Shown one piece after another: positions 1 through 59,671 of a stretch of 59,671 nt of DNA. The position numbers and the translations under genes were made by a program. The first letter of the stretch is position 1, and each line of letters opens with the position of its first letter. The stretch spans positions 1 to 59,671 of the forward strand of contig JACAEK010000041.1 of the NCBI GenBank assembly GCA_013388895.1. Direction: 5' to 3'. A model generated the notes under the pieces. It made no database searches and was not told where the DNA came from. It was given only the letters and a program-made list of their open reading frames with translations. This DNA comes from Candidatus Bathyarchaeota archaeon (lineage in GTDB: Archaea > Thermoproteota > Bathyarchaeia > Bathyarchaeales > Bathycorpusculaceae).

Positions 1-2
1 CC

Positions 3-170
3 ACAACGCAGCTCAACGCTCAAGCAGCAGACCCAACCACATGGACAGTCTACTACTGGACAAAACGAAACTACATCCCAGGCGGACTCGGAAAAACCAT
101 TGGCTACTTCAGATGGGGCACAACCACACACAACAGCCGCATACAAAACTTCACAGTAACACCAAACTAG
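3..170 (+). CDS. C-terminal end of a probable secreted or surface protein (5' end outside window)
   Basis: An open frame runs from the left edge of the window (frame 3) to a TAG at 168-170 and encodes the last 55 residues. The peptide is rich in Thr, Asn, Tyr and Trp (for example WTVYYWTKRNYIPGG and NFTVTPN), which is typical of extracellular beta-sandwich domains. It contains a possible N-glycosylation sequon (NFT). The composition looks like real protein, whereas the overlapping frame that starts with ATG at 41 is His/Thr/Gln-rich nonsense. No family is recognised, and no membrane anchor is visible in the part seen. Confidence 0.5.
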   Translation, partial: TTQLNAQAADPTTWTVYYWTKRNYIPGGLGKTIGYFRWGTTTHNSRIQNFTVTPN

Positions 171-366
171 CCATGTGCTCATGCCTCACACATAGTTCAC
201 TAGTCCCTCATCCTACAACTTCCACAATATTTGAAGCCTATTAAACAAAATAACTACGATTAAGGATGGACTGAATCGCTTTGGAATAAATAGAAATTCA
301 GACTGTTTATGGCTATTGATTTGCAGTTCATAAATGCCTTAAATCTGGTTTGCAACAAAAGTTTCT

Positions 367-1500
367 ATGAAAAAATCCAAGACTCTTCTGCTGATAGTGG
401 CTTTGCTTCTAATTTCTCATTTGCTTCCATACGTTTTTTCGCAGTATTACAGTCAATCCTACCAGTTGTTAAATGAGCCAGATGGCTCCACACATTACAG
501 CATAAACATTACAGTTCAGCAATCGCTTTATGACTATTATGTGGAGAAAACGCATACTCTATATTCCGACACTGATTTTGCCAAGTTTGTCACACCATAC
601 GCTTTGCAGCCCATAGCCAACAGCCTCGCAACAATATACGCAGACGATGAAGACTTCACAAACGGTGTACTAATGATTGTGCATCAGATACCTTACGAGG
701 CGACCGGACCCGTAAAATATCCCGTCGAAACAATTGTAGAAAACAGAGGAGACTGCGACCTTTTCTCCTACATAGCTGCTTCAATCATAAAAGCGCACGG
801 AATGGATGTTGTACTTTTATACTACGAAACCCAAGCCCACATGAACATCGGCGTTAGCCTTTCACATCCGCCCAATGACGCTAGAGAACAAGCCTACTAC
901 GTTACATACAATAATATACACTATTACGTTGCAGAAGCCACAGGCGGAGATTGGCAGAACGGGTGGAGAGTTGGCGAATGCCCAAGCGACCTAAAAAACG
1001 CCCCAGTACAGGTGATAACTCTTGAAAACAGCGAATCATGGGCGCCAGGACAAGTGTCAGCAAGCTACAAGACTTTATCTTCGTCAACATTGTCACTTGC
1101 GCTCTCAACAGGCTACCTAATCCAAGGCGGCACAGTCACACTTTCTGGACAGTTATCTCCTTCTCTACAAAACACAACAATCACAATCTACATCAAAGTA
1201 AACACTTCACCCTGGAAAGCTCTGGACACGGTAACAACAAACAATAACGGATTCTTCAGCTATATCTGGAATGCTGACACTGCGGGTTTATGCTATGTTC
1301 GTGCAAGCTGGTCCGGAAATGACACTTACGCAGGAGCAGACAGCACAATCCAAACGATAACAATTCTATCCACATTCTTCATTTTATTGGTAACAATGAC
1401 TGCAATTTTAGTCGGTGTTGGCATCGCCATATTTCTCGCATCAAGACAGAATCAACCACAGATTCCAGAACCTCAACCGCCAGAAGTTCCTATGGCATAA
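367..1500 (+). CDS. Membrane-anchored extracellular transglutaminase-like protein
   Basis: The 377-residue protein has an N-terminal signal peptide (Lys-rich start, hydrophobic residues 6-25). It then has a transglutaminase-like cysteine-protease fold with Cys130 in RGDCD, His158 in AHMNIGV and an acidic third residue, Glu190, in YYVAEATG, so the expected triad is present. Residues about 235-325 form an Ig-like or Big-type beta domain (GGTVTLSGQLSP ... VRASWSGNDTYAG). A C-terminal membrane helix (about 336-360) is followed by a Pro-rich tail. Archaeal proteins of this build sit on the outer face of the membrane and probably cleave or cross-link peptides; the substrate is unknown. The gene is followed after 79 bp by an unrelated GTPase gene. 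Confidence 0.8.
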   Translation: MKKSKTLLLIVALLLISHLLPYVFSQYYSQSYQLLNEPDGSTHYSINITVQQSLYDYYVEKTHTLYSDTDFAKFVTPYALQPIANSLATIYADDEDFTNGVLMIVHQIPYEATGPVKYPVETIVENRGDCDLFSYIAASIIKAHGMDVVLLYYETQAHMNIGVSLSHPPNDAREQAYYVTYNNIHYYVAEATGGDWQNGWRVGECPSDLKNAPVQVITLENSESWAPGQVSASYKTLSSSTLSLALSTGYLIQGGTVTLSGQLSPSLQNTTITIYIKVNTSPWKALDTVTTNNNGFFSYIWNADTAGLCYVRASWSGNDTYAGADSTIQTITILSTFFILLVTMTAILVGVGIAIFLASRQNQPQIPEPQPPEVPMA

Positions 1501-1579
1501 CAGAAAAAGCTTTTACCATTAAACAGAGTTTTGATATTTCATGATATTCACTGGCTTGAGATAAAGGGACGATTAGAGC

Positions 1580-2341
1580 ATGTTTGTCATTTTCATAACA
1601 GGAACAGCTGGCTCTGGAAAGTCAAAGCTAACAGCTGCTTTCAACGAATGGTTAAAACTGGCTAAACAAGATGTCGCGTTAGTGAATCTTGACCCAGGTG
1701 CCTTAACGCTTCCATACACACCAGACGTAGACGTTCGCAACTACGTTGATGTTGGAGAGTTAATGGAAAAGTATACTTTAGGCCCAAATGGCGCATTAAT
1801 AATGGCTGCAGACTTGATTGCAGACGAGATAGAACAAATCTCAAAAGAAATTGAGGAATTAAACTCCGACGTTGTCCTAGTCGATACTTCGGGGCAGATG
1901 GAGCTCTTTGCTTTCAGAGCAAGCGGTCCCTATATTGCGAGTGAGCTTACAAAAGAGCCTAAAGTCATAGTCTATTTGTTTGATGCTGTTTTCTCAGTAA
2001 ACCCACTCAATTACGTTTCAAATCTTTTCCTTTCAGCAGCAGTCTACAACCGTTTTCTCCTACCTCAGGTGCATATATTGTCAAAGTGCGATCTGCTTCC
2101 AAAAAACGAAATTGACAAAATTGTGGACTGGTCAGCCAACTCGAGGATTTTGGAAACTTCGATTGAAGAAAAACTTGAAGGAACAAAGCGTCTGCTAAGC
2201 AGAAACATGATGCTTGCAATTAACAAGCTTGGACTAAAATTTCTGCTAATTCCCGTTTCAGCCGCAACAAACGAAGGAATAATAAGCCTCAATATGGCAT
2301 TAGAGCGCATTCTAGCGGGAGGAGACAAGTACACATTTTAA
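1580..2341 (+). CDS. GPN-loop GTPase (XAB1/Npa3-like)
   Basis: The 253-residue protein has a P-loop at residues 8-15 (GTAGSGKS), a Gly-Pro-Asn insert at 68-70 (LGPNGAL) that defines the GPN-loop family, a G3-like DTSGQMELF and a late SKCDLLP matching the NKxD-type base-recognition loop. GPN GTPases work as homodimers in which the GPN loop reaches the partner's active site. Eukaryotic members help assemble RNA polymerase II; the archaeal role is not settled. Length is normal for the archaeal single-domain form. The ATG start directly precedes the beta strand leading to the P-loop, as in homologues. Confidence 0.92.
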   Translation: MFVIFITGTAGSGKSKLTAAFNEWLKLAKQDVALVNLDPGALTLPYTPDVDVRNYVDVGELMEKYTLGPNGALIMAADLIADEIEQISKEIEELNSDVVLVDTSGQMELFAFRASGPYIASELTKEPKVIVYLFDAVFSVNPLNYVSNLFLSAAVYNRFLLPQVHILSKCDLLPKNEIDKIVDWSANSRILETSIEEKLEGTKRLLSRNMMLAINKLGLKFLLIPVSAATNEGIISLNMALERILAGGDKYTF

Positions 2342-2364
2342 ATGAGCAAAACGAGCGTGTATTC

Positions 2365-3006
2365 TCAGCAATCATTCAGAAGCGTCCAAGCTGCCGCTAA
2401 TGCGCCATATTCAGCTCTTTTCAAGGTGACAGCACTTACAATAATCGCCACATCGTTTTCTTTTGGTTGCAAAAGTTTAATTATTTGAGTTGCCGCCTTA
2501 GGAAAATCTTCAGTCACATTGCTACTGACAGAAGGAATAATTAACCATCCTCTTCTGAACATCATTGTTGTAGCGCCTTTTGCTCCAGCCACCACCGCTG
2601 CGTCACGTTGCTCTACACCAGACGTAATTTTGTGCCCGCGATTTTTGATCAGAATTGCGTAGCTGTAATCCGCAAGTGTTAATTCATTTCGTCCAATTTC
2701 AACGTTTTTTTCAAAAATCGACCTATATTCTTGCCAAAATTTTAAGCCCTTTTTTGTGAGGGCATTCCCAGCTTTCGAAATGCTAATCAAACCAGCTTCC
2801 TTTAACCGGTCTATTATGGTGCGAGTGGCGCCTTCACCTAAATCCAGATTCTTGGCTAGCTGAATGCGACCTGTTGGTTTCTCCGCTATAAGCTCAATGG
2901 CACATAATAGGTGAAATATGGAAAACGTTGGGGGGGGTCCTGGCGCTTTTTCACTTGCAATTTTTTCCAAAATCTGTTTTAGAGAATGGAGCATAAGGTT
3001 TTTCAC
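2365..3006 (-). CDS. Winged-helix protein, DUF4443-like archaeal regulator
   Basis: The 213-residue protein has a winged helix-turn-helix at residues about 27-85 (PTGRIQLAKNLDLGEGATRTIIDRLKEAGLI). A C-terminal alpha/beta domain follows (GVEQRDAAVVAGAKGATTMMFRRGWLIIP), which I associate with the archaeal DUF4443 family. The C-terminal domain may sense a ligand, but none is known. It converges on the GPN GTPase with a 23-bp gap and has no operon partner. ATG codons at residues 1 and 5 are both possible starts. Confidence 0.7.
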   Translation of the reverse strand: MKNLMLHSLKQILEKIASEKAPGPPPTFSIFHLLCAIELIAEKPTGRIQLAKNLDLGEGATRTIIDRLKEAGLISISKAGNALTKKGLKFWQEYRSIFEKNVEIGRNELTLADYSYAILIKNRGHKITSGVEQRDAAVVAGAKGATTMMFRRGWLIIPSVSSNVTEDFPKAATQIIKLLQPKENDVAIIVSAVTLKRAEYGALAAAWTLLNDC

Positions 3007-3086
3007 AATTGTAGTTTAGATGATTGATTATTAAACTATTACATTGTGACGAAAAAACATTTGAATCTGAGAGTTTGAAAGAAGGG

Positions 3087-3452
3087 CTACGCCCTGTTTT
3101 TTGTTGCATAATATTCTCTGACGATGCCGGCTGTTAGTGCAATTAGGCCTACTGCCAATAGATAGATGAGTGGATAGACGAATATGGACAGCAGATTCTC
3201 ATACGTAATCTGTGAGGCTATCCTCGGGGTGAAATACACGGAAATCCAAACTATGACAAACGTCGCGATGCAACCTATTCCTAAGCCTACCGCGAGCCCG
3301 TGAATAAAATGACCTCTATCCAATTCTTTCGAGTTCATACGCGGATTTGTGTCGTTTGTTTCGATAGGTTCGTCTGCAATGAGGCTTTCTTCTTGCTCTG
3401 GCTGAAGTGTATCCGCATATGGTTCTTCTTGTTCAGTTCCCATAATATGCAC
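3087..3452 (-). CDS. Small two-helix membrane protein of unknown function
   Basis: The 121-residue protein has an acidic N-terminal tail (about 45 residues, Glu/Asp/Pro-rich) and then two hydrophobic segments at about 52-73 (LAVGLGIGCIATFVIVWISVYF) and 85-108 (LLSIFVYPLIYLLAVGLIALTAGIV). It ends with a short basic tail. The MGTEQEE start at residue 4 is an alternative to the first ATG. No domain is recognised. It lies alone between the DUF4443-like gene and a small unknown gene on the same strand. Confidence 0.65.
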   Translation of the reverse strand: MHIMGTEQEEPYADTLQPEQEESLIADEPIETNDTNPRMNSKELDRGHFIHGLAVGLGIGCIATFVIVWISVYFTPRIASQITYENLLSIFVYPLIYLLAVGLIALTAGIVREYYATKNRA

Positions 3453-3548
3453 CTTTCTGTTTTTGTTTATTATGGTAAATTAATAAAACTATTCAATTTC
3501 AGATTTTAATTTTGAATAAGAATCTTGGATACAAGTTTGCAGAAGTAG

Positions 3549-3812
3549 CTACTTTGAACCAAGCTTTGGTGCAAGTTGTTCTATCGCATTCTTAATTTTA
3601 TTCCATTCATCCATATTTCTAACGTTGAATTTGTGCTTTCTTTTCCACGTATCCTCTCTTTTTTGCCAAAGATACAACCCTATTGAACGTTTTCCGTATG
3701 ATTCAAAGACAACTATTGCTTCCCACCATTTTTCGCTTTTAAAAATTGTGACATAGTCGATAACTTTGTAGAATTCAGATATGGGTAGCTTTTCACTTTG
3801 TTCAGTCATCAT
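3549..3812 (-). CDS. Small conserved-looking protein, possibly PC4/ssDNA-binding-like
   Basis: The 87-residue protein is rich in aromatic and basic residues. Its predicted pattern is several beta strands (WWEAIVVFESY, RSIGLYLWQKR) followed by a helix starting MDEWNKIKNAIEQL. That order, with a basic strand preceding a helix that begins around an EW, recalls the PC4/Sub1 single-strand-binding fold (GISL...EW..L). The resemblance is weak and is offered only as a hypothesis. The second Met (MTEQS) is an equally good start. The adjacent peptidase gene begins on the same strand after its end, with 37 bp between them. Confidence 0.6.
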   Translation of the reverse strand: MMTEQSEKLPISEFYKVIDYVTIFKSEKWWEAIVVFESYGKRSIGLYLWQKREDTWKRKHKFNVRNMDEWNKIKNAIEQLAPKLGSK

Positions 3813-3849
3813 TGATGCCTCTGCTCTTCATAGCTTAGCTTTTAATCAT

Positions 3850-4890
3850 TTAAGCGTTTAGAATGCTAGGCTCTAAAGGCTGGAAAACGCCTTCGACAAG
3901 AATGTCCATTTCTGAGTGGTTTTTGTTGTAAACTTTGACCGTGGGCTTTGAAACTAGAAAGTCCATGTGGTTTTTTGACTGGTTTTTTCCGTCTGGCATG
4001 TCAGAGTTGTTGCCGAATGCTATGTGGATTGTGCCTAGCATTTTTTCTGCTTCAAGAAATTCCTCGACAAACCTTGCTTTGGAGTTTATTCCGAAGGCAA
4101 ACTCGCCTGCAACATTTGACCAATCGTCCGTATCTAGAGAATTCCGCATCCTCTTCAACACATCTGAGTCCTCAGAAAAAGAGTCTTGAACTTTTCCGTT
4201 TCTGACAGTTAACTTAACAGGATGCTTCAATGGACCAATGCCGCCAATTGCCATGTCGCACACTAGTGTGCCTTCTAAAGAATCTTCTAATGGTGCAACG
4301 ATGACTTCACCTGTGGGCAGGTTCATCCATTTCATATGCTCCCAATCGATTTGGGTATCTGTAAAAAAGGGTCTTCCTTCAACATGTAAAACAATATTCG
4401 TGCCAGATGGATTGGTAATCTTCACTTTTGCTGCTTGGCTTAGTTTTTGCATTAGCCTCTTTGCAAAGTCTTGCATCTGCCTATGTTCATTGTTTTCTAA
4501 GGCTAAAGCACCATCAGTTAGCATGTCTAAAGTGACACCTGGACAATGACCTAAACGTGCCTTGTGTTTTTCTGTTTCCATATGGATTAGTTTGATTCTG
4601 AAAGGTGTTTCTTCGCGACTCCCTCGAAAGAGATTAATGTAAATATCAGAGGCCTGTTTTGACATTAATTCCATGATTTGCTGTGGAATTTCCTTTCGAA
4701 AAACGTCTGGGCTGGTTTTTAATGGTACTAATTTTGTTTGAAGTCCGAGTTTGAGGGCGCCATTTGAAAATGCTGAACCGACTTCCATTTTTACATCGTC
4801 ACAGAAAATTGCCACAGTTTCGCCTTTCTTTGCTTCCAAAACACATTCTAACGCGTTTTTTGCTGCTTTCCAAGCTTCCATTTTTATCAA
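3850..4890 (-). CDS. M29-family aminopeptidase-like metalloprotein
   Basis: The 346-residue protein matches the thermophilic aminopeptidase (M29/AmpS) pattern. It has the NLPTGEVIVAP motif with the first metal-ligand Glu, GEFAFGIN with a second acidic ligand, LGTIHIAFGNN with a His, and NHMDFLV with the His/Asp pair near the C terminus. The N-terminal half is the usual alpha/beta domain (GETVAIFCDD). The family binds two metal ions and removes N-terminal residues from peptides in the cytoplasm. The protein is somewhat shorter than bacterial M29 enzymes (about 370-410 residues). The second Met at residue 4 (MEAWKAA) may be the true start. Confidence 0.85.
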   Translation of the reverse strand: MIKMEAWKAAKNALECVLEAKKGETVAIFCDDVKMEVGSAFSNGALKLGLQTKLVPLKTSPDVFRKEIPQQIMELMSKQASDIYINLFRGSREETPFRIKLIHMETEKHKARLGHCPGVTLDMLTDGALALENNEHRQMQDFAKRLMQKLSQAAKVKITNPSGTNIVLHVEGRPFFTDTQIDWEHMKWMNLPTGEVIVAPLEDSLEGTLVCDMAIGGIGPLKHPVKLTVRNGKVQDSFSEDSDVLKRMRNSLDTDDWSNVAGEFAFGINSKARFVEEFLEAEKMLGTIHIAFGNNSDMPDGKNQSKNHMDFLVSKPTVKVYNKNHSEMDILVEGVFQPLEPSILNA

Positions 4891-4937
4891 CTCGATGCTA
4901 GTTAATTAATAATTAGGTGATAAGGTTTTAGAATGGT

Positions 4938-6033
4938 TTAGCGGGTTCTTTTCGAGAGAGCATAGAAAGGAGCTAAAAACAGTGAAACGACGCCTAGAAG
5001 CACGAAATAACTTGGGTATCGAGCTTCTACAAAAAAGTAAGTCGGTATAAGATTGGCGATTCTGCCTAGCATTAATCCAATCTCCATCAGAACGAGGATG
5101 CTTGCATAACTCCCATTGCTGAAAGTATCACCATAATGTGCGAACCATGAAAGAGAAAGGCGCCTGCTAAACCTGAAAGAGGGGATAACGCCACAATATT
5201 ATACGTTGTTGATGCTGAAGCTATTGCAAAAAACCACACTGCATTTAAAATAGCGCCTATAATAGCAAATTGTACACGTACCCCTTTGATGTCTGAAAGC
5301 CAACTGACCAAAAAAGTGATTATACAAATTAGAATTGCGCTTGCTGTCAGAACTAGGCCCATCTGAAAAACTGTCTCAGCAAGAGTCAGCACAAATAGCG
5401 GATAAGCAAGCCAGTAGGCTTCAGCCAAACCCAAGAAAATGAAGGTCAAAAAGAAAATAGCGAATGTTCTTGTTTTCGGAATTGAAAATTTGTAGGTTTC
5501 TGGTCTAAATTTTATGCGTATGGAGAAGAGAAAAGCAGTTAGGTATAAAACTATTGAAACTGCGAAAAGCAATTGAAAACTAAAATGGGATATTATTAAG
5601 CCTCCAATTGCGGGACCTGCTATACCAGCAAGGGAAGGAATTATGGAAGAGAACAAGCTAACAGTTCTAGCCCGCATTTTTGATTCGCTCAATCGGAATT
5701 GGAGAAGGTTGAAACTAGGCCAGAAAGTTGCTATGCTAAGCCCGTAGGCTAATCCCAAAACTATGGGGCTTTTGACATAGATTAGGACGATGAAAAATAG
5801 CATTGTGAAGAATATGCCATAGCTTATTATTCGCTCAAAATTTTTGACAAGCTTTAGCAAGACAAGCGGAAGCAGTCCTATCACTATAAAAGTGATAAAT
5901 AAGATTTCTACAATCTCTCCTATGGTTAGACCCATTTCTTTGTAATAAACTGGAAGGAAACTTCCTGTGAGACTGCCTGTGAAAAAAATATGCTGACAAC
6001 GAATGCCAATGTCTTCAAAGAGACAGTTTGCAC
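4938..6033 (-). pseudogene. Major facilitator superfamily transporter with two frameshifts
   Basis: The central frame encodes most of a 12-helix MFS carrier (SLTGSFLPVYYKEMGL, then DIKG between helices 8 and 9 regions). Two shifts break it. Near 5982-5988, a run of seven A (T on the coding strand) interrupts the N terminus: the true start is probably GTG at 6031-6033 with AGGGTG just upstream, giving MKVQTVSLKTLAFVVSIFF before the break. Near 5149-5158 a second shift moves translation to the frame reading HYGDTFSNGSYASILVLMEIG, which ends at 4938-4940 with a basic tail. One extra T at each homopolymer would restore about 365 residues. This is either a recent pseudogene or a homopolymer assembly error. 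The substrate is unknown. Confidence 0.75.
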
Positions 6034-6110
6034 TTTCACACCCTGGACAATAAAAACTAAAGGCAGAAAAAGAATATTTATGTTTCAAAGTATGAGCGAT
6101 TTTTCCAGAA

Positions 6111-7319
6111 TCAGTAGGTTTGGATTTTCCCTTGGGCTAGTTCCATGCAGAACTTATCGATGTTTTCAAGTTCGCAATCCAGTACGTCGCTTATTTCGCG
6201 TCTAACCTTGTCCAAAGAATTGTTGCCCTTCATAATTACCTGCGCTGCTGCCACTGCTGGGTGGTCGATGGGATTTCCAATCTTGCTGAGCAACCAGACA
6301 TATACCTCTTCCACTTCTGGCACTTCTTCATAGACACCTTTGGCTATTCTGTATGTAAGAACATTGTAAATCTTGCCAACATGACTTACAGGATTTTTGC
6401 CCGCCGCCGCTTCTGAGCAGAAAGGTCTGTTTAGCGATATTAAACCATTTACACGATTTCCTCTTCCAACCTGTCCTGAATCACCACTGTCTGCACTTGT
6501 ACCTAAAACAGTCAGGTATATTCCACCTAAGCCTCTTCCGCGCACGTCTAAAGTATTTAATTGCACGTTAATGTTTTCAAAATCAGTATTTGCCCTAACG
6601 AATTTGTTGATTTCTTCCAGAATTTTTTCTTTCTTTTCGAAATAATCTTCTTCGCTGTCCACGAACTGGTCTACGAAAGCCATTGCAACAGTCAAGTTAA
6701 GGTTGCTGTTAGTCCTGAAACCCATGACTTTAATGTCTTCGCCTGATTCGGGAAAACGCTGTTTAAACTCTTTGGAATTCAGGAACTTTTCCGTTTTCAA
6801 GACTATTTTTTCAGTTTTGGTCGTTGGCGCATATCCAACAGCAGCAGAAGTATCATTAGCTCCCAATACTTTGCCTTTCCGTTTGAAAATGTCTTGCAGA
6901 CCAGCAGAGCCAGGTTTTAGTTCGACTTGATATTTAACGTGTTTTTCAGAGTCTATGAAGCGCATGTTTTTTCTGAACCATTCTTTGGCGCTGTTTATGG
7001 CTATTTCGCCTGTATCTATTTTCATGTGGTTGAATTCTGATGTTGCCCTGTCTCCGAATACGAAAAGTATTGGTTGTTTGACTGTGCCTCCGCCAAATTT
7101 TGATTCAGCTTCTCCGGCTGCAAGAAGAGCCTTGTCAACGTTATGATGTAGTATTGTGCCAGCTTTTTCTAAATATTCCTTGCTTAAGTGTATAGAAATG
7201 TGATCCATCACAGCATCGCATATATAGTCCGGATGCCCCAGACCTTTTCTTTCAACTATTTCAATGCGTTGTTTTTCAAGAGGTGTCTGTTTTAAGTCTT
7301 CTACGATTATATTTCGCAT
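6111..7319 (-). CDS. metK: S-adenosylmethionine synthetase, archaeal type
   Basis: The enzyme makes S-adenosylmethionine from methionine and ATP. The 402-residue protein shows archaeal MAT motifs: GLGHPDYICDAVMD near the N terminus, FGGGTVKQPILFVFGDRAT, GANDTSAAVGYAP, and DSGDSGQVGRGNRVNGLI. The ATG at 7317-7319 is chosen because a strong AAAGGAG ribosome site lies just upstream and MRNIIVEDL is the family start; an upstream in-frame ATG at 7362 would add 15 unlikely basic residues and run into the divergent gene. It is transcribed divergently from an HTH-CBS regulator, a suggestive pairing because CBS domains can bind SAM. Confidence 0.96.
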   Translation of the reverse strand: MRNIIVEDLKQTPLEKQRIEIVERKGLGHPDYICDAVMDHISIHLSKEYLEKAGTILHHNVDKALLAAGEAESKFGGGTVKQPILFVFGDRATSEFNHMKIDTGEIAINSAKEWFRKNMRFIDSEKHVKYQVELKPGSAGLQDIFKRKGKVLGANDTSAAVGYAPTTKTEKIVLKTEKFLNSKEFKQRFPESGEDIKVMGFRTNSNLNLTVAMAFVDQFVDSEEDYFEKKEKILEEINKFVRANTDFENINVQLNTLDVRGRGLGGIYLTVLGTSADSGDSGQVGRGNRVNGLISLNRPFCSEAAAGKNPVSHVGKIYNVLTYRIAKGVYEEVPEVEEVYVWLLSKIGNPIDHPAVAAAQVIMKGNNSLDKVRREISDVLDCELENIDKFCMELAQGKIQTY

Positions 7320-7367
7320 TCTAGCTCTCCTTTCTTTTTGAAGTTTAGGGTGTATGCACAACAACAG

Positions 7368-7398
7368 ATATATATTTTACTGTATGCTCTTATATAGA
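7368..7398 (+). promoter_or_regulatory. A/T-rich divergent promoter region with TATA-like boxes
   Basis: Two TATA-like elements (GATATATATTTTAC around 7366-7379 and CTTATATAG around 7389-7397) lie between the divergent metK start (7319) and the TTG start of the HTH-CBS gene (7420). The second box is about 25-30 bp before that TTG, so the HTH-CBS transcript would be nearly leaderless. The first is about 50 bp upstream of metK on the other strand. Assignment is by spacing only. Confidence 0.45.
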
Positions 7399-7419
7399 AA
7401 AATAACTGGCGGTTATATT

Positions 7420-7953
7420 TTGTCAATAACAAACGCCTTGCTCAAAAAGTTGAGAACTGATGCAGGATTAACTCAGGAAAAACTAGCAGAACTTGTAGGC
7501 GTGTCACAAGCGCACATAGCGAAAATAGAGCAGGGAAAAGTTGATCCAAGACTGTCAACAATAAACAAGATTCTGCAAGTCTTCACGGTAGGAAAAAAGA
7601 CAAAATGCAAAGACATAATGACAGAAGGAGTGCTTCTCGCGAAACCGAATAATAGCATCCTAAAGGTAAGCGAAGTCATGGTTCGACACGCCATTTCTCA
7701 AATGCCAGTAATAGAAGGAAGCAGAATTGTTGGAACAATAACAGAAGAAAGAATAATCAAAAATCTATGCTCTAACATAGCAGAAAAAAAAGTTAAAGAC
7801 ATTATAGGTCCACCCTTACCGATGGTTTTCGAGGAAACACCAATAGATAATGTTCGCATATTGCTCAGAAAACATCAAGGAGTATTAGTTGTAAGAGGCA
7901 AAGCCATCGTCGGTATAATTACACGTTCAGACTTTCTTAAAATAATAGCTTAA
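7420..7953 (+). CDS. HTH (XRE-type) regulator with paired CBS domains
   Basis: The protein has an N-terminal XRE helix-turn-helix (LRTDAGLTQEKLAELVGVSQAHIAKIEQGKVDPRLSTI) and two CBS motifs (CKDIMTEGVLLAKPNNSI ... AISQMPVIEGSRIVGTITEERI, and KVKDIIGPPLPMVFEETPI ... GVLVVRGKAIVGIITRSDFL). TTG at 7420-7422 is the preferred start because GGCGGT lies 7 nt upstream and SITNALLKKLR matches the beginning of the HTH; the ATG at 7354 would overlap the divergent promoter. CBS pairs bind adenosine ligands including AMP, ATP or SAM, so a ligand-responsive DNA-binding role is likely. Its position opposite metK suggests SAM-related regulation (inference). Confidence 0.85.
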   Translation: MSITNALLKKLRTDAGLTQEKLAELVGVSQAHIAKIEQGKVDPRLSTINKILQVFTVGKKTKCKDIMTEGVLLAKPNNSILKVSEVMVRHAISQMPVIEGSRIVGTITEERIIKNLCSNIAEKKVKDIIGPPLPMVFEETPIDNVRILLRKHQGVLVVRGKAIVGIITRSDFLKIIA

Positions 7954-7973
7954 TGACGTTCGCTACATATTAT

Positions 7974-9350
7974 TTAGAAACCAGCAGCTATTAGGTCACG
8001 AGGTTTCATGATTTCTCTTAGGACTATTGTGGCATAAGAACCACGATATAGCATAAAACTTAGTTCAGCTTGTCTCTTTGAAGGATTTGCAGAATCATTC
8101 GATATCTTATCAATCGAGAAATTGCTTAACGGCACTGTGACGGTTCGAAGTTCTCCTCGCGAGCCGATTTCTGGCATTGCGCTAATTTCGAAATTTTTTG
8201 GCAAAATGCACTCTTCTTCCAAAATTTCTCTTTCAATTTCTCCCTGCAATCCCTCTGAAAGATGCGTTTTGAAGCCAATCAGAGGTATTGCTATGCGCAT
8301 TCGCCCAGCTTTGATCGCTTTATTTATTTCTTTTATTGTCTGTGCATTCATTATTCTATACATGTTCAGCATTGGCAGTCCACTGCGCTCAACATTTACT
8401 ACGTAGTCTCCAACTTCAGCTTTGTTCAGTGGAATACCATCTGCTATTCTTCTGCTTAAGAATCTGTTAAACAGAAAAGATTGATAGGCTTGAGGAAAAA
8501 GCTTCCTCAGTTTTATTGGTAGTCTTCTAAAAGCACCAACATAGTCATCTGGTTTTATGGCCAAGTGCCTAAGCATCAGACGTTCGTAATGAAGCTTTCT
8601 GGGAAAATTTTTCAAAGCCTCTCTGAAATTTTGCGTAGCTTGTAGTTGTTCTCGGGCTTGCCTCGTCTCTGGGTGTTCATGGGAGCTGGGCTTAGCCAAG
8701 AAAAGCATTGCAGCTTTTCGAAAGTCTCCTTTGACGAGGGTTTTTCCAACGAGATGAGTGATTGGGCGAGTAGTGCCAAAGCGTTGATGTCCGAAGAAAT
8801 TTGGAACTTCGCCTATTGTTTTGATTTGACTGATAGTTTCTGCTGTTCGCTTTTTGATTGTGGATTTTGAGTGGGTTATGGTTTTGATAGTTATGTGGAA
8901 GTTGTTTCCTAGGAGGAAGTATGCTGAAATTTTGTTGCGAAGGTAGCCTATCGGGTTTATTTTTATGTCTTTAGCTTGAATTTTTGCAATTTCTTCTGCC
9001 GACATGTCTTCTATTGTGATATGCTGTGCAGTTACTGCTTTAGCGTCTTTTATGCCTGCAATCTGGATGCGTTTTGTGTCTATGTTTAGTTGTCTAGCGA
9101 TGACTTCAAGAGCCAAAAATGTGTCCCAGTTTCGCTTAGACAATGCGCATAGCAGATAATGGTTCTTTGAGGTAGATGCTCCCAACACTTGACGCTTAAC
9201 AGAAGAGTCTGTCTCGGCTATAGAGCCGTCTACAAGCACTTCGTTAACAACAAAATCTTCAGCGTGTTGCCTAATGATTCCACCGATGCCCAATGAGTTT
9301 GTGGCATAGGCTTCTATTCCTATGCTTTTTTCCAGCTTGGGGACAAACAT
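7974..9350 (-). CDS. truD: tRNA pseudouridine(13) synthase, TruD/Pus7 family
   Basis: The 458-residue protein converts U13 (and related sites) of tRNA to pseudouridine. The catalytic Asp lies in GIKDAKAVTAQ, the family signature GxKDxxAxTxQ. NFFGHQRFGTTRPITH is the second TruD motif, and LFPQAYQSFLFNRFLSRRI the third. Length suits the archaeal/eukaryotic Pus7 branch with its TRUD insertion. It lies upstream of pth2 on the same strand, as part of a translation-related group. Confidence 0.95.
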   Translation of the reverse strand: MFVPKLEKSIGIEAYATNSLGIGGIIRQHAEDFVVNEVLVDGSIAETDSSVKRQVLGASTSKNHYLLCALSKRNWDTFLALEVIARQLNIDTKRIQIAGIKDAKAVTAQHITIEDMSAEEIAKIQAKDIKINPIGYLRNKISAYFLLGNNFHITIKTITHSKSTIKKRTAETISQIKTIGEVPNFFGHQRFGTTRPITHLVGKTLVKGDFRKAAMLFLAKPSSHEHPETRQAREQLQATQNFREALKNFPRKLHYERLMLRHLAIKPDDYVGAFRRLPIKLRKLFPQAYQSFLFNRFLSRRIADGIPLNKAEVGDYVVNVERSGLPMLNMYRIMNAQTIKEINKAIKAGRMRIAIPLIGFKTHLSEGLQGEIEREILEEECILPKNFEISAMPEIGSRGELRTVTVPLSNFSIDKISNDSANPSKRQAELSFMLYRGSYATIVLREIMKPRDLIAAGF

Positions 9351-9455
9351 AAAATTGCCGCCTTAATAGAGTGATTGATGAACCAAAAATGTTTTATGGA
9401 ATCCGCTTAGGATTTCATGAATGGCAAAAGGGAAAATCTTTTTTATAATATCTAG

Positions 9456-9818
9456 TTAGAGTAGAGGAAGTTTTCCAGTTATCCTATCCATTTTCTCAGC
9501 TGGTGCGGGACCAATTCCTAGGCATGTTATTGTGTCAGGAGGAATTTCCGTTAAACCTCTGTCAACGACCAGATAGCAAGGCAACCTCAACTCTTTAGCC
9601 AATTTCTCCAAACTCAAAAGTTCTCCTTCGTCTTCCACTTTAACAGCTATTTTACGCTGACCTTCATCTAGCCACTCATTCCACCATTCCTTATGATGTT
9701 TGCGGGCTTCTTCTGCCGCAGAAACAGCGGCATGTCCAGCCTGAGCTGCAATCTTGCCCCTACTCAGCTTCAGATCAGAACGAAAAACAATAACTTGCTT
9801 GTAGCGAAATTCCGACAT
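9456..9818 (-). CDS. pth2: Peptidyl-tRNA hydrolase, archaeal Pth2 type
   Basis: The 120-residue protein recycles peptidyl-tRNAs that drop off the ribosome. Family hallmarks are KQVIVFRSDLKLSRGKIAAQAGHAAVSA at the N terminus, DEGELLSLEKLAKELRLP in the middle and VVDRGLTEIPPDTITCLGIGPAPAEKMDRITGKLPLL at the end. This is nearly the whole conserved family and the length is exact. It is separated from truD by about 105 bp. Confidence 0.97.
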   Translation of the reverse strand: MSEFRYKQVIVFRSDLKLSRGKIAAQAGHAAVSAAEEARKHHKEWWNEWLDEGQRKIAVKVEDEGELLSLEKLAKELRLPCYLVVDRGLTEIPPDTITCLGIGPAPAEKMDRITGKLPLL

Positions 9819-9891
9819 CGATTTCCAACCGCTTTTATCATTTGTTATTCGTATGTTTAAAGGATTTGCAGCAGAAAAACAGAGAAAAAAG

Positions 9892-11070
9892 TTAGATTAT
9901 GTGTTTTCTTCGAACGACAATCGCCAATATCGTTGCAAGGCTGAATGTCAACAGGAGAGTAATGACGGACAAGAATTCTGGAATGGTGAATCCGGCGGTT
10001 ACTTCATCGTTGTTGTCCAGAGCGTCTATTCCTTCGTCGTATTGACCGTTGCCGTTGATATCCACTATTATGTCATATGCGCCGATTGTGGACGGGTCGC
10101 TCCACACTGTTGTAGGTAAGACGATTCCGTCTGTGTCTGAAGTTATAGACAATGAAGTGCCCGGCACCCTTGTTGGGATGACTAGTCCATCAATCCATGT
10201 CACAACGTCTTCCACAATGTAAAAGTCGTAAGTTGCGGATGTTAGAAAGCCAGTTCCGTTTACACGGATATCTTCGTACAAGCTGAAAGTGTCTTTCTTC
10301 TCTCCCGTCACATCGCAGCTTTCAATAGCTGGCGGAACGAAACCGAGATTAGCGTAGGTGAGGACTTCAGACTTGCTACCTGCAGGATAGTAATAGTTCT
10401 CTGCCGGTGCTGAGTAGAAATATTGAATCTTGATGCCTATTACGTCCGTAACGTTGCATGACAAAGCGCTTACATCACTTGTTCCGTCATCGTTACCAAC
10501 AAATGGAATCGCAAACTCACATTCCCAATGATCATCAACCCATCCCGAACCTTCCCAATATTCGATTTCTGAAGGTGAAGTGCTATGATCGGTTTCGTGG
10601 TCGCAAGCAGCGTCAAAGTCTATTTCAACATCCTTCGCGTACCATGAAACGTTGTAATAGCCATCTTGAAGCACATCACTGCTGTAACATATTTTCAGGT
10701 CTTCCTGCAATGACGTGAGCGCAAAGTCGCGAGTCCCGCTTCCACTGCCTCCGTCGTTTCCTTCGTCAAATGCTATTGCAAACTCATCAGTAGCGTGCGT
10801 CGCGTAAGACCATACGAGGATTCCAAAATACATGTGTGTTCCGTTGTGCTTGACATACAGCCAAGCTTCAATGTCGGTGTCACCAACTAGAGTGATATTG
10901 TATCGCTTTGTGTCATTCCATTCCGAGCTTCCGAGAAATCCGTCTATAGTCGGATAGTTTTGACTGTACTTGGCATTGATGTGAATTGGAATTGCAGCCG
11001 TTACGTTTTTGCACAATGCTGAGGCTACCAAGAAAACACATAGAACGAAAATTACAGAAATCTTGTTCAA
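9892..11070 (-). CDS. Secreted CBM9/DOMON-like protein with C-terminal PEF-type membrane anchor
   Basis: The 392-residue protein begins with a signal peptide (ISVIFVLCVFLVASALC). A beta domain at about 35-225 (TIDGFLGSSEWNDTKRYNITL ... DDHWECEFAIPF) follows the plan of CBM9 or ethylbenzene-dehydrogenase-gamma-like domains, which bind sugars or heme. A second beta region (about 245-340) contains Asp-rich loops (DINGNGQYDEGIDALDNND) that look calcium-binding. The end is IPEFLSVITLLLTFSL... then RRKH, resembling the PEF-type sorting tails of archaeal surface proteins. The predicted location is the cell surface; ligand unknown. Upstream is a 140-bp gap with no gene. Confidence 0.75.
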   Translation of the reverse strand: MNKISVIFVLCVFLVASALCKNVTAAIPIHINAKYSQNYPTIDGFLGSSEWNDTKRYNITLVGDTDIEAWLYVKHNGTHMYFGILVWSYATHATDEFAIAFDEGNDGGSGSGTRDFALTSLQEDLKICYSSDVLQDGYYNVSWYAKDVEIDFDAACDHETDHSTSPSEIEYWEGSGWVDDHWECEFAIPFVGNDDGTSDVSALSCNVTDVIGIKIQYFYSAPAENYYYPAGSKSEVLTYANLGFVPPAIESCDVTGEKKDTFSLYEDIRVNGTGFLTSATYDFYIVEDVVTWIDGLVIPTRVPGTSLSITSDTDGIVLPTTVWSDPSTIGAYDIIVDINGNGQYDEGIDALDNNDEVTAGFTIPEFLSVITLLLTFSLATILAIVVRRKHII

Positions 11071-11210
11071 ACAGATGTCATCTTTGAGATTTTCGTTTTC
11101 TCTTTTTGTTTTCCAGTTCTATATAACAGTTCTCGCACACCAACAAACAAAGGCACGCGTATCGAGACAATAGTGCATATGTTATTGATAGACTGCGAAG
11201 TTAAAAAAAC

Positions 11211-12449
11211 TCAGACATTTGCAGTCAAATAGAGTAGAAAGAAATAAGAAAGAACAGCGAACATTTTCGGGCTTCGCAGAAGGCGTAATAGAGATTGTCC
11301 TTGAAAATCTATATCCTCAAAACTTTGAAGAGTTTCATCCAGTTTAAGCTTTTTACACAAAGAAATGGCGTCGTCTATTTTTTGGTCAGACATGGCATCA
11401 AGCATTTTCCTAATTCTAAGCATAACATTCACATCAAAACCCAAAACTTCCTCAAATCGTCTTTGATATCTACCGAGAAATCCAGAAGAAAAATCATTCT
11501 CCTTTAAAGCTTCATATACAATATCTGCGGCAATCCGTGCAGAGGTCATTCCAAAAACCACGCCGCCTCCAGTCGTAGGCTTCACTTGAGAAGCAGCATC
11601 TCCAACAGCCAAAAAACCGTTTGAATAAGCCTTTTTTATTGGTCCACCAAGCGTCAAAGGATGAAATGCCACGTGCAAAATTTTTGCAGTTCGCAGTTTT
11701 TCTTCTGCAGCGGGATGTTTAAGCATAAACTTTTGCAGAAGTTCATGTGGATTCCGAGTTTTTGCGGCTAATCCAACTTTCGCTTTTCCGTCTTTTTTAG
11801 GAATAAGCCATGCGTAAAAGCCAGAAGCATAATCTTTTCCAAAAAACACTTCAACCATGTTTAGGTCCACGTTTTCCACATTTTCGACTTCTGCCTCCAC
11901 ACCATTAACAACCATCTGACGATTAAGACCAGATAAACCAGCCAACCTCAAGAATCTAGAGGATATTCCCTCTGCGTCAACGACAATTTTAGCAAGAAAC
12001 TCTTCTTTCTCATCTCTGCCTTTTTTTCTTACATACACTCCCTTCACAAAACCATCTTCAACAATCAAGGACTCTACTTTCGAATTTAGATAATAGTGCA
12101 CCCCAGCCTTTTCAGCCATTTCTGCAATGTATTTATCGAAAAGAACCCGATTGACAACACAAGTTACAGGCTGAGAAAAACGAACCGAAAAACTAGTGCC
12201 CTTTGATGAATGAAAAACTGCGCCATAAAAAATATTCTCAACAATCTCTGCAGAAAGCGGATACAGTTCCAGTTTTTTTAAGCCTTTGATGCTTAAGTGA
12301 CCCGGACAATGCGACGGCACACCTATCTTGCTGTGTTCTTCAAAAACCGCCACGCTTGCGCCTAGTTTTGCAAGGTTAAGCGCTGTGAAGGAGCCGGAAG
12401 GTCCACCACCAACAACTATTACGTCTGAAAAGGGTTTCATGAACTGCAC
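11211..12449 (-). CDS. Geranylgeranyl reductase family flavoprotein
   Basis: The 412-residue protein starts with the Rossmann FAD motif VIVVGGGPSGSFTALNLAKLGASVAVFEE. It has the family SHCPGHLS loop carrying the conserved Cys, and the second FAD motif GFLAVGDAASQVKPTTGGGVVFGM. Members saturate geranylgeranyl chains, chiefly in archaeal membrane lipids, using reduced flavin or ferredoxin. A hydrophobic C terminus (MFAVLSYFFLLYLTANV) suggests membrane contact. ATG codons at residues 1 and 4 both fit. Confidence 0.88.
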   Translation of the reverse strand: MQFMKPFSDVIVVGGGPSGSFTALNLAKLGASVAVFEEHSKIGVPSHCPGHLSIKGLKKLELYPLSAEIVENIFYGAVFHSSKGTSFSVRFSQPVTCVVNRVLFDKYIAEMAEKAGVHYYLNSKVESLIVEDGFVKGVYVRKKGRDEKEEFLAKIVVDAEGISSRFLRLAGLSGLNRQMVVNGVEAEVENVENVDLNMVEVFFGKDYASGFYAWLIPKKDGKAKVGLAAKTRNPHELLQKFMLKHPAAEEKLRTAKILHVAFHPLTLGGPIKKAYSNGFLAVGDAASQVKPTTGGGVVFGMTSARIAADIVYEALKENDFSSGFLGRYQRRFEEVLGFDVNVMLRIRKMLDAMSDQKIDDAISLCKKLKLDETLQSFEDIDFQGQSLLRLLRSPKMFAVLSYFFLLYLTANV

Positions 12450-12474
12450 ATTGATTTAGCTTAGGGCAGGTTGC

Positions 12475-12702
12475 TTATGATACAAGTTCTATACGCCGTT
12501 TTCCGCGAACCAGCGAAGTTGTGCGTATTCTTCCGCTGACTTCTAGACGCATCAGCAACTCGTTAAAATCCTTAAAGCCCAAATCTTTATACTCCTCAGT
12601 TAATGCTTCAAAAAGCTCAGTGTCTACAACCGCCCCTTTCTTTTTTAGAATCTCTAAAAGAAAATAATGAACTGGATGCGTTTTCCAAGTTTTAATTGGC
12701 AA
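12475..12702 (-). CDS. Small winged-helix-like protein next to CDC48
   Basis: The 75-residue protein has the helix pattern of a winged helix (VHYFLLEILKKKGAVVDTELFEALTEEYKDLGFKDFNELLMRLEVSGRI) ending in a basic wing (RTTSLVRGKRRIELVS). It begins 13 bp after the CDC48 stop on the same strand, so the two are probably co-transcribed. Whether it is a transcription factor or a partner of the ATPase cannot be told from sequence. Confidence 0.7.
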   Translation of the reverse strand: MPIKTWKTHPVHYFLLEILKKKGAVVDTELFEALTEEYKDLGFKDFNELLMRLEVSGRIRTTSLVRGKRRIELVS

Positions 12703-12714
12703 AGTAGTATTCTC

Positions 12715-14886
12715 CTAAGCAACTGGTGTTGCTGGTTTTTGCACTTGACGAACTTGCTGCATAAAGCTCTTGTACCATTTCTCCATGTCAGGTGTAATTG
12801 ATGGCACAGCTTTCCTCAATGCCTCTTGGAAGTCCTGCATCGTAACTTCTTTTGCGTTGACATCTTTCCTCAGAGCATGCATGGCTGCTTCCCTGCAGAG
12901 CGCTTCTATGTCCGCGCCTGAATAATTCTTAGTCGCGGCGATCAATTGAGATAAGTTCACATCTTTGGCTAAAGGAATATTTTTTATGTAGATTTTGAAT
13001 ATTTGCGTCCTGCTTTTTTCGTCTGGTTCTGGGACGTATATTAATCTGTCAAATCTTCCTGGGCGAAGTATTGCAGGGTCTACAATGTCTGGTCTGTTTG
13101 TAGCCGCTATGACGACTATATCTTCTAAACTTACTATTCCATCCATCTCAGTTAAGAGTTGACTGATGACACGTTCACTGACTCCGCTGTCTGCGAAACC
13201 CACGCCACGTCGTGGCACAAGTGAATCCATCTCGTCGAAAAATATCACAGAAGGCGCAGCCATTCTTGCTTTTCTGAAAACTTCTCTTATGGCTTTTTCA
13301 GATTCACCGACCCATTTAGAAAACACTTCCGGACCCTTAATCGTAATATAATTAGCTTCGCTTTCAGTTGCCACAGCCCTAGCCAAAAGAGTCTTACCGC
13401 AACCAGGAGGACCGTAAAGAAGTATTCCTTTTGGCGGTCTTATGCCTAAGCGTGTGAACATTTCAGGATTTCTGATTGGCCATTCTACCGCTTCTTTGAG
13501 TTCTTGTTTAACATCTTCCAGTCCGCCTATGTCATCCCAGTGAACTGTGGGCACTTCGATGTAAACCTCGCGCATGGCTGTCGGCGTCACTTCCTTGTAA
13601 GCCTCCGTGAAGTCTTGCATTTTCACTTCCATTTTTTCCAGCACGCTTGGTGGTATGCGTTCTTCTTCAAGGTTTATCTGTGGCAGATATCTGCGAAGCG
13701 CTTTCATTGCGGTTTCTCTACATAAAGCGGACAAATCTGCGCCAGTATATCCATGAGTCATTTCTGACAGTTTTTTAAGGTCAACATCTTCTGCCAAGGG
13801 CATTCCGCGAGTGTGAATTTGAAGTATTTCATGTCTTCCTTGTTTGTCTGGGACGCCTATCTCAATTTCTCTATCGAATCGACCAGGCCTTCGGAGAGCG
13901 GGGTCGAGGGCGCCCGGTCTATTTGTGGCACCTATTACTATGACGTTTCCCCTTCCAGATAAGCCATCCATTAGCGCGAGAAGTTGAGCAACAACACGTC
14001 TTTCAACTTCGCCTGTGACTTCTTCTCGTTTAGGCGCAATCGCATCAAGCTCGTCGATAAATATTATGCTTGGAGCGTTCTGTTGCGCTTGCTGGAAAAT
14101 CTCTCTAAGCCTAGCCTCTGATTCTCCATAGAACTTACTCATTATTTCTGGACCATTTATTGAAAAGAAATTAGCTTCCGACTCGTTGGCTACAGCCCTT
14201 GCCAACAGTGTTTTTCCGCAGCCAGGAGGACCATGAAGCAGAACTCCTTTTGGAGGCTCTATTCCAAGTCTTTGGAACAGTTCAGGATGCCTTAATGGGA
14301 GTTCAACCATTTCCCTTACTCTTTGAATTTCTTCGTGTAATCCGCCGATGTCTTCGTACGTTGTCCTTGGCAAACCCTTTCCTTCTGGTGCTGGTTCGTT
14401 CAAAATTGTCAGTCGTGTTTCTGCGGTAACTTTCACTATGCCATGAGGTCGGGTTTTGGTCACGGTGAAAGGTATTGCATGTCCAAGCATCATAACCAGA
14501 GTTGTATCACCCTCAACTAACGTTCTTTCCATGAGACGATTTTTAACGAAATTTGTGAAGTCTTCATCAACGTTAAGACGCATATCAACTGGCGCTAGAG
14601 TTATTCCCAATGCGGCTTTTACTTTGGCAGGTCTTACCGCGACGTATTCGTTTATGGCTACTCCAGCGTTTTTGCGTGTGAAGCCGTCTATTCGTATCAT
14701 GTCTCGATTTTGATCCTCGCTGTAGGCTGGCCACGCTATGGCTGATGTGGTTCTTTTGCCGACTATTTCTATTACATCGCCTGCTGATATGCCCAGTTTC
14801 TGCATTGTCCTCTGGTCTACTCGGGCTATGCCTCTTCCAACGTCCCTTTGTCTTGCATCACCGACACGTAATTGGATTTCGCTCAA
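12715..14886 (-). CDS. cdc48: CDC48/VCP-type double-AAA ATPase (VAT)
   Basis: The 723-residue protein has a CDC48 N-domain (residues about 1-180, beginning [19 protein letters not shown]) and two AAA modules. Module one has Walker [16 protein letters not shown] and Walker [13 protein letters not shown]; module two has Walker [16 protein letters not shown] and Walker [16 protein letters not shown]. Both have complete arginine-finger regions ([25 protein letters not shown]). The hexameric enzyme unfolds proteins and feeds the proteasome. The C terminus (KPATPVA) lacks an obvious HbYX proteasome-docking motif. A small winged-helix gene follows on the same strand. Confidence 0.97.
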
Positions 14887-14958
14887 ACAGAATCCTTCCC
14901 ATTGTTGGTGTGTAATACGTTTCGAAACAGAGTTTCATTCTTATATAAATGTTTAAGT

Positions 14959-15234
14959 TTATCTGATTATTCTACGCACCATAATCGTTTGCACTTGGCT
15001 TATTTCACTTATTCCTTCCAGTTCCTTTTCAAGTTCGTCAAGAATGCCAGTTTCATTTTCAGGAAATTTAATATGCGCTATTAGGGCTTTTAAGCCGTAG
15101 GCTATTGGTTCTTCTCCGTATCCATGAATGGACGCAGATTTTGGCAAGGATTTCTCAATCTTCTTTTTCAAATCGTCAAAGTTGATGTTTATGTCGGTTG
15201 GAAATATTTTGTAGGCTATTATGACACTTCCCAT
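14959..15234 (-). CDS. ef1b: Translation elongation factor 1-beta (aEF1B)
   Basis: The 91-residue protein is the nucleotide exchange factor that recharges EF-1A with GTP. It matches archaeal aEF1B in length and pattern: IIAYKIFPTDININFDDLKKKIEKSLP, GYGEEPIAYGLKALIAHIKFPE and a C terminus SEISQVQTIMVRRI. It begins 16 bp after the zinc-ribbon gene, a common archaeal pairing. Confidence 0.95.
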   Translation of the reverse strand: MGSVIIAYKIFPTDININFDDLKKKIEKSLPKSASIHGYGEEPIAYGLKALIAHIKFPENETGILDELEKELEGISEISQVQTIMVRRIIR

Positions 15235-15250
15235 ACTGAAACCTCCATGA

Positions 15251-15442
15251 TTATGGTCCTATGAAGCCACATTTAGGACACTTGTAGGGGCGTCCGAATT
15301 TTCTACACTTTCCGCATCGTCTTATCTGGATTTCACCGCAGTTTGGACAGAGAAATTTTGTGGACTCTGCCGCAGGTGGGATTGGTTTGCCACAGCTTGT
15401 ACATGTGACTAGGCTTATTGTGGCTGTTTTTTCAGTCATCAT
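15251..15442 (-). CDS. Small double zinc-ribbon protein (HVO_2753-like)
   Basis: The 63-residue protein has four CxxC knuckles: CTSC, CPNC, CGKC and CPKC, ending in GFIGP. This is the small archaeal zinc-finger family typified by HVO_2753, probably binding RNA or protein. It sits directly upstream of aEF1B, consistent with a translation-linked role. The Met at residue 2 (MTEKTA) may be the start. Confidence 0.88.
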
Positions 15443-15475
15443 GATTCCTCAAGTGATGGCTTGTAATTGGTAAGC

Positions 15476-15488
15476 TTGCTTATATTTT
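15476..15488 (+). promoter_or_regulatory. TATA-like box upstream of fen
   Basis: The A/T-rich element TTGCTTATATTTTC lies about 50 bp before the GTG start of the flap endonuclease gene, within the 95-bp gap shared with the divergent zinc-ribbon/EF1B unit. Assigned by sequence and spacing only. Confidence 0.4.
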
Positions 15489-15537
15489 CTATGTTTTCGC
15501 AAGTTTATTATGACAGTTCCAAACCTATAATTTTCAC

Positions 15538-16581
15538 GTGGTTATTTTGGGTGTCGACCTGCGCGACCTTGTTCCAAAAACAATCATCAGACTTGAAGAC
15601 TTGAGTGGAAAATCTATAGCTATTGACGCTTACAACGCGCTATATCAGTTTCTAGCTATAATTCGTCAGCCTGATGGCACACCACTGAAGGATTCGACTG
15701 GAAGAGTTACAAGCCATTTAAGCGGTCTACTTTACCGAACGAGCAATTTGGTGGAGATGGGCATAAAACCAATATACGTTTTTGATGGGACACCACCAGC
15801 GCTTAAGGAGGTTGAAATAAAACGGCGCATGAAAGCAAAAGAAGAAGCTTTGGTAAGATATGAGCGGGCAGTAAAAGAGGGCAAGATTGAAGAAGCGCGG
15901 GTATATGCGCAAGCCACGTCACATTTGAAGGATTACATGGCGGAGGATAGCAAAAGACTCCTAGATTTGATGGGGATTCCGTGGGTTCAGGCGCCAAGCG
16001 AAGGCGAAGCACAAGCAGCTCACATTGCTAGGCGTCGTGACGCAGACTACTGTGCAAGCCAAGACTACGATAGCTTGCTTTTCGGTGCTCCTAAGCTTGT
16101 CAGAAATGTTACAATTTCGGGACGGCGAAAACTTCCAAGCAGAAACATCTTCATCGAGGTTGTACCTGAAGTTGTCGAGTTAGACGCTGTTTTGAAAACG
16201 TGCGAAATAACATATGAACAGCTAATTGACGTAGGCATACTGATTGGAACAGACTTCAATCCAGACGGCATAAAGGGTTTAGGACCGAAAACTGCCTTAA
16301 AACTGATAAAAGAGCACGGAAACCTAGACAAAGCCATACCATACGTGAAAAATGCTGAGTTTCCAGTTGAACACCCAAGAATCAGGGAGATTTTCCTAAA
16401 TCCAAAAGTAATAGACAACTATAAGATAGAGTGGAAGGAGCCAGACGTCGAAGGTGTCGTAGACTTCATCTGCAGACAAAGAGACTTCTCCGAAGACCGC
16501 GTGAGAAAAGCCATCGAAAAAATGCAGAAAGGCACGGAAAAGCTCAGAGGAAAAACAACGCTGGAAAAATGGTTCGGATAA
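15538..16581 (+). CDS. fen: Flap endonuclease 1
   Basis: The 347-residue structure-specific nuclease removes 5' flaps during Okazaki-fragment maturation and repair. The XPG N domain starts GVDLRDLVPKTIIRLEDLSGKSIAIDAYNALYQFL and holds the first metal Asp; the I domain has WVQAPSEGEAQAAHIARRRDADYCASQDYDSLLFGAP; a helix-hairpin-helix follows (GILIGTDFNPDGIKGLGPKTALKLI). The C terminus TTLEKWFG is a PCNA-binding PIP box. GTG at 15538 is the start, as the conserved N terminus follows at once. Confidence 0.97.
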   Translation: MVILGVDLRDLVPKTIIRLEDLSGKSIAIDAYNALYQFLAIIRQPDGTPLKDSTGRVTSHLSGLLYRTSNLVEMGIKPIYVFDGTPPALKEVEIKRRMKAKEEALVRYERAVKEGKIEEARVYAQATSHLKDYMAEDSKRLLDLMGIPWVQAPSEGEAQAAHIARRRDADYCASQDYDSLLFGAPKLVRNVTISGRRKLPSRNIFIEVVPEVVELDAVLKTCEITYEQLIDVGILIGTDFNPDGIKGLGPKTALKLIKEHGNLDKAIPYVKNAEFPVEHPRIREIFLNPKVIDNYKIEWKEPDVEGVVDFICRQRDFSEDRVRKAIEKMQKGTEKLRGKTTLEKWFG

Positions 16582-16647
16582 AAAGTTTCAACAGCAAACC
16601 TTTAATTCATAACTCTGCGATAATTACGCTTTCACAATGGGTGAACA

Positions 16648-17949
16648 ATGATGGAGAAAGACCAAATCTCATTACCGATAGATGAACTTCCAACTAAATG
16701 GTACAACATTATTCCCGACTTGCCGGAACCGCTTCCCCCGCCAAAAGAGCCTGAAAGCGGGCCCTCAAGGATGGAGTTTTTGTCTAAAACTATGATAAAA
16801 GAATGTTTAGGACAAGAGATGTCCAGTGAAAGGTGGATTCCAATACCCGACGAGATTCGTGAGCTTTATATTCACATGGGCAGACCGAGACCACTTTATC
16901 GTGCAAAGCATTTAGAGAAGCGTTTAGGATTGAAAAAAGTTAGGCTTTACTATAAGCGAGAGGATTTGTCGCCCACAGGCTCTCACAAGACTAACACTGC
17001 AATTGCTCAGGCTTATTATGCCTTGAAGGAAGGCAAAACGACACTGAGCACAGAAACAGGCGCTGGACAATGGGGAACAGCACTTGCGTATGCAGCTAGG
17101 CTTCTGGGTCTTGAATGTGTAGTTTTCTGGGTTAAATCTGTCTACGACTGGAAGGCAGATAGAAGAACTCTAATGAATCTTTTTGGAGCAAAAGTTTACT
17201 CCTCACCTAGCAAAGAAACAAAAACAGGTAGAGAGCTTCTATCTAAAGATGTCAATCATCATGGTTCCTTAGGCATTGCAATATCTGAAGGGCTGGAATA
17301 TACTGAGACCCATGAGGGCAGTGTTTACTGTTTAGGCTCCGTTTTGAACCATGTACTTACGCATCAGTCAATAATAGGACAGGAAGTCATCAAACAGTTT
17401 GACTCGATTGACGAAAAACCAGATTTGATTGTTGGATGCTTGGGCGGTGGCTCCAACTTTGGTGGAATAGCCTTGCCATTAATCGGCGAAGTTTTGAGCA
17501 AAAAACGTGAATGCGAATTCTTGGCTTCTCAATCGCAAGCCGCACCTAATTTAGTTAAAGGTGAATATCGATACGATTTCGGCGACGTTGGCGAACATAC
17601 ACCACTTTTGAAAGTGTATACTCTAGGTCACAAGGTTGATATGTTGCCAATCCGGGCTGACGGTTTACGTTATCACGCTGCTGCACCCATCATTAGCTTG
17701 CTAAGACATCACAACATCATTAAGGCAGTTGCATATCCTGCTGATGAAAAGGCAATTTTCGAAGCTGCAAGAATCTTCCTCCAAAGCGAAGGATGGTTAC
17801 CCGCACCAGAATCCAGTTATGCTATCCGCGCTGGAATCGACGAAGCTCTAAAAGCAGAGAAAGCTGGCAATGAAAAAGTGATATGCATGAACATTAGTGG
17901 ACATGGCTTTTTGGATTTGACGGCATACAAGGAGAAGCTGAATTTTTAA
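16648..17949 (+). CDS. trpB2: Tryptophan synthase beta chain-like protein, TrpB2 type
   Basis: The 433-residue PLP enzyme carries the Schiff-base Lys in GSHKTN and the glycine-rich phosphate loop GCLGGGSNFGG. The long N-terminal extension (WYNIIPDLPEPLPPPKEP) and GQEMSSERWIPIPDEIRELY identify the TrpB2 branch, which works without TrpA. TrpB2 condenses indole or O-phosphoserine with serine-type substrates, perhaps salvaging indole. No other trp genes are nearby. It converges on pcm with a 4-bp overlap of stop codons. ATG codons at residues 1 and 2 are both possible. Confidence 0.95.
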   Translation: MMEKDQISLPIDELPTKWYNIIPDLPEPLPPPKEPESGPSRMEFLSKTMIKECLGQEMSSERWIPIPDEIRELYIHMGRPRPLYRAKHLEKRLGLKKVRLYYKREDLSPTGSHKTNTAIAQAYYALKEGKTTLSTETGAGQWGTALAYAARLLGLECVVFWVKSVYDWKADRRTLMNLFGAKVYSSPSKETKTGRELLSKDVNHHGSLGIAISEGLEYTETHEGSVYCLGSVLNHVLTHQSIIGQEVIKQFDSIDEKPDLIVGCLGGGSNFGGIALPLIGEVLSKKRECEFLASQSQAAPNLVKGEYRYDFGDVGEHTPLLKVYTLGHKVDMLPIRADGLRYHAAAPIISLLRHHNIIKAVAYPADEKAIFEAARIFLQSEGWLPAPESSYAIRAGIDEALKAEKAGNEKVICMNISGHGFLDLTAYKEKLNF

Positions 17950-18690
17950 AATTTATGCCCATGCCGTCCAGTTAAAGGAACAAAAGCCACTCCACCAAGG
18001 TTTTCCTCTTTAATCTTTCCGTTAGTCTCCTTTTTAATTTTTATGAGATTTTGGAATAAGTGGGCGCTTCCAACTGGAATTAGCATGATTCCGCTTGGTT
18101 TCAGCTGTTCTATTAGTGGTTTCGGAACTTCCGGCGCAGCAGCAGTTACAAGAATTCTGTCATATGGCGCTTTCTCAGCGTGACCCATGGAACCGTCAGT
18201 GCAGATTATTGTTACGCGGTCGCCATATCCCGCCTTCATAATATTCTTCCGTGCAAATTCCGCTAATTCTTGGACGATTTCAACAGTGTACACATGACCC
18301 CATTCGCTTCTAGGCGCTTCACGGGGAGCAATCAGCTCAGCTATTGTAGCCGCATGCCAGCCTGACCCTGCCCCGACTTCTAATATTTTGTTGCCCACTT
18401 CCAATTGTAGAGCTTCATTCATTATTGAGACCATGTTTCGCCTAGCCCAGCCCAAAAGCAAGGCTATGTGGCGCTGAAATAGTCTGTCCGAAGCCAACTG
18501 GAAGTGGCGTATCAGTAGCGCTGTAAGACTGCATGTTTTCGGGGAGAAACATTGAGCGTGGCACAGAACGCATTGCCTTAATTACTTTTGGCGTGTGAAG
18601 AAGGCCTTCTTTTATTAGGTTGTCGATGAGTCTTTCCCAATCCTGTTTTTCCAAACTTTGGCACCAGAATAGAATAATGCAATGATTCAC
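17946..18690 (-). CDS. pcm: Protein-L-isoaspartate O-methyltransferase, split by a predicted 31-nt spliced intron
   Basis: The enzyme uses SAM to methylate damaged isoaspartyl residues so they can be repaired. Exon 1 encodes WERLIDNLIKEGLL ... FGQTISAPH and exon 2 encodes MVSIMNEALQL, then SAM motif I ILEVGAGSGWHAA, GVAFVPL and the C terminus. Unspliced, exon 1 runs into a stop at 18442-18444. Removing 18437-18467 joins C at 18468 to A at 18436, giving SAPHMVSIM in frame, the family consensus. ATG at 18688-18690 gives 237 spliced residues. TTG at 18652-18654, preceded by GGTG, gives 225 residues and a more typical start (MEKQDWERL). Confidence 0.88.
18437..18467 (-). other. Predicted bulge-helix-bulge intron inside pcm mRNA (31 nt)
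   Basis: On the coding strand the bases around the intron read CGCC (18473-18470), bulge ACA (18469-18467) and TAGCC (18466-18462). On the 3' side they read GGCTA (18447-18443), GGCG (18442-18439) and bulge AAA (18438-18436). CGCC pairs with GGCG as the 4-bp central helix and TAGCC with GGCTA as the inner helix, with one 3-nt bulge on each strand. Cutting after the second base of each bulge, as the archaeal splicing endonuclease does, removes exactly 31 nt and restores the frame. The outer helix is weak (one G-C pair), so the motif is of the relaxed kind. Confidence 0.82.
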
Positions 18691-18733
18691 TTTTAACGTA
18701 TTTGTATTCTGGAAAAAGATAGAGAATAAACTG

Positions 18734-20563
18734 CTATTTCACAGTGACAGATTTAGCTAGGTTTCTGGGCATGTCTGGGTTGTATCCTCTCTCAACAGCC
18801 ATGTAATATGCGAGAAGCTGTAATGGTGTGACGAAAGGTATAGGTGATAAAACTTCGGGAATGCCCTTAGGAACTTCAATGTAGTCATCAGCCAAATTCT
18901 TGATTTCCTCGTCGCCTTCCTCTACAACTGCGATTATGGAGGCACCCCTAGCTTTCATCTCCATTATGTTGCCAATCAACGTCTTGTGAGTTTCATCTTT
19001 CGGACAAATAAAAACAACTGGAAAGCCAGGTTCTATTAGGCTTATTGGTCCATGTTTGCTTTCGCCTGCTGGAAAGGCTATGGCTGGCACGTAGGCGATT
19101 TCCATTAGTTTTAGTCTGCCTTCGTAGGCTGTGGCTGTGCTTATTCCTCGACCTAAGAAAAAGAACGTTTTAGCATCTTTGTACTTCCTTGCGATTTGTT
19201 TCACCTTCTCTTCCTGTGTTTTGATTATTACTTCAACTATGTCTGGTAGTTTCTGCAATCTATCTGCCAAGTAATCCATTTCATCTTGCGAAACTTTGCC
19301 TCTTTTCTTTGCAAGTCTCAGAGCGATTTGTGCCATAACCGCGAGCTGAGAAGTAAACGTCTTCGTTGCTGCAACTCCGATTTCTGGTACAGACTGTTGA
19401 CCGATGTAAACTCGTGAAACACGTGTTAAGGTTGAGCCAATTGCATTAGTTAATCCCAGAATTGTTGCTGCTCTTTGGCGGGCACTGTTTACCGCAGCTA
19501 ATGTGTCTGCTGTTTCGCCGGATTGGCTTACTGCTAGTATTGCGCTGTCTATGTTTAATGATTTTCCATGTTGCTCAGCAAATTCCGAGGCTATTACTGG
19601 ATACGTAGCCAGAAAAGCAAGCTTTGAGAACATGTAGGACGAGGCTAAGCAGGCATGGTAGGACGTTCCGCAGGCGACTAGGAAAACTTCGCGGGCGCGG
19701 TCTGGAAAGGTTGCCATCAAGTCAAGATAGTGCTCTTGCAGTCTGAGCGCGTTTCGCAAGCAGTCTGGCTGTTCATGAATCTCTTTTATCATAAAATGCG
19801 GATAACCCTGCTTAACAGCCATTTCAGGCGTCCAAGCAATGACTTTTGGCTCACGTGTTACAATGTTTGAATCAGCAATTTTTCTAATCTCTAACCCTTT
19901 CAACGAAAGTGTAACGAGTTCGCCATCATCAATTAACACTGCCTTGTTAGTGAAGGGTAAAAAGGCTGGGATGTCAGACGCGCAGTACAATGCGTTTTCG
20001 TTTATTCCAATTACTAGCGGGCTTTCGTTTCTTGCGCACACTATTTTATCTGGTTCTACAGTTGAAACCACGGCGATTGCATATGAACCGCAAAGTTTCC
20101 TTACGGTTTCAAGCACAGCATCAGCAAGGCTGAGGGAAGGATTAGCCTTCAATGCTTCTTCAATAAGATGTGCTATTACTTCTGTGTCAGTTTTAGATTG
20201 AAAAACATGACCGCGATTCTCCAGTTCCAGCTTCAACTCTGCAAAGTTTTCTATAATGCCGTTATGAATGATGGCTATCTGCCCGCTGCAATCAACATGT
20301 GGATGGGCATTAACCTGCAACGGCGCACCGTGCGTAGCCCATCTCGTATGTCCAATACCAATGTTTCCAGGCAAATCATCTAAATTGTGAAGTTTGTGAA
20401 CTTCGTCTATTTTTCCCTGATCTTTTTTGATGAAAATCTGACCATTATGAAGAGTGACTTCGCCCACCGAGTCATAGCCTCGATACTCAAGCCTTTTCAA
20501 AGACTCGCGTATTATAGGCGCCGCATTTCCTTCTTTCAAAACGCAACCGAAGATACCGCACAT
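18734..20563 (-). CDS. glmS: Glucosamine-6-phosphate synthase (isomerizing, glutamine-dependent)
   Basis: The enzyme makes glucosamine 6-phosphate from fructose 6-phosphate and glutamine, feeding amino-sugar synthesis. The start at 20561-20563 is fixed by MCGIFG: the Cys must be exposed at the N terminus for glutaminase activity. The class II glutaminase domain (GHTRWATHG, HNGIIEN) spans residues about 1-220. Two SIS domains follow (VACGTSYHACLASSYMF and FFLGRGISTATAYEGRLKLMEIAY), and the C terminus is LAKSVTVK. Length (609 residues) is normal. Confidence 0.96.
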   Translation of the reverse strand: MCGIFGCVLKEGNAAPIIRESLKRLEYRGYDSVGEVTLHNGQIFIKKDQGKIDEVHKLHNLDDLPGNIGIGHTRWATHGAPLQVNAHPHVDCSGQIAIIHNGIIENFAELKLELENRGHVFQSKTDTEVIAHLIEEALKANPSLSLADAVLETVRKLCGSYAIAVVSTVEPDKIVCARNESPLVIGINENALYCASDIPAFLPFTNKAVLIDDGELVTLSLKGLEIRKIADSNIVTREPKVIAWTPEMAVKQGYPHFMIKEIHEQPDCLRNALRLQEHYLDLMATFPDRAREVFLVACGTSYHACLASSYMFSKLAFLATYPVIASEFAEQHGKSLNIDSAILAVSQSGETADTLAAVNSARQRAATILGLTNAIGSTLTRVSRVYIGQQSVPEIGVAATKTFTSQLAVMAQIALRLAKKRGKVSQDEMDYLADRLQKLPDIVEVIIKTQEEKVKQIARKYKDAKTFFFLGRGISTATAYEGRLKLMEIAYVPAIAFPAGESKHGPISLIEPGFPVVFICPKDETHKTLIGNIMEMKARGASIIAVVEEGDEEIKNLADDYIEVPKGIPEVLSPIPFVTPLQLLAYYMAVERGYNPDMPRNLAKSVTVK

Positions 20564-20723
20564 TACAATAGCCTCAGTGTCATTTTGGATTTTGGTGCCT
20601 TTATTCAACATGCGAGTGTAATAAACCTTTTTGAGAATAAAATTTCTACTCTAAAAAATTGTTAAGAATGATTCTCGTTGAAAAAAGGCGACTAGACGCT
20701 TTTGTTTGCCAACTATAATAAAA

Positions 20724-20734
20724 ATTTTTATAAT
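20724..20734 (+). promoter_or_regulatory. TATA box for the HTH/DUF371 unit
   Basis: ATTTTTATAAT lies about 30-40 bp before the ATG at 20764, the spacing expected for an archaeal TATA box with a very short leader. A short inverted repeat, GAGAAT at 20633-20638 and ATTCTC at 20671-20676, lies further upstream between this gene and glmS; its role is unknown. Confidence 0.45.
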
Positions 20735-20763
20735 GGTTCTGATTTTTATCCAAGTGAAAAGCC

Positions 20764-21729
20764 ATGAAAAAGAAACTACTACTTCACGAAGAAAACAACA
20801 TGCAAAAAGTGAAGGAGATTGCAATTGTTGAAGATCCGCAGAAGCTTAAGATGGTTCTGAATAGGCTTAGCTGGAAAATTCTTGCGGTGCTTTCTGAAAG
20901 TGAAATGTATCCTTTGGAAATAGCCAAAAAATTAGGCGTTCATGAACAGAAGGTCTATTATCACATAAGAAAACTTGCAAAGGCAGGAGCCATAACAATC
21001 TGCAGAGAAGAGAAAAAGAAAGGAGCAACAGCAAAATATTACAAGGCTGTTTCTCTTGCCTTTGGGATAGAGCTTCCGCAAGGGTATAAACCAATCCATA
21101 AACTTTCGCTGATAGATGTGAATGGGCAAATCCGAAGATTCTTCAACGAATTCATAAAAGAAGACAACACTTTCGATGGAAAAATTGTTGTTGGCAGCCC
21201 AACACCTCACGGACCATTCAAAACAAGCGCAAGAGACGGACATTACGCTTCACACTTAACATTCTTCCTAGGACAGTTCGCAAAAGCGCCAGAAGAATTC
21301 GCAATAAAGCTTGACGTTGACGTGAAAGCCGAGAAAGAAGAAAAAAACAACCTAATACTCGTAGGCGGACCAGGAACAAACTTGCTGACCCAAGAATTGA
21401 ACGCATATCTGCCAATAAGATTCAACATGAAGCCGTCTGAAGAAGGCTTCTTGTTTGGCGGTCTGGTTTCCAGAAAAACTTCTAACGTTTATACTGCAGA
21501 TACTATGGGATTAATAGCAAAAATCGTGAATCCTTGGGACGAAACCAAACGAGTGATAGTTTTGGCTGGAAACAAAGCAGTTGGCACCAAAGCGTGCGTT
21601 TTAGCTTTGACAAACTTTTGGAAGAAAACTTTGAAAAAATATAACAGCGAAGATGCGTTTGCAGCAGTTATACAAGGGTTCGATTTGGACGGCGACGGCA
21701 AAGTTGACTCAATAGAAGTTCTTGAATAA
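20764..21729 (+). CDS. Winged-helix regulator with a large C-terminal S-layer-like domain
   Basis: The 321-residue protein has an ArsR-like winged helix at about 35-95 (LSWKILAVLSESEMYPLEIAKKLGVHEQKVYYHIRKLAKAGAI). The unusual C-terminal domain (about 120-321) has SPTPHGPFKTSARDGHYASHL, ILVGGPGTNLLT and GLIAKIVNPWDETKRVIVLAG. The VGGPxxN pattern is reminiscent of S-layer-type domains that archaea also use inside the cell; this is a similarity, not an assignment. It ends with an Asp-rich loop, DLDGDGKVDSIEV, resembling a single EF-hand or dockerin repeat. It is followed within 14 bp by a DUF371 gene. Confidence 0.8.
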   Translation: MKKKLLLHEENNMQKVKEIAIVEDPQKLKMVLNRLSWKILAVLSESEMYPLEIAKKLGVHEQKVYYHIRKLAKAGAITICREEKKKGATAKYYKAVSLAFGIELPQGYKPIHKLSLIDVNGQIRRFFNEFIKEDNTFDGKIVVGSPTPHGPFKTSARDGHYASHLTFFLGQFAKAPEEFAIKLDVDVKAEKEEKNNLILVGGPGTNLLTQELNAYLPIRFNMKPSEEGFLFGGLVSRKTSNVYTADTMGLIAKIVNPWDETKRVIVLAGNKAVGTKACVLALTNFWKKTLKKYNSEDAFAAVIQGFDLDGDGKVDSIEVLE

Positions 21730-21743
21730 CTAGGGCTGTGCAT

Positions 21744-22169
21744 ATGGAAGTTACTGAAGTAGTTCTTGCTTCTGGACATGAAAATATTTTGGCTATTCAT
21801 AAAACAACGCTCGAAATCACCAGAGCAAATCAATTGTCAAAACAAGGCAACTGCGTTATTGCTGTTGCCGCCGACAAAGCCTTAGCAGATTTAAGCCCAA
21901 AATTTAAGGAAACCTTGCGCAAAGAAAATGCTAAAATCACCATTTTAATCGAAGTCGGAGATGCCATGGAAGTAGTAAATGCTTTCGGAAGCCCAAAATT
22001 AATCTTAACACATTCTAAGGATATGGTTGTAAGAAAAAGCAACTACATTTGCGCTCGAACATTGGCAATTAGAGCAGATAAGGCGGCTTGCGATTTTTCA
22101 AGAAAAATTGTGGAGAAGCTGAAGAATGCAAAGCAAGAAGTGAAAATCACTTTGACTGTGAAAGTTTAA
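21744..22169 (+). CDS. DUF371 family protein
   Basis: The protein of about 141 residues matches the archaeal DUF371 family: GHENILAIHKTTLEITRANQLSKQGNCVIAVAADKALADL, and SNYICARTLAIRADKAACDFSRKIVEKLKN. Its function is not known. ATG at 21744 has AGGG 8 nt upstream; a GTG at 21738 is also in frame. Operon partner of the preceding winged-helix gene. Its last 4 bases overlap the convergent trm5 gene. Confidence 0.88.
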   Translation: MEVTEVVLASGHENILAIHKTTLEITRANQLSKQGNCVIAVAADKALADLSPKFKETLRKENAKITILIEVGDAMEVVNAFGSPKLILTHSKDMVVRKSNYICARTLAIRADKAACDFSRKIVEKLKNAKQEVKITLTVKV

Positions 22170-23236
22170 ACTATTTTTGCATCTAAAACAGCCTGCCACT
22201 CATATGGTGCAGTGGCGCGAACAAGCTTAGAAAAGAGAATTTGCTCCACTTTTCTCCCAGATTTTTCCACTGCATCGTTAAATTTGTTGTTCATGCTTTC
22301 TAGCGAATCAGAAGCGCTGACAAAACTGTAAAAATGCACCGTACCACCCGTTGGCTTCAACGCCTTACATGCAGCATTCACAAATTCTAGGGCGCTTTCT
22401 GGCAAATTCATAATCACACGGTCTGCAACTCCCTCAAGTTTATCTTCAACATTTTGTCTTGCGTCGCCCAAAATCGGATAGACTTTACTCTCAACCCTAT
22501 TCAGTCTGATATTTTTTCTCAGAAACTTGACTGCATCTGGATTCGCGTCTACAGCGTAAACCTTGACATTTTCATAGGTTTTTGCAATCAGAATCGCGAA
22601 AGGACCTACACCCGCAAATAGGTCTATTACTGTTTCGCCATTTCTAACTTGAGATGCCACTCTGCTGTGTTCGTAGGATAGTCGTGGAGAAAAGTAAGCC
22701 TTTGCAAGGTCTACATGGTATTGGCAACCATATTCCTTATGAATTGTTTCGGTTTTGTGTTCTCCTGCAATAACATGGAATTTTCTAAGACGGTAGGGTC
22801 CGCTTATGGCGCCTGCTTTGGCAAGCACTGTTCGCACGGTCTTATGCGTTTTCAAAACTGCATCGCCGACAACGTTTTTGTAGGCCTCAAGTTCTGGCGG
22901 AAGCTCAATTATGGCTATGTCTCCGACAAAATCTAACGCTCGTGGCAGACTGGCCAACAGATGCGGGGGAAGCTTATCGTCCAATAATTCAGTGAATGCT
23001 TTTGGCTTTTTCTTTTCTTTGAAGCTACTGGTTGAGATCTCGAAGGTTGGAATCAGCTCTTTGAGTGTTGTTAAATCGGTTTGTGATAGCTGACGGACAA
23101 GCGGAATGAAAAGAAACGTTTCGCTTCTTTTGATTTCTAACTCTTTGTTCAGAATTCCCATTTTGTTAGCTAGAGTGATGACTTTTTCACCATCAGCTTT
23201 TGGAATTTTAAGGCATGCGACTTTCTTTGGCATCAA
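22166..23236 (-). CDS. trm5: tRNA (guanine37-N1)-methyltransferase Trm5 family
   Basis: The 356-residue protein transfers a methyl group from SAM to G37 next to the tRNA anticodon, which prevents +1 frameshifting. The N-terminal third (LGIL-type region with VIELPPELEAYKN) is followed by FHVIAGEHKTETIHKEYGCQYHVDLAKAYFSPRL. SAM motif I is VIDLFAGVGPFAILIAK, and the catalytic-loop motif is NLPES. The gene lies just downstream of fau-1 on the same strand. Confidence 0.94.
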   Translation of the reverse strand: MMPKKVACLKIPKADGEKVITLANKMGILNKELEIKRSETFLFIPLVRQLSQTDLTTLKELIPTFEISTSSFKEKKKPKAFTELLDDKLPPHLLASLPRALDFVGDIAIIELPPELEAYKNVVGDAVLKTHKTVRTVLAKAGAISGPYRLRKFHVIAGEHKTETIHKEYGCQYHVDLAKAYFSPRLSYEHSRVASQVRNGETVIDLFAGVGPFAILIAKTYENVKVYAVDANPDAVKFLRKNIRLNRVESKVYPILGDARQNVEDKLEGVADRVIMNLPESALEFVNAACKALKPTGGTVHFYSFVSASDSLESMNNKFNDAVEKSGRKVEQILFSKLVRATAPYEWQAVLDAKIV

Positions 23237-23256
23237 ATACCAGACCTAGTTATGCT

Positions 23257-24651
23257 CTAGACACTATTAGCGTGCACAATTTCTTTCACTTTTTCCTGTG
23301 CAGTTTGGAAGAGTTTCTTGCTTATGAAACCTCGTTCTAGAGCTTTTTCCAGCTTTTCCATGTCCAAAATCTTCATTGTACCATCTTCTGCGACACAGAC
23401 GTCTACTTCCAAATCTACATAACGTATGATGTTTGGATAAATTTCCACCGGCGTGTTCACGTTTATGTAGATTCCCTTCAACTCGCCACTTCTCAAAAAG
23501 TATTTTGTAGTTATAAACCAGTCGCCTTTTCTTGTCTCGCTTTCAGCTTTATCTTCTGCCTCTTTTTTAACGTCCAAACCGTCGTAAATACCGTTACTTT
23601 GCATTGTTCTGCTATACTTCATTTGTTCATTGTCTATGCTTTCTATTGTTGCTCGTCCCAGTTGAAAGACTATTCCGCTCAATTTAACATGTTCAATATC
23701 TACCTGCGAACCCTCCTCTGGAAATTCGTTTAGAATCTGTTCTTTGAAGATTTTTCCAACAAAGGTTCTGTCTTGCCCTTCTTCCAAGAGTTTTTCAGCC
23801 ATCTCCAAAGCCATCGAGACACGTCCACCACAGCTTTTGTAGAAGTGATGCCCATTCAACGTCGGAGCAACTGAGGCTCTTAGCTTGTCTAGGGCTTGTT
23901 TGGCTAGATATGGAAATTCCACATCCATGAAAGATGAGCCTTCAACCAAAAGCGAGGGCGCCTCTACATTTCTTGCTTTCGCAATTAGAATTTTAGCCTG
24001 TCCAACAAGTTTTGTTATTTCGTCTTTCAATGTTTCTTTTGATTGAATGCTGGAGGATTCACGCCAAATAATTCCCCAGCCAGCAGGCGCAAGGGTTTTG
24101 CCTAAAGCGTAAAGCTCTGCACGTTTGTTTATATCGTGAATTTTTAGGCTTACGCCTACTTTGCTGTTTTGTGCTAGAATGGCTTGGGTTCCAACGATTT
24201 TCAGTTTTGTAGTTAAGACGGGCTGCTTTGCGCCTATTCTTTTTCTTTCCACTTGAACAAGTAATGGCTTGTTATCGGCAGTTGCGTATTCTTGTTTAGG
24301 GAGTCGCCCAATGATGTTGTCACCTATGTTAACGTAAACCGTGTATTCGTCTGACTCTGCCACTTTTCCCACGTATATTCCATCAACACTAACAGACCAT
24401 CTACGTGTTAGAACATCCTCAAATGACGACTGCAAAATAGATTGGAAGGCGTTGACTGCGTCAAATGTTCCAAAGACTCTTATTCCTTGCAAGTCGAATC
24501 TGTCTTTTATCTTTAGATTCGGCTCCGCAGAGTTGTCTGGCAATTCAAATCGTTTCTGTATTGTTAACGATGGATGGACTATTTCGAAGCCATGTTCCAA
24601 AAGCACTTTTGTAAGAGCCGTGGTGCATATTCCTCTAATTTTTGCCTTCAT
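23257..24651 (-). CDS. fau-1: FAU-1-type RNA-binding protein / probable ribonuclease (S1-like plus DUF402)
   Basis: The 464-residue protein has an RNase E/G-like S1 domain near residues 85-150 (GIYVGKVAESDEYTVYVNIGDNIIGRLP). It has the RNase E/G-like region LKIHDINKRAELYALGKTLAPAGWGIIWRESS and a C-terminal DUF402 domain (YFLRSGELKGIYINVNTPVEIYPNIIRYVDLEVDV). This is the FAU-1 architecture known from Pyrococcus, where the protein binds and trims A/U-rich or rRNA precursors. Its start overlaps the rtcA stop by 4 bp, so rtcA and fau-1 are translationally coupled. Confidence 0.93.
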   Translation of the reverse strand: MKAKIRGICTTALTKVLLEHGFEIVHPSLTIQKRFELPDNSAEPNLKIKDRFDLQGIRVFGTFDAVNAFQSILQSSFEDVLTRRWSVSVDGIYVGKVAESDEYTVYVNIGDNIIGRLPKQEYATADNKPLLVQVERKRIGAKQPVLTTKLKIVGTQAILAQNSKVGVSLKIHDINKRAELYALGKTLAPAGWGIIWRESSSIQSKETLKDEITKLVGQAKILIAKARNVEAPSLLVEGSSFMDVEFPYLAKQALDKLRASVAPTLNGHHFYKSCGGRVSMALEMAEKLLEEGQDRTFVGKIFKEQILNEFPEEGSQVDIEHVKLSGIVFQLGRATIESIDNEQMKYSRTMQSNGIYDGLDVKKEAEDKAESETRKGDWFITTKYFLRSGELKGIYINVNTPVEIYPNIIRYVDLEVDVCVAEDGTMKILDMEKLEKALERGFISKKLFQTAQEKVKEIVHANSV

Positions 24652-25691
24652 GGTTGGCCAACTTTTTCAATCTTATAGAGTCCATCAGTCTTTGCAACAT
24701 TGAATTTTACGTTTAGCATCTTTTCCGCAAGCCAAATGTTTGTTTCCAAGTGGTTCGAAATTGTCCGTGTGAAAAAGGCAGATTTGTCTTTAGCCATGGC
24801 TATGTAGGGAATAAGCATGTCAGCCAAATGCACATCTGCAGTGGGCTTGGCGGAGACTTCTTCCAAGAGTTTTTCAGCTGCTTCTGCGCCGACTGTTTCG
24901 CTTGTTTTTCTGAGTTCGCCAATAGCATCTGCTCCTAAAATTGCGTTTGCATTTGTTTCAGCCCATAAAACGAGTGAACTGCCTTTCTGCAGAGGGTTTG
25001 ACTTGTCGTTTATAACTTGAATGTTTGCCTTGTAGCCTTTTTCTTTTAGATAGCTCTTTGCCTTATTTGCTTGGCGTTCAGCGACTTTTCTATCGGCGAG
25101 GAACGTGCAGACTGACACGCCTTTTATAGATGCTATTTCGCCGAAGTTTTCTAAGCGTAATGATGTTAGGAACTGGCTCGGCTCCACAGTTATTGTTATT
25201 TCGCCCATGCCTTTTGGATAATAACCATACTTGTGAACTGTCAAAGTGGCGTTTATTCCCATACGTTTTAGCATGGGTAGAAGAACATACCGCATATAGT
25301 TTATGGTTGGAGAGTGTGAAACGTCGGTTCCACCCTTTGAAACGTGTAGTTGCACAGTGTTTTCTGCGAAGATGCAGATGGGCAAAACAGTCATTACGAG
25401 CATTGGAATGCTCCCTGCAGTGCCGATTTCTGACTCAATTTTTCCTCCCTTCACTTTTCTTGGCTTGAACCATAGCTCTCGCGAGTTGAGTTCTGCTCCT
25501 TCTAATTCAGCATCGCAGAGTCTTGCCGCAGTTAAAACTGCCTCTAAATGTTGCGGTCGCAATCCTGACTGGGGTCTGTTTTGTCTGATGTTATAAATGT
25601 GTAAAGGTTGCCCAAGTATCGCGGCTAAAGCAACTGATAACCTGAGAATTGTGCCGCTTCCGCTTTTTTGGCTTCCATCAATCTCAATCAC
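24648..25691 (-). CDS. rtcA: RNA 3'-terminal phosphate cyclase
   Basis: The 347-residue enzyme converts RNA 3'-phosphate ends to 2',3'-cyclic phosphates through an enzyme-AMP intermediate. It shows SQKSGSGTILRLSVALAAILG, IRQNRPQSGLRPQHLEAV and GGTDVSHSPTINYMRYVLLP, and the nucleotidyl-accepting His region near the C terminus (DVHLADMLIPYIAMA). It overlaps fau-1 by 4 bp; the pair followed by trm5 forms an RNA-processing cluster. The ligase rtcB is not in this window. Confidence 0.94.
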   Translation of the reverse strand: MIEIDGSQKSGSGTILRLSVALAAILGQPLHIYNIRQNRPQSGLRPQHLEAVLTAARLCDAELEGAELNSRELWFKPRKVKGGKIESEIGTAGSIPMLVMTVLPICIFAENTVQLHVSKGGTDVSHSPTINYMRYVLLPMLKRMGINATLTVHKYGYYPKGMGEITITVEPSQFLTSLRLENFGEIASIKGVSVCTFLADRKVAERQANKAKSYLKEKGYKANIQVINDKSNPLQKGSSLVLWAETNANAILGADAIGELRKTSETVGAEAAEKLLEEVSAKPTADVHLADMLIPYIAMAKDKSAFFTRTISNHLETNIWLAEKMLNVKFNVAKTDGLYKIEKVGQP

Positions 25692-25794
25692 GGGTGACGG
25701 CTTCCTGTTTCTTACGCTTCCAGTTTATGGGCAGATAATCGCAAACAATTTAATAAGTGCGTTAAGTATTAAGGATTTGGAAGGAAGAAGGCAT

Positions 25795-26205
25795 ATGACT
25801 GAAGAGAAAAAGAATCTTGAAAAACTCGTACAAAGAATTGACGAGTTGCTCGTGGTTTTGAATCGTGTCGCCGAAGACCTGAGACAAGTTTCCATATCAT
25901 TAAAATCTTTAGCTGTTTCACAGTTTCCTCAGCCACCAGTTACTCCATCTCCCACACCTGCGCCCGTCATGCCTCGACCCGGTGAACGGTTGCAGTCTAT
26001 TGAAGATATTAAAATGACGCTTCCAGAAGATTTAGAAAGCCTCTTAAATTTTGAGGAAAAAGAAGAATACATAATAATTAAGCCTAGGCAGTTTTTGGGT
26101 TCTGAAAACTTTGCCAAAATAGCCTCTGCCGTACGAGGAATAGGCGGCGAATACATAAGCGCTGGAAAAGCCTCACACTTTAGAGTACCCAGAAAAAAGG
26201 CATAA
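25795..26205 (+). CDS. Unknown protein: coiled coil, Pro-rich linker, small C-terminal domain
   Basis: The 136-residue protein starts at ATG 25795, preceded by AAGGAAGAAGG; upstream codons in the same frame lie inside rtcA on the other strand and are not used. Residues about 5-40 form a probable coiled coil (EKLVQRIDELLVVLNRVAEDLRQV). Residues about 50-68 are a Pro-rich linker. The C-terminal 70 residues (LPEDLESLLNFEEKEEYIIIKPRQFLGSENFAKIASAVRGIGGEYIS) form a mixed fold. No family is recognised. Confidence 0.75.
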   Translation: MTEEKKNLEKLVQRIDELLVVLNRVAEDLRQVSISLKSLAVSQFPQPPVTPSPTPAPVMPRPGERLQSIEDIKMTLPEDLESLLNFEEKEEYIIIKPRQFLGSENFAKIASAVRGIGGEYISAGKASHFRVPRKKA

Positions 26206-26288
26206 AACACTCTTGTGCTCTCTCGGAGCCTAGACCCCCTTATATATGCATTGAACCGAAACTTGGACTTTTAGTAGTGCTAGAAGTC

Positions 26289-26567
26289 TTATCCGTATCT
26301 TGTTTCAAAGCGTCTGATTTTGCCTGTGTAATTCTCCTGTGTAACATCCACTTTTGTGACTTTTGCTCCAGGCGGTCCACGTTTACAGAATTCTATGATT
26401 TCTTTTACGTTTTCTTCTTCGCCTTCAAAGACTGCTTCAACTCTGCCGTCTGGTAGGTTGCGAACCCAGCCTTTTACGCCGCGTTTCTCAGCTTCATAGC
26501 TTATTTCTGAGCGGAAGAAGACGCCTTGCACTCTGCCGCTTACGAGTATGTGGGCTCTAACCATCAT
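26289..26567 (-). CDS. acyP: Acylphosphatase
   Basis: The 92-residue protein hydrolyses acyl phosphates. It has the signature GRVQGVFFR with the phosphate-binding Arg and GWVRNLPDGRVEAVFEG with the catalytic Asn. Length and order match the family exactly. The second Met (MVRAHI) is the likely start. Confidence 0.95.
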   Translation of the reverse strand: MMVRAHILVSGRVQGVFFRSEISYEAEKRGVKGWVRNLPDGRVEAVFEGEEENVKEIIEFCKRGPPGAKVTKVDVTQENYTGKIRRFETRYG

Positions 26568-26729
26568 GGACGATTCACCGTTCGCACAGAATTTTTTCTA
26601 AAATGTTTATGGGAGTTTAGTTTATTTTGTTTTTCACTTTAACTTATCTCTCTCCACTGTCTGAACGTGTTGTTTCAGCACTTGTTTTAAAAGTGTTTTA
26701 GGTCGTGATAATTTTTGGAGTGGGCGTGT

Positions 26730-27065
26730 ATGTTGGAGAATTCTAATGGGAAGCTGCTGGTTTATGCTTCTGGGTTTATTTCCAGCGAGAAACGGTTTAG
26801 TTCTGTGAGTGATGCCGCGGAGAAGATTGCCAAATTGCTAAGTTTGAATTTTGAGGTCGTTACTTGCGAAGAAGAGGTTGCGCCTATTTATGTTTATTAC
26901 AAGAATGGCGAAGAAGACCCTGTTCCAATTTATTGTGATAAGGGTGAAAAAGCATCTCTTAAAGAGGTTTATTCAGCTTTAAGAAGCATGATGTTTGTTC
27001 TGTCTTTTCATCCCAGATATTCAGCGTTAAAACAAATGAGAAAAAGGATTATGCGGTTTTCCTAA
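26730..27065 (+). CDS. Small protein of unknown function
   Basis: The 111-residue protein starts at ATG 26730 with GGAGTGGGCG just upstream; a TTG at 26715 is also in frame. It is a compact alpha/beta protein (KLLVYASGFISSEKRFSSVSDAAEKIAKLL ... APIYVYYKNGEEDPVPIYCD) with a basic C-terminal helix. No family is recognised. Its last codons overlap the convergent gene at 27049-27375 by 17 bp. Confidence 0.6.
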   Translation: MLENSNGKLLVYASGFISSEKRFSSVSDAAEKIAKLLSLNFEVVTCEEEVAPIYVYYKNGEEDPVPIYCDKGEKASLKEVYSALRSMMFVLSFHPRYSALKQMRKRIMRFS

Positions 27066-27375
27066 ACTTGATGGACTGGTTGTCAAGCATTATTTCGTAA
27101 ATCTGGTTCACGTCAAATTCTATTCCCAGGCTTTCGTATTCTTGCTCAGTTAGGAACAGAATTATTTTTGGAATTGAGAATTCGGTTCTTGCTGGAAACA
27201 TTGGCAACTGTTGCTGCAAGGCTTGAAAAACATCTTGCACAACTTTTGCCTCTTCCGTCTGAGGTTTAACTACAAAGTGTGGAATCTGACGATCCTCAAT
27301 CAGCTCTATGCGTTTGCCCAGATTTCCGTCCAAATCGCGAATGGATTCAATTTTGTTTACTCTAACGCGAAACAT
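27049..27375 (-). CDS. Small protein, possibly arcadin-1-like
   Basis: The 108-residue protein begins FRVRVNKIESIRDLDGNLGKRIELIEDRQIPHFVV and later has SIPKIILFLTEQEYESLGIEFDVNQIYEIMLDNQSIKFR. The order and the YESLGIEFDVNQIY segment remind me of arcadin-1, a partner of crenactin in some archaea, but this is recollection and needs a profile search. No actin-like gene is in the window. It lies downstream of guaA on the same strand with a 53-bp gap. Confidence 0.65.
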   Translation of the reverse strand: MFRVRVNKIESIRDLDGNLGKRIELIEDRQIPHFVVKPQTEEAKVVQDVFQALQQQLPMFPARTEFSIPKIILFLTEQEYESLGIEFDVNQIYEIMLDNQSIKFRKTA

Positions 27376-27428
27376 GTTTCCTCAATAACGTAAAATTCAC
27401 ATTGCCTTATTACCTTTCCTAACGCAAG

Positions 27429-28643
27429 TTATTCCATTTCGATGGTTGCTGGTGGTTTCGGTGTCACATCATAATAGACTGTAGTCACGTCTGAGCATGC
27501 ATTAAGCGTTTCTTCTCCAATCTTGTTCAATGTTGACCAAGGTATTTCTGAAACCTGCGCCGTCAAGAAATCTTTCGTTTGTACAGACCGTATTCCCATA
27601 ACATAAGATTTTTTCTCTCCTAGATCCTTAATTGCGTAGAAAACTCGTGCAACGGCAGGTTTTTCGGCAATTATTTTTGCTTGAATCGAAACCAAGTTCT
27701 GAATGGCTGTTTGATGTAACTTACCATTCATAGTCTGCACTTTTATGCCAACAATTTCTCCGTACCGCCTCTTTCCACCTTCAACTCCAGTGGCTTTGTC
27801 TCTGAAAATTTTTACAAGTACGTTTCTTGAAGGGATATTAAGAAGCCGCGCTACAGTTTCCTTTATGTGAAGCATCGCAGATGACTCTCCGGTTTCTTCA
27901 TTGTCCACAATTACAGCAAAATATTGACTAGGCTTATGTTGCACCAGTTCTCGTTCTGTGATTGCAGTAGCCTTTTTCAGTGTCTCTAGTTTATCACGGC
28001 GAATCTCTCCCACCACACGCACAGACAAACCAGGTCCGGGAAAGGGCTGCCTTTCTGAAAGTTCGCTTGATAATTTGAGGTATCTTGCCACCATTCTAAC
28101 CTGCTCTTTGAACAACGTCACAATGGGTTCAACAACTTTGAAGCCGAATTGTTCCATGGGATCTATACCCATCTGCTCCAAGACGTTGTGTTGTGTTTTT
28201 ACGCCACCTACAGTCTCCATAATATCTGCACGAATTGTACCTTGCACAAGAACCTTACAGTCTTCTTTTTTTGCAACTTCGCCCAAAACCTTGTAGAAGG
28301 TTTCGCGGAACATTTTACGTTTCTCTTCAGCGTCCCTCAAGCCCTTCATGGCTTGCAGAAAACGTTCTCTAACATTGACTACTTTTGTAGGAACATTTAG
28401 AGGCGGCTGGGAAAGAATTCCGGCCACATGTTCAGGCTCGTCTTCTCGCATGAATGCATCGTCAAGTATTGCGCAAACGAGGTTCTCGCCTATGGCCATG
28501 TGTGTTAACACTGCGCATGTTGAACTGTCGACGCCACCCGAGACAGCAACTAATGCTCTTTCATTACAAATTTTCTTTTTTATTTCGGGGATTTCAGTGT
28601 CCACAAAGGCTTTAGGGTCAAACGTTTCCAAATCTGTCACCAC
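27429..28643 (-). CDS. guaA: GMP synthase, ATP-pyrophosphatase subunit
   Basis: The 404-residue protein adenylates XMP and aminates it to GMP using ammonia from a separate amidotransferase subunit, as in archaea with split GMP synthase. The PP-loop is VAVSGGVDSST; other motifs are LVQGTIRADIMET and ERQPFPGPGLSVRV. The C-terminal dimer domain is longer than usual but ends with a TTVYYDVTPKPPATIEME tail that fits. The glutaminase subunit is not in this window. GTG start at 28641-28643; the next GTG codon is an alternative. Confidence 0.94.
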   Translation of the reverse strand: MVTDLETFDPKAFVDTEIPEIKKKICNERALVAVSGGVDSSTCAVLTHMAIGENLVCAILDDAFMREDEPEHVAGILSQPPLNVPTKVVNVRERFLQAMKGLRDAEEKRKMFRETFYKVLGEVAKKEDCKVLVQGTIRADIMETVGGVKTQHNVLEQMGIDPMEQFGFKVVEPIVTLFKEQVRMVARYLKLSSELSERQPFPGPGLSVRVVGEIRRDKLETLKKATAITERELVQHKPSQYFAVIVDNEETGESSAMLHIKETVARLLNIPSRNVLVKIFRDKATGVEGGKRRYGEIVGIKVQTMNGKLHQTAIQNLVSIQAKIIAEKPAVARVFYAIKDLGEKKSYVMGIRSVQTKDFLTAQVSEIPWSTLNKIGEETLNACSDVTTVYYDVTPKPPATIEME

Positions 28644-28892
28644 TCTAAATCATTAACTGATTTCGTGTTTTCACAATTTATCATTTTCCACCGTTCAACT
28701 TTATGCTTTCTGGCTGTTCACAATATTTTCATCAAACAATAAAATTACTCACGTTCGAATAGCCAATTTCCAAACTATTCTTTAAAAACTGCTAACTCAT
28801 TACAGGGGAGAAACATGGCTGGACACTTTCTTTAACGAGTTAAAGTTTTTCTGCTTTAGAACCTCTATACTAGAAGACACAGTGTGATTTCA

Positions 28893-29225
28893 ATGAAGAC
28901 TGAGGAAATTAAGGTTCTAAACGAGGCTTTGAAGGAGCTGAACGAGAGTTATGGAGATTTACTGCAAGCAATGACCGAAACGACAAAAGAAGTAAGGGCT
29001 ACAAAAAATCTGTGGAGAAAAGGAAGCAACTCGTTTTTGATAAAAGTTGGTTTGGCATTGATAGCCTTCCCAGATCCGACCATAAGCGACGTAATAGGCG
29101 CAGCATTAGTCGCAGCTGGAACAGTTCAAATGGGTATTCGCAAACGCACGCTATACGCTGAAGATGTGTACAAATCGTTCAACAACACGTTTAAAGACAT
29201 GGTAAACGTCAAAAACAGCCTTTAA
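28893..29225 (+). CDS. Small protein with a central hydrophobic segment, unknown function
   Basis: The 110-residue protein has an N-terminal amphipathic helix (KVLNEALKELNESYGDLLQAMTETTKEV), a central hydrophobic stretch (SFLIKVGLALIAFPDPTISDVIGAALVAAGTVQMGI) that could be a membrane hairpin, and a polar C-terminal helix. ATG 28893 is preferred over ATG 28884. It is unrelated to the genes around it. The 240-bp gap upstream holds no visible gene. Confidence 0.6.
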   Translation: MKTEEIKVLNEALKELNESYGDLLQAMTETTKEVRATKNLWRKGSNSFLIKVGLALIAFPDPTISDVIGAALVAAGTVQMGIRKRTLYAEDVYKSFNNTFKDMVNVKNSL

Positions 29226-29240
29226 CAATTCGAAGTCCTA

Positions 29241-29252
29241 ACTAACTTTTAT
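29241..29252 (+). promoter_or_regulatory. TATA-like box upstream of the RHH gene
   Basis: AACTTTTATATTTG ends about 50 bp before the ATG at 29303, and a strong GGGGGA ribosome site lies between them. The region is only 15-30 bp after the preceding stop codon, so the RHH gene probably has its own promoter. Confidence 0.4.
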
Positions 29253-29302
29253 ATTTGCTGCATGTTATATGCATAAAATGTTTAGGGGGAAACATTGGCA
29301 TC

Positions 29303-29455
29303 ATGAAACTTGTTACCGTTTTATTGCCAGAAGCCTATTTAGAAGGATTAGATGAGCTTGTTAGGGCTAATATGTATCCCAGCAGAAGCTCAGCCATCAG
29401 GTCAGCCGTCAGAGATTTGCTCAAAAAAGAGCTCTGGGAAAGAAGAGAAAGATAA
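29303..29455 (+). CDS. CopG-like ribbon-helix-helix DNA-binding protein
   Basis: The 50-residue protein fits the ribbon-helix-helix fold: a beta strand (KLVTVLLPEAYLEGLDELV), then a helix-turn-helix pair with the RSSAIRSAVRDLLKKEL motif. These dimeric proteins bind short palindromes. The Met at 29303 starts the strand directly; upstream in-frame residues read like untranslated leader. No toxin gene is adjacent, so an antitoxin role is not supported. Confidence 0.75.
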   Translation: MKLVTVLLPEAYLEGLDELVRANMYPSRSSAIRSAVRDLLKKELWERRER

Positions 29456-29487
29456 CTTCTCTCCTGCTCTCTGTTTTTTAAACATTA

Positions 29488-30264
29488 TTATTCTATTTTG
29501 GCGAGAGCTTGAATCTCCCTTGCAGATTTTTCAGGGTTTTCAGCCTGCGCTATTGACCTTCCCACGATGAGATAGCGAGCACCTGCCTTTAGGGCAGCGG
29601 TTATTTCTCCGCCTTGAGCACCAATTCCAGGCGAATATATTGGAACTTTATCGCTAAGAATTTCGTGCACTTCTCTGATCTTTTCTGGATATGTGGCTCC
29701 TGCAACTGCGCCGTCAGCTTCTAGTTTCAAGGCTTTTTTTGCAAAGGAAACGTATTGCAGCGTTTTCTTGCCTTCAGTGTCGATTATTGTTTGTCCGTAG
29801 CCTTCGTCTGCTCCCTTGTGGCTCATGTAAACAAGAAGAATTACGCCGCGCTGATGTTTGCGTGCCACATCGAAGATGGGTTTTAAGCCTTCTTCCCATC
29901 CAATGAATGGGTTAGCGATTAAAGCGTCGAAGCCAGAAGCATAATAGTATTCGGCTATGACTTGATTTGTTGCGCCAATGTCATTTACCTTGCAGTCCAT
30001 AATCGCTAAGAGACCTAAATCGTGAGCCTTTTTCACAAGTTTTTGAACGCCGTCAAACGTGCCGAGCGGAAGAACTAGGTGATGGTTGATTTTCAATGCA
30101 CAAATGTGAGGATGCACAGCATCTAATACGCGTTCAGCTTTAGTGAAGAGATTTTCACGATTTTCTGGTCTTTCAAAGGGAAAGTCCAGAGACAAAATAA
30201 TGCTAGAATTTCTGCTTTTTGATGCTTGTTCTATTTTCACGCGGAAAGACAAGGCTAACACCAC
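29488..30264 (-). CDS. pyrF: Orotidine 5'-phosphate decarboxylase
   Basis: The 258-residue enzyme catalyses the last step of UMP synthesis. The catalytic charged network is in IMDCKVNDIGATN (Lys-Asp-x-x-Asp type) and the phosphate-binding end is SPGIGAQGG and LIVGRSIAQAENPEKSA. An N-terminal stretch of about 20 residues before RNSSIILSLDFPF is longer than in many homologues. No other pyrimidine gene is adjacent. Confidence 0.94.
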   Translation of the reverse strand: MVLALSFRVKIEQASKSRNSSIILSLDFPFERPENRENLFTKAERVLDAVHPHICALKINHHLVLPLGTFDGVQKLVKKAHDLGLLAIMDCKVNDIGATNQVIAEYYYASGFDALIANPFIGWEEGLKPIFDVARKHQRGVILLVYMSHKGADEGYGQTIIDTEGKKTLQYVSFAKKALKLEADGAVAGATYPEKIREVHEILSDKVPIYSPGIGAQGGEITAALKAGARYLIVGRSIAQAENPEKSAREIQALAKIE

Positions 30265-30434
30265 TCTCCATTAGAGAGGTAAGCTAAAAACTTTTACCAT
30301 TTCATTTTCATTTTCCATCAAACGCTACACTTTTCAACACCAATGAGAATTATCGCTTTTTCCTGTGATTCTAACATGCGCATTTATTAGTTAATCTAAA
30401 CTAATGAAAATAATATCCTGAAGGTGACGCTTCA

Positions 30435-31322
30435 ATGCATAAAGAGCAACTTCAGCTCAAAGGCACAAGGCACCTGCAAATGGCTTTAGGCATTACTATA
30501 GCATTCTTTTTTATAGAGCTCGCTGGGGGAATCTTTACACAAAGCTTGGCTCTTTTGGCAGATTCATGGCACATGTTAAGCGACGCGTCCGCCTTAACTT
30601 TTGCATTGATAGCAGCGTGGATTGCCAGGAAACCTATTGACTTGAGGAAAACGTTTGGCTATTATAGGGTGGAAATTTTAGCCGCTTTTCTTAACGGCAT
30701 CTTTTTGTGGGCAGTAGTCATCTTCATTTTTTACGAGGCAATTCTGCGAATCCAAAACCCTGACGTAGTAGTTAAGAGTTTAGACATGTTCATCATAGCC
30801 CTCGCTGGTCTTGTAGCCAATGGAATATCTATGATTATTCTGTCAAAGTCAAAGGAAGAAAGCCTAAACATTAAAGGCGCTTTTCTCCATGTTTTAACAG
30901 ACACATTAGGTTCTGTGGCTGCCATTTCTGCTGGGTTGATCATGATTTTCACTGGTTGGTATCAGGCAGACTCTTTAGCCAGCATTTTGTTAGGCGCACT
31001 GATTTTTTATAGCTCTTCGAAGCTTGTTCGTGAGTCTATGAACGTTCTTTTGGAAGGAGTTCCGCGTGGCATCGATGTAAATGCTGTGGAGCGAAAAATA
31101 ATGGAGTTTGAGGGCGTCAAAGAAGTCCATGATCTGCATGTGTGGTGTATGACTCCAACCAAAATCTGTGCCATGAGCTGCCATTGTGTAATAGAAGCGA
31201 ATGTTGATAGGAAGAAGTTCATCTCAGATTTGATTAAAGCGCTGAAGGAGGAGTTTGGGATAGATCACACGACTGTCCAGATTGAGGAAGAAGGCTACCC
31301 GAAAGCTGTCAGCGAACACTAG
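30435..31322 (+). CDS. Cation diffusion facilitator (zinc/cobalt-type metal exporter)
   Basis: The 295-residue protein has six predicted membrane helices and a C-terminal cytoplasmic domain. The two metal-site HxxxD pairs are visible: HMLSD in LADSWHMLSDASALTF (helix 2) and HVLTD in GAFLHVLTDTLGSVAA (helix 5). This combination is typical of zinc exporters of the ZitB/CzcD group. The C-terminal domain (EVHDLHVWCMTPTKICAMSCHCVIEA) has extra Cys and His that could sense metal. The start follows GGTGACGCTTCA. Confidence 0.93.
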   Translation: MHKEQLQLKGTRHLQMALGITIAFFFIELAGGIFTQSLALLADSWHMLSDASALTFALIAAWIARKPIDLRKTFGYYRVEILAAFLNGIFLWAVVIFIFYEAILRIQNPDVVVKSLDMFIIALAGLVANGISMIILSKSKEESLNIKGAFLHVLTDTLGSVAAISAGLIMIFTGWYQADSLASILLGALIFYSSSKLVRESMNVLLEGVPRGIDVNAVERKIMEFEGVKEVHDLHVWCMTPTKICAMSCHCVIEANVDRKKFISDLIKALKEEFGIDHTTVQIEEEGYPKAVSEH

Positions 31323-31353
31323 AACGTGGCTGCAAGTAGAGCGGTGAAAAGAT

Positions 31354-31933
31354 GTGAGTTCAAACTGCGAAGAATGGGACCGAATCTACAGAAAATATCC
31401 GCTTGAGTCTTTACAGTGGGAACTTGGCAAACCAAGAAAATTCTGGTAAACCTCGTAGAAAAAGGCGTCATAAAGAAAGGTAAAGCCCTAGACATATGTT
31501 GCGGAGCTGGAACCAACACTGTCTATCTAGCCAAGAAAGGTTTTGAAGTAACAGGAATCGACATTTCATCAAAGGCCATAGAATATGCAACGGAGAAGGC
31601 AAAACAGGCAAATGTTAACATAGACTCATAATGCAGAATTTCCTGAAGCTACCATTTAAAGATGGCGAATTTGATTTTGTTTTCGACATGGTCTGTTTTC
31701 ATCACGTGGAGATAGAGGACGGAGACATGTTCATAACAGGCTTACGTCGCGTCTTGAAGAAGAGCGGCATCTATTTGCTGGTTTGCTTCAGTTACAGAAA
31801 CGGTCCATCAGGGAACCATTTCACTAAAAAGTAGTTAATCGAACTTTTCTCAGACTATTTCAAGATAAAAGAAATTAAGCATATTGCCTCAAAAGAGGCA
31901 ACAGTTTTGTGCGTTATTTCTATTCTGTCTTGA
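31354..31933 (+). pseudogene. Decayed class I SAM-dependent methyltransferase
   Basis: The fragments together make one methyltransferase of about 190 residues. A GTG start at 31354 gives WDRIYRKYPLESLQWELGKP; a shift at the A run 31437-31440 leads to ALDICCGAGTNTVYLAKKGFEVTGIDIS (motif I). A second shift near 31625-31630 leads to FLKLPFKDGEFDFVFDMVCFHHVE. A TAG at 31832-31834 then interrupts FTKK/LIELFSDYFKIKEIKHIASKE. Two frameshifts plus a nonsense codon argue for a pseudogene rather than sequencing error alone. Confidence 0.75.
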
Positions 31934-31953
31934 TGGAAAGAAAGTAATGCGCA

Positions 31954-32607
31954 TTAATCAAATGTGAATGCTGACGGACAAATCTTGTTCAAAACGCATC
32001 CTGCACAGTTAGGCTTCTTTGCTGTGCACACTCTTCTGCCGTGAAATATTAGCAGGTCTGTGATTCGCATCCACTTGTTTTTGGGCACTATCTGCATCAA
32101 ATCCGCCTCTATCTTGTTCGGGTCTTCATTCTCAGTAAGCCCAAGCCTCTGAGCTAGCCTACGCACATGTGTGTCCACTGCAATTCCCTCAACCACGCCA
32201 TAAGCATGTGACAAGACAATGTTTGCAGTTTTTCTGGCAACTCCTGGAAGCTCAAGCATTTCCTCCATTGTACGCGGAACCTGCAAGTTAAACTTGTCAA
32301 TTAGCATTTTGCAGCATCCTTTGATGTTTCTGGTTTTGTTTCTGAAGAATCCTGTGCTTCTTATGTCGTTTTCAAGTTCTTTCACATCTGCCTTAACGTA
32401 ATCTTCTGGTGTCCGATATTTCTTGAATAATGTTTTTGTAACTATGTTTACGCGTTCGTCGGTGCATTGGGCTGAAAGAATAGTGGCTATCAGAAGCTCT
32501 AAGGGATTAGAATGGTGCAAGGCTACTTTAGCATCTGGATGCTCCTTCTCAAGTAGCTGAATAATCTTTGACACTTTGGTTTTCTTGTCTGAAGGTTTTT
32601 TCGCCAA
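31954..32607 (-). CDS. nth: Endonuclease III (DNA glycosylase/AP lyase)
   Basis: The 217-residue base-excision repair enzyme removes oxidised pyrimidines. The helix-hairpin-helix and catalytic Lys are in LPGVARKTANIVLSHAYG and the catalytic Asp in IAVDTHVRRLAQRLGL. The C-terminal 4Fe-4S cluster is intact (C-x6-C-x2-C-x5-C in VCTAKKPNCAGCVLNKICP). Length is typical. Confidence 0.96.
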   Translation of the reverse strand: MAKKPSDKKTKVSKIIQLLEKEHPDAKVALHHSNPLELLIATILSAQCTDERVNIVTKTLFKKYRTPEDYVKADVKELENDIRSTGFFRNKTRNIKGCCKMLIDKFNLQVPRTMEEMLELPGVARKTANIVLSHAYGVVEGIAVDTHVRRLAQRLGLTENEDPNKIEADLMQIVPKNKWMRITDLLIFHGRRVCTAKKPNCAGCVLNKICPSAFTFD

Positions 32608-32709
32608 AGGCTACAGCCTCTCTTGATTTATAGAGAAACTTTTCCGTTAATTAGTCTTATAGAAAGCTTTTACTTTTCAAAAAACCAAATGCTTCACGAG
32701 GTGATGTTT

Positions 32710-32859
32710 GTGGATGTTAAGCTTCTTGTTGACGGCGAGGAAATAGACCTAAACGAGTTTGTTGTCAAAGTCTTAGGCGGAACCATTGCAGGCGCAGTTA
32801 CTTCCTTAAGAGGGATAAAGAAGGATTGGAAAAAAATCGAGTTGACAGTAACAAAATAG
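32710..32859 (+). CDS. Small conserved-looking protein of unknown function
   Basis: The protein of about 49 residues starts at GTG 32710 with GAGGTGAT just upstream (ATG codons at 32689 and 32704 are also in frame). It is one compact alpha/beta unit (DVKLLVDGEEIDLNEFVVKVLGGTIAGAVTSLRGIKKDWKKIELTVTK). The pattern of a strand, helix, Gly-rich turn and strand is protein-like, but no family is recognised. Confidence 0.65.
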   Translation: MDVKLLVDGEEIDLNEFVVKVLGGTIAGAVTSLRGIKKDWKKIELTVTK

Positions 32860-32873
32860 AAACAGTGCTAATG

Positions 32874-33428
32874 TTATCCATGTGCGTCTACACGAATCTC
32901 TATTTGGGCAAACAATTCTCTTTTTGCCTTGCAGATCGGACAAATGTAGGGCGGTTCTTCACGGAAAACCACGTAGCCACATTGTTTGCAGTACCACAAT
33001 TTTAGTTTAATCTCAGCAGCAGATTCTTGAGGCGTTACCTCAATTTTTTCGACTGGTTTTTCAGCAGAAGGCTCTACCGAAGCTATTCCATAGGCTCGAA
33101 TCTGCTTTTCCATTGGTCTCCGCTCAGGAACTGGCAGAATCGGAGTTTTGCCCTCATACAAGTCTTTTCTAACGTAAAGGGCGCAATAACAGGCGCCATA
33201 TTCTTGAACGTCTGGGTCTCTGTAATCGCAAGGGCAGATTATGTCTCTGTCAAGCTCGAACTTTCCAGTGGCAAGTCTGCATGGACAAAAGGGATATCCG
33301 TAACGCTCCTCATTGCGCTTAAGTCCCTCTAAAAGATCGTTAAGAAAGACGGGGTCTGGATGCAGGTAATAACCGTAAGTTTTTGCGTCGCTTTCAGCTC
33401 TCCGTCGCACTTGTTCCAAAGTTATCAA
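32874..33428 (-). CDS. Ferredoxin:thioredoxin reductase catalytic-type protein fused to a rubredoxin-like domain
   Basis: Residues 1-100 match the FTR beta chain: CPC at 48-50, CPC at 65-67 and CYC at 80-82. These are the Cys that hold the 4Fe-4S cluster and the redox-active disulfide in the family. An Ala/Glu/Pro linker leads to a C-terminal rubredoxin-like knuckle pair (LWYCKQCGYV ... YICPICKAKR) that should bind one iron or zinc. The family passes electrons from ferredoxin to a thiol protein; the fused rubredoxin domain could serve as donor. It overlaps the upstream glutaredoxin-like gene by 4 bp and was therefore probably co-translated with it. Confidence 0.88.
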   Translation of the reverse strand: MITLEQVRRRAESDAKTYGYYLHPDPVFLNDLLEGLKRNEERYGYPFCPCRLATGKFELDRDIICPCDYRDPDVQEYGACYCALYVRKDLYEGKTPILPVPERRPMEKQIRAYGIASVEPSAEKPVEKIEVTPQESAAEIKLKLWYCKQCGYVVFREEPPYICPICKAKRELFAQIEIRVDAHG

Positions 33429-33718
33429 ATTTCTAAAGCCTCCGTTATCTTGTCTTTGCGGAAGCCGTTGATCAAAATTTTATCGTCTATTATTATTGCT
33501 GGATAGCTTAAGCGTCCACCCTTTTTCAGAATGTCTTGGCTGATTTTTGCCTTGTCTTCGTCGTTGCAAAGATCAACATCAACATATTCGTATTCGATGT
33601 GGTTATCTTTCAAGAAATCTTTTGCCATTTTGCACCAAGCACATGTGCTTATTGCATATATCAGAACTTTGTGCGTTGTATTTTTACCAGAAACCTTAAC
33701 GACATCCATTCTTTTCAC
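33425..33718 (-). CDS. Glutaredoxin-like thiol oxidoreductase
   Basis: The 97-residue thioredoxin-fold protein has the active-site CAWC in AISTCAWCKMAKDFLKDNHIEYEYVDVDL and the cis-Pro in LSYPAIIIDD. Its end overlaps the start of the FTR-rubredoxin gene by 4 bp, making it the likely disulfide substrate of that reductase. The start is ATG at 33716-33718; the conserved fold begins at about residue 16, and the Met at residue 4 is an alternative. Confidence 0.9.
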   Translation of the reverse strand: MKRMDVVKVSGKNTTHKVLIYAISTCAWCKMAKDFLKDNHIEYEYVDVDLCNDEDKAKISQDILKKGGRLSYPAIIIDDKILINGFRKDKITEALEI

Positions 33719-33799
33719 TTGTTTATTTTCTAGGTTTGGTGTTCAATATAACGGTTTAGTAAGAAAAACCGAGAACAAAGTAACGAAAAAATGAGTTGT

Positions 33800-35173
33800 C
33801 TAGGCTTCTCTTAGGCTTCCAAATGCCCTTTGAACGACCTCTGACATTGCAGGGTGAATATGCATAGCTCTGATGATGGGAAGGAAAGTTTTGTCTCCAC
33901 AGATCATGACGTTTATGATTTCTTGAATTAGCGATGAGGCAAAAGGTCCTATTATGTGCCCGCCCAAAAGCTTTCCAGTCTCTTGTTCAACAATGACTTT
34001 CACAAATCCTTCTGGATTGCCCATAGCAGCGCCTAAGGCTGTGTCCTTGTATAGGGCTTTGCCAACTAGGATTTTGTATCCCCTTTGTTTCGCTTCTGCC
34101 TCTTTTAGGCCTACTGAGGCGACTTGTGGATGTGTGAAAATGGCGTGAGGCGCTGCCGAATAGTCCATTTGTGCTTTGTGTTCGTGGACTGCGTTGTGCC
34201 AGGCAATTTCTGCTTCGTAGTTGGCTACGTGCTTAAACATTTCTTTGCCAATGGCATCGCCAAAAGCCCATATATTCTTCTTACTAGTTTCCAAATATTC
34301 GTTTACCTTCACATAGCCTCTCTCATCCAACTGCACTCCAGTCTTCTCTGGTTTAAGCAAGTCAGAATTGGGAACGCGTCCAGCAGCAACCAATAAGGCT
34401 TCGGCGGAAAACTCTTTCAGCTTGCCAGTTTCCCGATTTTTTGCCACGACAGTTTTGACGCCGTTTTTCTCATACGCCTCTGTTGCCTCATAACTTGTGA
34501 ATATAGTCATCCTTTTTTCCAGTTCTGGCTTGAGCAAGTCGGAAATTTCAGGTTCTTCGTCGGGCACTAATCTATGGCTTCTTTGAAGAATTGCAACCCG
34601 CGTGCCCATGCTTGCGAAAAAGTGGCTGTACTCTGCGGCTATGTATCCTCCGCCTATTATGAGCATGGTTTTAGGCGGCTGCTCAAGCTCCAAAACAGTG
34701 TCGCTTGTTAAATAATCTATTTTTTCTATGCCTTTAATTGGTGGAATTCCAGGTCTTGCACCTGAAACAATGAAAATTCTGTCTCCTCTTATTGTTTGTT
34801 CGCCTATTTTCATTGTGTAATCTGAGATGAATTCGCCAACTGTTTTGAACCAGACTAGGTTCGGCGTAGCTTCTACTGCTTTAGCTTGATGTTGAGAATC
34901 TTCGTTGACAAAATCGTGCATACGCTTCATTATGTTTCTGAAGTTTACTGAGTCAAGTCTTGCGTTTACGCCTACCTTGTTTGCTTCTTGAATCGTTGCA
35001 ACTACGTCAGCGGGGTAAACGAGCATTTTTGACGGGATGCATCCGCGGTTTACACATGTTCCGCCCATGGGTCCAATTTCAACAACTGCTGTTTTCATGC
35101 CATGGTTAACTGCGTTTGAAGCAACATTCATCCCAGAACCAGAACCAATCACTATCACATCAAATTTTTCCAT
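33800..35173 (-). CDS. Dihydrolipoamide dehydrogenase-like FAD disulfide oxidoreductase
   Basis: The 457-residue protein is a class I pyridine-nucleotide disulfide oxidoreductase. It has FAD motif VIVIGSGSGMNVASNA, redox-active Cys40 and Cys45 in GGTCVNRGCIPSKM, an NAD(P)H motif IIGGGYIAAEYSHFFASMG, and the C-terminal catalytic His in HIHPAMSEVVQ. It resembles dihydrolipoamide, mycothione and mercuric reductases; the substrate is not fixed by sequence. No 2-oxoacid dehydrogenase genes are nearby. Its position upstream of the glutaredoxin/FTR pair on the same strand suggests a thiol-redox role. Confidence 0.9.
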   Translation of the reverse strand: MEKFDVIVIGSGSGMNVASNAVNHGMKTAVVEIGPMGGTCVNRGCIPSKMLVYPADVVATIQEANKVGVNARLDSVNFRNIMKRMHDFVNEDSQHQAKAVEATPNLVWFKTVGEFISDYTMKIGEQTIRGDRIFIVSGARPGIPPIKGIEKIDYLTSDTVLELEQPPKTMLIIGGGYIAAEYSHFFASMGTRVAILQRSHRLVPDEEPEISDLLKPELEKRMTIFTSYEATEAYEKNGVKTVVAKNRETGKLKEFSAEALLVAAGRVPNSDLLKPEKTGVQLDERGYVKVNEYLETSKKNIWAFGDAIGKEMFKHVANYEAEIAWHNAVHEHKAQMDYSAAPHAIFTHPQVASVGLKEAEAKQRGYKILVGKALYKDTALGAAMGNPEGFVKVIVEQETGKLLGGHIIGPFASSLIQEIINVMICGDKTFLPIIRAMHIHPAMSEVVQRAFGSLREA

Positions 35174-35296
35174 AACGTTTCACCGACACAAGTATGAATG
35201 CTACTATGATTAAGTGCTTCTTTTTGCTTTAAAAACTATGTCGTAAGGCGCAGTAATGGAAAATTATTTAGACTTGTAATTGCAGATTCTGCTTTG

Positions 35297-35521
35297 ATGG
35301 ATATGAGGAAAGTTGAAGATAACGAGAAAAACGTGGAAGTTTGCATGGGGCAGTGTGGTTCTTGCCCGAGCTATCCTGGAACAGATGAATGGCTCTTCTG
35401 CGCTCGAAACAAAAGCGCAAACAAGATTTCGAGAAAAGGTTGTTTGTGCCCAGCATGTCAAGTCTACACTGATTATGCGCTTTCGAGTAATTATTTCTGC
35501 GATAGGGAACCGCCAAAATAA
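35297..35521 (+). CDS. DUF2769-type cysteine-rich protein
   Basis: The protein of about 74 residues has seven or eight Cys in the pattern CMGQCGSCPSY ... FCARNKSA ... GCLCPACQVY ... YFCDRE, which matches the archaeal DUF2769 family. It probably binds zinc or an Fe-S cluster. Start codons at 35294, 35297 and 35303 are all in frame. It is divergent from the dihydrolipoamide-dehydrogenase-like gene. Confidence 0.85.
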   Translation: MDMRKVEDNEKNVEVCMGQCGSCPSYPGTDEWLFCARNKSANKISRKGCLCPACQVYTDYALSSNYFCDREPPK

Positions 35522-35615
35522 TCTCTCATCTTATAGCCCATCTTTCTATATTGTTATGTGAAATTAAACGGAAATTTTTTATCCACTAAGAAAGAATCAT
35601 GTTTTGTGGTTTAAG

Positions 35616-35717
35616 ATGTCGAAGCCTAAAAAAGGAGAAGAAGAAAAGAAGAAAAAATACTATTACTATAAGAAGAAAGAGAAGAAAGCCAAAGAAGTAG
35701 TCAAGAAAAAACGCTAA
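35616..35717 (+). CDS. Tiny lysine-rich protein (33 residues)
   Basis: An ATG at 35616 opens a 33-codon frame ending at TAA 35715-35717. About half the residues are Lys, with a central tract of four Tyr flanked by Lys runs, ending VVKKKR. A clean start and stop and the absence of hydrophobic residues favour a real small basic protein, perhaps nucleic-acid binding. The poly-purine sequence could however arise by chance. It overlaps the end of the primase gene on the other strand by 4 bp. No ribosome site is obvious before the ATG, so the message may be leaderless. Confidence 0.55.
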   Translation: MSKPKKGEEEKKKKYYYYKKKEKKAKEVVKKKR

Positions 35718-36481
35718 GCCCTCAGAAACTTGGGCACGCACCGCTCGTCTTTAATGGGGTCGAAACTTTTTAGCTCACCAAAATCCAGTGGCATTGCAAT
35801 TCTAGACACTAAACCATGCAGGCTATATGGAAGCCTAATCAGCCGCATATCTCCAGCAGTAACCCATTCGTCAATTGGAAAACCTTTAGCCTTAACGCGT
35901 TTGGCAAACTGTCGCCTTTCTTTGCGGGTCATTCTATAGGCGTAATCATCGAAAACGTGAATGTGATAACCTCTCCCAGAATAAACAACTCGCATAACAG
36001 AAAAATTCTTTTCAAGATACTCGTAAAGGCTTAGGGCTTGCTCCTTCACTAATTGAAGCTCAAGTTCGCAAAAGCCTAAACCTTGCCCCATCTTCATTTT
36101 TTCGGCAAGACTTCCATGGATTGGGCATGTAATGTTTTCAGGGTCAAGGTCAAAGGCTAATTCTTGACCCGTTATTTTGTTTCCACTTCCGTAGATATTC
36201 CTGTCATAGTAGGCTGATTCGGGTAAAAACTCGATTATCAGGTTTTTTACTTCTTCTAGACTGGCGTATTCGTCGATGATTATGCTCGTGGACGCATCTT
36301 CCTTATACTTCGCTGGGTAGATGTGCGTATGTCTCCCGATAATGACGGCGAACGCTATTTTGCCGATTATCCATTTAAACCAGTCGTCAACTTTGCTGAT
36401 GCGGAATTCTTGCCTATAGAATTGTCTTCTTTCTTTCAAAGATGAATAACGCATTTCTTTAGGAAGATAATATCTCGCCAT
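35714..36481 (-). CDS. priS: Compact DNA primase small subunit (PriS-like)
   Basis: The 255-residue protein has the archaeo-eukaryotic primase core. Catalytic acids are in ELAFDLD, the nucleotide-binding motif is VVYSGRGYHIHVFD, and a third acidic residue precedes the Arg motif in AGDMRLIRLPYSLHG. C-terminal FDPIKDERCVPKFL matches the end of PriS. It is about 80 residues shorter than Pyrococcus PriS, apparently lacking the helical insert between the SGRGYH and RLP motifs. The large subunit is not in the window. It starts next to the divergent ferredoxin gene. Confidence 0.85.
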   Translation of the reverse strand: MARYYLPKEMRYSSLKERRQFYRQEFRISKVDDWFKWIIGKIAFAVIIGRHTHIYPAKYKEDASTSIIIDEYASLEEVKNLIIEFLPESAYYDRNIYGSGNKITGQELAFDLDPENITCPIHGSLAEKMKMGQGLGFCELELQLVKEQALSLYEYLEKNFSVMRVVYSGRGYHIHVFDDYAYRMTRKERRQFAKRVKAKGFPIDEWVTAGDMRLIRLPYSLHGLVSRIAMPLDFGELKSFDPIKDERCVPKFLRA

Positions 36482-36535
36482 ATAGACTAAGGTTGATGCA
36501 GTCAGTTTTACAAATGTTTTGCCCTATGCATAAAC

Positions 36536-36550
36536 CTCTCTTTTAGAGAG
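36536..36550. repeat. Short perfect inverted repeat upstream of the ferredoxin gene
   Basis: CTCTCT and AGAGAG flank a TTT loop (6-bp stem) in the 132-bp gap between the divergent primase and ferredoxin genes. It could be an operator or a weak hairpin; nothing else supports either. Confidence 0.3.
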
Positions 36551-36613
36551 AATGGCCAAATCAGAAAAGCTAATATCTTATCCTTTTTAACCTATGAAGG
36601 TAGGTGAAAATGT

Positions 36614-36928
36614 TTGCCAATAGATGCAGATTTTCAGAAAAACCGCACAGTTGTGAATCAGCACAACAACCATAATGTATGGGGACCTGTGGAACCACCA
36701 TCAAAGCTCGGCATACATGGAACAAACGTGGCTGTTGACTGGGACATCTGCACAGGAGACGGCGTCTGCATAGAAGTTTGCCCAGTGACCCTTTTTGACT
36801 GGGCTGATTCGCCGGGGCACTCAACTTCCGAAAAGAAATCTGACCCAGCCAGAGAATCAGAATGCATCCAATGTCTTGCATGCGAAACTCAATGTCCAAC
36901 TCAAGCCATAAAAATTACTCCACCGTAG
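36614..36928 (+). CDS. Ferredoxin with an N-terminal extension (archaeal zinc-ferredoxin-like)
   Basis: The 104-residue protein has two Cys groups: CTGDGVCIEVCP and CIQCLACETQCP, holding two iron-sulfur clusters (probably one 3Fe-4S or 4Fe-4S and one 4Fe-4S). The N-terminal extension with VVNQHNNHNVWGPVEPPSKLGIHGTNVAVDWDIC matches archaeal zinc-containing ferredoxins, whose His residues bind zinc. TTG at 36614 is the start, with AGGTG 10 nt upstream. It serves as an electron carrier for oxidoreductases such as the FTR protein nearby. Confidence 0.9.
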   Translation: MPIDADFQKNRTVVNQHNNHNVWGPVEPPSKLGIHGTNVAVDWDICTGDGVCIEVCPVTLFDWADSPGHSTSEKKSDPARESECIQCLACETQCPTQAIKITPP

Positions 36929-37091
36929 AAGAGACTCAAACCTGAAAATACTCCTTCTTTTTCGTTTGTTGCTCAATTTTCCGTGAATTCTGAGAATGGA
37001 TTAGATGAGGTCGCATTTGCCAATCTGCTTCAGAGTTGCTACTGAAAAAAGCCGAAAGATACGGAGAAAATTAGACATTGAGCTAACTCTG

Positions 37092-39512
37092 TTAAAGGCG
37101 TATTCTTTTTTTAGGTTTCTCCGTGGTGAACTCAGGAAACTCTCTCAGTTTTTCAGCTATATCCCTTAACTGCTTATCTACCAAGTAGTTCACTGTTTTT
37201 TTCTCGAATGTTCCATCAGCCTGTCTTCTGCCAGCTTCGATTCCTGTGAGGATTTCTATTCCTTCGTCAATAGTTTTTACTGAGTATATGTGGAATTTTC
37301 CTGCCTTGACAGCTTCCACAATCTCCTCTTTCAGCATAAGATTTTGCACATTGCTTTCGGGAATTAGTACTCCTTGTTTGTCCGTGAAACCTTTAGCCTT
37401 GCAAACTTCGTAGAAGCCTTCAATTTTTTCGTTTACTCCGCCTATGGCTTGGATTTCGCCTCTTTGATTCACCGAACCAGTAACTGCAATATTTTGTTTG
37501 ATCGGTAACCCTGAAAGCGCAGACAGAATGGCATACAATTCAGTGCTTGAAGCGCTGTCGCCTTCTACTTCTTCATAACTTTGTTCAAAAACGAGGCGTG
37601 CAGAGAGGCTTAGTGGTTTGTCTTTGGCATATTTTTCAGTCAAATAGCCGCCTAGTATCATTACGCCCTTAGTGTGAATTGGTCCGCCCAGCTTTGCTTC
37701 TCGTTCAATGTCTGTTATGCCTTCTCGTCCCATGCCTATACTTGCAGTTACACGTGACGGTCTTCCGAATGCGAAATCTCCAAGACCAATAACTGAGAGA
37801 CCGTTTACTTGTCCGACAGCCTCGCCTTCCGTGTCTATAAGGAGAAAGTTTCGTTTAACCATGTCTTGAATCTTGTCTTGGATGAGATTTGAGCGGTAAA
37901 CCTTTTCCTCTATGGCTTTTTTGACATGATTCGCGGTTACATGCCTTGCATTTTCTTGGTTGGCATAGAAGTTAGCTTCTCTAATTATGTCGGCTATTTC
38001 AGCGAATCTGGTGGAGAGTTTTCCTTGGTCGCTTGCAATTCTGGAGCTGTATTCCACAATTTTGGCAACTGCTAATGCGTCAAGATGTTCAAGATTTTCT
38101 TTTCTGCAGAAGGCGCATACAAAGGCTGCGTATTTGCGCATGTTTTCTTCTGTGCGGTCCATGGTTGTGTCAAAATCAGCCTTAACCTTGAACAGTTCTA
38201 TGAAATCCATATCATAAATATACAGCATCTGGTAAAGAAGCGGGTTTCCAATAAGCACGATTTTGATATCTAGCGGAATTGGTTCTGGTTTCAGACCCTT
38301 TATACTTATAAAACCCAAACGCTCTCCAGGTTCTTCAACTGCTACTTCCTCACTTGTTAAAGCTCTCTTTAAACTATCCCATGATAACGGATTCTGAAGC
38401 ACGGCTTCTACACGAAGTGCTAAGTATCCGCCATTTGCTTTATGCAGAGAACCGCCATGAATCATCGTGAAATCTGTGGTCAATACGCCGAACTGTGCCT
38501 CTTTTTCCATTCTTCCGAAAAGGTTTTGATAAGTTGGGTTGAGCTCTACAATTACTGGTGCTCCCTTAAGCTCTGAGTTGTCCACTATCAAGTTAACTTC
38601 GTATTTTCTGAAGGGAAGTTCTTTTATCCATGGAAATTGGAAAGGTGTAGGAGCTTCGGGTTCTTTCACAAACTGTGTTAGGTTTTCTAGTAGGTCGTTT
38701 TGTACATCTTCTATGTATTTGATGACTTCGGGAAAATTCTTGTATTTTTCTTTCTGATCAGTTACCAGATGCCCAATGGCGTAGAAGGCGACATCTCGGT
38801 TTAATTTCTTGAGTTCTTCGTGGATTTTTCCTTCTGAGGCCCTAAGTTGCCTCATGGCATTTCTCAGTTCTGCGTCGAGTTTTTCTCTTCTCTTCTGAAT
38901 TTCCTCCTTAACCTTTGGGCTTAGAGCCAAAAATTCTTCATCACCTACAGGTTTGCCCCTTATCACTGGAATCACAAGTAATCCCATAGGAGTGCTTTGA
39001 AGAACAAATCCTTCTTCTTGAGCCTTCTTATTGAGTTGTTCGATGAGGTTGTGTCTTTCTTCTTCAATGGCTTTGACTGTGGCTGCCCTTTTATCGCTAT
39101 AGTCTTCGCTTTCAAAAGCTTTCGGAAGAATTCTTCGGGCTTCACTGATGAGGTCAGTCATGTCTTTTTGGAAGACTTTGCCCTGTCCGGATGGCAGCCT
39201 TATGGCTTGAGGTTCGTAAGGATTGTGAAAGTTATAAACGTAACACCAGTCTGAAGGCGTGGATTTTGCCTTGGCTACTTCTTCTAAGAAGTCTTTTACG
39301 GCAGTCATCCTGCCTGTGCCAGGGTATCCGGCTACGTAAATATTGAAGCCTCGTTCTTTAATGTCCAAGCCGAATTTTAAAGCTCGGACTGCTCTTTCTT
39401 GCCCGATTATTCCTTCGAGAGGTTCTAACTGTTGTGTTGTCTCGCAACGCATCATTTTAGGGTCGCATTCTCTCCTGAGCTTATCAAAAGGTAACTCTTT
39501 CAACATACACAT
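37092..39512 (-). CDS. Lon-like ATP-dependent protease (AAA_32 plus Lon C-terminal domain)
   Basis: The 806-residue protein has a N-terminal AAA domain with Walker A GYPGTGRMTAVK. The middle holds an insert and the helical region. The C-terminal Lon protease domain has the Ser of GDSASSTELYAILSALSGLP and the Lys of GGVNEKIEGFYEVC, giving the Ser-Lys dyad. Start SIRTHKGV-type (GPIHTKGVMILGGYLTEKYA) is the usual Lon strand. It differs from archaeal membrane LonB in lacking membrane helices and belongs to the cytoplasmic LonC-type family common in bacteria and some archaea. Confidence 0.92.
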   Translation of the reverse strand: MCMLKELPFDKLRRECDPKMMRCETTQQLEPLEGIIGQERAVRALKFGLDIKERGFNIYVAGYPGTGRMTAVKDFLEEVAKAKSTPSDWCYVYNFHNPYEPQAIRLPSGQGKVFQKDMTDLISEARRILPKAFESEDYSDKRAATVKAIEEERHNLIEQLNKKAQEEGFVLQSTPMGLLVIPVIRGKPVGDEEFLALSPKVKEEIQKRREKLDAELRNAMRQLRASEGKIHEELKKLNRDVAFYAIGHLVTDQKEKYKNFPEVIKYIEDVQNDLLENLTQFVKEPEAPTPFQFPWIKELPFRKYEVNLIVDNSELKGAPVIVELNPTYQNLFGRMEKEAQFGVLTTDFTMIHGGSLHKANGGYLALRVEAVLQNPLSWDSLKRALTSEEVAVEEPGERLGFISIKGLKPEPIPLDIKIVLIGNPLLYQMLYIYDMDFIELFKVKADFDTTMDRTEENMRKYAAFVCAFCRKENLEHLDALAVAKIVEYSSRIASDQGKLSTRFAEIADIIREANFYANQENARHVTANHVKKAIEEKVYRSNLIQDKIQDMVKRNFLLIDTEGEAVGQVNGLSVIGLGDFAFGRPSRVTASIGMGREGITDIEREAKLGGPIHTKGVMILGGYLTEKYAKDKPLSLSARLVFEQSYEEVEGDSASSTELYAILSALSGLPIKQNIAVTGSVNQRGEIQAIGGVNEKIEGFYEVCKAKGFTDKQGVLIPESNVQNLMLKEEIVEAVKAGKFHIYSVKTIDEGIEILTGIEAGRRQADGTFEKKTVNYLVDKQLRDIAEKLREFPEFTTEKPKKRIRL

Positions 39513-39661
39513 CGTCTCTAACAGGGTTCTTCGAGACTAAAGGTATAAACTACATTCCTTTAAAAGTTTTCAAACACCATAAAGGGTTGAAGACTAATCA
39601 CGCCTGAAGGGATTTCAATAAAAAAGGGAAAGCGTGTCTTTGTGTATGTGCCTAGGCGCGT

Positions 39662-40081
39662 CTAAACTAGGAGGGTTATGTTGGCATCTGACGCTACGTC
39701 TAGGAAGGTTGTGGCGCCGGCGATTTCATCCACTTCTGGAATAAGGTCTTCTCTCTTTATGCCAAACATTTCCATGGTTGGACTGCACGCATATATCTTC
39801 AGCAATCCAGATGTCTTCATTCTCTTAAGTAATTCATAAGGCGCTGGATACTTCATCTCTTTTATTTTTCTTTTCAGCTGTTCTTCCATGTGTTTGTACG
39901 TGGCTGGTAATCCTGCTTTTTCTAAGGCGCCTTTTACAAGCATGTTGAGTCCCCAGAAGGTGAAGTAAAGGTGTGCTTCCATTCCCATGGATGTTGCGGT
40001 TGAGCCTAGGATAAAAGCGCAGTAAAGTTTGTCGATGGTTCCGCTGTGAACGATTATTGCAAGTTTCTTTTTTTCTGGCAT
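39662..40081 (-). CDS. DsrE-family sulfur carrier protein
   Basis: The 139-residue protein belongs to the DsrE/DsrF fold group (KKLAIIVHSGTIDKLYCAFILGSTATSMGMEAHLYFTFWGLNML), with a conserved Cys in YACSPTMEMFGIKREDL. Members accept and pass persulfide sulfur. It diverges from the tusA-iscS-iscU genes across a 208-bp region holding paired palindromes, so it is probably regulated with them. The hydrophobic first half is a feature of the DsrE2 group, which often is paired with TusA. Confidence 0.88.
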   Translation of the reverse strand: MPEKKKLAIIVHSGTIDKLYCAFILGSTATSMGMEAHLYFTFWGLNMLVKGALEKAGLPATYKHMEEQLKRKIKEMKYPAPYELLKRMKTSGLLKIYACSPTMEMFGIKREDLIPEVDEIAGATTFLDVASDANITLLV

Positions 40082-40118
40082 ATTTTGTTCACTTCAATCT
40101 GTTTTGCGATATAGTGAT

Positions 40119-40132
40119 ATGACATATGTCAT
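40119..40132. promoter_or_regulatory. Palindromic operator candidate in front of dsrE
   Basis: ATGACATATGTCAT is a perfect 14-bp palindrome. On the minus strand it lies just downstream of the TATA-like GTATATAAG (about 40134-40142) and about 38 bp before the dsrE start, so a bound protein would block transcription start. A near copy lies at 40233-40246 beside the tusA promoter. Confidence 0.65.
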
Positions 40133-40133
40133 C

Positions 40134-40142
40134 TTATATACT
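40134..40142 (-). promoter_or_regulatory. TATA box for dsrE
   Basis: On the minus strand GTATATAAG lies about 55 bp upstream of the dsrE ATG and directly adjoins the palindrome at 40119-40132. Confidence 0.5.
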
Positions 40143-40222
40143 TTTCCACCAGATAAACACAAAAAAGATTCATCTGCAAATATTCAGTAGAATTCGTTAA
40201 TAGTTGCAATCCAGTTAGAAAG

Positions 40223-40231
40223 GCATATAAG
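40223..40231 (+). promoter_or_regulatory. TATA box for tusA-iscS-iscU
   Basis: GCATATAAG lies about 60 bp before the tusA ATG (40290). It immediately precedes the second palindrome (40233-40246), mirroring the layout at dsrE. Confidence 0.5.
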
Positions 40232-40232
40232 T

Positions 40233-40246
40233 ATGACGTATGTCAT
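40233..40246. promoter_or_regulatory. Second palindromic operator candidate, in front of tusA
   Basis: ATGACGTATGTCAT differs from the dsrE-side palindrome at one base. It adjoins the TATA box and lies where transcription would start, about 45 bp before the tusA ATG. The two copies are 114 bp apart and serve divergent promoters. Confidence 0.65.
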
Positions 40247-40289
40247 GAGAAATAGATGTCTAAGAGCATTAAAGCTTAGAGGAGTCAAT

Positions 40290-40526
40290 ATGAAAGCCCA
40301 ACCTGACAAAACCTTAGATTGTTTAGGGCTGTACTGCCCAGAACCAGTTTTCAGAACACGCACAGAACTAGACGACATGAAAACAGGAGAAATATTGGAA
40401 GTGTTGGCAGATGATCCAGCTGCTGAAGAAGACATCAAAAGCCTTGTGAAACATTTAGAACAAGAAATAATAGACATCAGCAAAAAAGGAAATGCTGTTC
40501 GAATTCTAATCAAAAAAGTAAAATAG
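40290..40526 (+). CDS. tusA: TusA-family sulfurtransferase
   Basis: The 78-residue protein carries the family Cys-Pro motif in LDCLGLYCPEPVFRTRTELD, whose second Cys accepts persulfide sulfur. The rest matches TusA (GEILEVLADDPAAEEDIKSLVK). ATG 40290 has GGAG just upstream; an upstream GTG/ATG would pass through the operator and is not used. It is followed within 25 bp by iscS, so it probably delivers or receives sulfur for the Fe-S genes. Confidence 0.92.
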   Translation: MKAQPDKTLDCLGLYCPEPVFRTRTELDDMKTGEILEVLADDPAAEEDIKSLVKHLEQEIIDISKKGNAVRILIKKVK

Positions 40527-40551
40527 CACACACTTGTTTGGAAGAGAAAAC

Positions 40552-41744
40552 ATGCCGAACAAAGTCGCAACAAAACGCATTTACATGGACCATACAGCCG
40601 GCAAACCAGTTGATTCTCGCGTGATAGAGGCTATGTCTCCCTACATGATAACATCCTATGGGAACCCTTCATCTGTTCACTCATTTAGCCAAGAGGCAAA
40701 ACAAGCTCTAGAAGAAGCAAGAGAGAAAATTGCCAAATTAATCAATGCAGAAGACAAAGAGTCAATAATCTTCACTTCGGGCGCCACCGAAAGCAACAAT
40801 ATGGCAGTGAAAGGCGTCGCATACCGCAACAAAGATCGAGGAACTCACATAATAACATCCAGCATCGAGCACATGTCTGTTCTTAATCCGTGCAAATTTC
40901 TGACAACGCGGGGATTCAAAGCCTCTTTTCTTTCAGTTGACCAATATGGTTTTGTAGATCTCAAAAACTTGGAAGAAAAGTTGACAAATGAGACTATTCT
41001 TGTTTCGACAATGTATGCAAACGGCGAAATTGGAACAATTCAGCCTATAAGAGAAATAAGCAGAATCGTCCACAGCAAAACCGCGCTTCTACATGTTGAC
41101 GCTACTGCCGCAAACGGGCAAATCCCAATAAACGTACAGAACGACGGAATAGACTTGATGACTATTTCTTCTAATGACATGTATGGACCGAAAGGCGTTG
41201 GTGCGCTCTACATCCAAAAAGGCATAAGGATAGAACCACTAATCCACGGTGGGGGCAAGAAAAAGGAATAAGGTCTGGAACCGAAAATATTCCCGGCATA
41301 GTGGGTTTTGGAAAAGCTGCAGAAATAGCCCAAAAAGAGATGCCTACAGAAAGCGAGCGACTGAAAAAACTGAGAGATAAACTCGTCAAAGGCTTAGTTG
41401 ACAGCGTCCCATACTCGTTTTTGAACGGACACCCAACTAAACGGTTGCCCGATAATGCTGCCGTCAGATTTAGCTTCATAGAAGGCGAATCCATCCTGCT
41501 AAGCTTAGATATGATGGGTGTCGCAGCATCATCTGGTTCCGCTTGTACAGCAAAAACTTTGGAGCCATCTCATGTGTTACTGGCTATTGGACTTAAACAT
41601 GAGGAGGCGCACGGTTCAGTTTTGTTCACGTTAGGCAGGCAAAATATTGAAGAGGAAGTAGACTATGTGATAGATATTATACCTGATATTGTGAAAAGGT
41701 TGAGGAAAATGTCGCCGCTGACTCCAAAGGAGTTGAGAGCATAG
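40552..41744 (+). CDS. iscS: IscS-like protein lacking the PLP lysine, interrupted by a 1-base frameshift
   Basis: The gene encodes a cysteine desulfurase-like protein of about 397 residues, start ATG 40552 with GGAAGAG upstream. [23 protein letters not shown] and the catalytic Cys loop [15 protein letters not shown] are present. The PLP Lys motif normally SGHKxxGPKG reads [10 protein letters not shown]: His-Lys is replaced by Asn-Asp, and the usual Gln after HVDAT is Ala. A. fulgidus IscS shows the same Lys-to-Asp change and lacks PLP. A five-G run at 41251-41255 breaks the frame; six G would give [15 protein letters not shown], the family motif. Likely an assembly error or recent mutation. 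Confidence 0.85.
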
Positions 41745-42133
41745 TGTATACTGAAAAGGTGATGGAGCATTTCAGAAACCCACGCAACATGGGCGAGATT
41801 CCAGACGCAGACGGCATAGGCACAGTTGGCAATCCAGTATGCGGAGACATGATGACCATCTACATAAAAGTCAAAGACAACCGCATAAACGACATCAAAT
41901 TCAAAACATTCGGCTGTGGCGCGGCAATCGCAACAAGCAGCATGGTGACAGAACTTGCTAAAGGAAAAACTTTGGAAGAAGCCCTAAAAATCACCCGTGG
42001 AGACGTGGCGAACGCATTGGAAGGATTGCCGCCTATCAAAATGCACTGTTCAAACTTGGCTGCAGACGCGCTGCACGTAGCAATAGAAGATTACTACAAA
42101 AAACATAAAGCTGAAAAAGGGGTGAAAACATGA
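41744..42133 (+). CDS. iscU: Fe-S cluster assembly scaffold IscU
   Basis: The 129-residue scaffold builds 2Fe-2S and 4Fe-4S clusters. It has the three conserved Cys: NPVCGDMM, FGCGAAIATSS and MHCSNLAADA, and the start YTEKVMEHFRNPRNMG. The stop of iscS and the GTG start share one base, so the two are coupled. Its end overlaps the next small gene by 4 bases (ATGA). Confidence 0.95.
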   Translation: MYTEKVMEHFRNPRNMGEIPDADGIGTVGNPVCGDMMTIYIKVKDNRINDIKFKTFGCGAAIATSSMVTELAKGKTLEEALKITRGDVANALEGLPPIKMHCSNLAADALHVAIEDYYKKHKAEKGVKT

Positions 42134-42288
42134 GCTCAGAATTCGTTCGATGTGAATTTTGCAAGGCAGAAATTCCAACGGAATCATGTCAACTCGCAAC
42201 TTACCGCACTGTAATTGATGGTAAAGAATACGTGTTTTGTTGTGCTCACTGTGCCCAACGATACAAGCAGAAGAAAAAACGCAAATAA
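42130..42288 (+). CDS. Small TRASH-like metal-binding protein
   Basis: The 52-residue protein starts at ATG 42130, overlapping the iscU stop (ATGA), which implies coupled translation. Cys pairs CEFC (residues 8-11) and FCCAHC (37-41) fit the TRASH zinc/copper-ribbon plan of CxxC, about 25 residues, then CxxxC; the C terminus is Lys-rich. TRASH domains sense or carry metals. Its place in the isc operon suggests metal delivery or sensing for Fe-S assembly (inference). Confidence 0.75.
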   Translation: MSSEFVRCEFCKAEIPTESCQLATYRTVIDGKEYVFCCAHCAQRYKQKKKRK

Positions 42289-42369
42289 ACAAACAAACCA
42301 TGTGAAACCGCTGTTTTTGATAACCTTTATATGAAAAACTTTGGAAAACGTCATATTGGAGGCGTAGAA

Positions 42370-42588
42370 ATGGGTTGTTGGAAATGGTTTAACAGTATTT
42401 TGAAAGAGGCTGGCGTAGAGGCTACTGACGAAAGCAAAACAAGAATTGACGACGTTATTCACAAATATATCAATGAACAGATAAGTTGCAGTCGCTGTTC
42501 GCCAAACTGGAGCAAAGCCAAAAAACAAGTTCAAGAAAATGAACAAATGAAAAGGGAACTCGTCCAGAAGCTAAAGGCTCTCTTATAG
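42370..42588 (+). CDS. Small protein with one CxxC, unknown function
   Basis: The 72-residue protein starts at ATG 42370, preceded by GGAGGCG. It begins GCWKWFNSILKEAGVEAT, has a helical middle (RIDDVIHKYINEQ), one CSRC knuckle and a charged C-terminal helix. No family is recognised. It is 81 bp downstream of the TRASH-like gene, in the same direction. Confidence 0.65.
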   Translation: MGCWKWFNSILKEAGVEATDESKTRIDDVIHKYINEQISCSRCSPNWSKAKKQVQENEQMKRELVQKLKALL

Positions 42589-42709
42589 CTTAATTTTTAA
42601 TTATTTAGTCTCCATTTTTTCTTTGTCTGCAACAAGATTCTGCCAAAGCAGGACAGAACATAAATAAAGCTGATTAAACAAATTCTGCAATCAAACAGTG
42701 TGATCAAAC

Positions 42710-42871
42710 ATGGACAAATGGGAATGCTTGGTTTGTGGCTATATATACGATCCAGAAGTAGGAGACCCAGAACATGGCGTAGCACCAGGTACACGTTTTG
42801 AGGATTTGCCTGACAATTGGGTTTGCCCAGTCTGCGGAGCGCCTAAAGACCAATTTGTCAAGAAGCAGTGA
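42710..42871 (+). CDS. Rubredoxin
   Basis: The 53-residue electron carrier has the two Cys knuckles of rubredoxin, [19 protein letters not shown] and [15 protein letters not shown], plus DLPDNW between them, and should bind one iron. ATG 42710 has no clear ribosome site. It lies between the Fe-S island and nrdJ, and is typical of strict anaerobes defending against oxygen. Confidence 0.95.
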
Positions 42872-42944
42872 ACTTTTTGTTAAGAGCTTAAATTTTCAAA
42901 CGTTTTTAATATTCTGTTTAGTATTAATTCTGAAGTGATTATCT

Positions 42945-45035
42945 ATGGCTATTACAAAAATAAGGAAGAGAGATGGAAGAGTCGTTGATTTTGACTCCAG
43001 CAGAATCAAGGATGCTGTTCACAAGGCTTTTATTGCTGTTGAACTTGGAGATGGAGAAAAAGCATCAAGCATAACAGATGAAGTGGTTCAGCTTTTAGAG
43101 GAAAGATTCAAGGAAAAGATTCCTTCAGTTGAAGACGCTCAAGATGTTGTTAATGAGGTTTTGACGCGAAAAGGCTTCGAAAGAGTTGCGACAGAATATC
43201 AGGATTTCAGAAAAGAGAAAGAGGAGATAAGGGAATTAAGAGAGAAACTTGGAATAGAGCCAAAATTAACGATTAATGCTCTGGAAGTTTTGAAAGCCAG
43301 ATATCTTCTGAAAGACGAGACTGAGAAAATTGTCGAAACTCCAACTGAGTTGTTTATGAGAGTGGCCAAAGCAGTAGCCAGAGTAGATGGAAACTACGGT
43401 GACAACCCCAAAAAAACCGAGGAAATCTTTTATCAAATGATGTCAAGACTGGAATTTGTTCCTAATACGCCAACTCTCTTTAACGCAGGGACGGACATTG
43501 GCCAACTATCCGCATGCTTCGTTCTACCTGTGGAAGATTCGTTGGAAGGCATTTTTACAACGGTCAAAAACATGGCTTTTATAGAGCAGACTGGTGGAGG
43601 AGTGGGCTTTGATTTTTCAAGACTAAGACCGAACGGAGACATCGTTGGATCAACAAAAGGCGTAGCATCTGGTCCTGTGAGTTTTATGCGTGTTTTCGAC
43701 ACTGCAACAGAAATCATAAAGGCTGGTGGAAAACGCCGAGGCGCCATGATGGGAATTTTAAGAATCGACCACCCAGATATTCTTGAATTCATAACTTCTA
43801 AGCAGAAACCCGGTTTTCTTTCGAACTTCAACATTTCAGTCGCCATTACTGACGAGTTTATGACAACTCTTGAAGAGGATGGAGAATATTGGTTGACAAA
43901 CCCAAGGAACAAAGAAAAAGTTGGAAAACTCAAAGCAAAAAATGTTTGGAATTTGATGGCAAAATCTGCTTGGGAAAGCGGAGACCCGGGCATAGTTTTT
44001 ATCGACGAGATAAATAGGCATAATCCCACGCCACAAGTTGGAAGGATAGAATCAACGAATCCTTGCGGTGAACAGCCGTTGCTTCCTTATGAATCTTGCA
44101 ATTTGGGTTCAATAAATCTTTCAAAAATGGTGAAAAATGGAAAAATAAACTGGGAGAAACTGAAAGAAACCATCAGAAACGCTGTTCATTTTCTGGATAA
44201 TATCGTTGATGCGAACAAGTACACTTTGAAGGAAATTGAAGCCATAACTAAGGCAAACAGAAAAATCGGTCTAGGCGTCATGGGATTTGCAGACATGCTC
44301 ATAATACTAGGGGTTCCCTACAATTCTGATGAAGCTTTGCAATTAGGCGAGAAGCTGATGAAATTTATTGAAGAAGAATCGCACAAAAAATGTGTAGAAA
44401 TCGCCCAAGAAAGAGGTTCTTTCCCCAATTTTGAAGGAAGCATATGGAAAAACAAGTATAAGGCTTTCAGAAATGCCACAGTAACAACCATAGCGCCCAC
44501 AGGAACCATAAGCATAATAGCCGGTTGCTCTTCAGGAATCGAGCCAATCTTTGCAATTTCTTTTATAAGGAACGTTCTAGGCGGAAAGAGGCTTTTTGAA
44601 ACAAATTCCCTATTCGAGACACTTGCTAAAGATCATGGTTTCTACAGTGCAGGGCTTCTGGAAGAAATAGCAAAAACTGGTTCAGTTCAGAAAATTGATG
44701 GAGTGCCAGACGATGTTAAGAGGCTTTTTGTCACGGCGCTTGATATTGAACCCGAGTGGCATGTGAAAATGCAAGCGGTTTTCCAAAGATATACGGACAA
44801 TGCAGTGTCGAAAACGGTAAACCTGCCTACCGATGCTACAGTTGAAGACGTAGCAGAAGTCTTCGATCTCGCTTGGAAGCTAAAATGTAAAGGCGTCACA
44901 ATTTTTAGATATGGTAGCAAGCCTGAACAAGTTCTGTATATAGGAGAGATAAAAACTAAAGAGACAAAGTTTGTAGCGGCAGAATCAGAATACGCAGGAG
45001 GTTGTCCGACAAAAAACTGCCCATTTCCAAGCTGA
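42945..45035 (+). CDS. nrdJ: Ribonucleotide reductase, class II (adenosylcobalamin-dependent)
   Basis: The 696-residue enzyme makes deoxyribonucleotides. An ATP-cone fills the N terminus (ITKIRKRDGRVVDFDSSRIKDAVHKAF), then the catalytic barrel with NTPTLFNAGT, QLSACFVLPVEDS, the radical-site Cys loop NPCGEQPLLPYESCNLGSINL, and the late loop APTGTISIIAG. The C terminus GGCPTKNCPFPS carries the Cys pair that recharges the active site. No small subunit is present, and the size and Cys layout fit NrdJ. A TATA-like TTTTTAATATTC lies about 40 bp before the ATG. Confidence 0.95.
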   Translation: MAITKIRKRDGRVVDFDSSRIKDAVHKAFIAVELGDGEKASSITDEVVQLLEERFKEKIPSVEDAQDVVNEVLTRKGFERVATEYQDFRKEKEEIRELREKLGIEPKLTINALEVLKARYLLKDETEKIVETPTELFMRVAKAVARVDGNYGDNPKKTEEIFYQMMSRLEFVPNTPTLFNAGTDIGQLSACFVLPVEDSLEGIFTTVKNMAFIEQTGGGVGFDFSRLRPNGDIVGSTKGVASGPVSFMRVFDTATEIIKAGGKRRGAMMGILRIDHPDILEFITSKQKPGFLSNFNISVAITDEFMTTLEEDGEYWLTNPRNKEKVGKLKAKNVWNLMAKSAWESGDPGIVFIDEINRHNPTPQVGRIESTNPCGEQPLLPYESCNLGSINLSKMVKNGKINWEKLKETIRNAVHFLDNIVDANKYTLKEIEAITKANRKIGLGVMGFADMLIILGVPYNSDEALQLGEKLMKFIEEESHKKCVEIAQERGSFPNFEGSIWKNKYKAFRNATVTTIAPTGTISIIAGCSSGIEPIFAISFIRNVLGGKRLFETNSLFETLAKDHGFYSAGLLEEIAKTGSVQKIDGVPDDVKRLFVTALDIEPEWHVKMQAVFQRYTDNAVSKTVNLPTDATVEDVAEVFDLAWKLKCKGVTIFRYGSKPEQVLYIGEIKTKETKFVAAESEYAGGCPTKNCPFPS

Positions 45036-45160
45036 TGAACGAATTTGCAATAAAAACAATGATTATTGAGGCTGAACTGCAAGTTACAAATGCATCGAGA
45101 GCTAACTCATTGATTGAAAAATGGAATCTTTGCAGGTATGCTGACTAACAGCTGATATGG

Positions 45161-45577
45161 TTATCGCTCTATTCTTAAGCTATAGCTTGCTTTGACTCCT
45201 GCTTTTTCGAAAAGCTTTCCAACAGGGCAATTTTTTAGGGTTAGTTTAAGTATTCTTTGGATTCTGTCTTCAGGAGCATCTGCTTTGACCAAAATGCCAA
45301 AGCTAGCCTCAGTTATCGTACCTTCCTCTTCTGATTTGACAGCTTCCATTTTAACCTCCAAATCTTTCAGCGAAATTCGCATTTTCTTTGCTGTTAGAAT
45401 GAAGATTGTTGCCAAACAGCCAGCGTAGCTCATTACGCCCAGTTCTAGAGCTGTGGGCCCCATATCTGTTCCAAGTTCGGGTGGCAGATCTAAACAAACG
45501 CTGTGAGCCCTACCGTCATCAACTGTTATCCGCAAATCTTTGACCATTTTTGCGTTTGCATAGAGTTTCTCCGTCAT
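45161..45577 (-). CDS. OsmC-family protein
   Basis: The 138-residue protein has the OsmC/Ohr fold with the conserved Cys in GVMSYAGCLATIFILTAKKM and a late catalytic-type Cys in KNCPVGKLFEKA. The family includes peroxide-reducing and stress-related enzymes. It lies convergent with nrdJ. The N terminus LYANAKMVKDLRITVDDGRAHSV is typical of small archaeal OsmC proteins. Confidence 0.9.
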   Translation of the reverse strand: MTEKLYANAKMVKDLRITVDDGRAHSVCLDLPPELGTDMGPTALELGVMSYAGCLATIFILTAKKMRISLKDLEVKMEAVKSEEEGTITEASFGILVKADAPEDRIQRILKLTLKNCPVGKLFEKAGVKASYSLRIER

Positions 45578-45705
45578 TTCTATTTCACTTTTCTAATTTT
45601 CTTATTTACTCCTTTATTCGATTTTAGGAAAGTATAAGAAGGATTCGCCCCGCAATTATTTTAGAGAGGCTAAAAGGAATAATCAAGTTAGAGGCGCGGG
45701 CATAA

Positions 45706-46350
45706 ATGAGTCTGATACCAGAAGAGCATAAAGAGCATTTGAAGACAGAACTTAATGAGAAACTGGAAAAACCAGTGAAACTCGTCATGTTCACTCAGGA
45801 AATTGAATGCCAATTCTGTTCACAGACTAGAGAGCTAATCAATGAAATGGCAACTTTAAGCGACAAAATCAAAGTTGGAATCTACGACCTTATTGCAGAT
45901 GCTGAGAAGGCAAAAGAATACAATGTTGAAAAAGTTCCAGCATTAATCATTATGGGTGAAAAGGACTTTGGCATCAGATATTATGGATTGCCATTCGGTT
46001 ATGAACTTCAAACTCTCATAGAGGGCATAATAAACGTCTCAAAAGGAAAAACCGACATTCCAGAGGAAACTAGACAGAGACTTAAAGAAATTAACAAGCC
46101 AGTCCATATACAAGTTTTTGTAACTTTAACCTGTCCATACTGTCCTAAAGTTGCAAGCGTCGCCTACAGATTTGCCATTGAAAGCGATTTTGTGAAGACT
46201 GACGTTATCGATGCAGGTGAATTCCCACATATAGGTCTCAAATATAATGTGATGGGTGTTCCGAAAACGGTCATAAACGAGAAAATAGAATTTATCGGAG
46301 TGCTTCCCGAGGACCTTTTTCTTGAACACATTCTGCTTGCTACAATCTAA
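45706..46350 (+). CDS. Protein disulfide oxidoreductase with two thioredoxin folds (PDO)
   Basis: The 214-residue protein has two thioredoxin-like units with active sites CQFC (in TQEIECQFCSQTREL) and CPYC (in TLTCPYCPKVA), each followed by cis-Pro (VEKVPALII and VMGVPKTVI). This is the PDO of archaea and some bacteria, which handles intracellular disulfides together with a thioredoxin reductase. It is followed after 21 bp by a DUF166 gene. Confidence 0.93.
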   Translation: MSLIPEEHKEHLKTELNEKLEKPVKLVMFTQEIECQFCSQTRELINEMATLSDKIKVGIYDLIADAEKAKEYNVEKVPALIIMGEKDFGIRYYGLPFGYELQTLIEGIINVSKGKTDIPEETRQRLKEINKPVHIQVFVTLTCPYCPKVASVAYRFAIESDFVKTDVIDAGEFPHIGLKYNVMGVPKTVINEKIEFIGVLPEDLFLEHILLATI

Positions 46351-46371
46351 AAATGTGCGTTAAGCGGGATT

Positions 46372-47160
46372 ATGATGAACAGAGAATCATTATCATTGGT
46401 CTTCGTTTATAGTGGGGAATTTGCAGAACGTGTAATCAGGAATCTGATAAATGACCCAAGTTTCTGCAAGTCATGTGGTTTATACTGTGATTCCTGCAAA
46501 TATAGCGTGTACAGTTTTGTGCGCAATATCAGGGCTGCGATGCAGTTGCAGGAGCCGTCAAAACTTCCAGCATTTATTGACAATCCAGAAAAATACATGC
46601 CTGTAAAGATGCCAAAGGCCAACCTATGCATAACTTCTGGCTTACACAAGGACTTGCTACTAGAATTGCCGAATCACTTAAAGAGATTTGGAATAAAGGG
46701 ATTGATTGTGCCAATAGAAGACTTCAATGAAGTTCCTTCTGGGTTAAGGAAACAGGTAGAGGAGAACTGCCAAAAACTAGGGTTGGAGAGTGCGTTTCCT
46801 AAGCCATTCTGTTCGCTTGAATCCTCAGAAGATAAGCCATTAATTTCTAGGTTTATCGCAGAGTTTAAAGTAGGAAGACCGTCATTAGAGATTTCAACAG
46901 CAAAAAGGGGCAAACGTGAGTTTATATATTCTGCAATTGTTAGGCAAAGCGCTCCATGCGGTTCCACATGGTATGTAGCGAGAAAACTAGTCGGTGTTGA
47001 AACGAAAAAAGAAGTTCTCTACGATGCTGTAGCTAAGGCTCATCACAGCTATCCTTGCACGGCAACAATGAATGTTGATCCAGAAGCGAAAGAACCCATA
47101 CTCCACATTGGAGGCTACATTATCCGCGAAGAAGTGGAGAAAGCGCTTAAACAGGGCTAA
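46372..47160 (+). CDS. DUF166 family protein
   Basis: The 262-residue protein matches the archaeal DUF166 family, sometimes labelled thymidylate synthase-like without firm support. Features include FCKSCGLYCDSCKYSV (four Cys, possibly an Fe-S or zinc site), CITSGLHKDLLLELP, and the C-terminal RQSAPCGSTWYVARKL and HHSYPCTATMNVDPE motifs. It probably shares a transcript with the PDO gene, suggesting redox-dependent chemistry. Confidence 0.85.
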   Translation: MMNRESLSLVFVYSGEFAERVIRNLINDPSFCKSCGLYCDSCKYSVYSFVRNIRAAMQLQEPSKLPAFIDNPEKYMPVKMPKANLCITSGLHKDLLLELPNHLKRFGIKGLIVPIEDFNEVPSGLRKQVEENCQKLGLESAFPKPFCSLESSEDKPLISRFIAEFKVGRPSLEISTAKRGKREFIYSAIVRQSAPCGSTWYVARKLVGVETKKEVLYDAVAKAHHSYPCTATMNVDPEAKEPILHIGGYIIREEVEKALKQG

Positions 47161-47187
47161 AGCAGTAAACGGATAATGTGCAGCATT

Positions 47188-47463
47188 CTACTCTAGACGT
47201 TTTATTATGTGATAGCCAAACTTAGTTTTCACTATGGGCGAAGTTTCGCCTTTTTTAAGCGCAAAGGAGGCTGTTTCAAATTCTTTTACCATTTTTCCTC
47301 TACCGAAAGTTCCGAGGTCTCCGCCGCGCTTTCCAGAGGGGCATAGTGACGTTTCTTTTGCTATGTTTGCAAATTTTTCGCCTCTGTTCAAGCGGTCTAA
47401 AACTGCTTTAGCCTCTTGCTCTGTTTTGACGAGTATGTGGGCGCAGTGGACTTTGTCTGGCAT
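47188..47463 (-). CDS. Parvulin-type peptidyl-prolyl isomerase
   Basis: The 91-residue protein is a stand-alone parvulin domain: HCAHILVKTEQEAKAVLDRLNRGEKFANIAKETSLCPSGKRGGDLGTFGRGKMVKEFETASFAL ends with KTKFGYHIIK. The conserved His pairs and the Cys sit in the active site. ATG 47461-47463 is the start because the fold begins right after it; upstream in-frame codons overlap the divergent hypA promoter. It acts on proline bonds in cytoplasmic proteins. Confidence 0.93.
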   Translation of the reverse strand: MPDKVHCAHILVKTEQEAKAVLDRLNRGEKFANIAKETSLCPSGKRGGDLGTFGRGKMVKEFETASFALKKGETSPIVKTKFGYHIIKRLE

Positions 47464-47487
47464 AAAACAGAGTAAGACATTTCTTTG

Positions 47488-47497
47488 ATTTATAACA
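47488..47497 (-). promoter_or_regulatory. TATA box for the parvulin gene
   Basis: On the minus strand GTTATAAATC lies about 25-34 bp before the ATG at 47463, so the transcript is predicted to be nearly leaderless. Confidence 0.5.
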
Positions 47498-47520
47498 TTT
47501 CTTCTCTCGGACATCTGCAA

Positions 47521-47530
47521 TATTTTTAAA
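47521..47530 (+). promoter_or_regulatory. TATA box for hypA
   Basis: TATTTTTAAATG lies about 25-35 bp before the hypA ATG (47555), predicting a nearly leaderless hypA message. Confidence 0.5.
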
Positions 47531-47554
47531 TGATGCTTTGCCGTAAGATTTTCT

Positions 47555-47953
47555 ATGCACGAATGGGCTTTAGCCGAAGCAGTAATCACTGCTGCTTCTC
47601 AAATAGCTGAAAAAGAAGGCTTAAAAGAAGTTACAGAATTGAACATAAAAGTTGGCGAACTACAACAAATAGAGCTTGACATCTTAAATTTTGCCCTCTC
47701 ACAGCAGAAACAGAACAAATTCAAAAATGCAAAGATCAGCATAAAAATTGAGAAGGCGAAATTGAAATGCAGAGTCTGCGGTAATCAGTGGATTTTTAGC
47801 AGAGAGAAATTGGATAAGGATTCGGTGGAAGCAATACATTTTGTTCCAGAAATCGCACATACATTCATCAAATGTCCAAAATGCGGTAGCCCAGACTTTG
47901 ATGTATTGCAGGGACGTGGCGTGTGGCTGGAAAGCATAAGAGGAGTGAAATAG
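47555..47953 (+). CDS. hypA: Hydrogenase nickel insertion protein HypA
   Basis: The 132-residue metallochaperone begins MHEW, whose N-terminal Met, His and Glu bind nickel. The zinc knuckles are at Cys72/Cys75 (CRVC) and Cys107/Cys110 (CPKC). It delivers nickel to hydrogenases or other nickel enzymes. It overlaps no gene; the Mrp-type ATPase begins 1 bp later, so the two proteins are coupled. No hydrogenase genes are in the window. Confidence 0.94.
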   Translation: MHEWALAEAVITAASQIAEKEGLKEVTELNIKVGELQQIELDILNFALSQQKQNKFKNAKISIKIEKAKLKCRVCGNQWIFSREKLDKDSVEAIHFVPEIAHTFIKCPKCGSPDFDVLQGRGVWLESIRGVK

Positions 47954-47954
47954 C

Positions 47955-48689
47955 TTGGGCGACCCGCGAATCAGCATGATAAATGAAAGACTTAGGAGAA
48001 TACGTCACATCATTGCGGTTTCAGGTGGCAAGGGCGGAGTTGGTAAGAGCCTAACCGCGTCTATTCTCGCCTTAACGCTGGTTAGAAAAGGCTGTAAAGT
48101 AGGCTTGTTTGATTTAGATTTCACAAGTCCATCTACGCATATTATTCTAGGCATTAGGGGAGTGCAGCCAAAAGAGGAGAAGGGCATAATTCCGCCGAAA
48201 GTTCATAGTTTGGAATACATGTCAATAATTTATTACACAGGTGATCACGCTTTGCCATTAAGAGGCACAGATGTCTCAAATGCGCTGATAGAGCTTCTTT
48301 CAATAACAAAATGGGGAAAGCTAGATTTCTTAGTTATAGACATGCCGCCTGGAATAGGAGACGCAACGCTCGACATAATACGCTTAATAAAGAACATAGG
48401 ATTCCTCGTAGTAACAACGCAATCACAGCTGGCATTCGAGACAGTTAGAAAACTGATAACTTTGCTGAAGGAATTGAATGTTCCTGTTATGGGCGTAGTT
48501 GAAAACATGAAAGTGAGCAAGTCAAGCATTTCTAAGCGGCAAGTCCAAAAATTAGGCATAACGTTTCTGGGAGAAATCCCATTTGACAAGAAAATTGAAA
48601 AATCCATGGGCAGAATGGATAGGCTTCCGAGAACAGTCTTTATGAAAAAAGTGGAAGAGATAGTTTCAAATTTAGACTTCAGATGTTGA
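47955..48689 (+). CDS. Mrp/MinD-type P-loop ATPase, probable HypB-equivalent
   Basis: The 244-residue protein has the deviant Walker A SGGKGGVGKS, switch-like GLFDLDFTSPSTHIILGI and Walker B LVIDMPPGIGDATLDIIRLI. These mark the Mrp/NBP35-MinD group. In Thermococcus kodakarensis a protein of this type serves as HypB, forming a complex with HypA to insert nickel. The coupled hypA start at 1 bp makes that role likely here. A Fe-S carrier role is the alternative. The start codon is TTG; an ATG at residue 9 is in frame. Confidence 0.9.
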   Translation: MGDPRISMINERLRRIRHIIAVSGGKGGVGKSLTASILALTLVRKGCKVGLFDLDFTSPSTHIILGIRGVQPKEEKGIIPPKVHSLEYMSIIYYTGDHALPLRGTDVSNALIELLSITKWGKLDFLVIDMPPGIGDATLDIIRLIKNIGFLVVTTQSQLAFETVRKLITLLKELNVPVMGVVENMKVSKSSISKRQVQKLGITFLGEIPFDKKIEKSMGRMDRLPRTVFMKKVEEIVSNLDFRC

Positions 48690-50397
48690 GGTTTACGAAG
48701 ATTCCTGTAAGTATGCCTGTGGCTATTGTTAGAAGCAATGCAATGATTAGGTGTCTTCGCATTATAAATGATTCAGTTTCGTGCTTTTCATCAATCGTAA
48801 CAACTGCATTGTTGATTTTTGCTGGTGTGATTGCACTTGCTATGCCGCCTGCTACCGCGTGGCTTCCATATACTGTCATGAACCCCTTATCATTTAGTCC
48901 GATGTTGTTGGCGGCAGTATTCTGTATTTTTAGAAAGAGCACATTTGAGCTTGTTTCTGAGCCGCCGACCACTGCACCGAACAAACCGAGAGAAGCTGCG
49001 ACAAAAATGTACCCAGCGCCGAAAACAGCAGCCAATGTTGAGCCCAAAATAACGTTCATGTTCAGCATATTATAAGAGGCTGGAGGAGCAATCAAGGCAC
49101 CGCCTTCAATTGTTTTGGCGGAATTAGCCATAACGAAAGCTATGCTGAAGTAGAGGCTATACGCTAGAAACGGTCCTAAGAATCGTTTTAGCCAAAAGCT
49201 TGCAGCGTTTCTGACTTGCTTTCGTGTCATTCTGAGGGTGAATATTGAAAGAAGGATTGCGACAAATATCCATGTGTAAATTTGGGAGAGAAAGTCGAAG
49301 TCGATGATTTGGTCAGCAAATATTATGATCTTTTCCAATCCGCCGAGAACGTCTGAGAGCCATTTGCCAATCTGCGGAACACTCACAACTGCTGCTGACA
49401 TCGTTAGTATTATCCATGGAGAAAAAGAACGAAAAATCTCGTTTCTTGAAGGATAATCGGCTGCTTTCTGCCTTGTGGCCTGCGGATTTAGTTTTTGATA
49501 TGCGTAAAGTGAAATCATAGCGCATAAGCCAGCGATTACACCAACAATTCTCAATGGAACATATTCTACGCCAGAAAAGTAATCAAGCGAGACAGTTCCC
49601 AGACATGCCAAGGCTAAGGCTAAACCGCACACAATTGCGGGAACCGCTGCCTTACGCATGGACGGCTTACCGCCAACAAGCCAAAGGATTGCGAAAGCAA
49701 AGCCTGTTGAAATAAGAGGAAGGAAAATGGCGATTTTGAAGGCGAATTCAATCGGGTTGATTGGAATGCCTATTGTCCCGCCAACTTCGGCGGGAAGCGT
49801 TATTGGTATGGAGAGCAATGAAAAACTTGTTGTAGGGTCGTAACCAAGTACTGCAATAGCAATGGCAGATATTGGTGTGAAACCCATAGCGACAAGCAAC
49901 GGAGGAAACAATGCAGGAGTAACTACGCCTAACGACGTTAGGAAAGAGCCAAAGCCTATTCCAATATAGAGAGCTTGAACTTCTTCTCCCACAACTTGCT
50001 GCTTGATGACTTTTGAAACGGTTGCCAGAGCCCCTGCTTCTCGCATAAGAAAAATCATCAACATGGTTGCCGCAACTGAAATGGATATGCCAAAACTCTT
50101 CAAAAACCCATAGACTGAAGAGCCCAGAGCCACTTCTGTCGACGTTCCAAACTGGAAAATTGCGAGCGCCATTGTTATGATTAAGCCTGCAAAAGCCATG
50201 GTTAAACCACTTTGCCGCAGAAATGCGACGCCGAAGAGAATCACCAAAAGAGGATAAAGCGCTAGTAAAAATCGCCATGAGACTGACTGTGCAAAAAAGG
50301 CTAGTATTAAGGCTATGAGTCCTATGATTACGAGTAGGATTAATGACATTGCTGAAATGGTTTTTTGCTTCAATGTCTCACCCGTGGACAGTTCCAA
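48679..50397 (-). CDS. lctP: L-lactate permease family transporter
   Basis: The 572-residue protein has about 13-14 hydrophobic segments and matches the LctP family, including GVVTPALFPPLLVAMGFTP and the conserved GGSETSSNVLFLKIQNTAANNIGLN. The family takes up lactate or glycolate with protons. Length is normal. Its last 11 bases overlap the convergent Mrp-type gene. No lactate dehydrogenase gene is adjacent. Confidence 0.88.
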   Translation of the reverse strand: MELSTGETLKQKTISAMSLILLVIIGLIALILAFFAQSVSWRFLLALYPLLVILFGVAFLRQSGLTMAFAGLIITMALAIFQFGTSTEVALGSSVYGFLKSFGISISVAATMLMIFLMREAGALATVSKVIKQQVVGEEVQALYIGIGFGSFLTSLGVVTPALFPPLLVAMGFTPISAIAIAVLGYDPTTSFSLLSIPITLPAEVGGTIGIPINPIEFAFKIAIFLPLISTGFAFAILWLVGGKPSMRKAAVPAIVCGLALALACLGTVSLDYFSGVEYVPLRIVGVIAGLCAMISLYAYQKLNPQATRQKAADYPSRNEIFRSFSPWIILTMSAAVVSVPQIGKWLSDVLGGLEKIIIFADQIIDFDFLSQIYTWIFVAILLSIFTLRMTRKQVRNAASFWLKRFLGPFLAYSLYFSIAFVMANSAKTIEGGALIAPPASYNMLNMNVILGSTLAAVFGAGYIFVAASLGLFGAVVGGSETSSNVLFLKIQNTAANNIGLNDKGFMTVYGSHAVAGGIASAITPAKINNAVVTIDEKHETESFIMRRHLIIALLLTIATGILTGIFVNLNI

Positions 50398-50476
50398 AAT
50401 AGCTTAGGGTGGTTGTAGATTTATCTTTCTATAACATAGCTAGATAATGAACAAGCATCAAACTCGAAAAAATAGG

Positions 50477-50851
50477 TTAGATTTTTCCTTTATGTTTTTT
50501 GCGTGAGTTTTTTGTTGTGGACTTTCGTAGCAAGGTGTTTTCAGCAGAATTTGCCTTGTGCAGTTCTTGCATGTACCATCCTCTGTCGTGGGAATAGTGA
50601 ATGCCTGCAATCATTCCAAATATTAACAGAGAAAAACCACTGATTGTCAATGCTAGAGCTAAGACGGCTCCTGCGTGTGCTTCGGTATAGTATGGAATGA
50701 ACAGCAACCAATTGGGTTCGCTGGTTATGGTTAGGGTGATAAGGATGCCTCCTACAAAGAGCATGGTGCCTGCTAGAAACATAAGATAAGCTACAGTTTC
50801 ATTGTGCCTTGACTCTTCAGCTTTTTCATGAAGATAATCTCTGAAAGACAT
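50477..50851 (-). CDS. Small two-helix membrane protein of unknown function
   Basis: The 124-residue protein has two hydrophobic segments (residues about 22-45, LMFLAGTMLFVGGILITLTIT, and 63-88, VLALALTISGFSLLIFGMIAGIHY). It ends in a basic tail (LLRKSTTKNSRKKHKGKI). It is just upstream of the lactate permease on the same strand with an 80-bp gap, so a shared transcript is possible. No family is recognised. Confidence 0.65.
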   Translation of the reverse strand: MSFRDYLHEKAEESRHNETVAYLMFLAGTMLFVGGILITLTITSEPNWLLFIPYYTEAHAGAVLALALTISGFSLLIFGMIAGIHYSHDRGWYMQELHKANSAENTLLRKSTTKNSRKKHKGKI

Positions 50852-50999
50852 TGAAGTTCAAATATGTCAAACAACACAACATATACGTAAATCTTATTAT
50901 GCAAAAATATGCATTGCAAAACCAAATCATAAATAACTAAACAGACGAAGACCTAGCTCCACACACAAATTAAACTATCTTTAAATGACGAGCGTCCTG

Positions 51000-52001
51000 C
51001 TAAACTTGTTGGTTGTATGTCATGAAATGTTTGTAGACAGGGTGTCCTTTGAAGCGTAAAATTGTTTCAGATTTTTCCATCGTTCCGCTGGGCAGTCTAA
51101 CACAAAGCGAATTCACAATTGCCCCGTTTGAGACGAAGCGAACACCGTCTAAGAGTTCGCCCTTTGTCACGCCTGAAGCTGAGAAAACTAACTCGTTGCC
51201 TTTAGCTAACTCATTTTCATTATAGGTTTTGTCAACATCAACGTTTTCTGCTTTCAACCTTTCGATTAGTTTCGGATCGTCTTTTTTGTCTTTCCACACT
51301 TTTACGAGCATAGTTCCGCCTAGACATTTTACTGCTGTTGCGGCTATTGTTGCTTCTGGTCCTGCACCAGCGCCTATGAGAAGGTCAACACCTGAGTCTG
51401 GGATGCATGTAGCGACTGCTGCTGCGATGTCGCCATCTGGAATCAGGATGATTCTTACGCCAAGTTTTCTGAGGCTCTGCAAGATTTCTGCGTGTCTGTC
51501 CCGCTCTAGCATTATTACAGTGAAGTTTTCGAGAGGCAGAGCTTTCTGTCGAGCAACTGTCCGCACTATTTCTTCAGTGGACATGTCTAAAGAAATCTTG
51601 CCAATTGAATGATAATCAGTTGCAACCTTGAAGTAGTATCCATCGTCTGGAAGCACTTGAAAACAATTGGCGGGTGCACAGGCAATTGCGGAAATAGCGT
51701 CTTTTCGTCCTTTCGAAGCGGCTGTAGTGCCGTCAACAGGGTCGACGACAAACTCGACTTTTGGGCCCTTTCCAGTTCCAACTTTTTCGCGGTGCATAAA
51801 CGCTGGTGCATTGTCTTTTGGTCCTTCACACGAGATTACTTCGCCTTCAACGTCTGTCTGAGCTAATACTGCCCTTGAGAATTCCACAGCCTTCGCATCT
51901 ATTAAATCCGAATCGCCTTGACCAATATGTAGCGCAGCACCAACCGCGGCAGCAACAGTAATGCGCGTCAATGAAGGTGCTAATGCTCTAAGAGATACCA
52001 A
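51000..52001 (-). CDS. glpX: Fructose-1,6-bisphosphatase, class II (GlpX-type)
   Basis: The 333-residue enzyme dephosphorylates fructose 1,6-bisphosphate in gluconeogenesis. It has the metal motif FVVDPVDGTTAASKG, LIPDGDIAAA, LIGAGAGPEATIAATAVKCLGG and a Trp/Lys-rich mid region, matching GlpX. Most archaea use other FBPase types, so its presence is slightly unusual but known. It is 33 bp downstream of the enolase-superfamily gene on the same strand. Confidence 0.93.
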   Translation of the reverse strand: MVSLRALAPSLTRITVAAAVGAALHIGQGDSDLIDAKAVEFSRAVLAQTDVEGEVISCEGPKDNAPAFMHREKVGTGKGPKVEFVVDPVDGTTAASKGRKDAISAIACAPANCFQVLPDDGYYFKVATDYHSIGKISLDMSTEEIVRTVARQKALPLENFTVIMLERDRHAEILQSLRKLGVRIILIPDGDIAAAVATCIPDSGVDLLIGAGAGPEATIAATAVKCLGGTMLVKVWKDKKDDPKLIERLKAENVDVDKTYNENELAKGNELVFSASGVTKGELLDGVRFVSNGAIVNSLCVRLPSGTMEKSETILRFKGHPVYKHFMTYNQQV

Positions 52002-52034
52002 TTACACTTCTCCTCCCACGTTCACATAGTTGAG

Positions 52035-53147
52035 CTACTTGTAAAGCTTTTTCGGCTTTCCCAACAGCTGCTCATCCAATGTTTGTATGCCTAATCCATT
52101 TTGTTTTGGAAATGTGCGCATTGAATTTTTGACTTCTGTTCCACCTTCTTTAACAAGAGTCTCTTTTAGAAAAAGATTTGAGTCTAAATCTGCGTATTGT
52201 ATGTTTTTGACTGCTGCGGCTAAGTGAGCTCCTGCGGCTATACCTATTTCTGATTCTGCCATGCATCCTATCATGCACGGTATTCCAGCGGCTTCAGCGA
52301 CATCGGCAATTTTCCTTCCTTTAAGTATTCCTCCGCTTTTCATGAGCTTGATGTTTATGAAGTCTATGGCTTCCGCTTGTATTAGGCGTAGAGCATCCTC
52401 GGGCGAGTGAACGCTTTCGTCAGCCATTATGGGTATGGGAGAGTTTTTCCTCACTTCAATTAATCCTCTCATGTTTTCTGCTGGAACGGGTTGCTCGGCA
52501 AATTGGATGTTAAATTTCGCCATTTTGTTGAGTGCTTCTATGGCTTGTTTAGGTGTCCAGCCTTGATTTGCATCAATTCTCAATTGTATGATGTTGCCAA
52601 CAGCTTCGCGAATAAGCCTAATGCGTTCAACATCTTCTGTGGGTTTAATTCCTATCTTGACTTTTATGGCTTTGAACCCTCTTTTGACTGCTTTTTGAGC
52701 GTCTTTAGCCATTTCCTTTGGAGTTTTTATGCTTAAAGTCAAGTCTGTCAGAACTTCTGTACAGTATCCGCCGAGCAGCATGAAGAGGGGTTTTCGGGCA
52801 GTTTTTCCTAAAATGTCATGTAACGCTATGTCTACTGCAGCTTTCGCGGCGGGATTTTCCTTCACAATAGAATCCATAAGCTCAACATCACGTTCTATGC
52901 ACAATGGGCATTTGCCAATAAGTTTCGGAGCAATCTTGTCAAGAGTTTTGATGACAGTTTCCGCATTTTCGCCTGTAACTCTTTGCGATGGCGAAGATTC
53001 ACCCCAACCAATAACGCCATAGTCTGTCACTATTTTTACGACTACATTACGGATTTCCGTGGTTACTCCTGTTGCGATTCTGAAAGGTTCCTTATTGTTT
53101 AAAACAACATGATAAACTTCTATTTGCTGAATACCCAAGCAAAGCAC
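52035..53147 (-). CDS. Enolase-superfamily epimerase (muconate lactonizing / dipeptide epimerase subgroup)
   Basis: The 370-residue TIM-barrel enzyme has the KxK motif in AIKVKIG, metal acids in RIDANQGW, FAEQPV and MADESV, and the opposite catalytic Lys in NIKLMKSGG. This arrangement belongs to the muconate lactonizing subgroup, which includes L-Ala-D/L-Glu and other dipeptide epimerases. The substrate cannot be fixed from sequence. The N-terminal capping domain (GVTTEIRNVVVKIVTDYGVIGWGES) is normal. Downstream is glpX. Confidence 0.92.
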   Translation of the reverse strand: MLCLGIQQIEVYHVVLNNKEPFRIATGVTTEIRNVVVKIVTDYGVIGWGESSPSQRVTGENAETVIKTLDKIAPKLIGKCPLCIERDVELMDSIVKENPAAKAAVDIALHDILGKTARKPLFMLLGGYCTEVLTDLTLSIKTPKEMAKDAQKAVKRGFKAIKVKIGIKPTEDVERIRLIREAVGNIIQLRIDANQGWTPKQAIEALNKMAKFNIQFAEQPVPAENMRGLIEVRKNSPIPIMADESVHSPEDALRLIQAEAIDFINIKLMKSGGILKGRKIADVAEAAGIPCMIGCMAESEIGIAAGAHLAAAVKNIQYADLDSNLFLKETLVKEGGTEVKNSMRTFPKQNGLGIQTLDEQLLGKPKKLYK

Positions 53148-53185
53148 CAGAAGCTTGTTTGCATTTTTCTTTCAGAAAAGCTTTA

Positions 53186-54497
53186 CTAGGATTCTGGAGT
53201 AGGTGTTTTTCCTCGTTTTCTCAGTCCTCTAAACTTAAGTTTCGCCGTTAAGATTTTCTCAGTTGCGAAGAGTCTCGACGCGGCGTACATTAGTATTATT
53301 GTAAAGACTGAGACGTAAGCAATGCCTAAAATAGGCGTCAAATAGTCGCCCATCACAACGGCTTTAGAAGCTATGATCGGATGTGTGTAAGGAATTACAA
53401 AGAACCATTCTTAATGCAAATGGCAGCGTGTTGACATCTAAATACATTAGGGCAAGGGCTGGAATGAAAATGAATGGGTAAATGTAGCCAATAAGGGATT
53501 GCGCACTTCGCACATCTTCTGAAAAAGCCGACATAATCACCGCCAACGCTAAAGCTGAAAGCAAGGCAACGAAAAGCGAAATCCCTAGAAGTAGGTAACC
53601 GAAAAGCGAAGGAGTAAGACCCAAAGAAGCCAAATCTAAACCTGTTCCAGCAGGAATTGAAGCAGTAAAAGAGCCTAGCATGTAGTTGTAGCCCATCATA
53701 TATGCTAACGCGCCTACAGCTGCAACAATAATTGAACTGGACAATTTTCCCATCAGAATCGCAAGTCGGTCCATTGGCAAAGTCAGCAGTGTTTCTAGAG
53801 TCTTTTCTTCTTTCTCCATAGCCACAGAGGTTGCGGCTATTTGCATGGAATAGGTGAGCAAAATCATTATGGTGATTGGCAAGGCGATTGCCTGCGAAGT
53901 CATTAGATTTACGAGTGCAGCAGGGTCTATGCCTTCTTTAATTTCTCCTTTGATGATGGCTGATTTTGTGCTATTCACAGCGTCTGGTGCGACATATCTG
54001 TTAAATCCATACACTAGATTGTCGATTATTGATGAACCTACACTCTCAAATACACTGCCACCTGTGAAGACTCCATAGAAATTTAATGTGGCTTTTGCTT
54101 TCTTATTCAGCATATATTCAGTCATGCTTTCGTTGAAACCTTTGGGGATTTCTATGAACTGTGCTGTGGTGTAGTTTGATAATAATTGTGTAGCGACTTC
54201 ATCTGTTATATTTGTGTTATTCACAACTGTGACTCTTGCTGAAAGACTCTGATTCCAATAATCTATGATACTTTTCGACCATGCCCCTCCGTCGTTGTTT
54301 ATAATCAGAAGTGTGGCTTTTTGAGCTTGTTCCTGTGCAGATTGAATAGAGAAGTTTATGATTCCGCCTAGAACTGGAAACATTATCAATGGGACAATAA
54401 TCATTCCTAACAGTATTTTTGGGTCTCTGACTAACTCTTTAAGCTCTTTCAATAGAAAGTTTCCGAAACCTTTAAGCAAATCCAACCACCTTGGCAA
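53186..54497 (-). pseudogene. ABC-2 type transporter permease with a 1-base frameshift
   Basis: The first 370 codons give an ABC-2 permease: N-terminal helix (GMIIVPLIMFPVLGGIINFSI), a large extracytoplasmic loop and a helix cluster ending at ALRMVL. Near 53400-53406 the frame shifts, cutting the last helices. The other frame continues FVIPYTHPIIASKAVVMGDYL ... RLFATEKILTAKLKFRG and ends at 53186-53188, the expected C terminus of about 70 residues. One extra base explains the break; assembly error and recent mutation are both possible. It pairs with the ATPase gene upstream, with which it overlaps by 26 bp. Confidence 0.8.
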
Positions 54498-55215
54498 AGA
54501 CCTCTTCCAAATTTTCGCTTTCGTACTTTTCTTTCAATTCTTGCGGTTTTCCTTCTGCAACAATTTTGCCCTTGTTAAGTAAGGCTACTCTGTCGCATAC
54601 GTGTTCAACTTCAAGCATGTTGTGACTTGACAAAAGCACTGTCACGCCATGTTCCTTTACGTAGCTTTTGATTATTTCTCTGACGTGATAAGCGTGTAGA
54701 ACATCCAATCCGCTTGTCGGCTCATCCAAAATTGACAATTTGGGCTTAGTCATCAACGCCCTTGCAACAAGAAGTCTTCGCTTCATTCCTTTGCTGTAAG
54801 CTTTCGTCCTATCCTTTAAACGTTCACCCAAACCCGTAATTTCTGCAGCATCCTTAACCATTTCACGAGTTTTACTCTTATCCTTAGTGTCAAATTTCGC
54901 CATAAACTCCAAATACTCCCACCCAGAAAGGTTTCGATAAGCTCCAGCTTCTTCAGGAAGATACGTTATAATCTTGCGAACTTCCGCTGCACCATTAACA
55001 ACATCTAAGCCAAAAACCTTACCAGTACCTGCTGTAGGCAACAATAAGGTGGAAAAAATTCGCAGAGCAGTTGTTTTTCCAGCGCCGTTTGGACCTATAA
55101 GGCCGAAAATTTCTTCCGGTTTAACGCTAAAGTTTAGCCCATCCAGTGCGTGAATATTTCCGAAGACTTTAACAATGTCTACTGCTTCTATGGCAAAGCT
55201 CATTGCACAAGTCAC
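54472..55215 (-). CDS. ABC transporter ATP-binding protein (exporter type)
   Basis: The 247-residue ATPase has Walker A GPNGAGKTTALRI, signature YSKGMKRRLLVARAL in place of the usual SGGQ loop, Walker B LSILDEPTSGLD and a switch His (LLSSHN). This YSKGMK form is typical of ABC-2/CcmA-type exporters. MSFAIEAVD at residue 5 is a likely start. It feeds the downstream permease. The substrate is unknown; drugs, sodium or lipid-linked molecules are typical for this subgroup. Confidence 0.93.
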   Translation of the reverse strand: MTCAMSFAIEAVDIVKVFGNIHALDGLNFSVKPEEIFGLIGPNGAGKTTALRIFSTLLLPTAGTGKVFGLDVVNGAAEVRKIITYLPEEAGAYRNLSGWEYLEFMAKFDTKDKSKTREMVKDAAEITGLGERLKDRTKAYSKGMKRRLLVARALMTKPKLSILDEPTSGLDVLHAYHVREIIKSYVKEHGVTVLLSSHNMLEVEHVCDRVALLNKGKIVAEGKPQELKEKYESENLEEVFAKVVGFA

Positions 55216-55269
55216 CGAAGCTTAAACAATCCATAAACTTTAAAAATGTTACGTCTCTGCGACAAATTT

Positions 55270-55839
55270 TTAATTTATTCTGCGACCCTTCTTTTCTTTG
55301 AATTGCACATATTTAACGTTCAAAGTTTTCGCAAGTTTTTTCAAGTCTTCTTCAGTTATCCATTCAGTTTTGAGATATTGGCAGATTCTCTCATCGCCTA
55401 ATCCAAGCCTTCTGGCTTCTTCTACTGCGTATTGAAAAGCCTCAATCTCTGTTGGTCTTTCAACATAGTCATACTTGTCATCGAACAGCTCTTTTCCTTC
55501 CAAGAATTGTCTAACATGAACTAACTCGTGGATTATGTCAAGATAAATGTCAATCATATCGCCGTTCTTCAAATAATCTGCGCTGACTATCAAGTGCCCG
55601 TCCAGGTCGCTTACGCCCATGTAGCCTCTTCTGCCAGCGAATTCTACTTTCAGGTTTTTGAGCGTTTCTTCTGTTTTTTCACCAAAAATGCGTTTAACAG
55701 CTTGAACTTCTTCAAATCCTTTAAAATAATCCACAAATCGATGCACTGTAATCTCTGCGTTGCGTGTTATAGCGACGTTCAAGTGTGGGTCTATGACTAT
55801 GCCCCTCCTTTGGTTCTTATATGTCAAACGAATATTCAT
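55270..55839 (-). CDS. HExxH-containing protein, possible zinc metallopeptidase
   Basis: The 189-residue protein has the zinc-site motif HELVH in DIIHELVHVRQFLEGKELFDD, then an acidic patch (ERPTEIEAFQYAVEEARR) whose Glu residues could be the third ligand, as in gluzincins. An N-terminal region (residues about 40-85) may be a partner or substrate-binding domain. There is no signal peptide, so it would act in the cytoplasm. No named family is recognised; it could also bind zinc without proteolysis. Confidence 0.75.
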   Translation of the reverse strand: MNIRLTYKNQRRGIVIDPHLNVAITRNAEITVHRFVDYFKGFEEVQAVKRIFGEKTEETLKNLKVEFAGRRGYMGVSDLDGHLIVSADYLKNGDMIDIYLDIIHELVHVRQFLEGKELFDDKYDYVERPTEIEAFQYAVEEARRLGLGDERICQYLKTEWITEEDLKKLAKTLNVKYVQFKEKKGRRIN

Positions 55840-55935
55840 TAGTAAAGTTTATCCTTTTGTACGATTTTGAAAGGTACATTCGCTCTCTAATCCTTTAAAC
55901 GAGTCTCACTCTCTAAAAAGAAGGATGGTCATTCC

Positions 55936-56775
55936 ATGTATCACATAAAGACTATGTCAGCTGAGGATTTGGAATTCGCTGTTCAGATTACTGACACGAT
56001 GGACTGGGGAATGATAAATGAAGACTTCGAACTCATCATGCAATTAGAACCAGAAGGCTGCTTCACACTGTCCTCGGATTCAGAAAGAATCGGCATCGCA
56101 ACAACAATCAGTTTTGGCAAAGTAGGCTGGTTTGGAAACTTAATCGTTAACGAAACTCATCGAGGGAAAGGCGCCGGGTCACTGCTTGTTAAGCACGCCA
56201 TCCAATATTTGACAAGCAAAAACGTGAAGACAATTGGACTATATGCATACACGGAGAAGATTCCCTTCTACCAAAGACTTGGTTTCAAATACGATTCAGA
56301 CTTCATAATTATGAAAGGGAAAGGTTTTTCTTCATCTATTCAGGCTGGCTTACGAGAAGCCAAAGAAGAGGAGATAAAGACAATAATCAAATTTGACCAG
56401 TCTTGTTTTGGTGCATCTCGGAAAAAGATTCTGGAACCTATTCTTTCTGATTCGAATAATCTTTGTTATGTCTCTTTTGAGGAAGGACAGCTTGCAGGCT
56501 ATGTCGCAGCCAAGGTGTACGAGGGAATAGCTGATTTGGGACCATTAGTATGCAAACCTAGACGTGGTCGTGTAGCATTAGCTCTTCTTAAGATAATCCT
56601 AAACAGACTGGACGGCTTTGAAATTTCTCTGTGTATTCCGAAGAAGGAATCAGAGATTCTTGATTTCTTGTCAAAGTCTGGGTTTAGTGAGGGTTTTCGT
56701 GTGGCGCGAATGTTTTATGGACCCGACATCATTAAATATTGTATGTACATAGCTGAATCTTTGGAGAGAGGGTGA
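55936..56775 (+). CDS. Tandem GNAT-fold acetyltransferase
   Basis: The 279-residue protein has one clear GNAT domain at 1-135 with the acetyl-CoA loop LIVNETHRGKGAGSLLVKHAIQYL and YTEKIPFYQRLGFK. A second, weaker GNAT-like domain at about 140-275 (REAKEEEIKTIIKFDQSCFGASRKKI ... YVAAKVYEG ... FLSKSGFSEGF) probably supports it. The substrate is unknown. It begins an operon with the next two genes (8 bp and 4-bp overlap). Confidence 0.88.
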   Translation: MYHIKTMSAEDLEFAVQITDTMDWGMINEDFELIMQLEPEGCFTLSSDSERIGIATTISFGKVGWFGNLIVNETHRGKGAGSLLVKHAIQYLTSKNVKTIGLYAYTEKIPFYQRLGFKYDSDFIIMKGKGFSSSIQAGLREAKEEEIKTIIKFDQSCFGASRKKILEPILSDSNNLCYVSFEEGQLAGYVAAKVYEGIADLGPLVCKPRRGRVALALLKIILNRLDGFEISLCIPKKESEILDFLSKSGFSEGFRVARMFYGPDIIKYCMYIAESLERG

Positions 56776-56783
56776 CGTTCTAG

Positions 56784-58154
56784 TTGTCTTCAGATTTGGC
56801 AAAAATGCTTGTTAACGATTTCCTTAAAACCTCGTGGTCATGTGTCGAGGTTCTCGTAAGAGAACTCGTCAACTTTAAAGGCGACGAAAAGAAGAAAGTT
56901 CAATTTTACTGTTTTAGGAATGGACGAATGAACGATGTTGTTGTAGACGGTTCTCACTTCTTTTTGAGGTCTTCCGTTGAATTTTCGAACCCGCAACTCA
57001 CGGTGGAAGAGGTTCAAGGAATCATAGCAGCTCGTTTACTGGAAGTCTGCGGAAACTACTTCTGCAAAAATGGATTGCGTGAAGCTGACAGCAGAGATGT
57101 AGACCAAATCTGCGAACTTTTGAATAAGCCACCTCAAGACGTGATAATTCCTTTCCTTCTGAACACTGATGAGATTGAACCCGACCGCTATTCAATGAAT
57201 CCACTGAAAGAATCAATAGTCACCAGCGGACAAAGCGCCTTTCCAGCTAAATCGGTTAAAACGGAACAGTTGAAAATAGACGAAAATTTTGTTCAGAAAT
57301 ATGAAGGGTCACTTATCTCCAAAGACGAAGTTGAACTAATAGCTCATCACCTAACTACTTGCGATAATAATTATATGAATCTGGTAGATGCAGTAAAATA
57401 TGATCAACTGGAATTTCTCTCCCAATCATTTGGAATTAGCCTTTTTCTCTGTTCGTTGCGGATGCCGCTTACAACTCTGGAGAAAGAAGCATCCGATGGT
57501 TTTCTACATCACATGATAAGAGAAACTCATAAGGACTATAATTCAGTTGCCAGCGTTTACACTTGCATGGGCAGAAGCATGAAAAACCGAACCACACTTC
57601 TAACAATACCACACTCTCAAAAAGGTTACGCCTCAAAACGTGTTGCTCGGGGGAAAATATACTTTGACGGAATGAAACTGAAAAACGTGAAAGTAACCTA
57701 TCAAACTACGCCGCTTTATCCTAATGCAATAGATCCGAACGACGTTAGCATTGCAACGGCTGAGGACGATTTCAGTGTTGAAGGAGAAAAACTCACAAAC
57801 TACAATTATAAAGAAACTCCATCTTCGCCGCAGTTCTTTCTATACTCATTGAGGTCCCCGGAAAATGCGACGTTGTGGCATGGCATAGGAGCCTTCGGTG
57901 CCCAACAACTGTTAGGCAGTTATGTCTCAATCCGTTTAGTCTGTGCTAAAGGGTCGCTGATTTCGAATTTGGATGCTTATGGCGTTAACACAAGGGTTCC
58001 TCTACAGTTTAATCTCTCGCCACAGCACATGTGGTTTCATCCAGTTCATCGCAACATAGACGCCAGCATAGGCTGTATTGAAGATTTGAAACATTTAGCC
58101 AGCTTAGGCATGAAAGTAGAATATCTTTCAGCTTATAGAAACCCTGATGGTTGA
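56784..58154 (+). CDS. Large protein of unknown function between GNAT and MBL genes
   Basis: The 456-residue protein is not recognised. It is alpha/beta with no signal peptide or membrane helix. Notable segments are HHMIRETHKDYNSVASVYTCMGRSMKNRTTLL and LWHGIGAFGAQQLLGSYVSIRLVCAK, and the His-rich NLSPQHMWFHPVHRNIDAS near the end. TTG at 56784 lies 8 bp after the GNAT stop. Its last 4 bases overlap the MBL-fold gene, so the three are co-transcribed. The His/Cys-bearing C-terminal half could bind metal, but this is not shown. Confidence 0.8.
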   Translation: MSSDLAKMLVNDFLKTSWSCVEVLVRELVNFKGDEKKKVQFYCFRNGRMNDVVVDGSHFFLRSSVEFSNPQLTVEEVQGIIAARLLEVCGNYFCKNGLREADSRDVDQICELLNKPPQDVIIPFLLNTDEIEPDRYSMNPLKESIVTSGQSAFPAKSVKTEQLKIDENFVQKYEGSLISKDEVELIAHHLTTCDNNYMNLVDAVKYDQLEFLSQSFGISLFLCSLRMPLTTLEKEASDGFLHHMIRETHKDYNSVASVYTCMGRSMKNRTTLLTIPHSQKGYASKRVARGKIYFDGMKLKNVKVTYQTTPLYPNAIDPNDVSIATAEDDFSVEGEKLTNYNYKETPSSPQFFLYSLRSPENATLWHGIGAFGAQQLLGSYVSIRLVCAKGSLISNLDAYGVNTRVPLQFNLSPQHMWFHPVHRNIDASIGCIEDLKHLASLGMKVEYLSAYRNPDG

Positions 58155-58159
58155 TTCTC

Positions 58160-58771
58160 ATGTTCTTTAAACAAATAAAGCATCGAGGCGACAACTTCTC
58201 CTATATAATCGCAGACGAAGCCACTAAGGAAGCCCTTGTTGTAGACCCAAGTTTCAACACAGAAGCCATAATCCGCCTCGCCAACGAGCAAAAGCTAAAG
58301 GTAAAATACATTATTGACACGCATCAACATTGGGACCACATTGCTGGAAACGACAGCTTAAGACCAGCTTTCAACGCGAAAATTGTTGCGCATAAACTAG
58401 CTAAATGTTTCAAGGACATAGATGTTTCCGATGGTGAAATAATAAAAGTAGGCAACATTGTAATCAAAGTAATCCACACACCTGGGCACACTCCTGACAG
58501 TATATGCCTACTGGTTGACGGCAAACTACTCACAGGCGACACACTTTTTGTTGGCGAATGTGGAAGAACTGATTTGCCAGGCGGAAGCGCTGAAGACATG
58601 TATCACAGCCTTTTTGAGAAGCTGCTGAGGCTGGATGACAACATTGAAGTTTATCCTGGTCACGATTACGGACTCAAACCACACTCAACAATAGGCATCG
58701 AGAGAAGAAGCAACTACGTGCTGAAGGAACGCACACTTGACGAATTCATCGAGTTTATGCAAGAACCTTAG
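58160..58771 (+). CDS. MBL-fold hydrolase, glyoxalase II / persulfide dioxygenase-like
   Basis: The protein of about 203 residues has the metallo-beta-lactamase motif THQHWDHIAGN, then HTPGHTPDS, GDTLFVGECGRTDLPGG and YPGHDYG. Together these hold the two metal ions. The GRTDLPGG and GHDYG motifs resemble hydroxyacylglutathione hydrolases and ETHE1-type sulfur dioxygenases; sequence alone does not choose. ATG 58160 gives FFKQIKHRGDNFSYII at the N terminus; an in-frame ATG at 58151 overlaps the previous gene. Confidence 0.9.
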   Translation: MFFKQIKHRGDNFSYIIADEATKEALVVDPSFNTEAIIRLANEQKLKVKYIIDTHQHWDHIAGNDSLRPAFNAKIVAHKLAKCFKDIDVSDGEIIKVGNIVIKVIHTPGHTPDSICLLVDGKLLTGDTLFVGECGRTDLPGGSAEDMYHSLFEKLLRLDDNIEVYPGHDYGLKPHSTIGIERRSNYVLKERTLDEFIEFMQEP

Positions 58772-59047
58772 ATTTCGCACGCTTTCTCAAAAAGAAACAA
58801 AACTCGATGGGACTTTATAGGTCCAAGTTTACGTTTAAATTTCACAATTTCGCTTTATTAGGAAAAACTGCGTGTCTCGTCAGAAGCAGCAGTTGTTGAT
58901 GGGTTTATGGTTACAAAGCTGGTCATTGTATTTAGATGTCTTTTTTATCTTCTTACATATGCTTCTGATGTCCTACAAGTGCGAGCTTCATTAATATGGA
59001 AAAACTATTTAGCTAAGAAAATAAAGCAATTATCGTGGCATGATGTT

Positions 59048-59482
59048 ATGGTGTTAAACAAGCAAACTCAGGCAATTGTTGGTCATGTTGGAATCGAAGT
59101 CACAAATTTGGGCAATTCAAAAAAGTTTTATAAGACTCTGTTTGAGGGACTTGGTTTCAAAGTCATAATGGACGCTGAAGATGGAGTAGGATTCTCTAAC
59201 CAGAATTTCTCGGTTTGGATAGGCGAGATGCGAGAACCAAGAGTCAAGCGTAAAGCTCCGACTGGAGAAGAGTTCGTCGTGGCTGACCATGTTGCAATCC
59301 TTGTTCAGGACAAAAGAGCTGTTTATGATATTGAAAGAGAAATGAAGAAGAACGGATTCGAAGCTCTGTTTCCATGTGAAGAACATCCTCAATTTGAACC
59401 AGGATATTATGCCGTGTCATTCTGTGACCCAGACAACTACGTGATTGAAATCTACACGAGACAAAAACCCCATCAATTCTGA
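59048..59482 (+). CDS. VOC-family (glyoxalase/bleomycin resistance-like) protein
   Basis: The protein of about 144 residues has two beta-alpha-beta-beta-beta modules: GHVGIEVTNLGNSKKFYKTLFEGLGFK and ADHVAILVQDKRAVYDIEREMKKNGFE. His and Glu metal ligands sit at GHVGIEV, ADHVAIL and YVIEIYT. The family includes glyoxalase I, epimerases and resistance proteins. ATG 59048 is chosen since the upstream in-frame stretch from 58907 is hydrophobic, Ala-poor and unlike the family. Together with the MBL gene 280 bp upstream it could act on aldehyde-derived thioesters, but they are not coupled. Confidence 0.85.
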   Translation: MVLNKQTQAIVGHVGIEVTNLGNSKKFYKTLFEGLGFKVIMDAEDGVGFSNQNFSVWIGEMREPRVKRKAPTGEEFVVADHVAILVQDKRAVYDIEREMKKNGFEALFPCEEHPQFEPGYYAVSFCDPDNYVIEIYTRQKPHQF

Positions 59483-59555
59483 CGCGCACCAAGTTTGATT
59501 TAGAAAAGAAATTTGAAGAAACAGAAAGAGCGGCTTAACTAGCAAAGAAGGCTTT

Positions 59556-59671
59556 TGGTGGGGCTGGCCGGATTTGAACCGACGACCTTTCCCCGGAGAC
59601 AGCGCTGGGCTGTTCCTACGGGTTTCTCTATGACCGCTCCAGAATTTCTTCATTCCACGAGCGTGGTCCGC
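59556..59671 (-). tRNA. 3' part of a tRNA gene (5' end outside window), probably with an intron
   Basis: On the minus strand the 3' end is clear: variable loop AGGTC, T-arm GTCGG-TTCAAAT-CCGGC (5 bp), acceptor strand CAGCCCC, discriminator A (59559) and encoded CCA (59556-59558). The matching 5' acceptor strand (GGGGCTG or similar) is not in the window, so at least the 5' exon is cut off. The sequence before the variable loop does not form an anticodon arm with a U33 by direct reading, and GGAG ... CTCC about 45 nt apart could be an intron stem. Anticodon and identity are unresolved. Confidence 0.7.

Follow-up and report, generated by a model that had tools for sequence, protein, structure and literature searches.

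In a Candidatus Bathyarchaeota genome, a glutaredoxin and a ferredoxin:disulfide reductase (FDR) encoded by overlapping genes probably form a ferredoxin-driven dithiol system, and the flavoprotein encoded just upstream is probably an NAD(P)H-dependent disulfide reductase. The genome comprises 1.58 Mb in 58 contigs and is 95.8% complete; we analysed a stretch of 59,671 nucleotides from it (the window), and the nearest named relatives are other Candidatus Bathyarchaeota MAGs. All three genes lie on the minus strand, with open frames. The first, labelled dihydrolipoyl dehydrogenase, encodes a class-I flavoprotein disulfide reductase of 457 amino acids (33800-35173). It ends 81 bp before the GTG (33718) of the glutaredoxin frame (33425-33718), for which ATG at 33709 is the more probable start, since the closest relatives begin there. 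The FDR gene (32874-33428; 184 amino acids) starts with TTG, and this start is supported by the closest relative (L002, 88% identical), which has ATG at the same position. The end of the glutaredoxin frame overlaps the beginning of the FDR gene by 4 bp (TTGA, 33425-33428). Both the 4-bp overlap of an FTR-rubredoxin gene with a CAWC glutaredoxin-like gene and the position of a DLD-like disulfide reductase upstream of this pair had been described in a previous sequence-only reading, and both were confirmed here.

The same reading had placed an FTR beta-chain and rubredoxin knuckles in one chain, and this is borne out by two Pfam domains above their cut-offs. Residues 1-105 of FDR (33114-33428) form a domain that aligns with the catalytic chain (FTRc) of ferredoxin:thioredoxin reductase (FTR) (FeThRed_B, 79.8 bits; cut-off, 22), and residues 142-178 (32895-33005) form a rubredoxin-like tail (RUBY_RBDX, 41.2 bits; cut-off, 26.5). 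The six FTR cysteines are present as two CPC pairs (C48 and C50, C65 and C67) and one CxC pair (C80 and C82), and the tail knuckles contribute C147, C150, C163, and C166. Y81 sits between C80 and C82, giving CYC where plant-type FTR has the His of CHC. A phmmer search against solved structures matched FDR to the Methanosarcina acetivorans FDR (4TPU) over residues 5 to 175, the tail included (1.6e-43), and a profile of 31 rows matched 4TPU at 2e-57. The fusion of FTR with rubredoxin is thus not novel, and the four-cysteine pattern of the tail is present in 69 of 73 FDR rows. Tyr at the position of the FTR histidine is common to our FDR, 4TPU, and the Desulfotalea psychrophila protein 7PWE. It occurs in 69 of the 73 rows, with Phe in L069, Leu in L072, and the broken rows L031 and L032 left unread. 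The predicted model of FDR (pLDDT of 82, with a low-confidence linker at residues 116 to 138) aligned with 4TPU at Z 15.7 and with 7PWE at Z 17.7; the rmsd of 18.5 Å to 4TPU probably reflects a different placement of the tail in the model. Plant and cyanobacterial FTR share the fold of the catalytic chain (Z of about 10) and the six cysteines, but the protein described here has Tyr for His and an added rubredoxin tail, and its genome lacks FTRv.

Only a single FTRc is encoded in this genome, and at 95.8% completeness it gave no match to FTRv (PF02941), for which a Synechococcus control was positive. It had been suggested that the tail replaces FTRv as electron donor. This was worded wrongly, because FTRv, to our knowledge, has no redox centre, and the tail is therefore better regarded as an extra relay step and not as a stand-in for FTRv. 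From the amino acid sequence one cannot separate iron from zinc as the metal of the tail, and the C-terminal knuckles might instead be a structural zinc ribbon, with ferredoxin reducing the [4Fe-4S] cluster directly, as may occur in tail-less Lokiarchaeial relatives. Two such relatives (L070 and L071) keep the glutaredoxin gene beside an FTRc without any tail, and the tail of our FDR can be aligned with zinc ribbons of MCM proteins at Z 3.4 to 4.0. However, rubrerythrin rubredoxin domains are nearer (Z 5.7 to 5.8), the rubrerythrin rubredoxin family scores above its cut-off for the tail, and the tail is homologous to that of 4TPU. For the M. acetivorans FDR, a rubredoxin iron and the reduction of methanoredoxin were reportedly described by Prakash in 2018. 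We consider the zinc ribbon quite improbable and the relay function the better reading of the tail.

The glutaredoxin is the likely partner of FDR. Its best solved relative is methanoredoxin (5CAX), both by sequence (61 bits, about 35% identity) and by predicted fold (TM of 0.86), so that a glutaredoxin fold, a CxWC motif (C26-A-W-C29), and methanoredoxin as nearest solved relative are all found together; the use of coenzyme M, in contrast, belongs to 5CAX. All 69 rows keep C26 and C29, and 68 of them also have W28. Among 72 related loci, which were retrieved by peptide patterns from the query and are consequently dominated by close relatives, 70 have a glutaredoxin gene beside FDR (68 called neighbours, plus tblastn remnants or cut copies in L031 and L053). 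No glutaredoxin match was found at the FDR locus in the other two (L019 and L072), and FDR or glutaredoxin frames are broken in L031 and L032. Conservation in 70 of 72 related loci argues that the pairing is not due to chance. In addition, the glutaredoxin gene ends with NTGA in 64 of the 69 loci with a called pair, the window counted.

Known systems point in the same direction. According to its title, the crystal structure 7PWE is a glutaredoxin/FDR fusion, and both parts are in a single chain; it shares with our pair a glutaredoxin and an FTRc with CYC. It differs in that it is a fusion without a matched rubredoxin tail, whereas here the chains are separate and the tail is present. The M. 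acetivorans FDR resembles ours in its FTRc domain, in CYC instead of CHC, and in the C-terminal rubredoxin-like tail. Here the gene overlaps a glutaredoxin gene and adjoins that of a class-I flavoprotein, a comparison that leaves out the gene context of 4TPU. A passage of PMC6491703 states that methanoredoxin utilizes coenzyme M and FDR, and a passage of PMC6262447 describes MaTrx5 as being reduced by FDR. Sequence, fold, gene order, the 7PWE fusion, and the M. acetivorans precedent agree on a transfer from FDR to glutaredoxin.

We propose a path in which all electron-transfer steps are drawn by homology from the FDR and methanoredoxin of M. acetivorans. Electrons from reduced ferredoxin would arrive one at a time at the rubredoxin iron in FDR and move on to the [4Fe-4S] cluster of the active site. 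There the C50-C82 disulfide would be cleaved by the cluster, with Y81 standing where FTR has histidine, and the resulting FDR dithiol would reduce the CAWC disulfide in the glutaredoxin, which may in turn act on disulfides in the cell, such as those of peroxiredoxin, ribonucleotide reductase, or others. The flavoprotein would use NAD(P)H to reduce either the glutaredoxin itself or a small disulfide used by it; this is the weakest step of the scheme. The sequence-only reading had tentatively joined the three genes into one thiol-reduction chain fed by ferredoxin and NAD(P)H. Its part concerning FDR and glutaredoxin is well supported, and the membership of the flavoprotein is supported by co-occurrence.

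The flavoprotein has a CVNRGC redox motif and a C-terminal His-Glu pair, and with its FAD and NAD domains it resembles both mycothione reductase and lipoamide dehydrogenase. It could be an ordinary lipoamide dehydrogenase, the L-protein of glycine cleavage, and a mere neighbour of the glutaredoxin-FDR pair. Indeed, it scores 638 bits with the NCBIfam dihydrolipoyl dehydrogenase model NF004947, above the cut-off of 592. Also, GcvP genes are present in the genome that encodes it, along with a lipoate ligase and three GcvH-like genes, and none of the other PF07992 matches inspected there in translation is a class-I flavoprotein with CxxxxC. However, a tree of 40 rows separates two flavoprotein clades with full support, one with GGTCxNxGC (24 rows, including every operon copy; GGTCVNRGC in our protein) and one with GGICLT[RK]GC (16 rows), and a member of the second clade reaches 782 bits with NF004947, so the name of this model does not separate the clades. 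In the PDB, mycothione reductase is matched at 293 bits and the best lipoamide dehydrogenase at only 206 bits; the mycothione reductase models themselves stay below their cut-offs (NF005884, 418 versus 501 bits; TIGR03452, 393 versus 636 bits). Unlike mycothione reductase and lipoamide dehydrogenase, our flavoprotein falls in a clade of its own that tracks FDR.

This tracking was seen across 189 genomes from the class to which our genome belongs. The GGTCxNxGC clade is present in 50 of them, of which 44 have FTRc and only 17 have GcvP; among the 139 genomes without this clade, FTRc is found in 40. Two FTRc matches with internal stops (G088 and G105) were excluded before counting. Clade membership of genomes outside the tree was assigned by identity, and after the 40-row tree eight genomes of the f23 family (49 to 53% identity) were added, three of which are in the tree (G180, G185, and G187). 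A cut at 54% identity between the clades had been tried and was rejected because it split one clade (42 genomes, 39 with FTRc and 9 with GcvP). The genome counts are not independent of one another; at the genus level the proportions are 12 of 14 genera versus 27 of 73 (p = 0.001, a P-value that ignores shared descent). Within genus g5, FTRc occurs in 21 of 22 genomes with the clade and in 1 of 9 without it, and GcvP occurs in none of the 31. Of the 107 genomes with GcvP, 56 gave no match to either DLD clade at E ≤ 1e-100, and GcvP is missing from 33 of the 50 genomes with the GGTCxNxGC clade. The flavoprotein thus tracks FDR better than it tracks glycine cleavage, and we regard a role confined to the L-protein as rather unlikely. 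It may nevertheless also act as lipoamide dehydrogenase in this genome, given the GcvP genes, the GcvH-like genes, the lipoate ligase, and the lack of another CxxxxC flavoprotein among the inspected matches.

We also considered whether the flavoprotein simply follows GcvH. As GcvH is present in 178 of the 189 genomes, this link is uninformative either way, and stand-alone GcvH must be common, with GcvP in only 107. Some GcvH genes have neighbours of their own. On contig C54 of genome G000 (152003-153270; L074 and L078), a GcvH gene overlaps the gene for a flavoprotein that resembles single-cysteine CoA-disulfide reductases and NADH oxidases. At about 113000-121000 of the same contig (L075, L076, and L083), there are two GcvH-like proteins that are extended at the N terminus, whose genes adjoin a GltD-like ORF and a flavoprotein ORF of 1,021 amino acids.

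Gene order links the flavoprotein to FDR as well. In 27 genomes its gene precedes FTRc within 2.3 kb and in the same orientation. Of 59 loci that reach 1.8 kb or more upstream of the glutaredoxin gene, 24 (the window counted) have it upstream of the pair, 6 have it in another place, and 29 lack it within the examined stretch, which indicates that it is not obligatory. The counts of FTRc (44 of 50) and GcvP (17 of 50), together with the position upstream of FDR in 27 genomes, argue for a second input fed by NAD(P)H. Regarding the nucleotide, most Bathyarchaeial operon copies carry Gln-Arg and further basic residues after the second strand of the NAD domain, while the operon flavoproteins of Jordarchaeia and Freyarchaeia (L016, L025, L029, and L030) have Glu at that position. 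A basic stretch there is found in NADPH-dependent reductases and Glu is usual for NADH, so the preference may have switched between these groups. As a tentative and somewhat doubtful extension, the "lipoamide dehydrogenase" label could be a misnomer: with NAD(P)H as its donor, this disulfide reductase would supply electrons to the glutaredoxin, directly or via an archaeal small thiol, in a two-input hub for oxygen and peroxide defence. If so, one thiol carrier could be recharged from either ferredoxin or NAD(P)H, for example, for the peroxide-removing proteins encoded nearby in many relatives.

A different arrangement was seen at one further locus (L100 in genome G142, 4503-6730), where a close relative of our glutaredoxin, with CPWC, lies beside a flavoprotein of the other clade, after a thioredoxin-reductase-like ORF. 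No FDR gene adjoins this pair, and it hints that a link between flavoprotein and glutaredoxin may be possible without FDR.

The glutaredoxin-FDR part of this system is already known, and a redoxin partner has been reported for Methanosarcina, where FDR and methanoredoxin were studied. We now find the tightly coupled pair in uncultured archaea, in MAGs named Bathyarchaeota, Methanomethylicota, Jordarchaeia, Asgard-group, and others. What is new is that FDR is statistically linked to a class-I flavoprotein that is possibly mislabelled, and this link calls for caution with the standing annotation. Our literature search, which covered open-licence papers, found no description of the DLD-glutaredoxin-FDR cluster.

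As to the donor, the sequence-only reading had pointed to the divergent ferredoxin gene at 36614-36928 on the plus strand. The gene is real, and its product, which matches 1XER at 135 bits, belongs to the zinc-containing ferredoxins known from Sulfolobus; a gene of this type lies in the examined flank of 25 of the 72 relatives. This ferredoxin is a possible donor.

The flanks of the relatives also bear on the use of the reduced glutaredoxin. Genes for peroxiredoxin (20 of 72), Fe/Mn superoxide dismutase (16), rubrerythrin (12), and flavodiiron-type proteins (6) recur there, and at least one of these is found in 31 of the 72. This makes a role of the family in oxygen and peroxide defence plausible. 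None of the four was seen to flank the locus in the window, and the single AhpC/TSA peroxiredoxin gene of this genome is located elsewhere. Alternatively, the glutaredoxin might be an NrdH in function and ribonucleotide reductase the main recipient of electrons from the pair. A class II ribonucleotide reductase gene is present in the window (42945-45035; NrdJ_Z, 731 bits), and NrdH was reportedly reduced by FDR in the 2015 work of Wei. The title of that work, as given in reference lists, states that FDR supplies electrons to the class III ribonucleotide reductase of M. barkeri, and a passage of PMC6262447 cites FDR as an electron supply for a class III enzyme. Against this, ribonucleotide reductase is not among the listed families that recur near the pair, unlike peroxiredoxin, superoxide dismutase, and rubrerythrin, and the glutaredoxin fold is nearer to methanoredoxin than to NrdH (4FIW and 1H75). 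We therefore hold ribonucleotide reductase to be an unlikely main target.

Some other genes of the window deserve mention. The region at 42945-46350, within 14 kb of the pair, encodes the class II ribonucleotide reductase, an OsmC-like protein, and a protein disulfide oxidoreductase, which could be targets of the pair or parallel thiol carriers. An endonuclease III gene follows FDR in the window and is present in 34 of the 72 relatives; this recurrence may be plain synteny. Between the flavoprotein and ferredoxin genes lies the gene for a small cysteine-rich DUF2769 protein (35294-35521, plus strand; 57 bits), relatives of which are also encoded near FDR in L002, L016, L025, L029, and L030.
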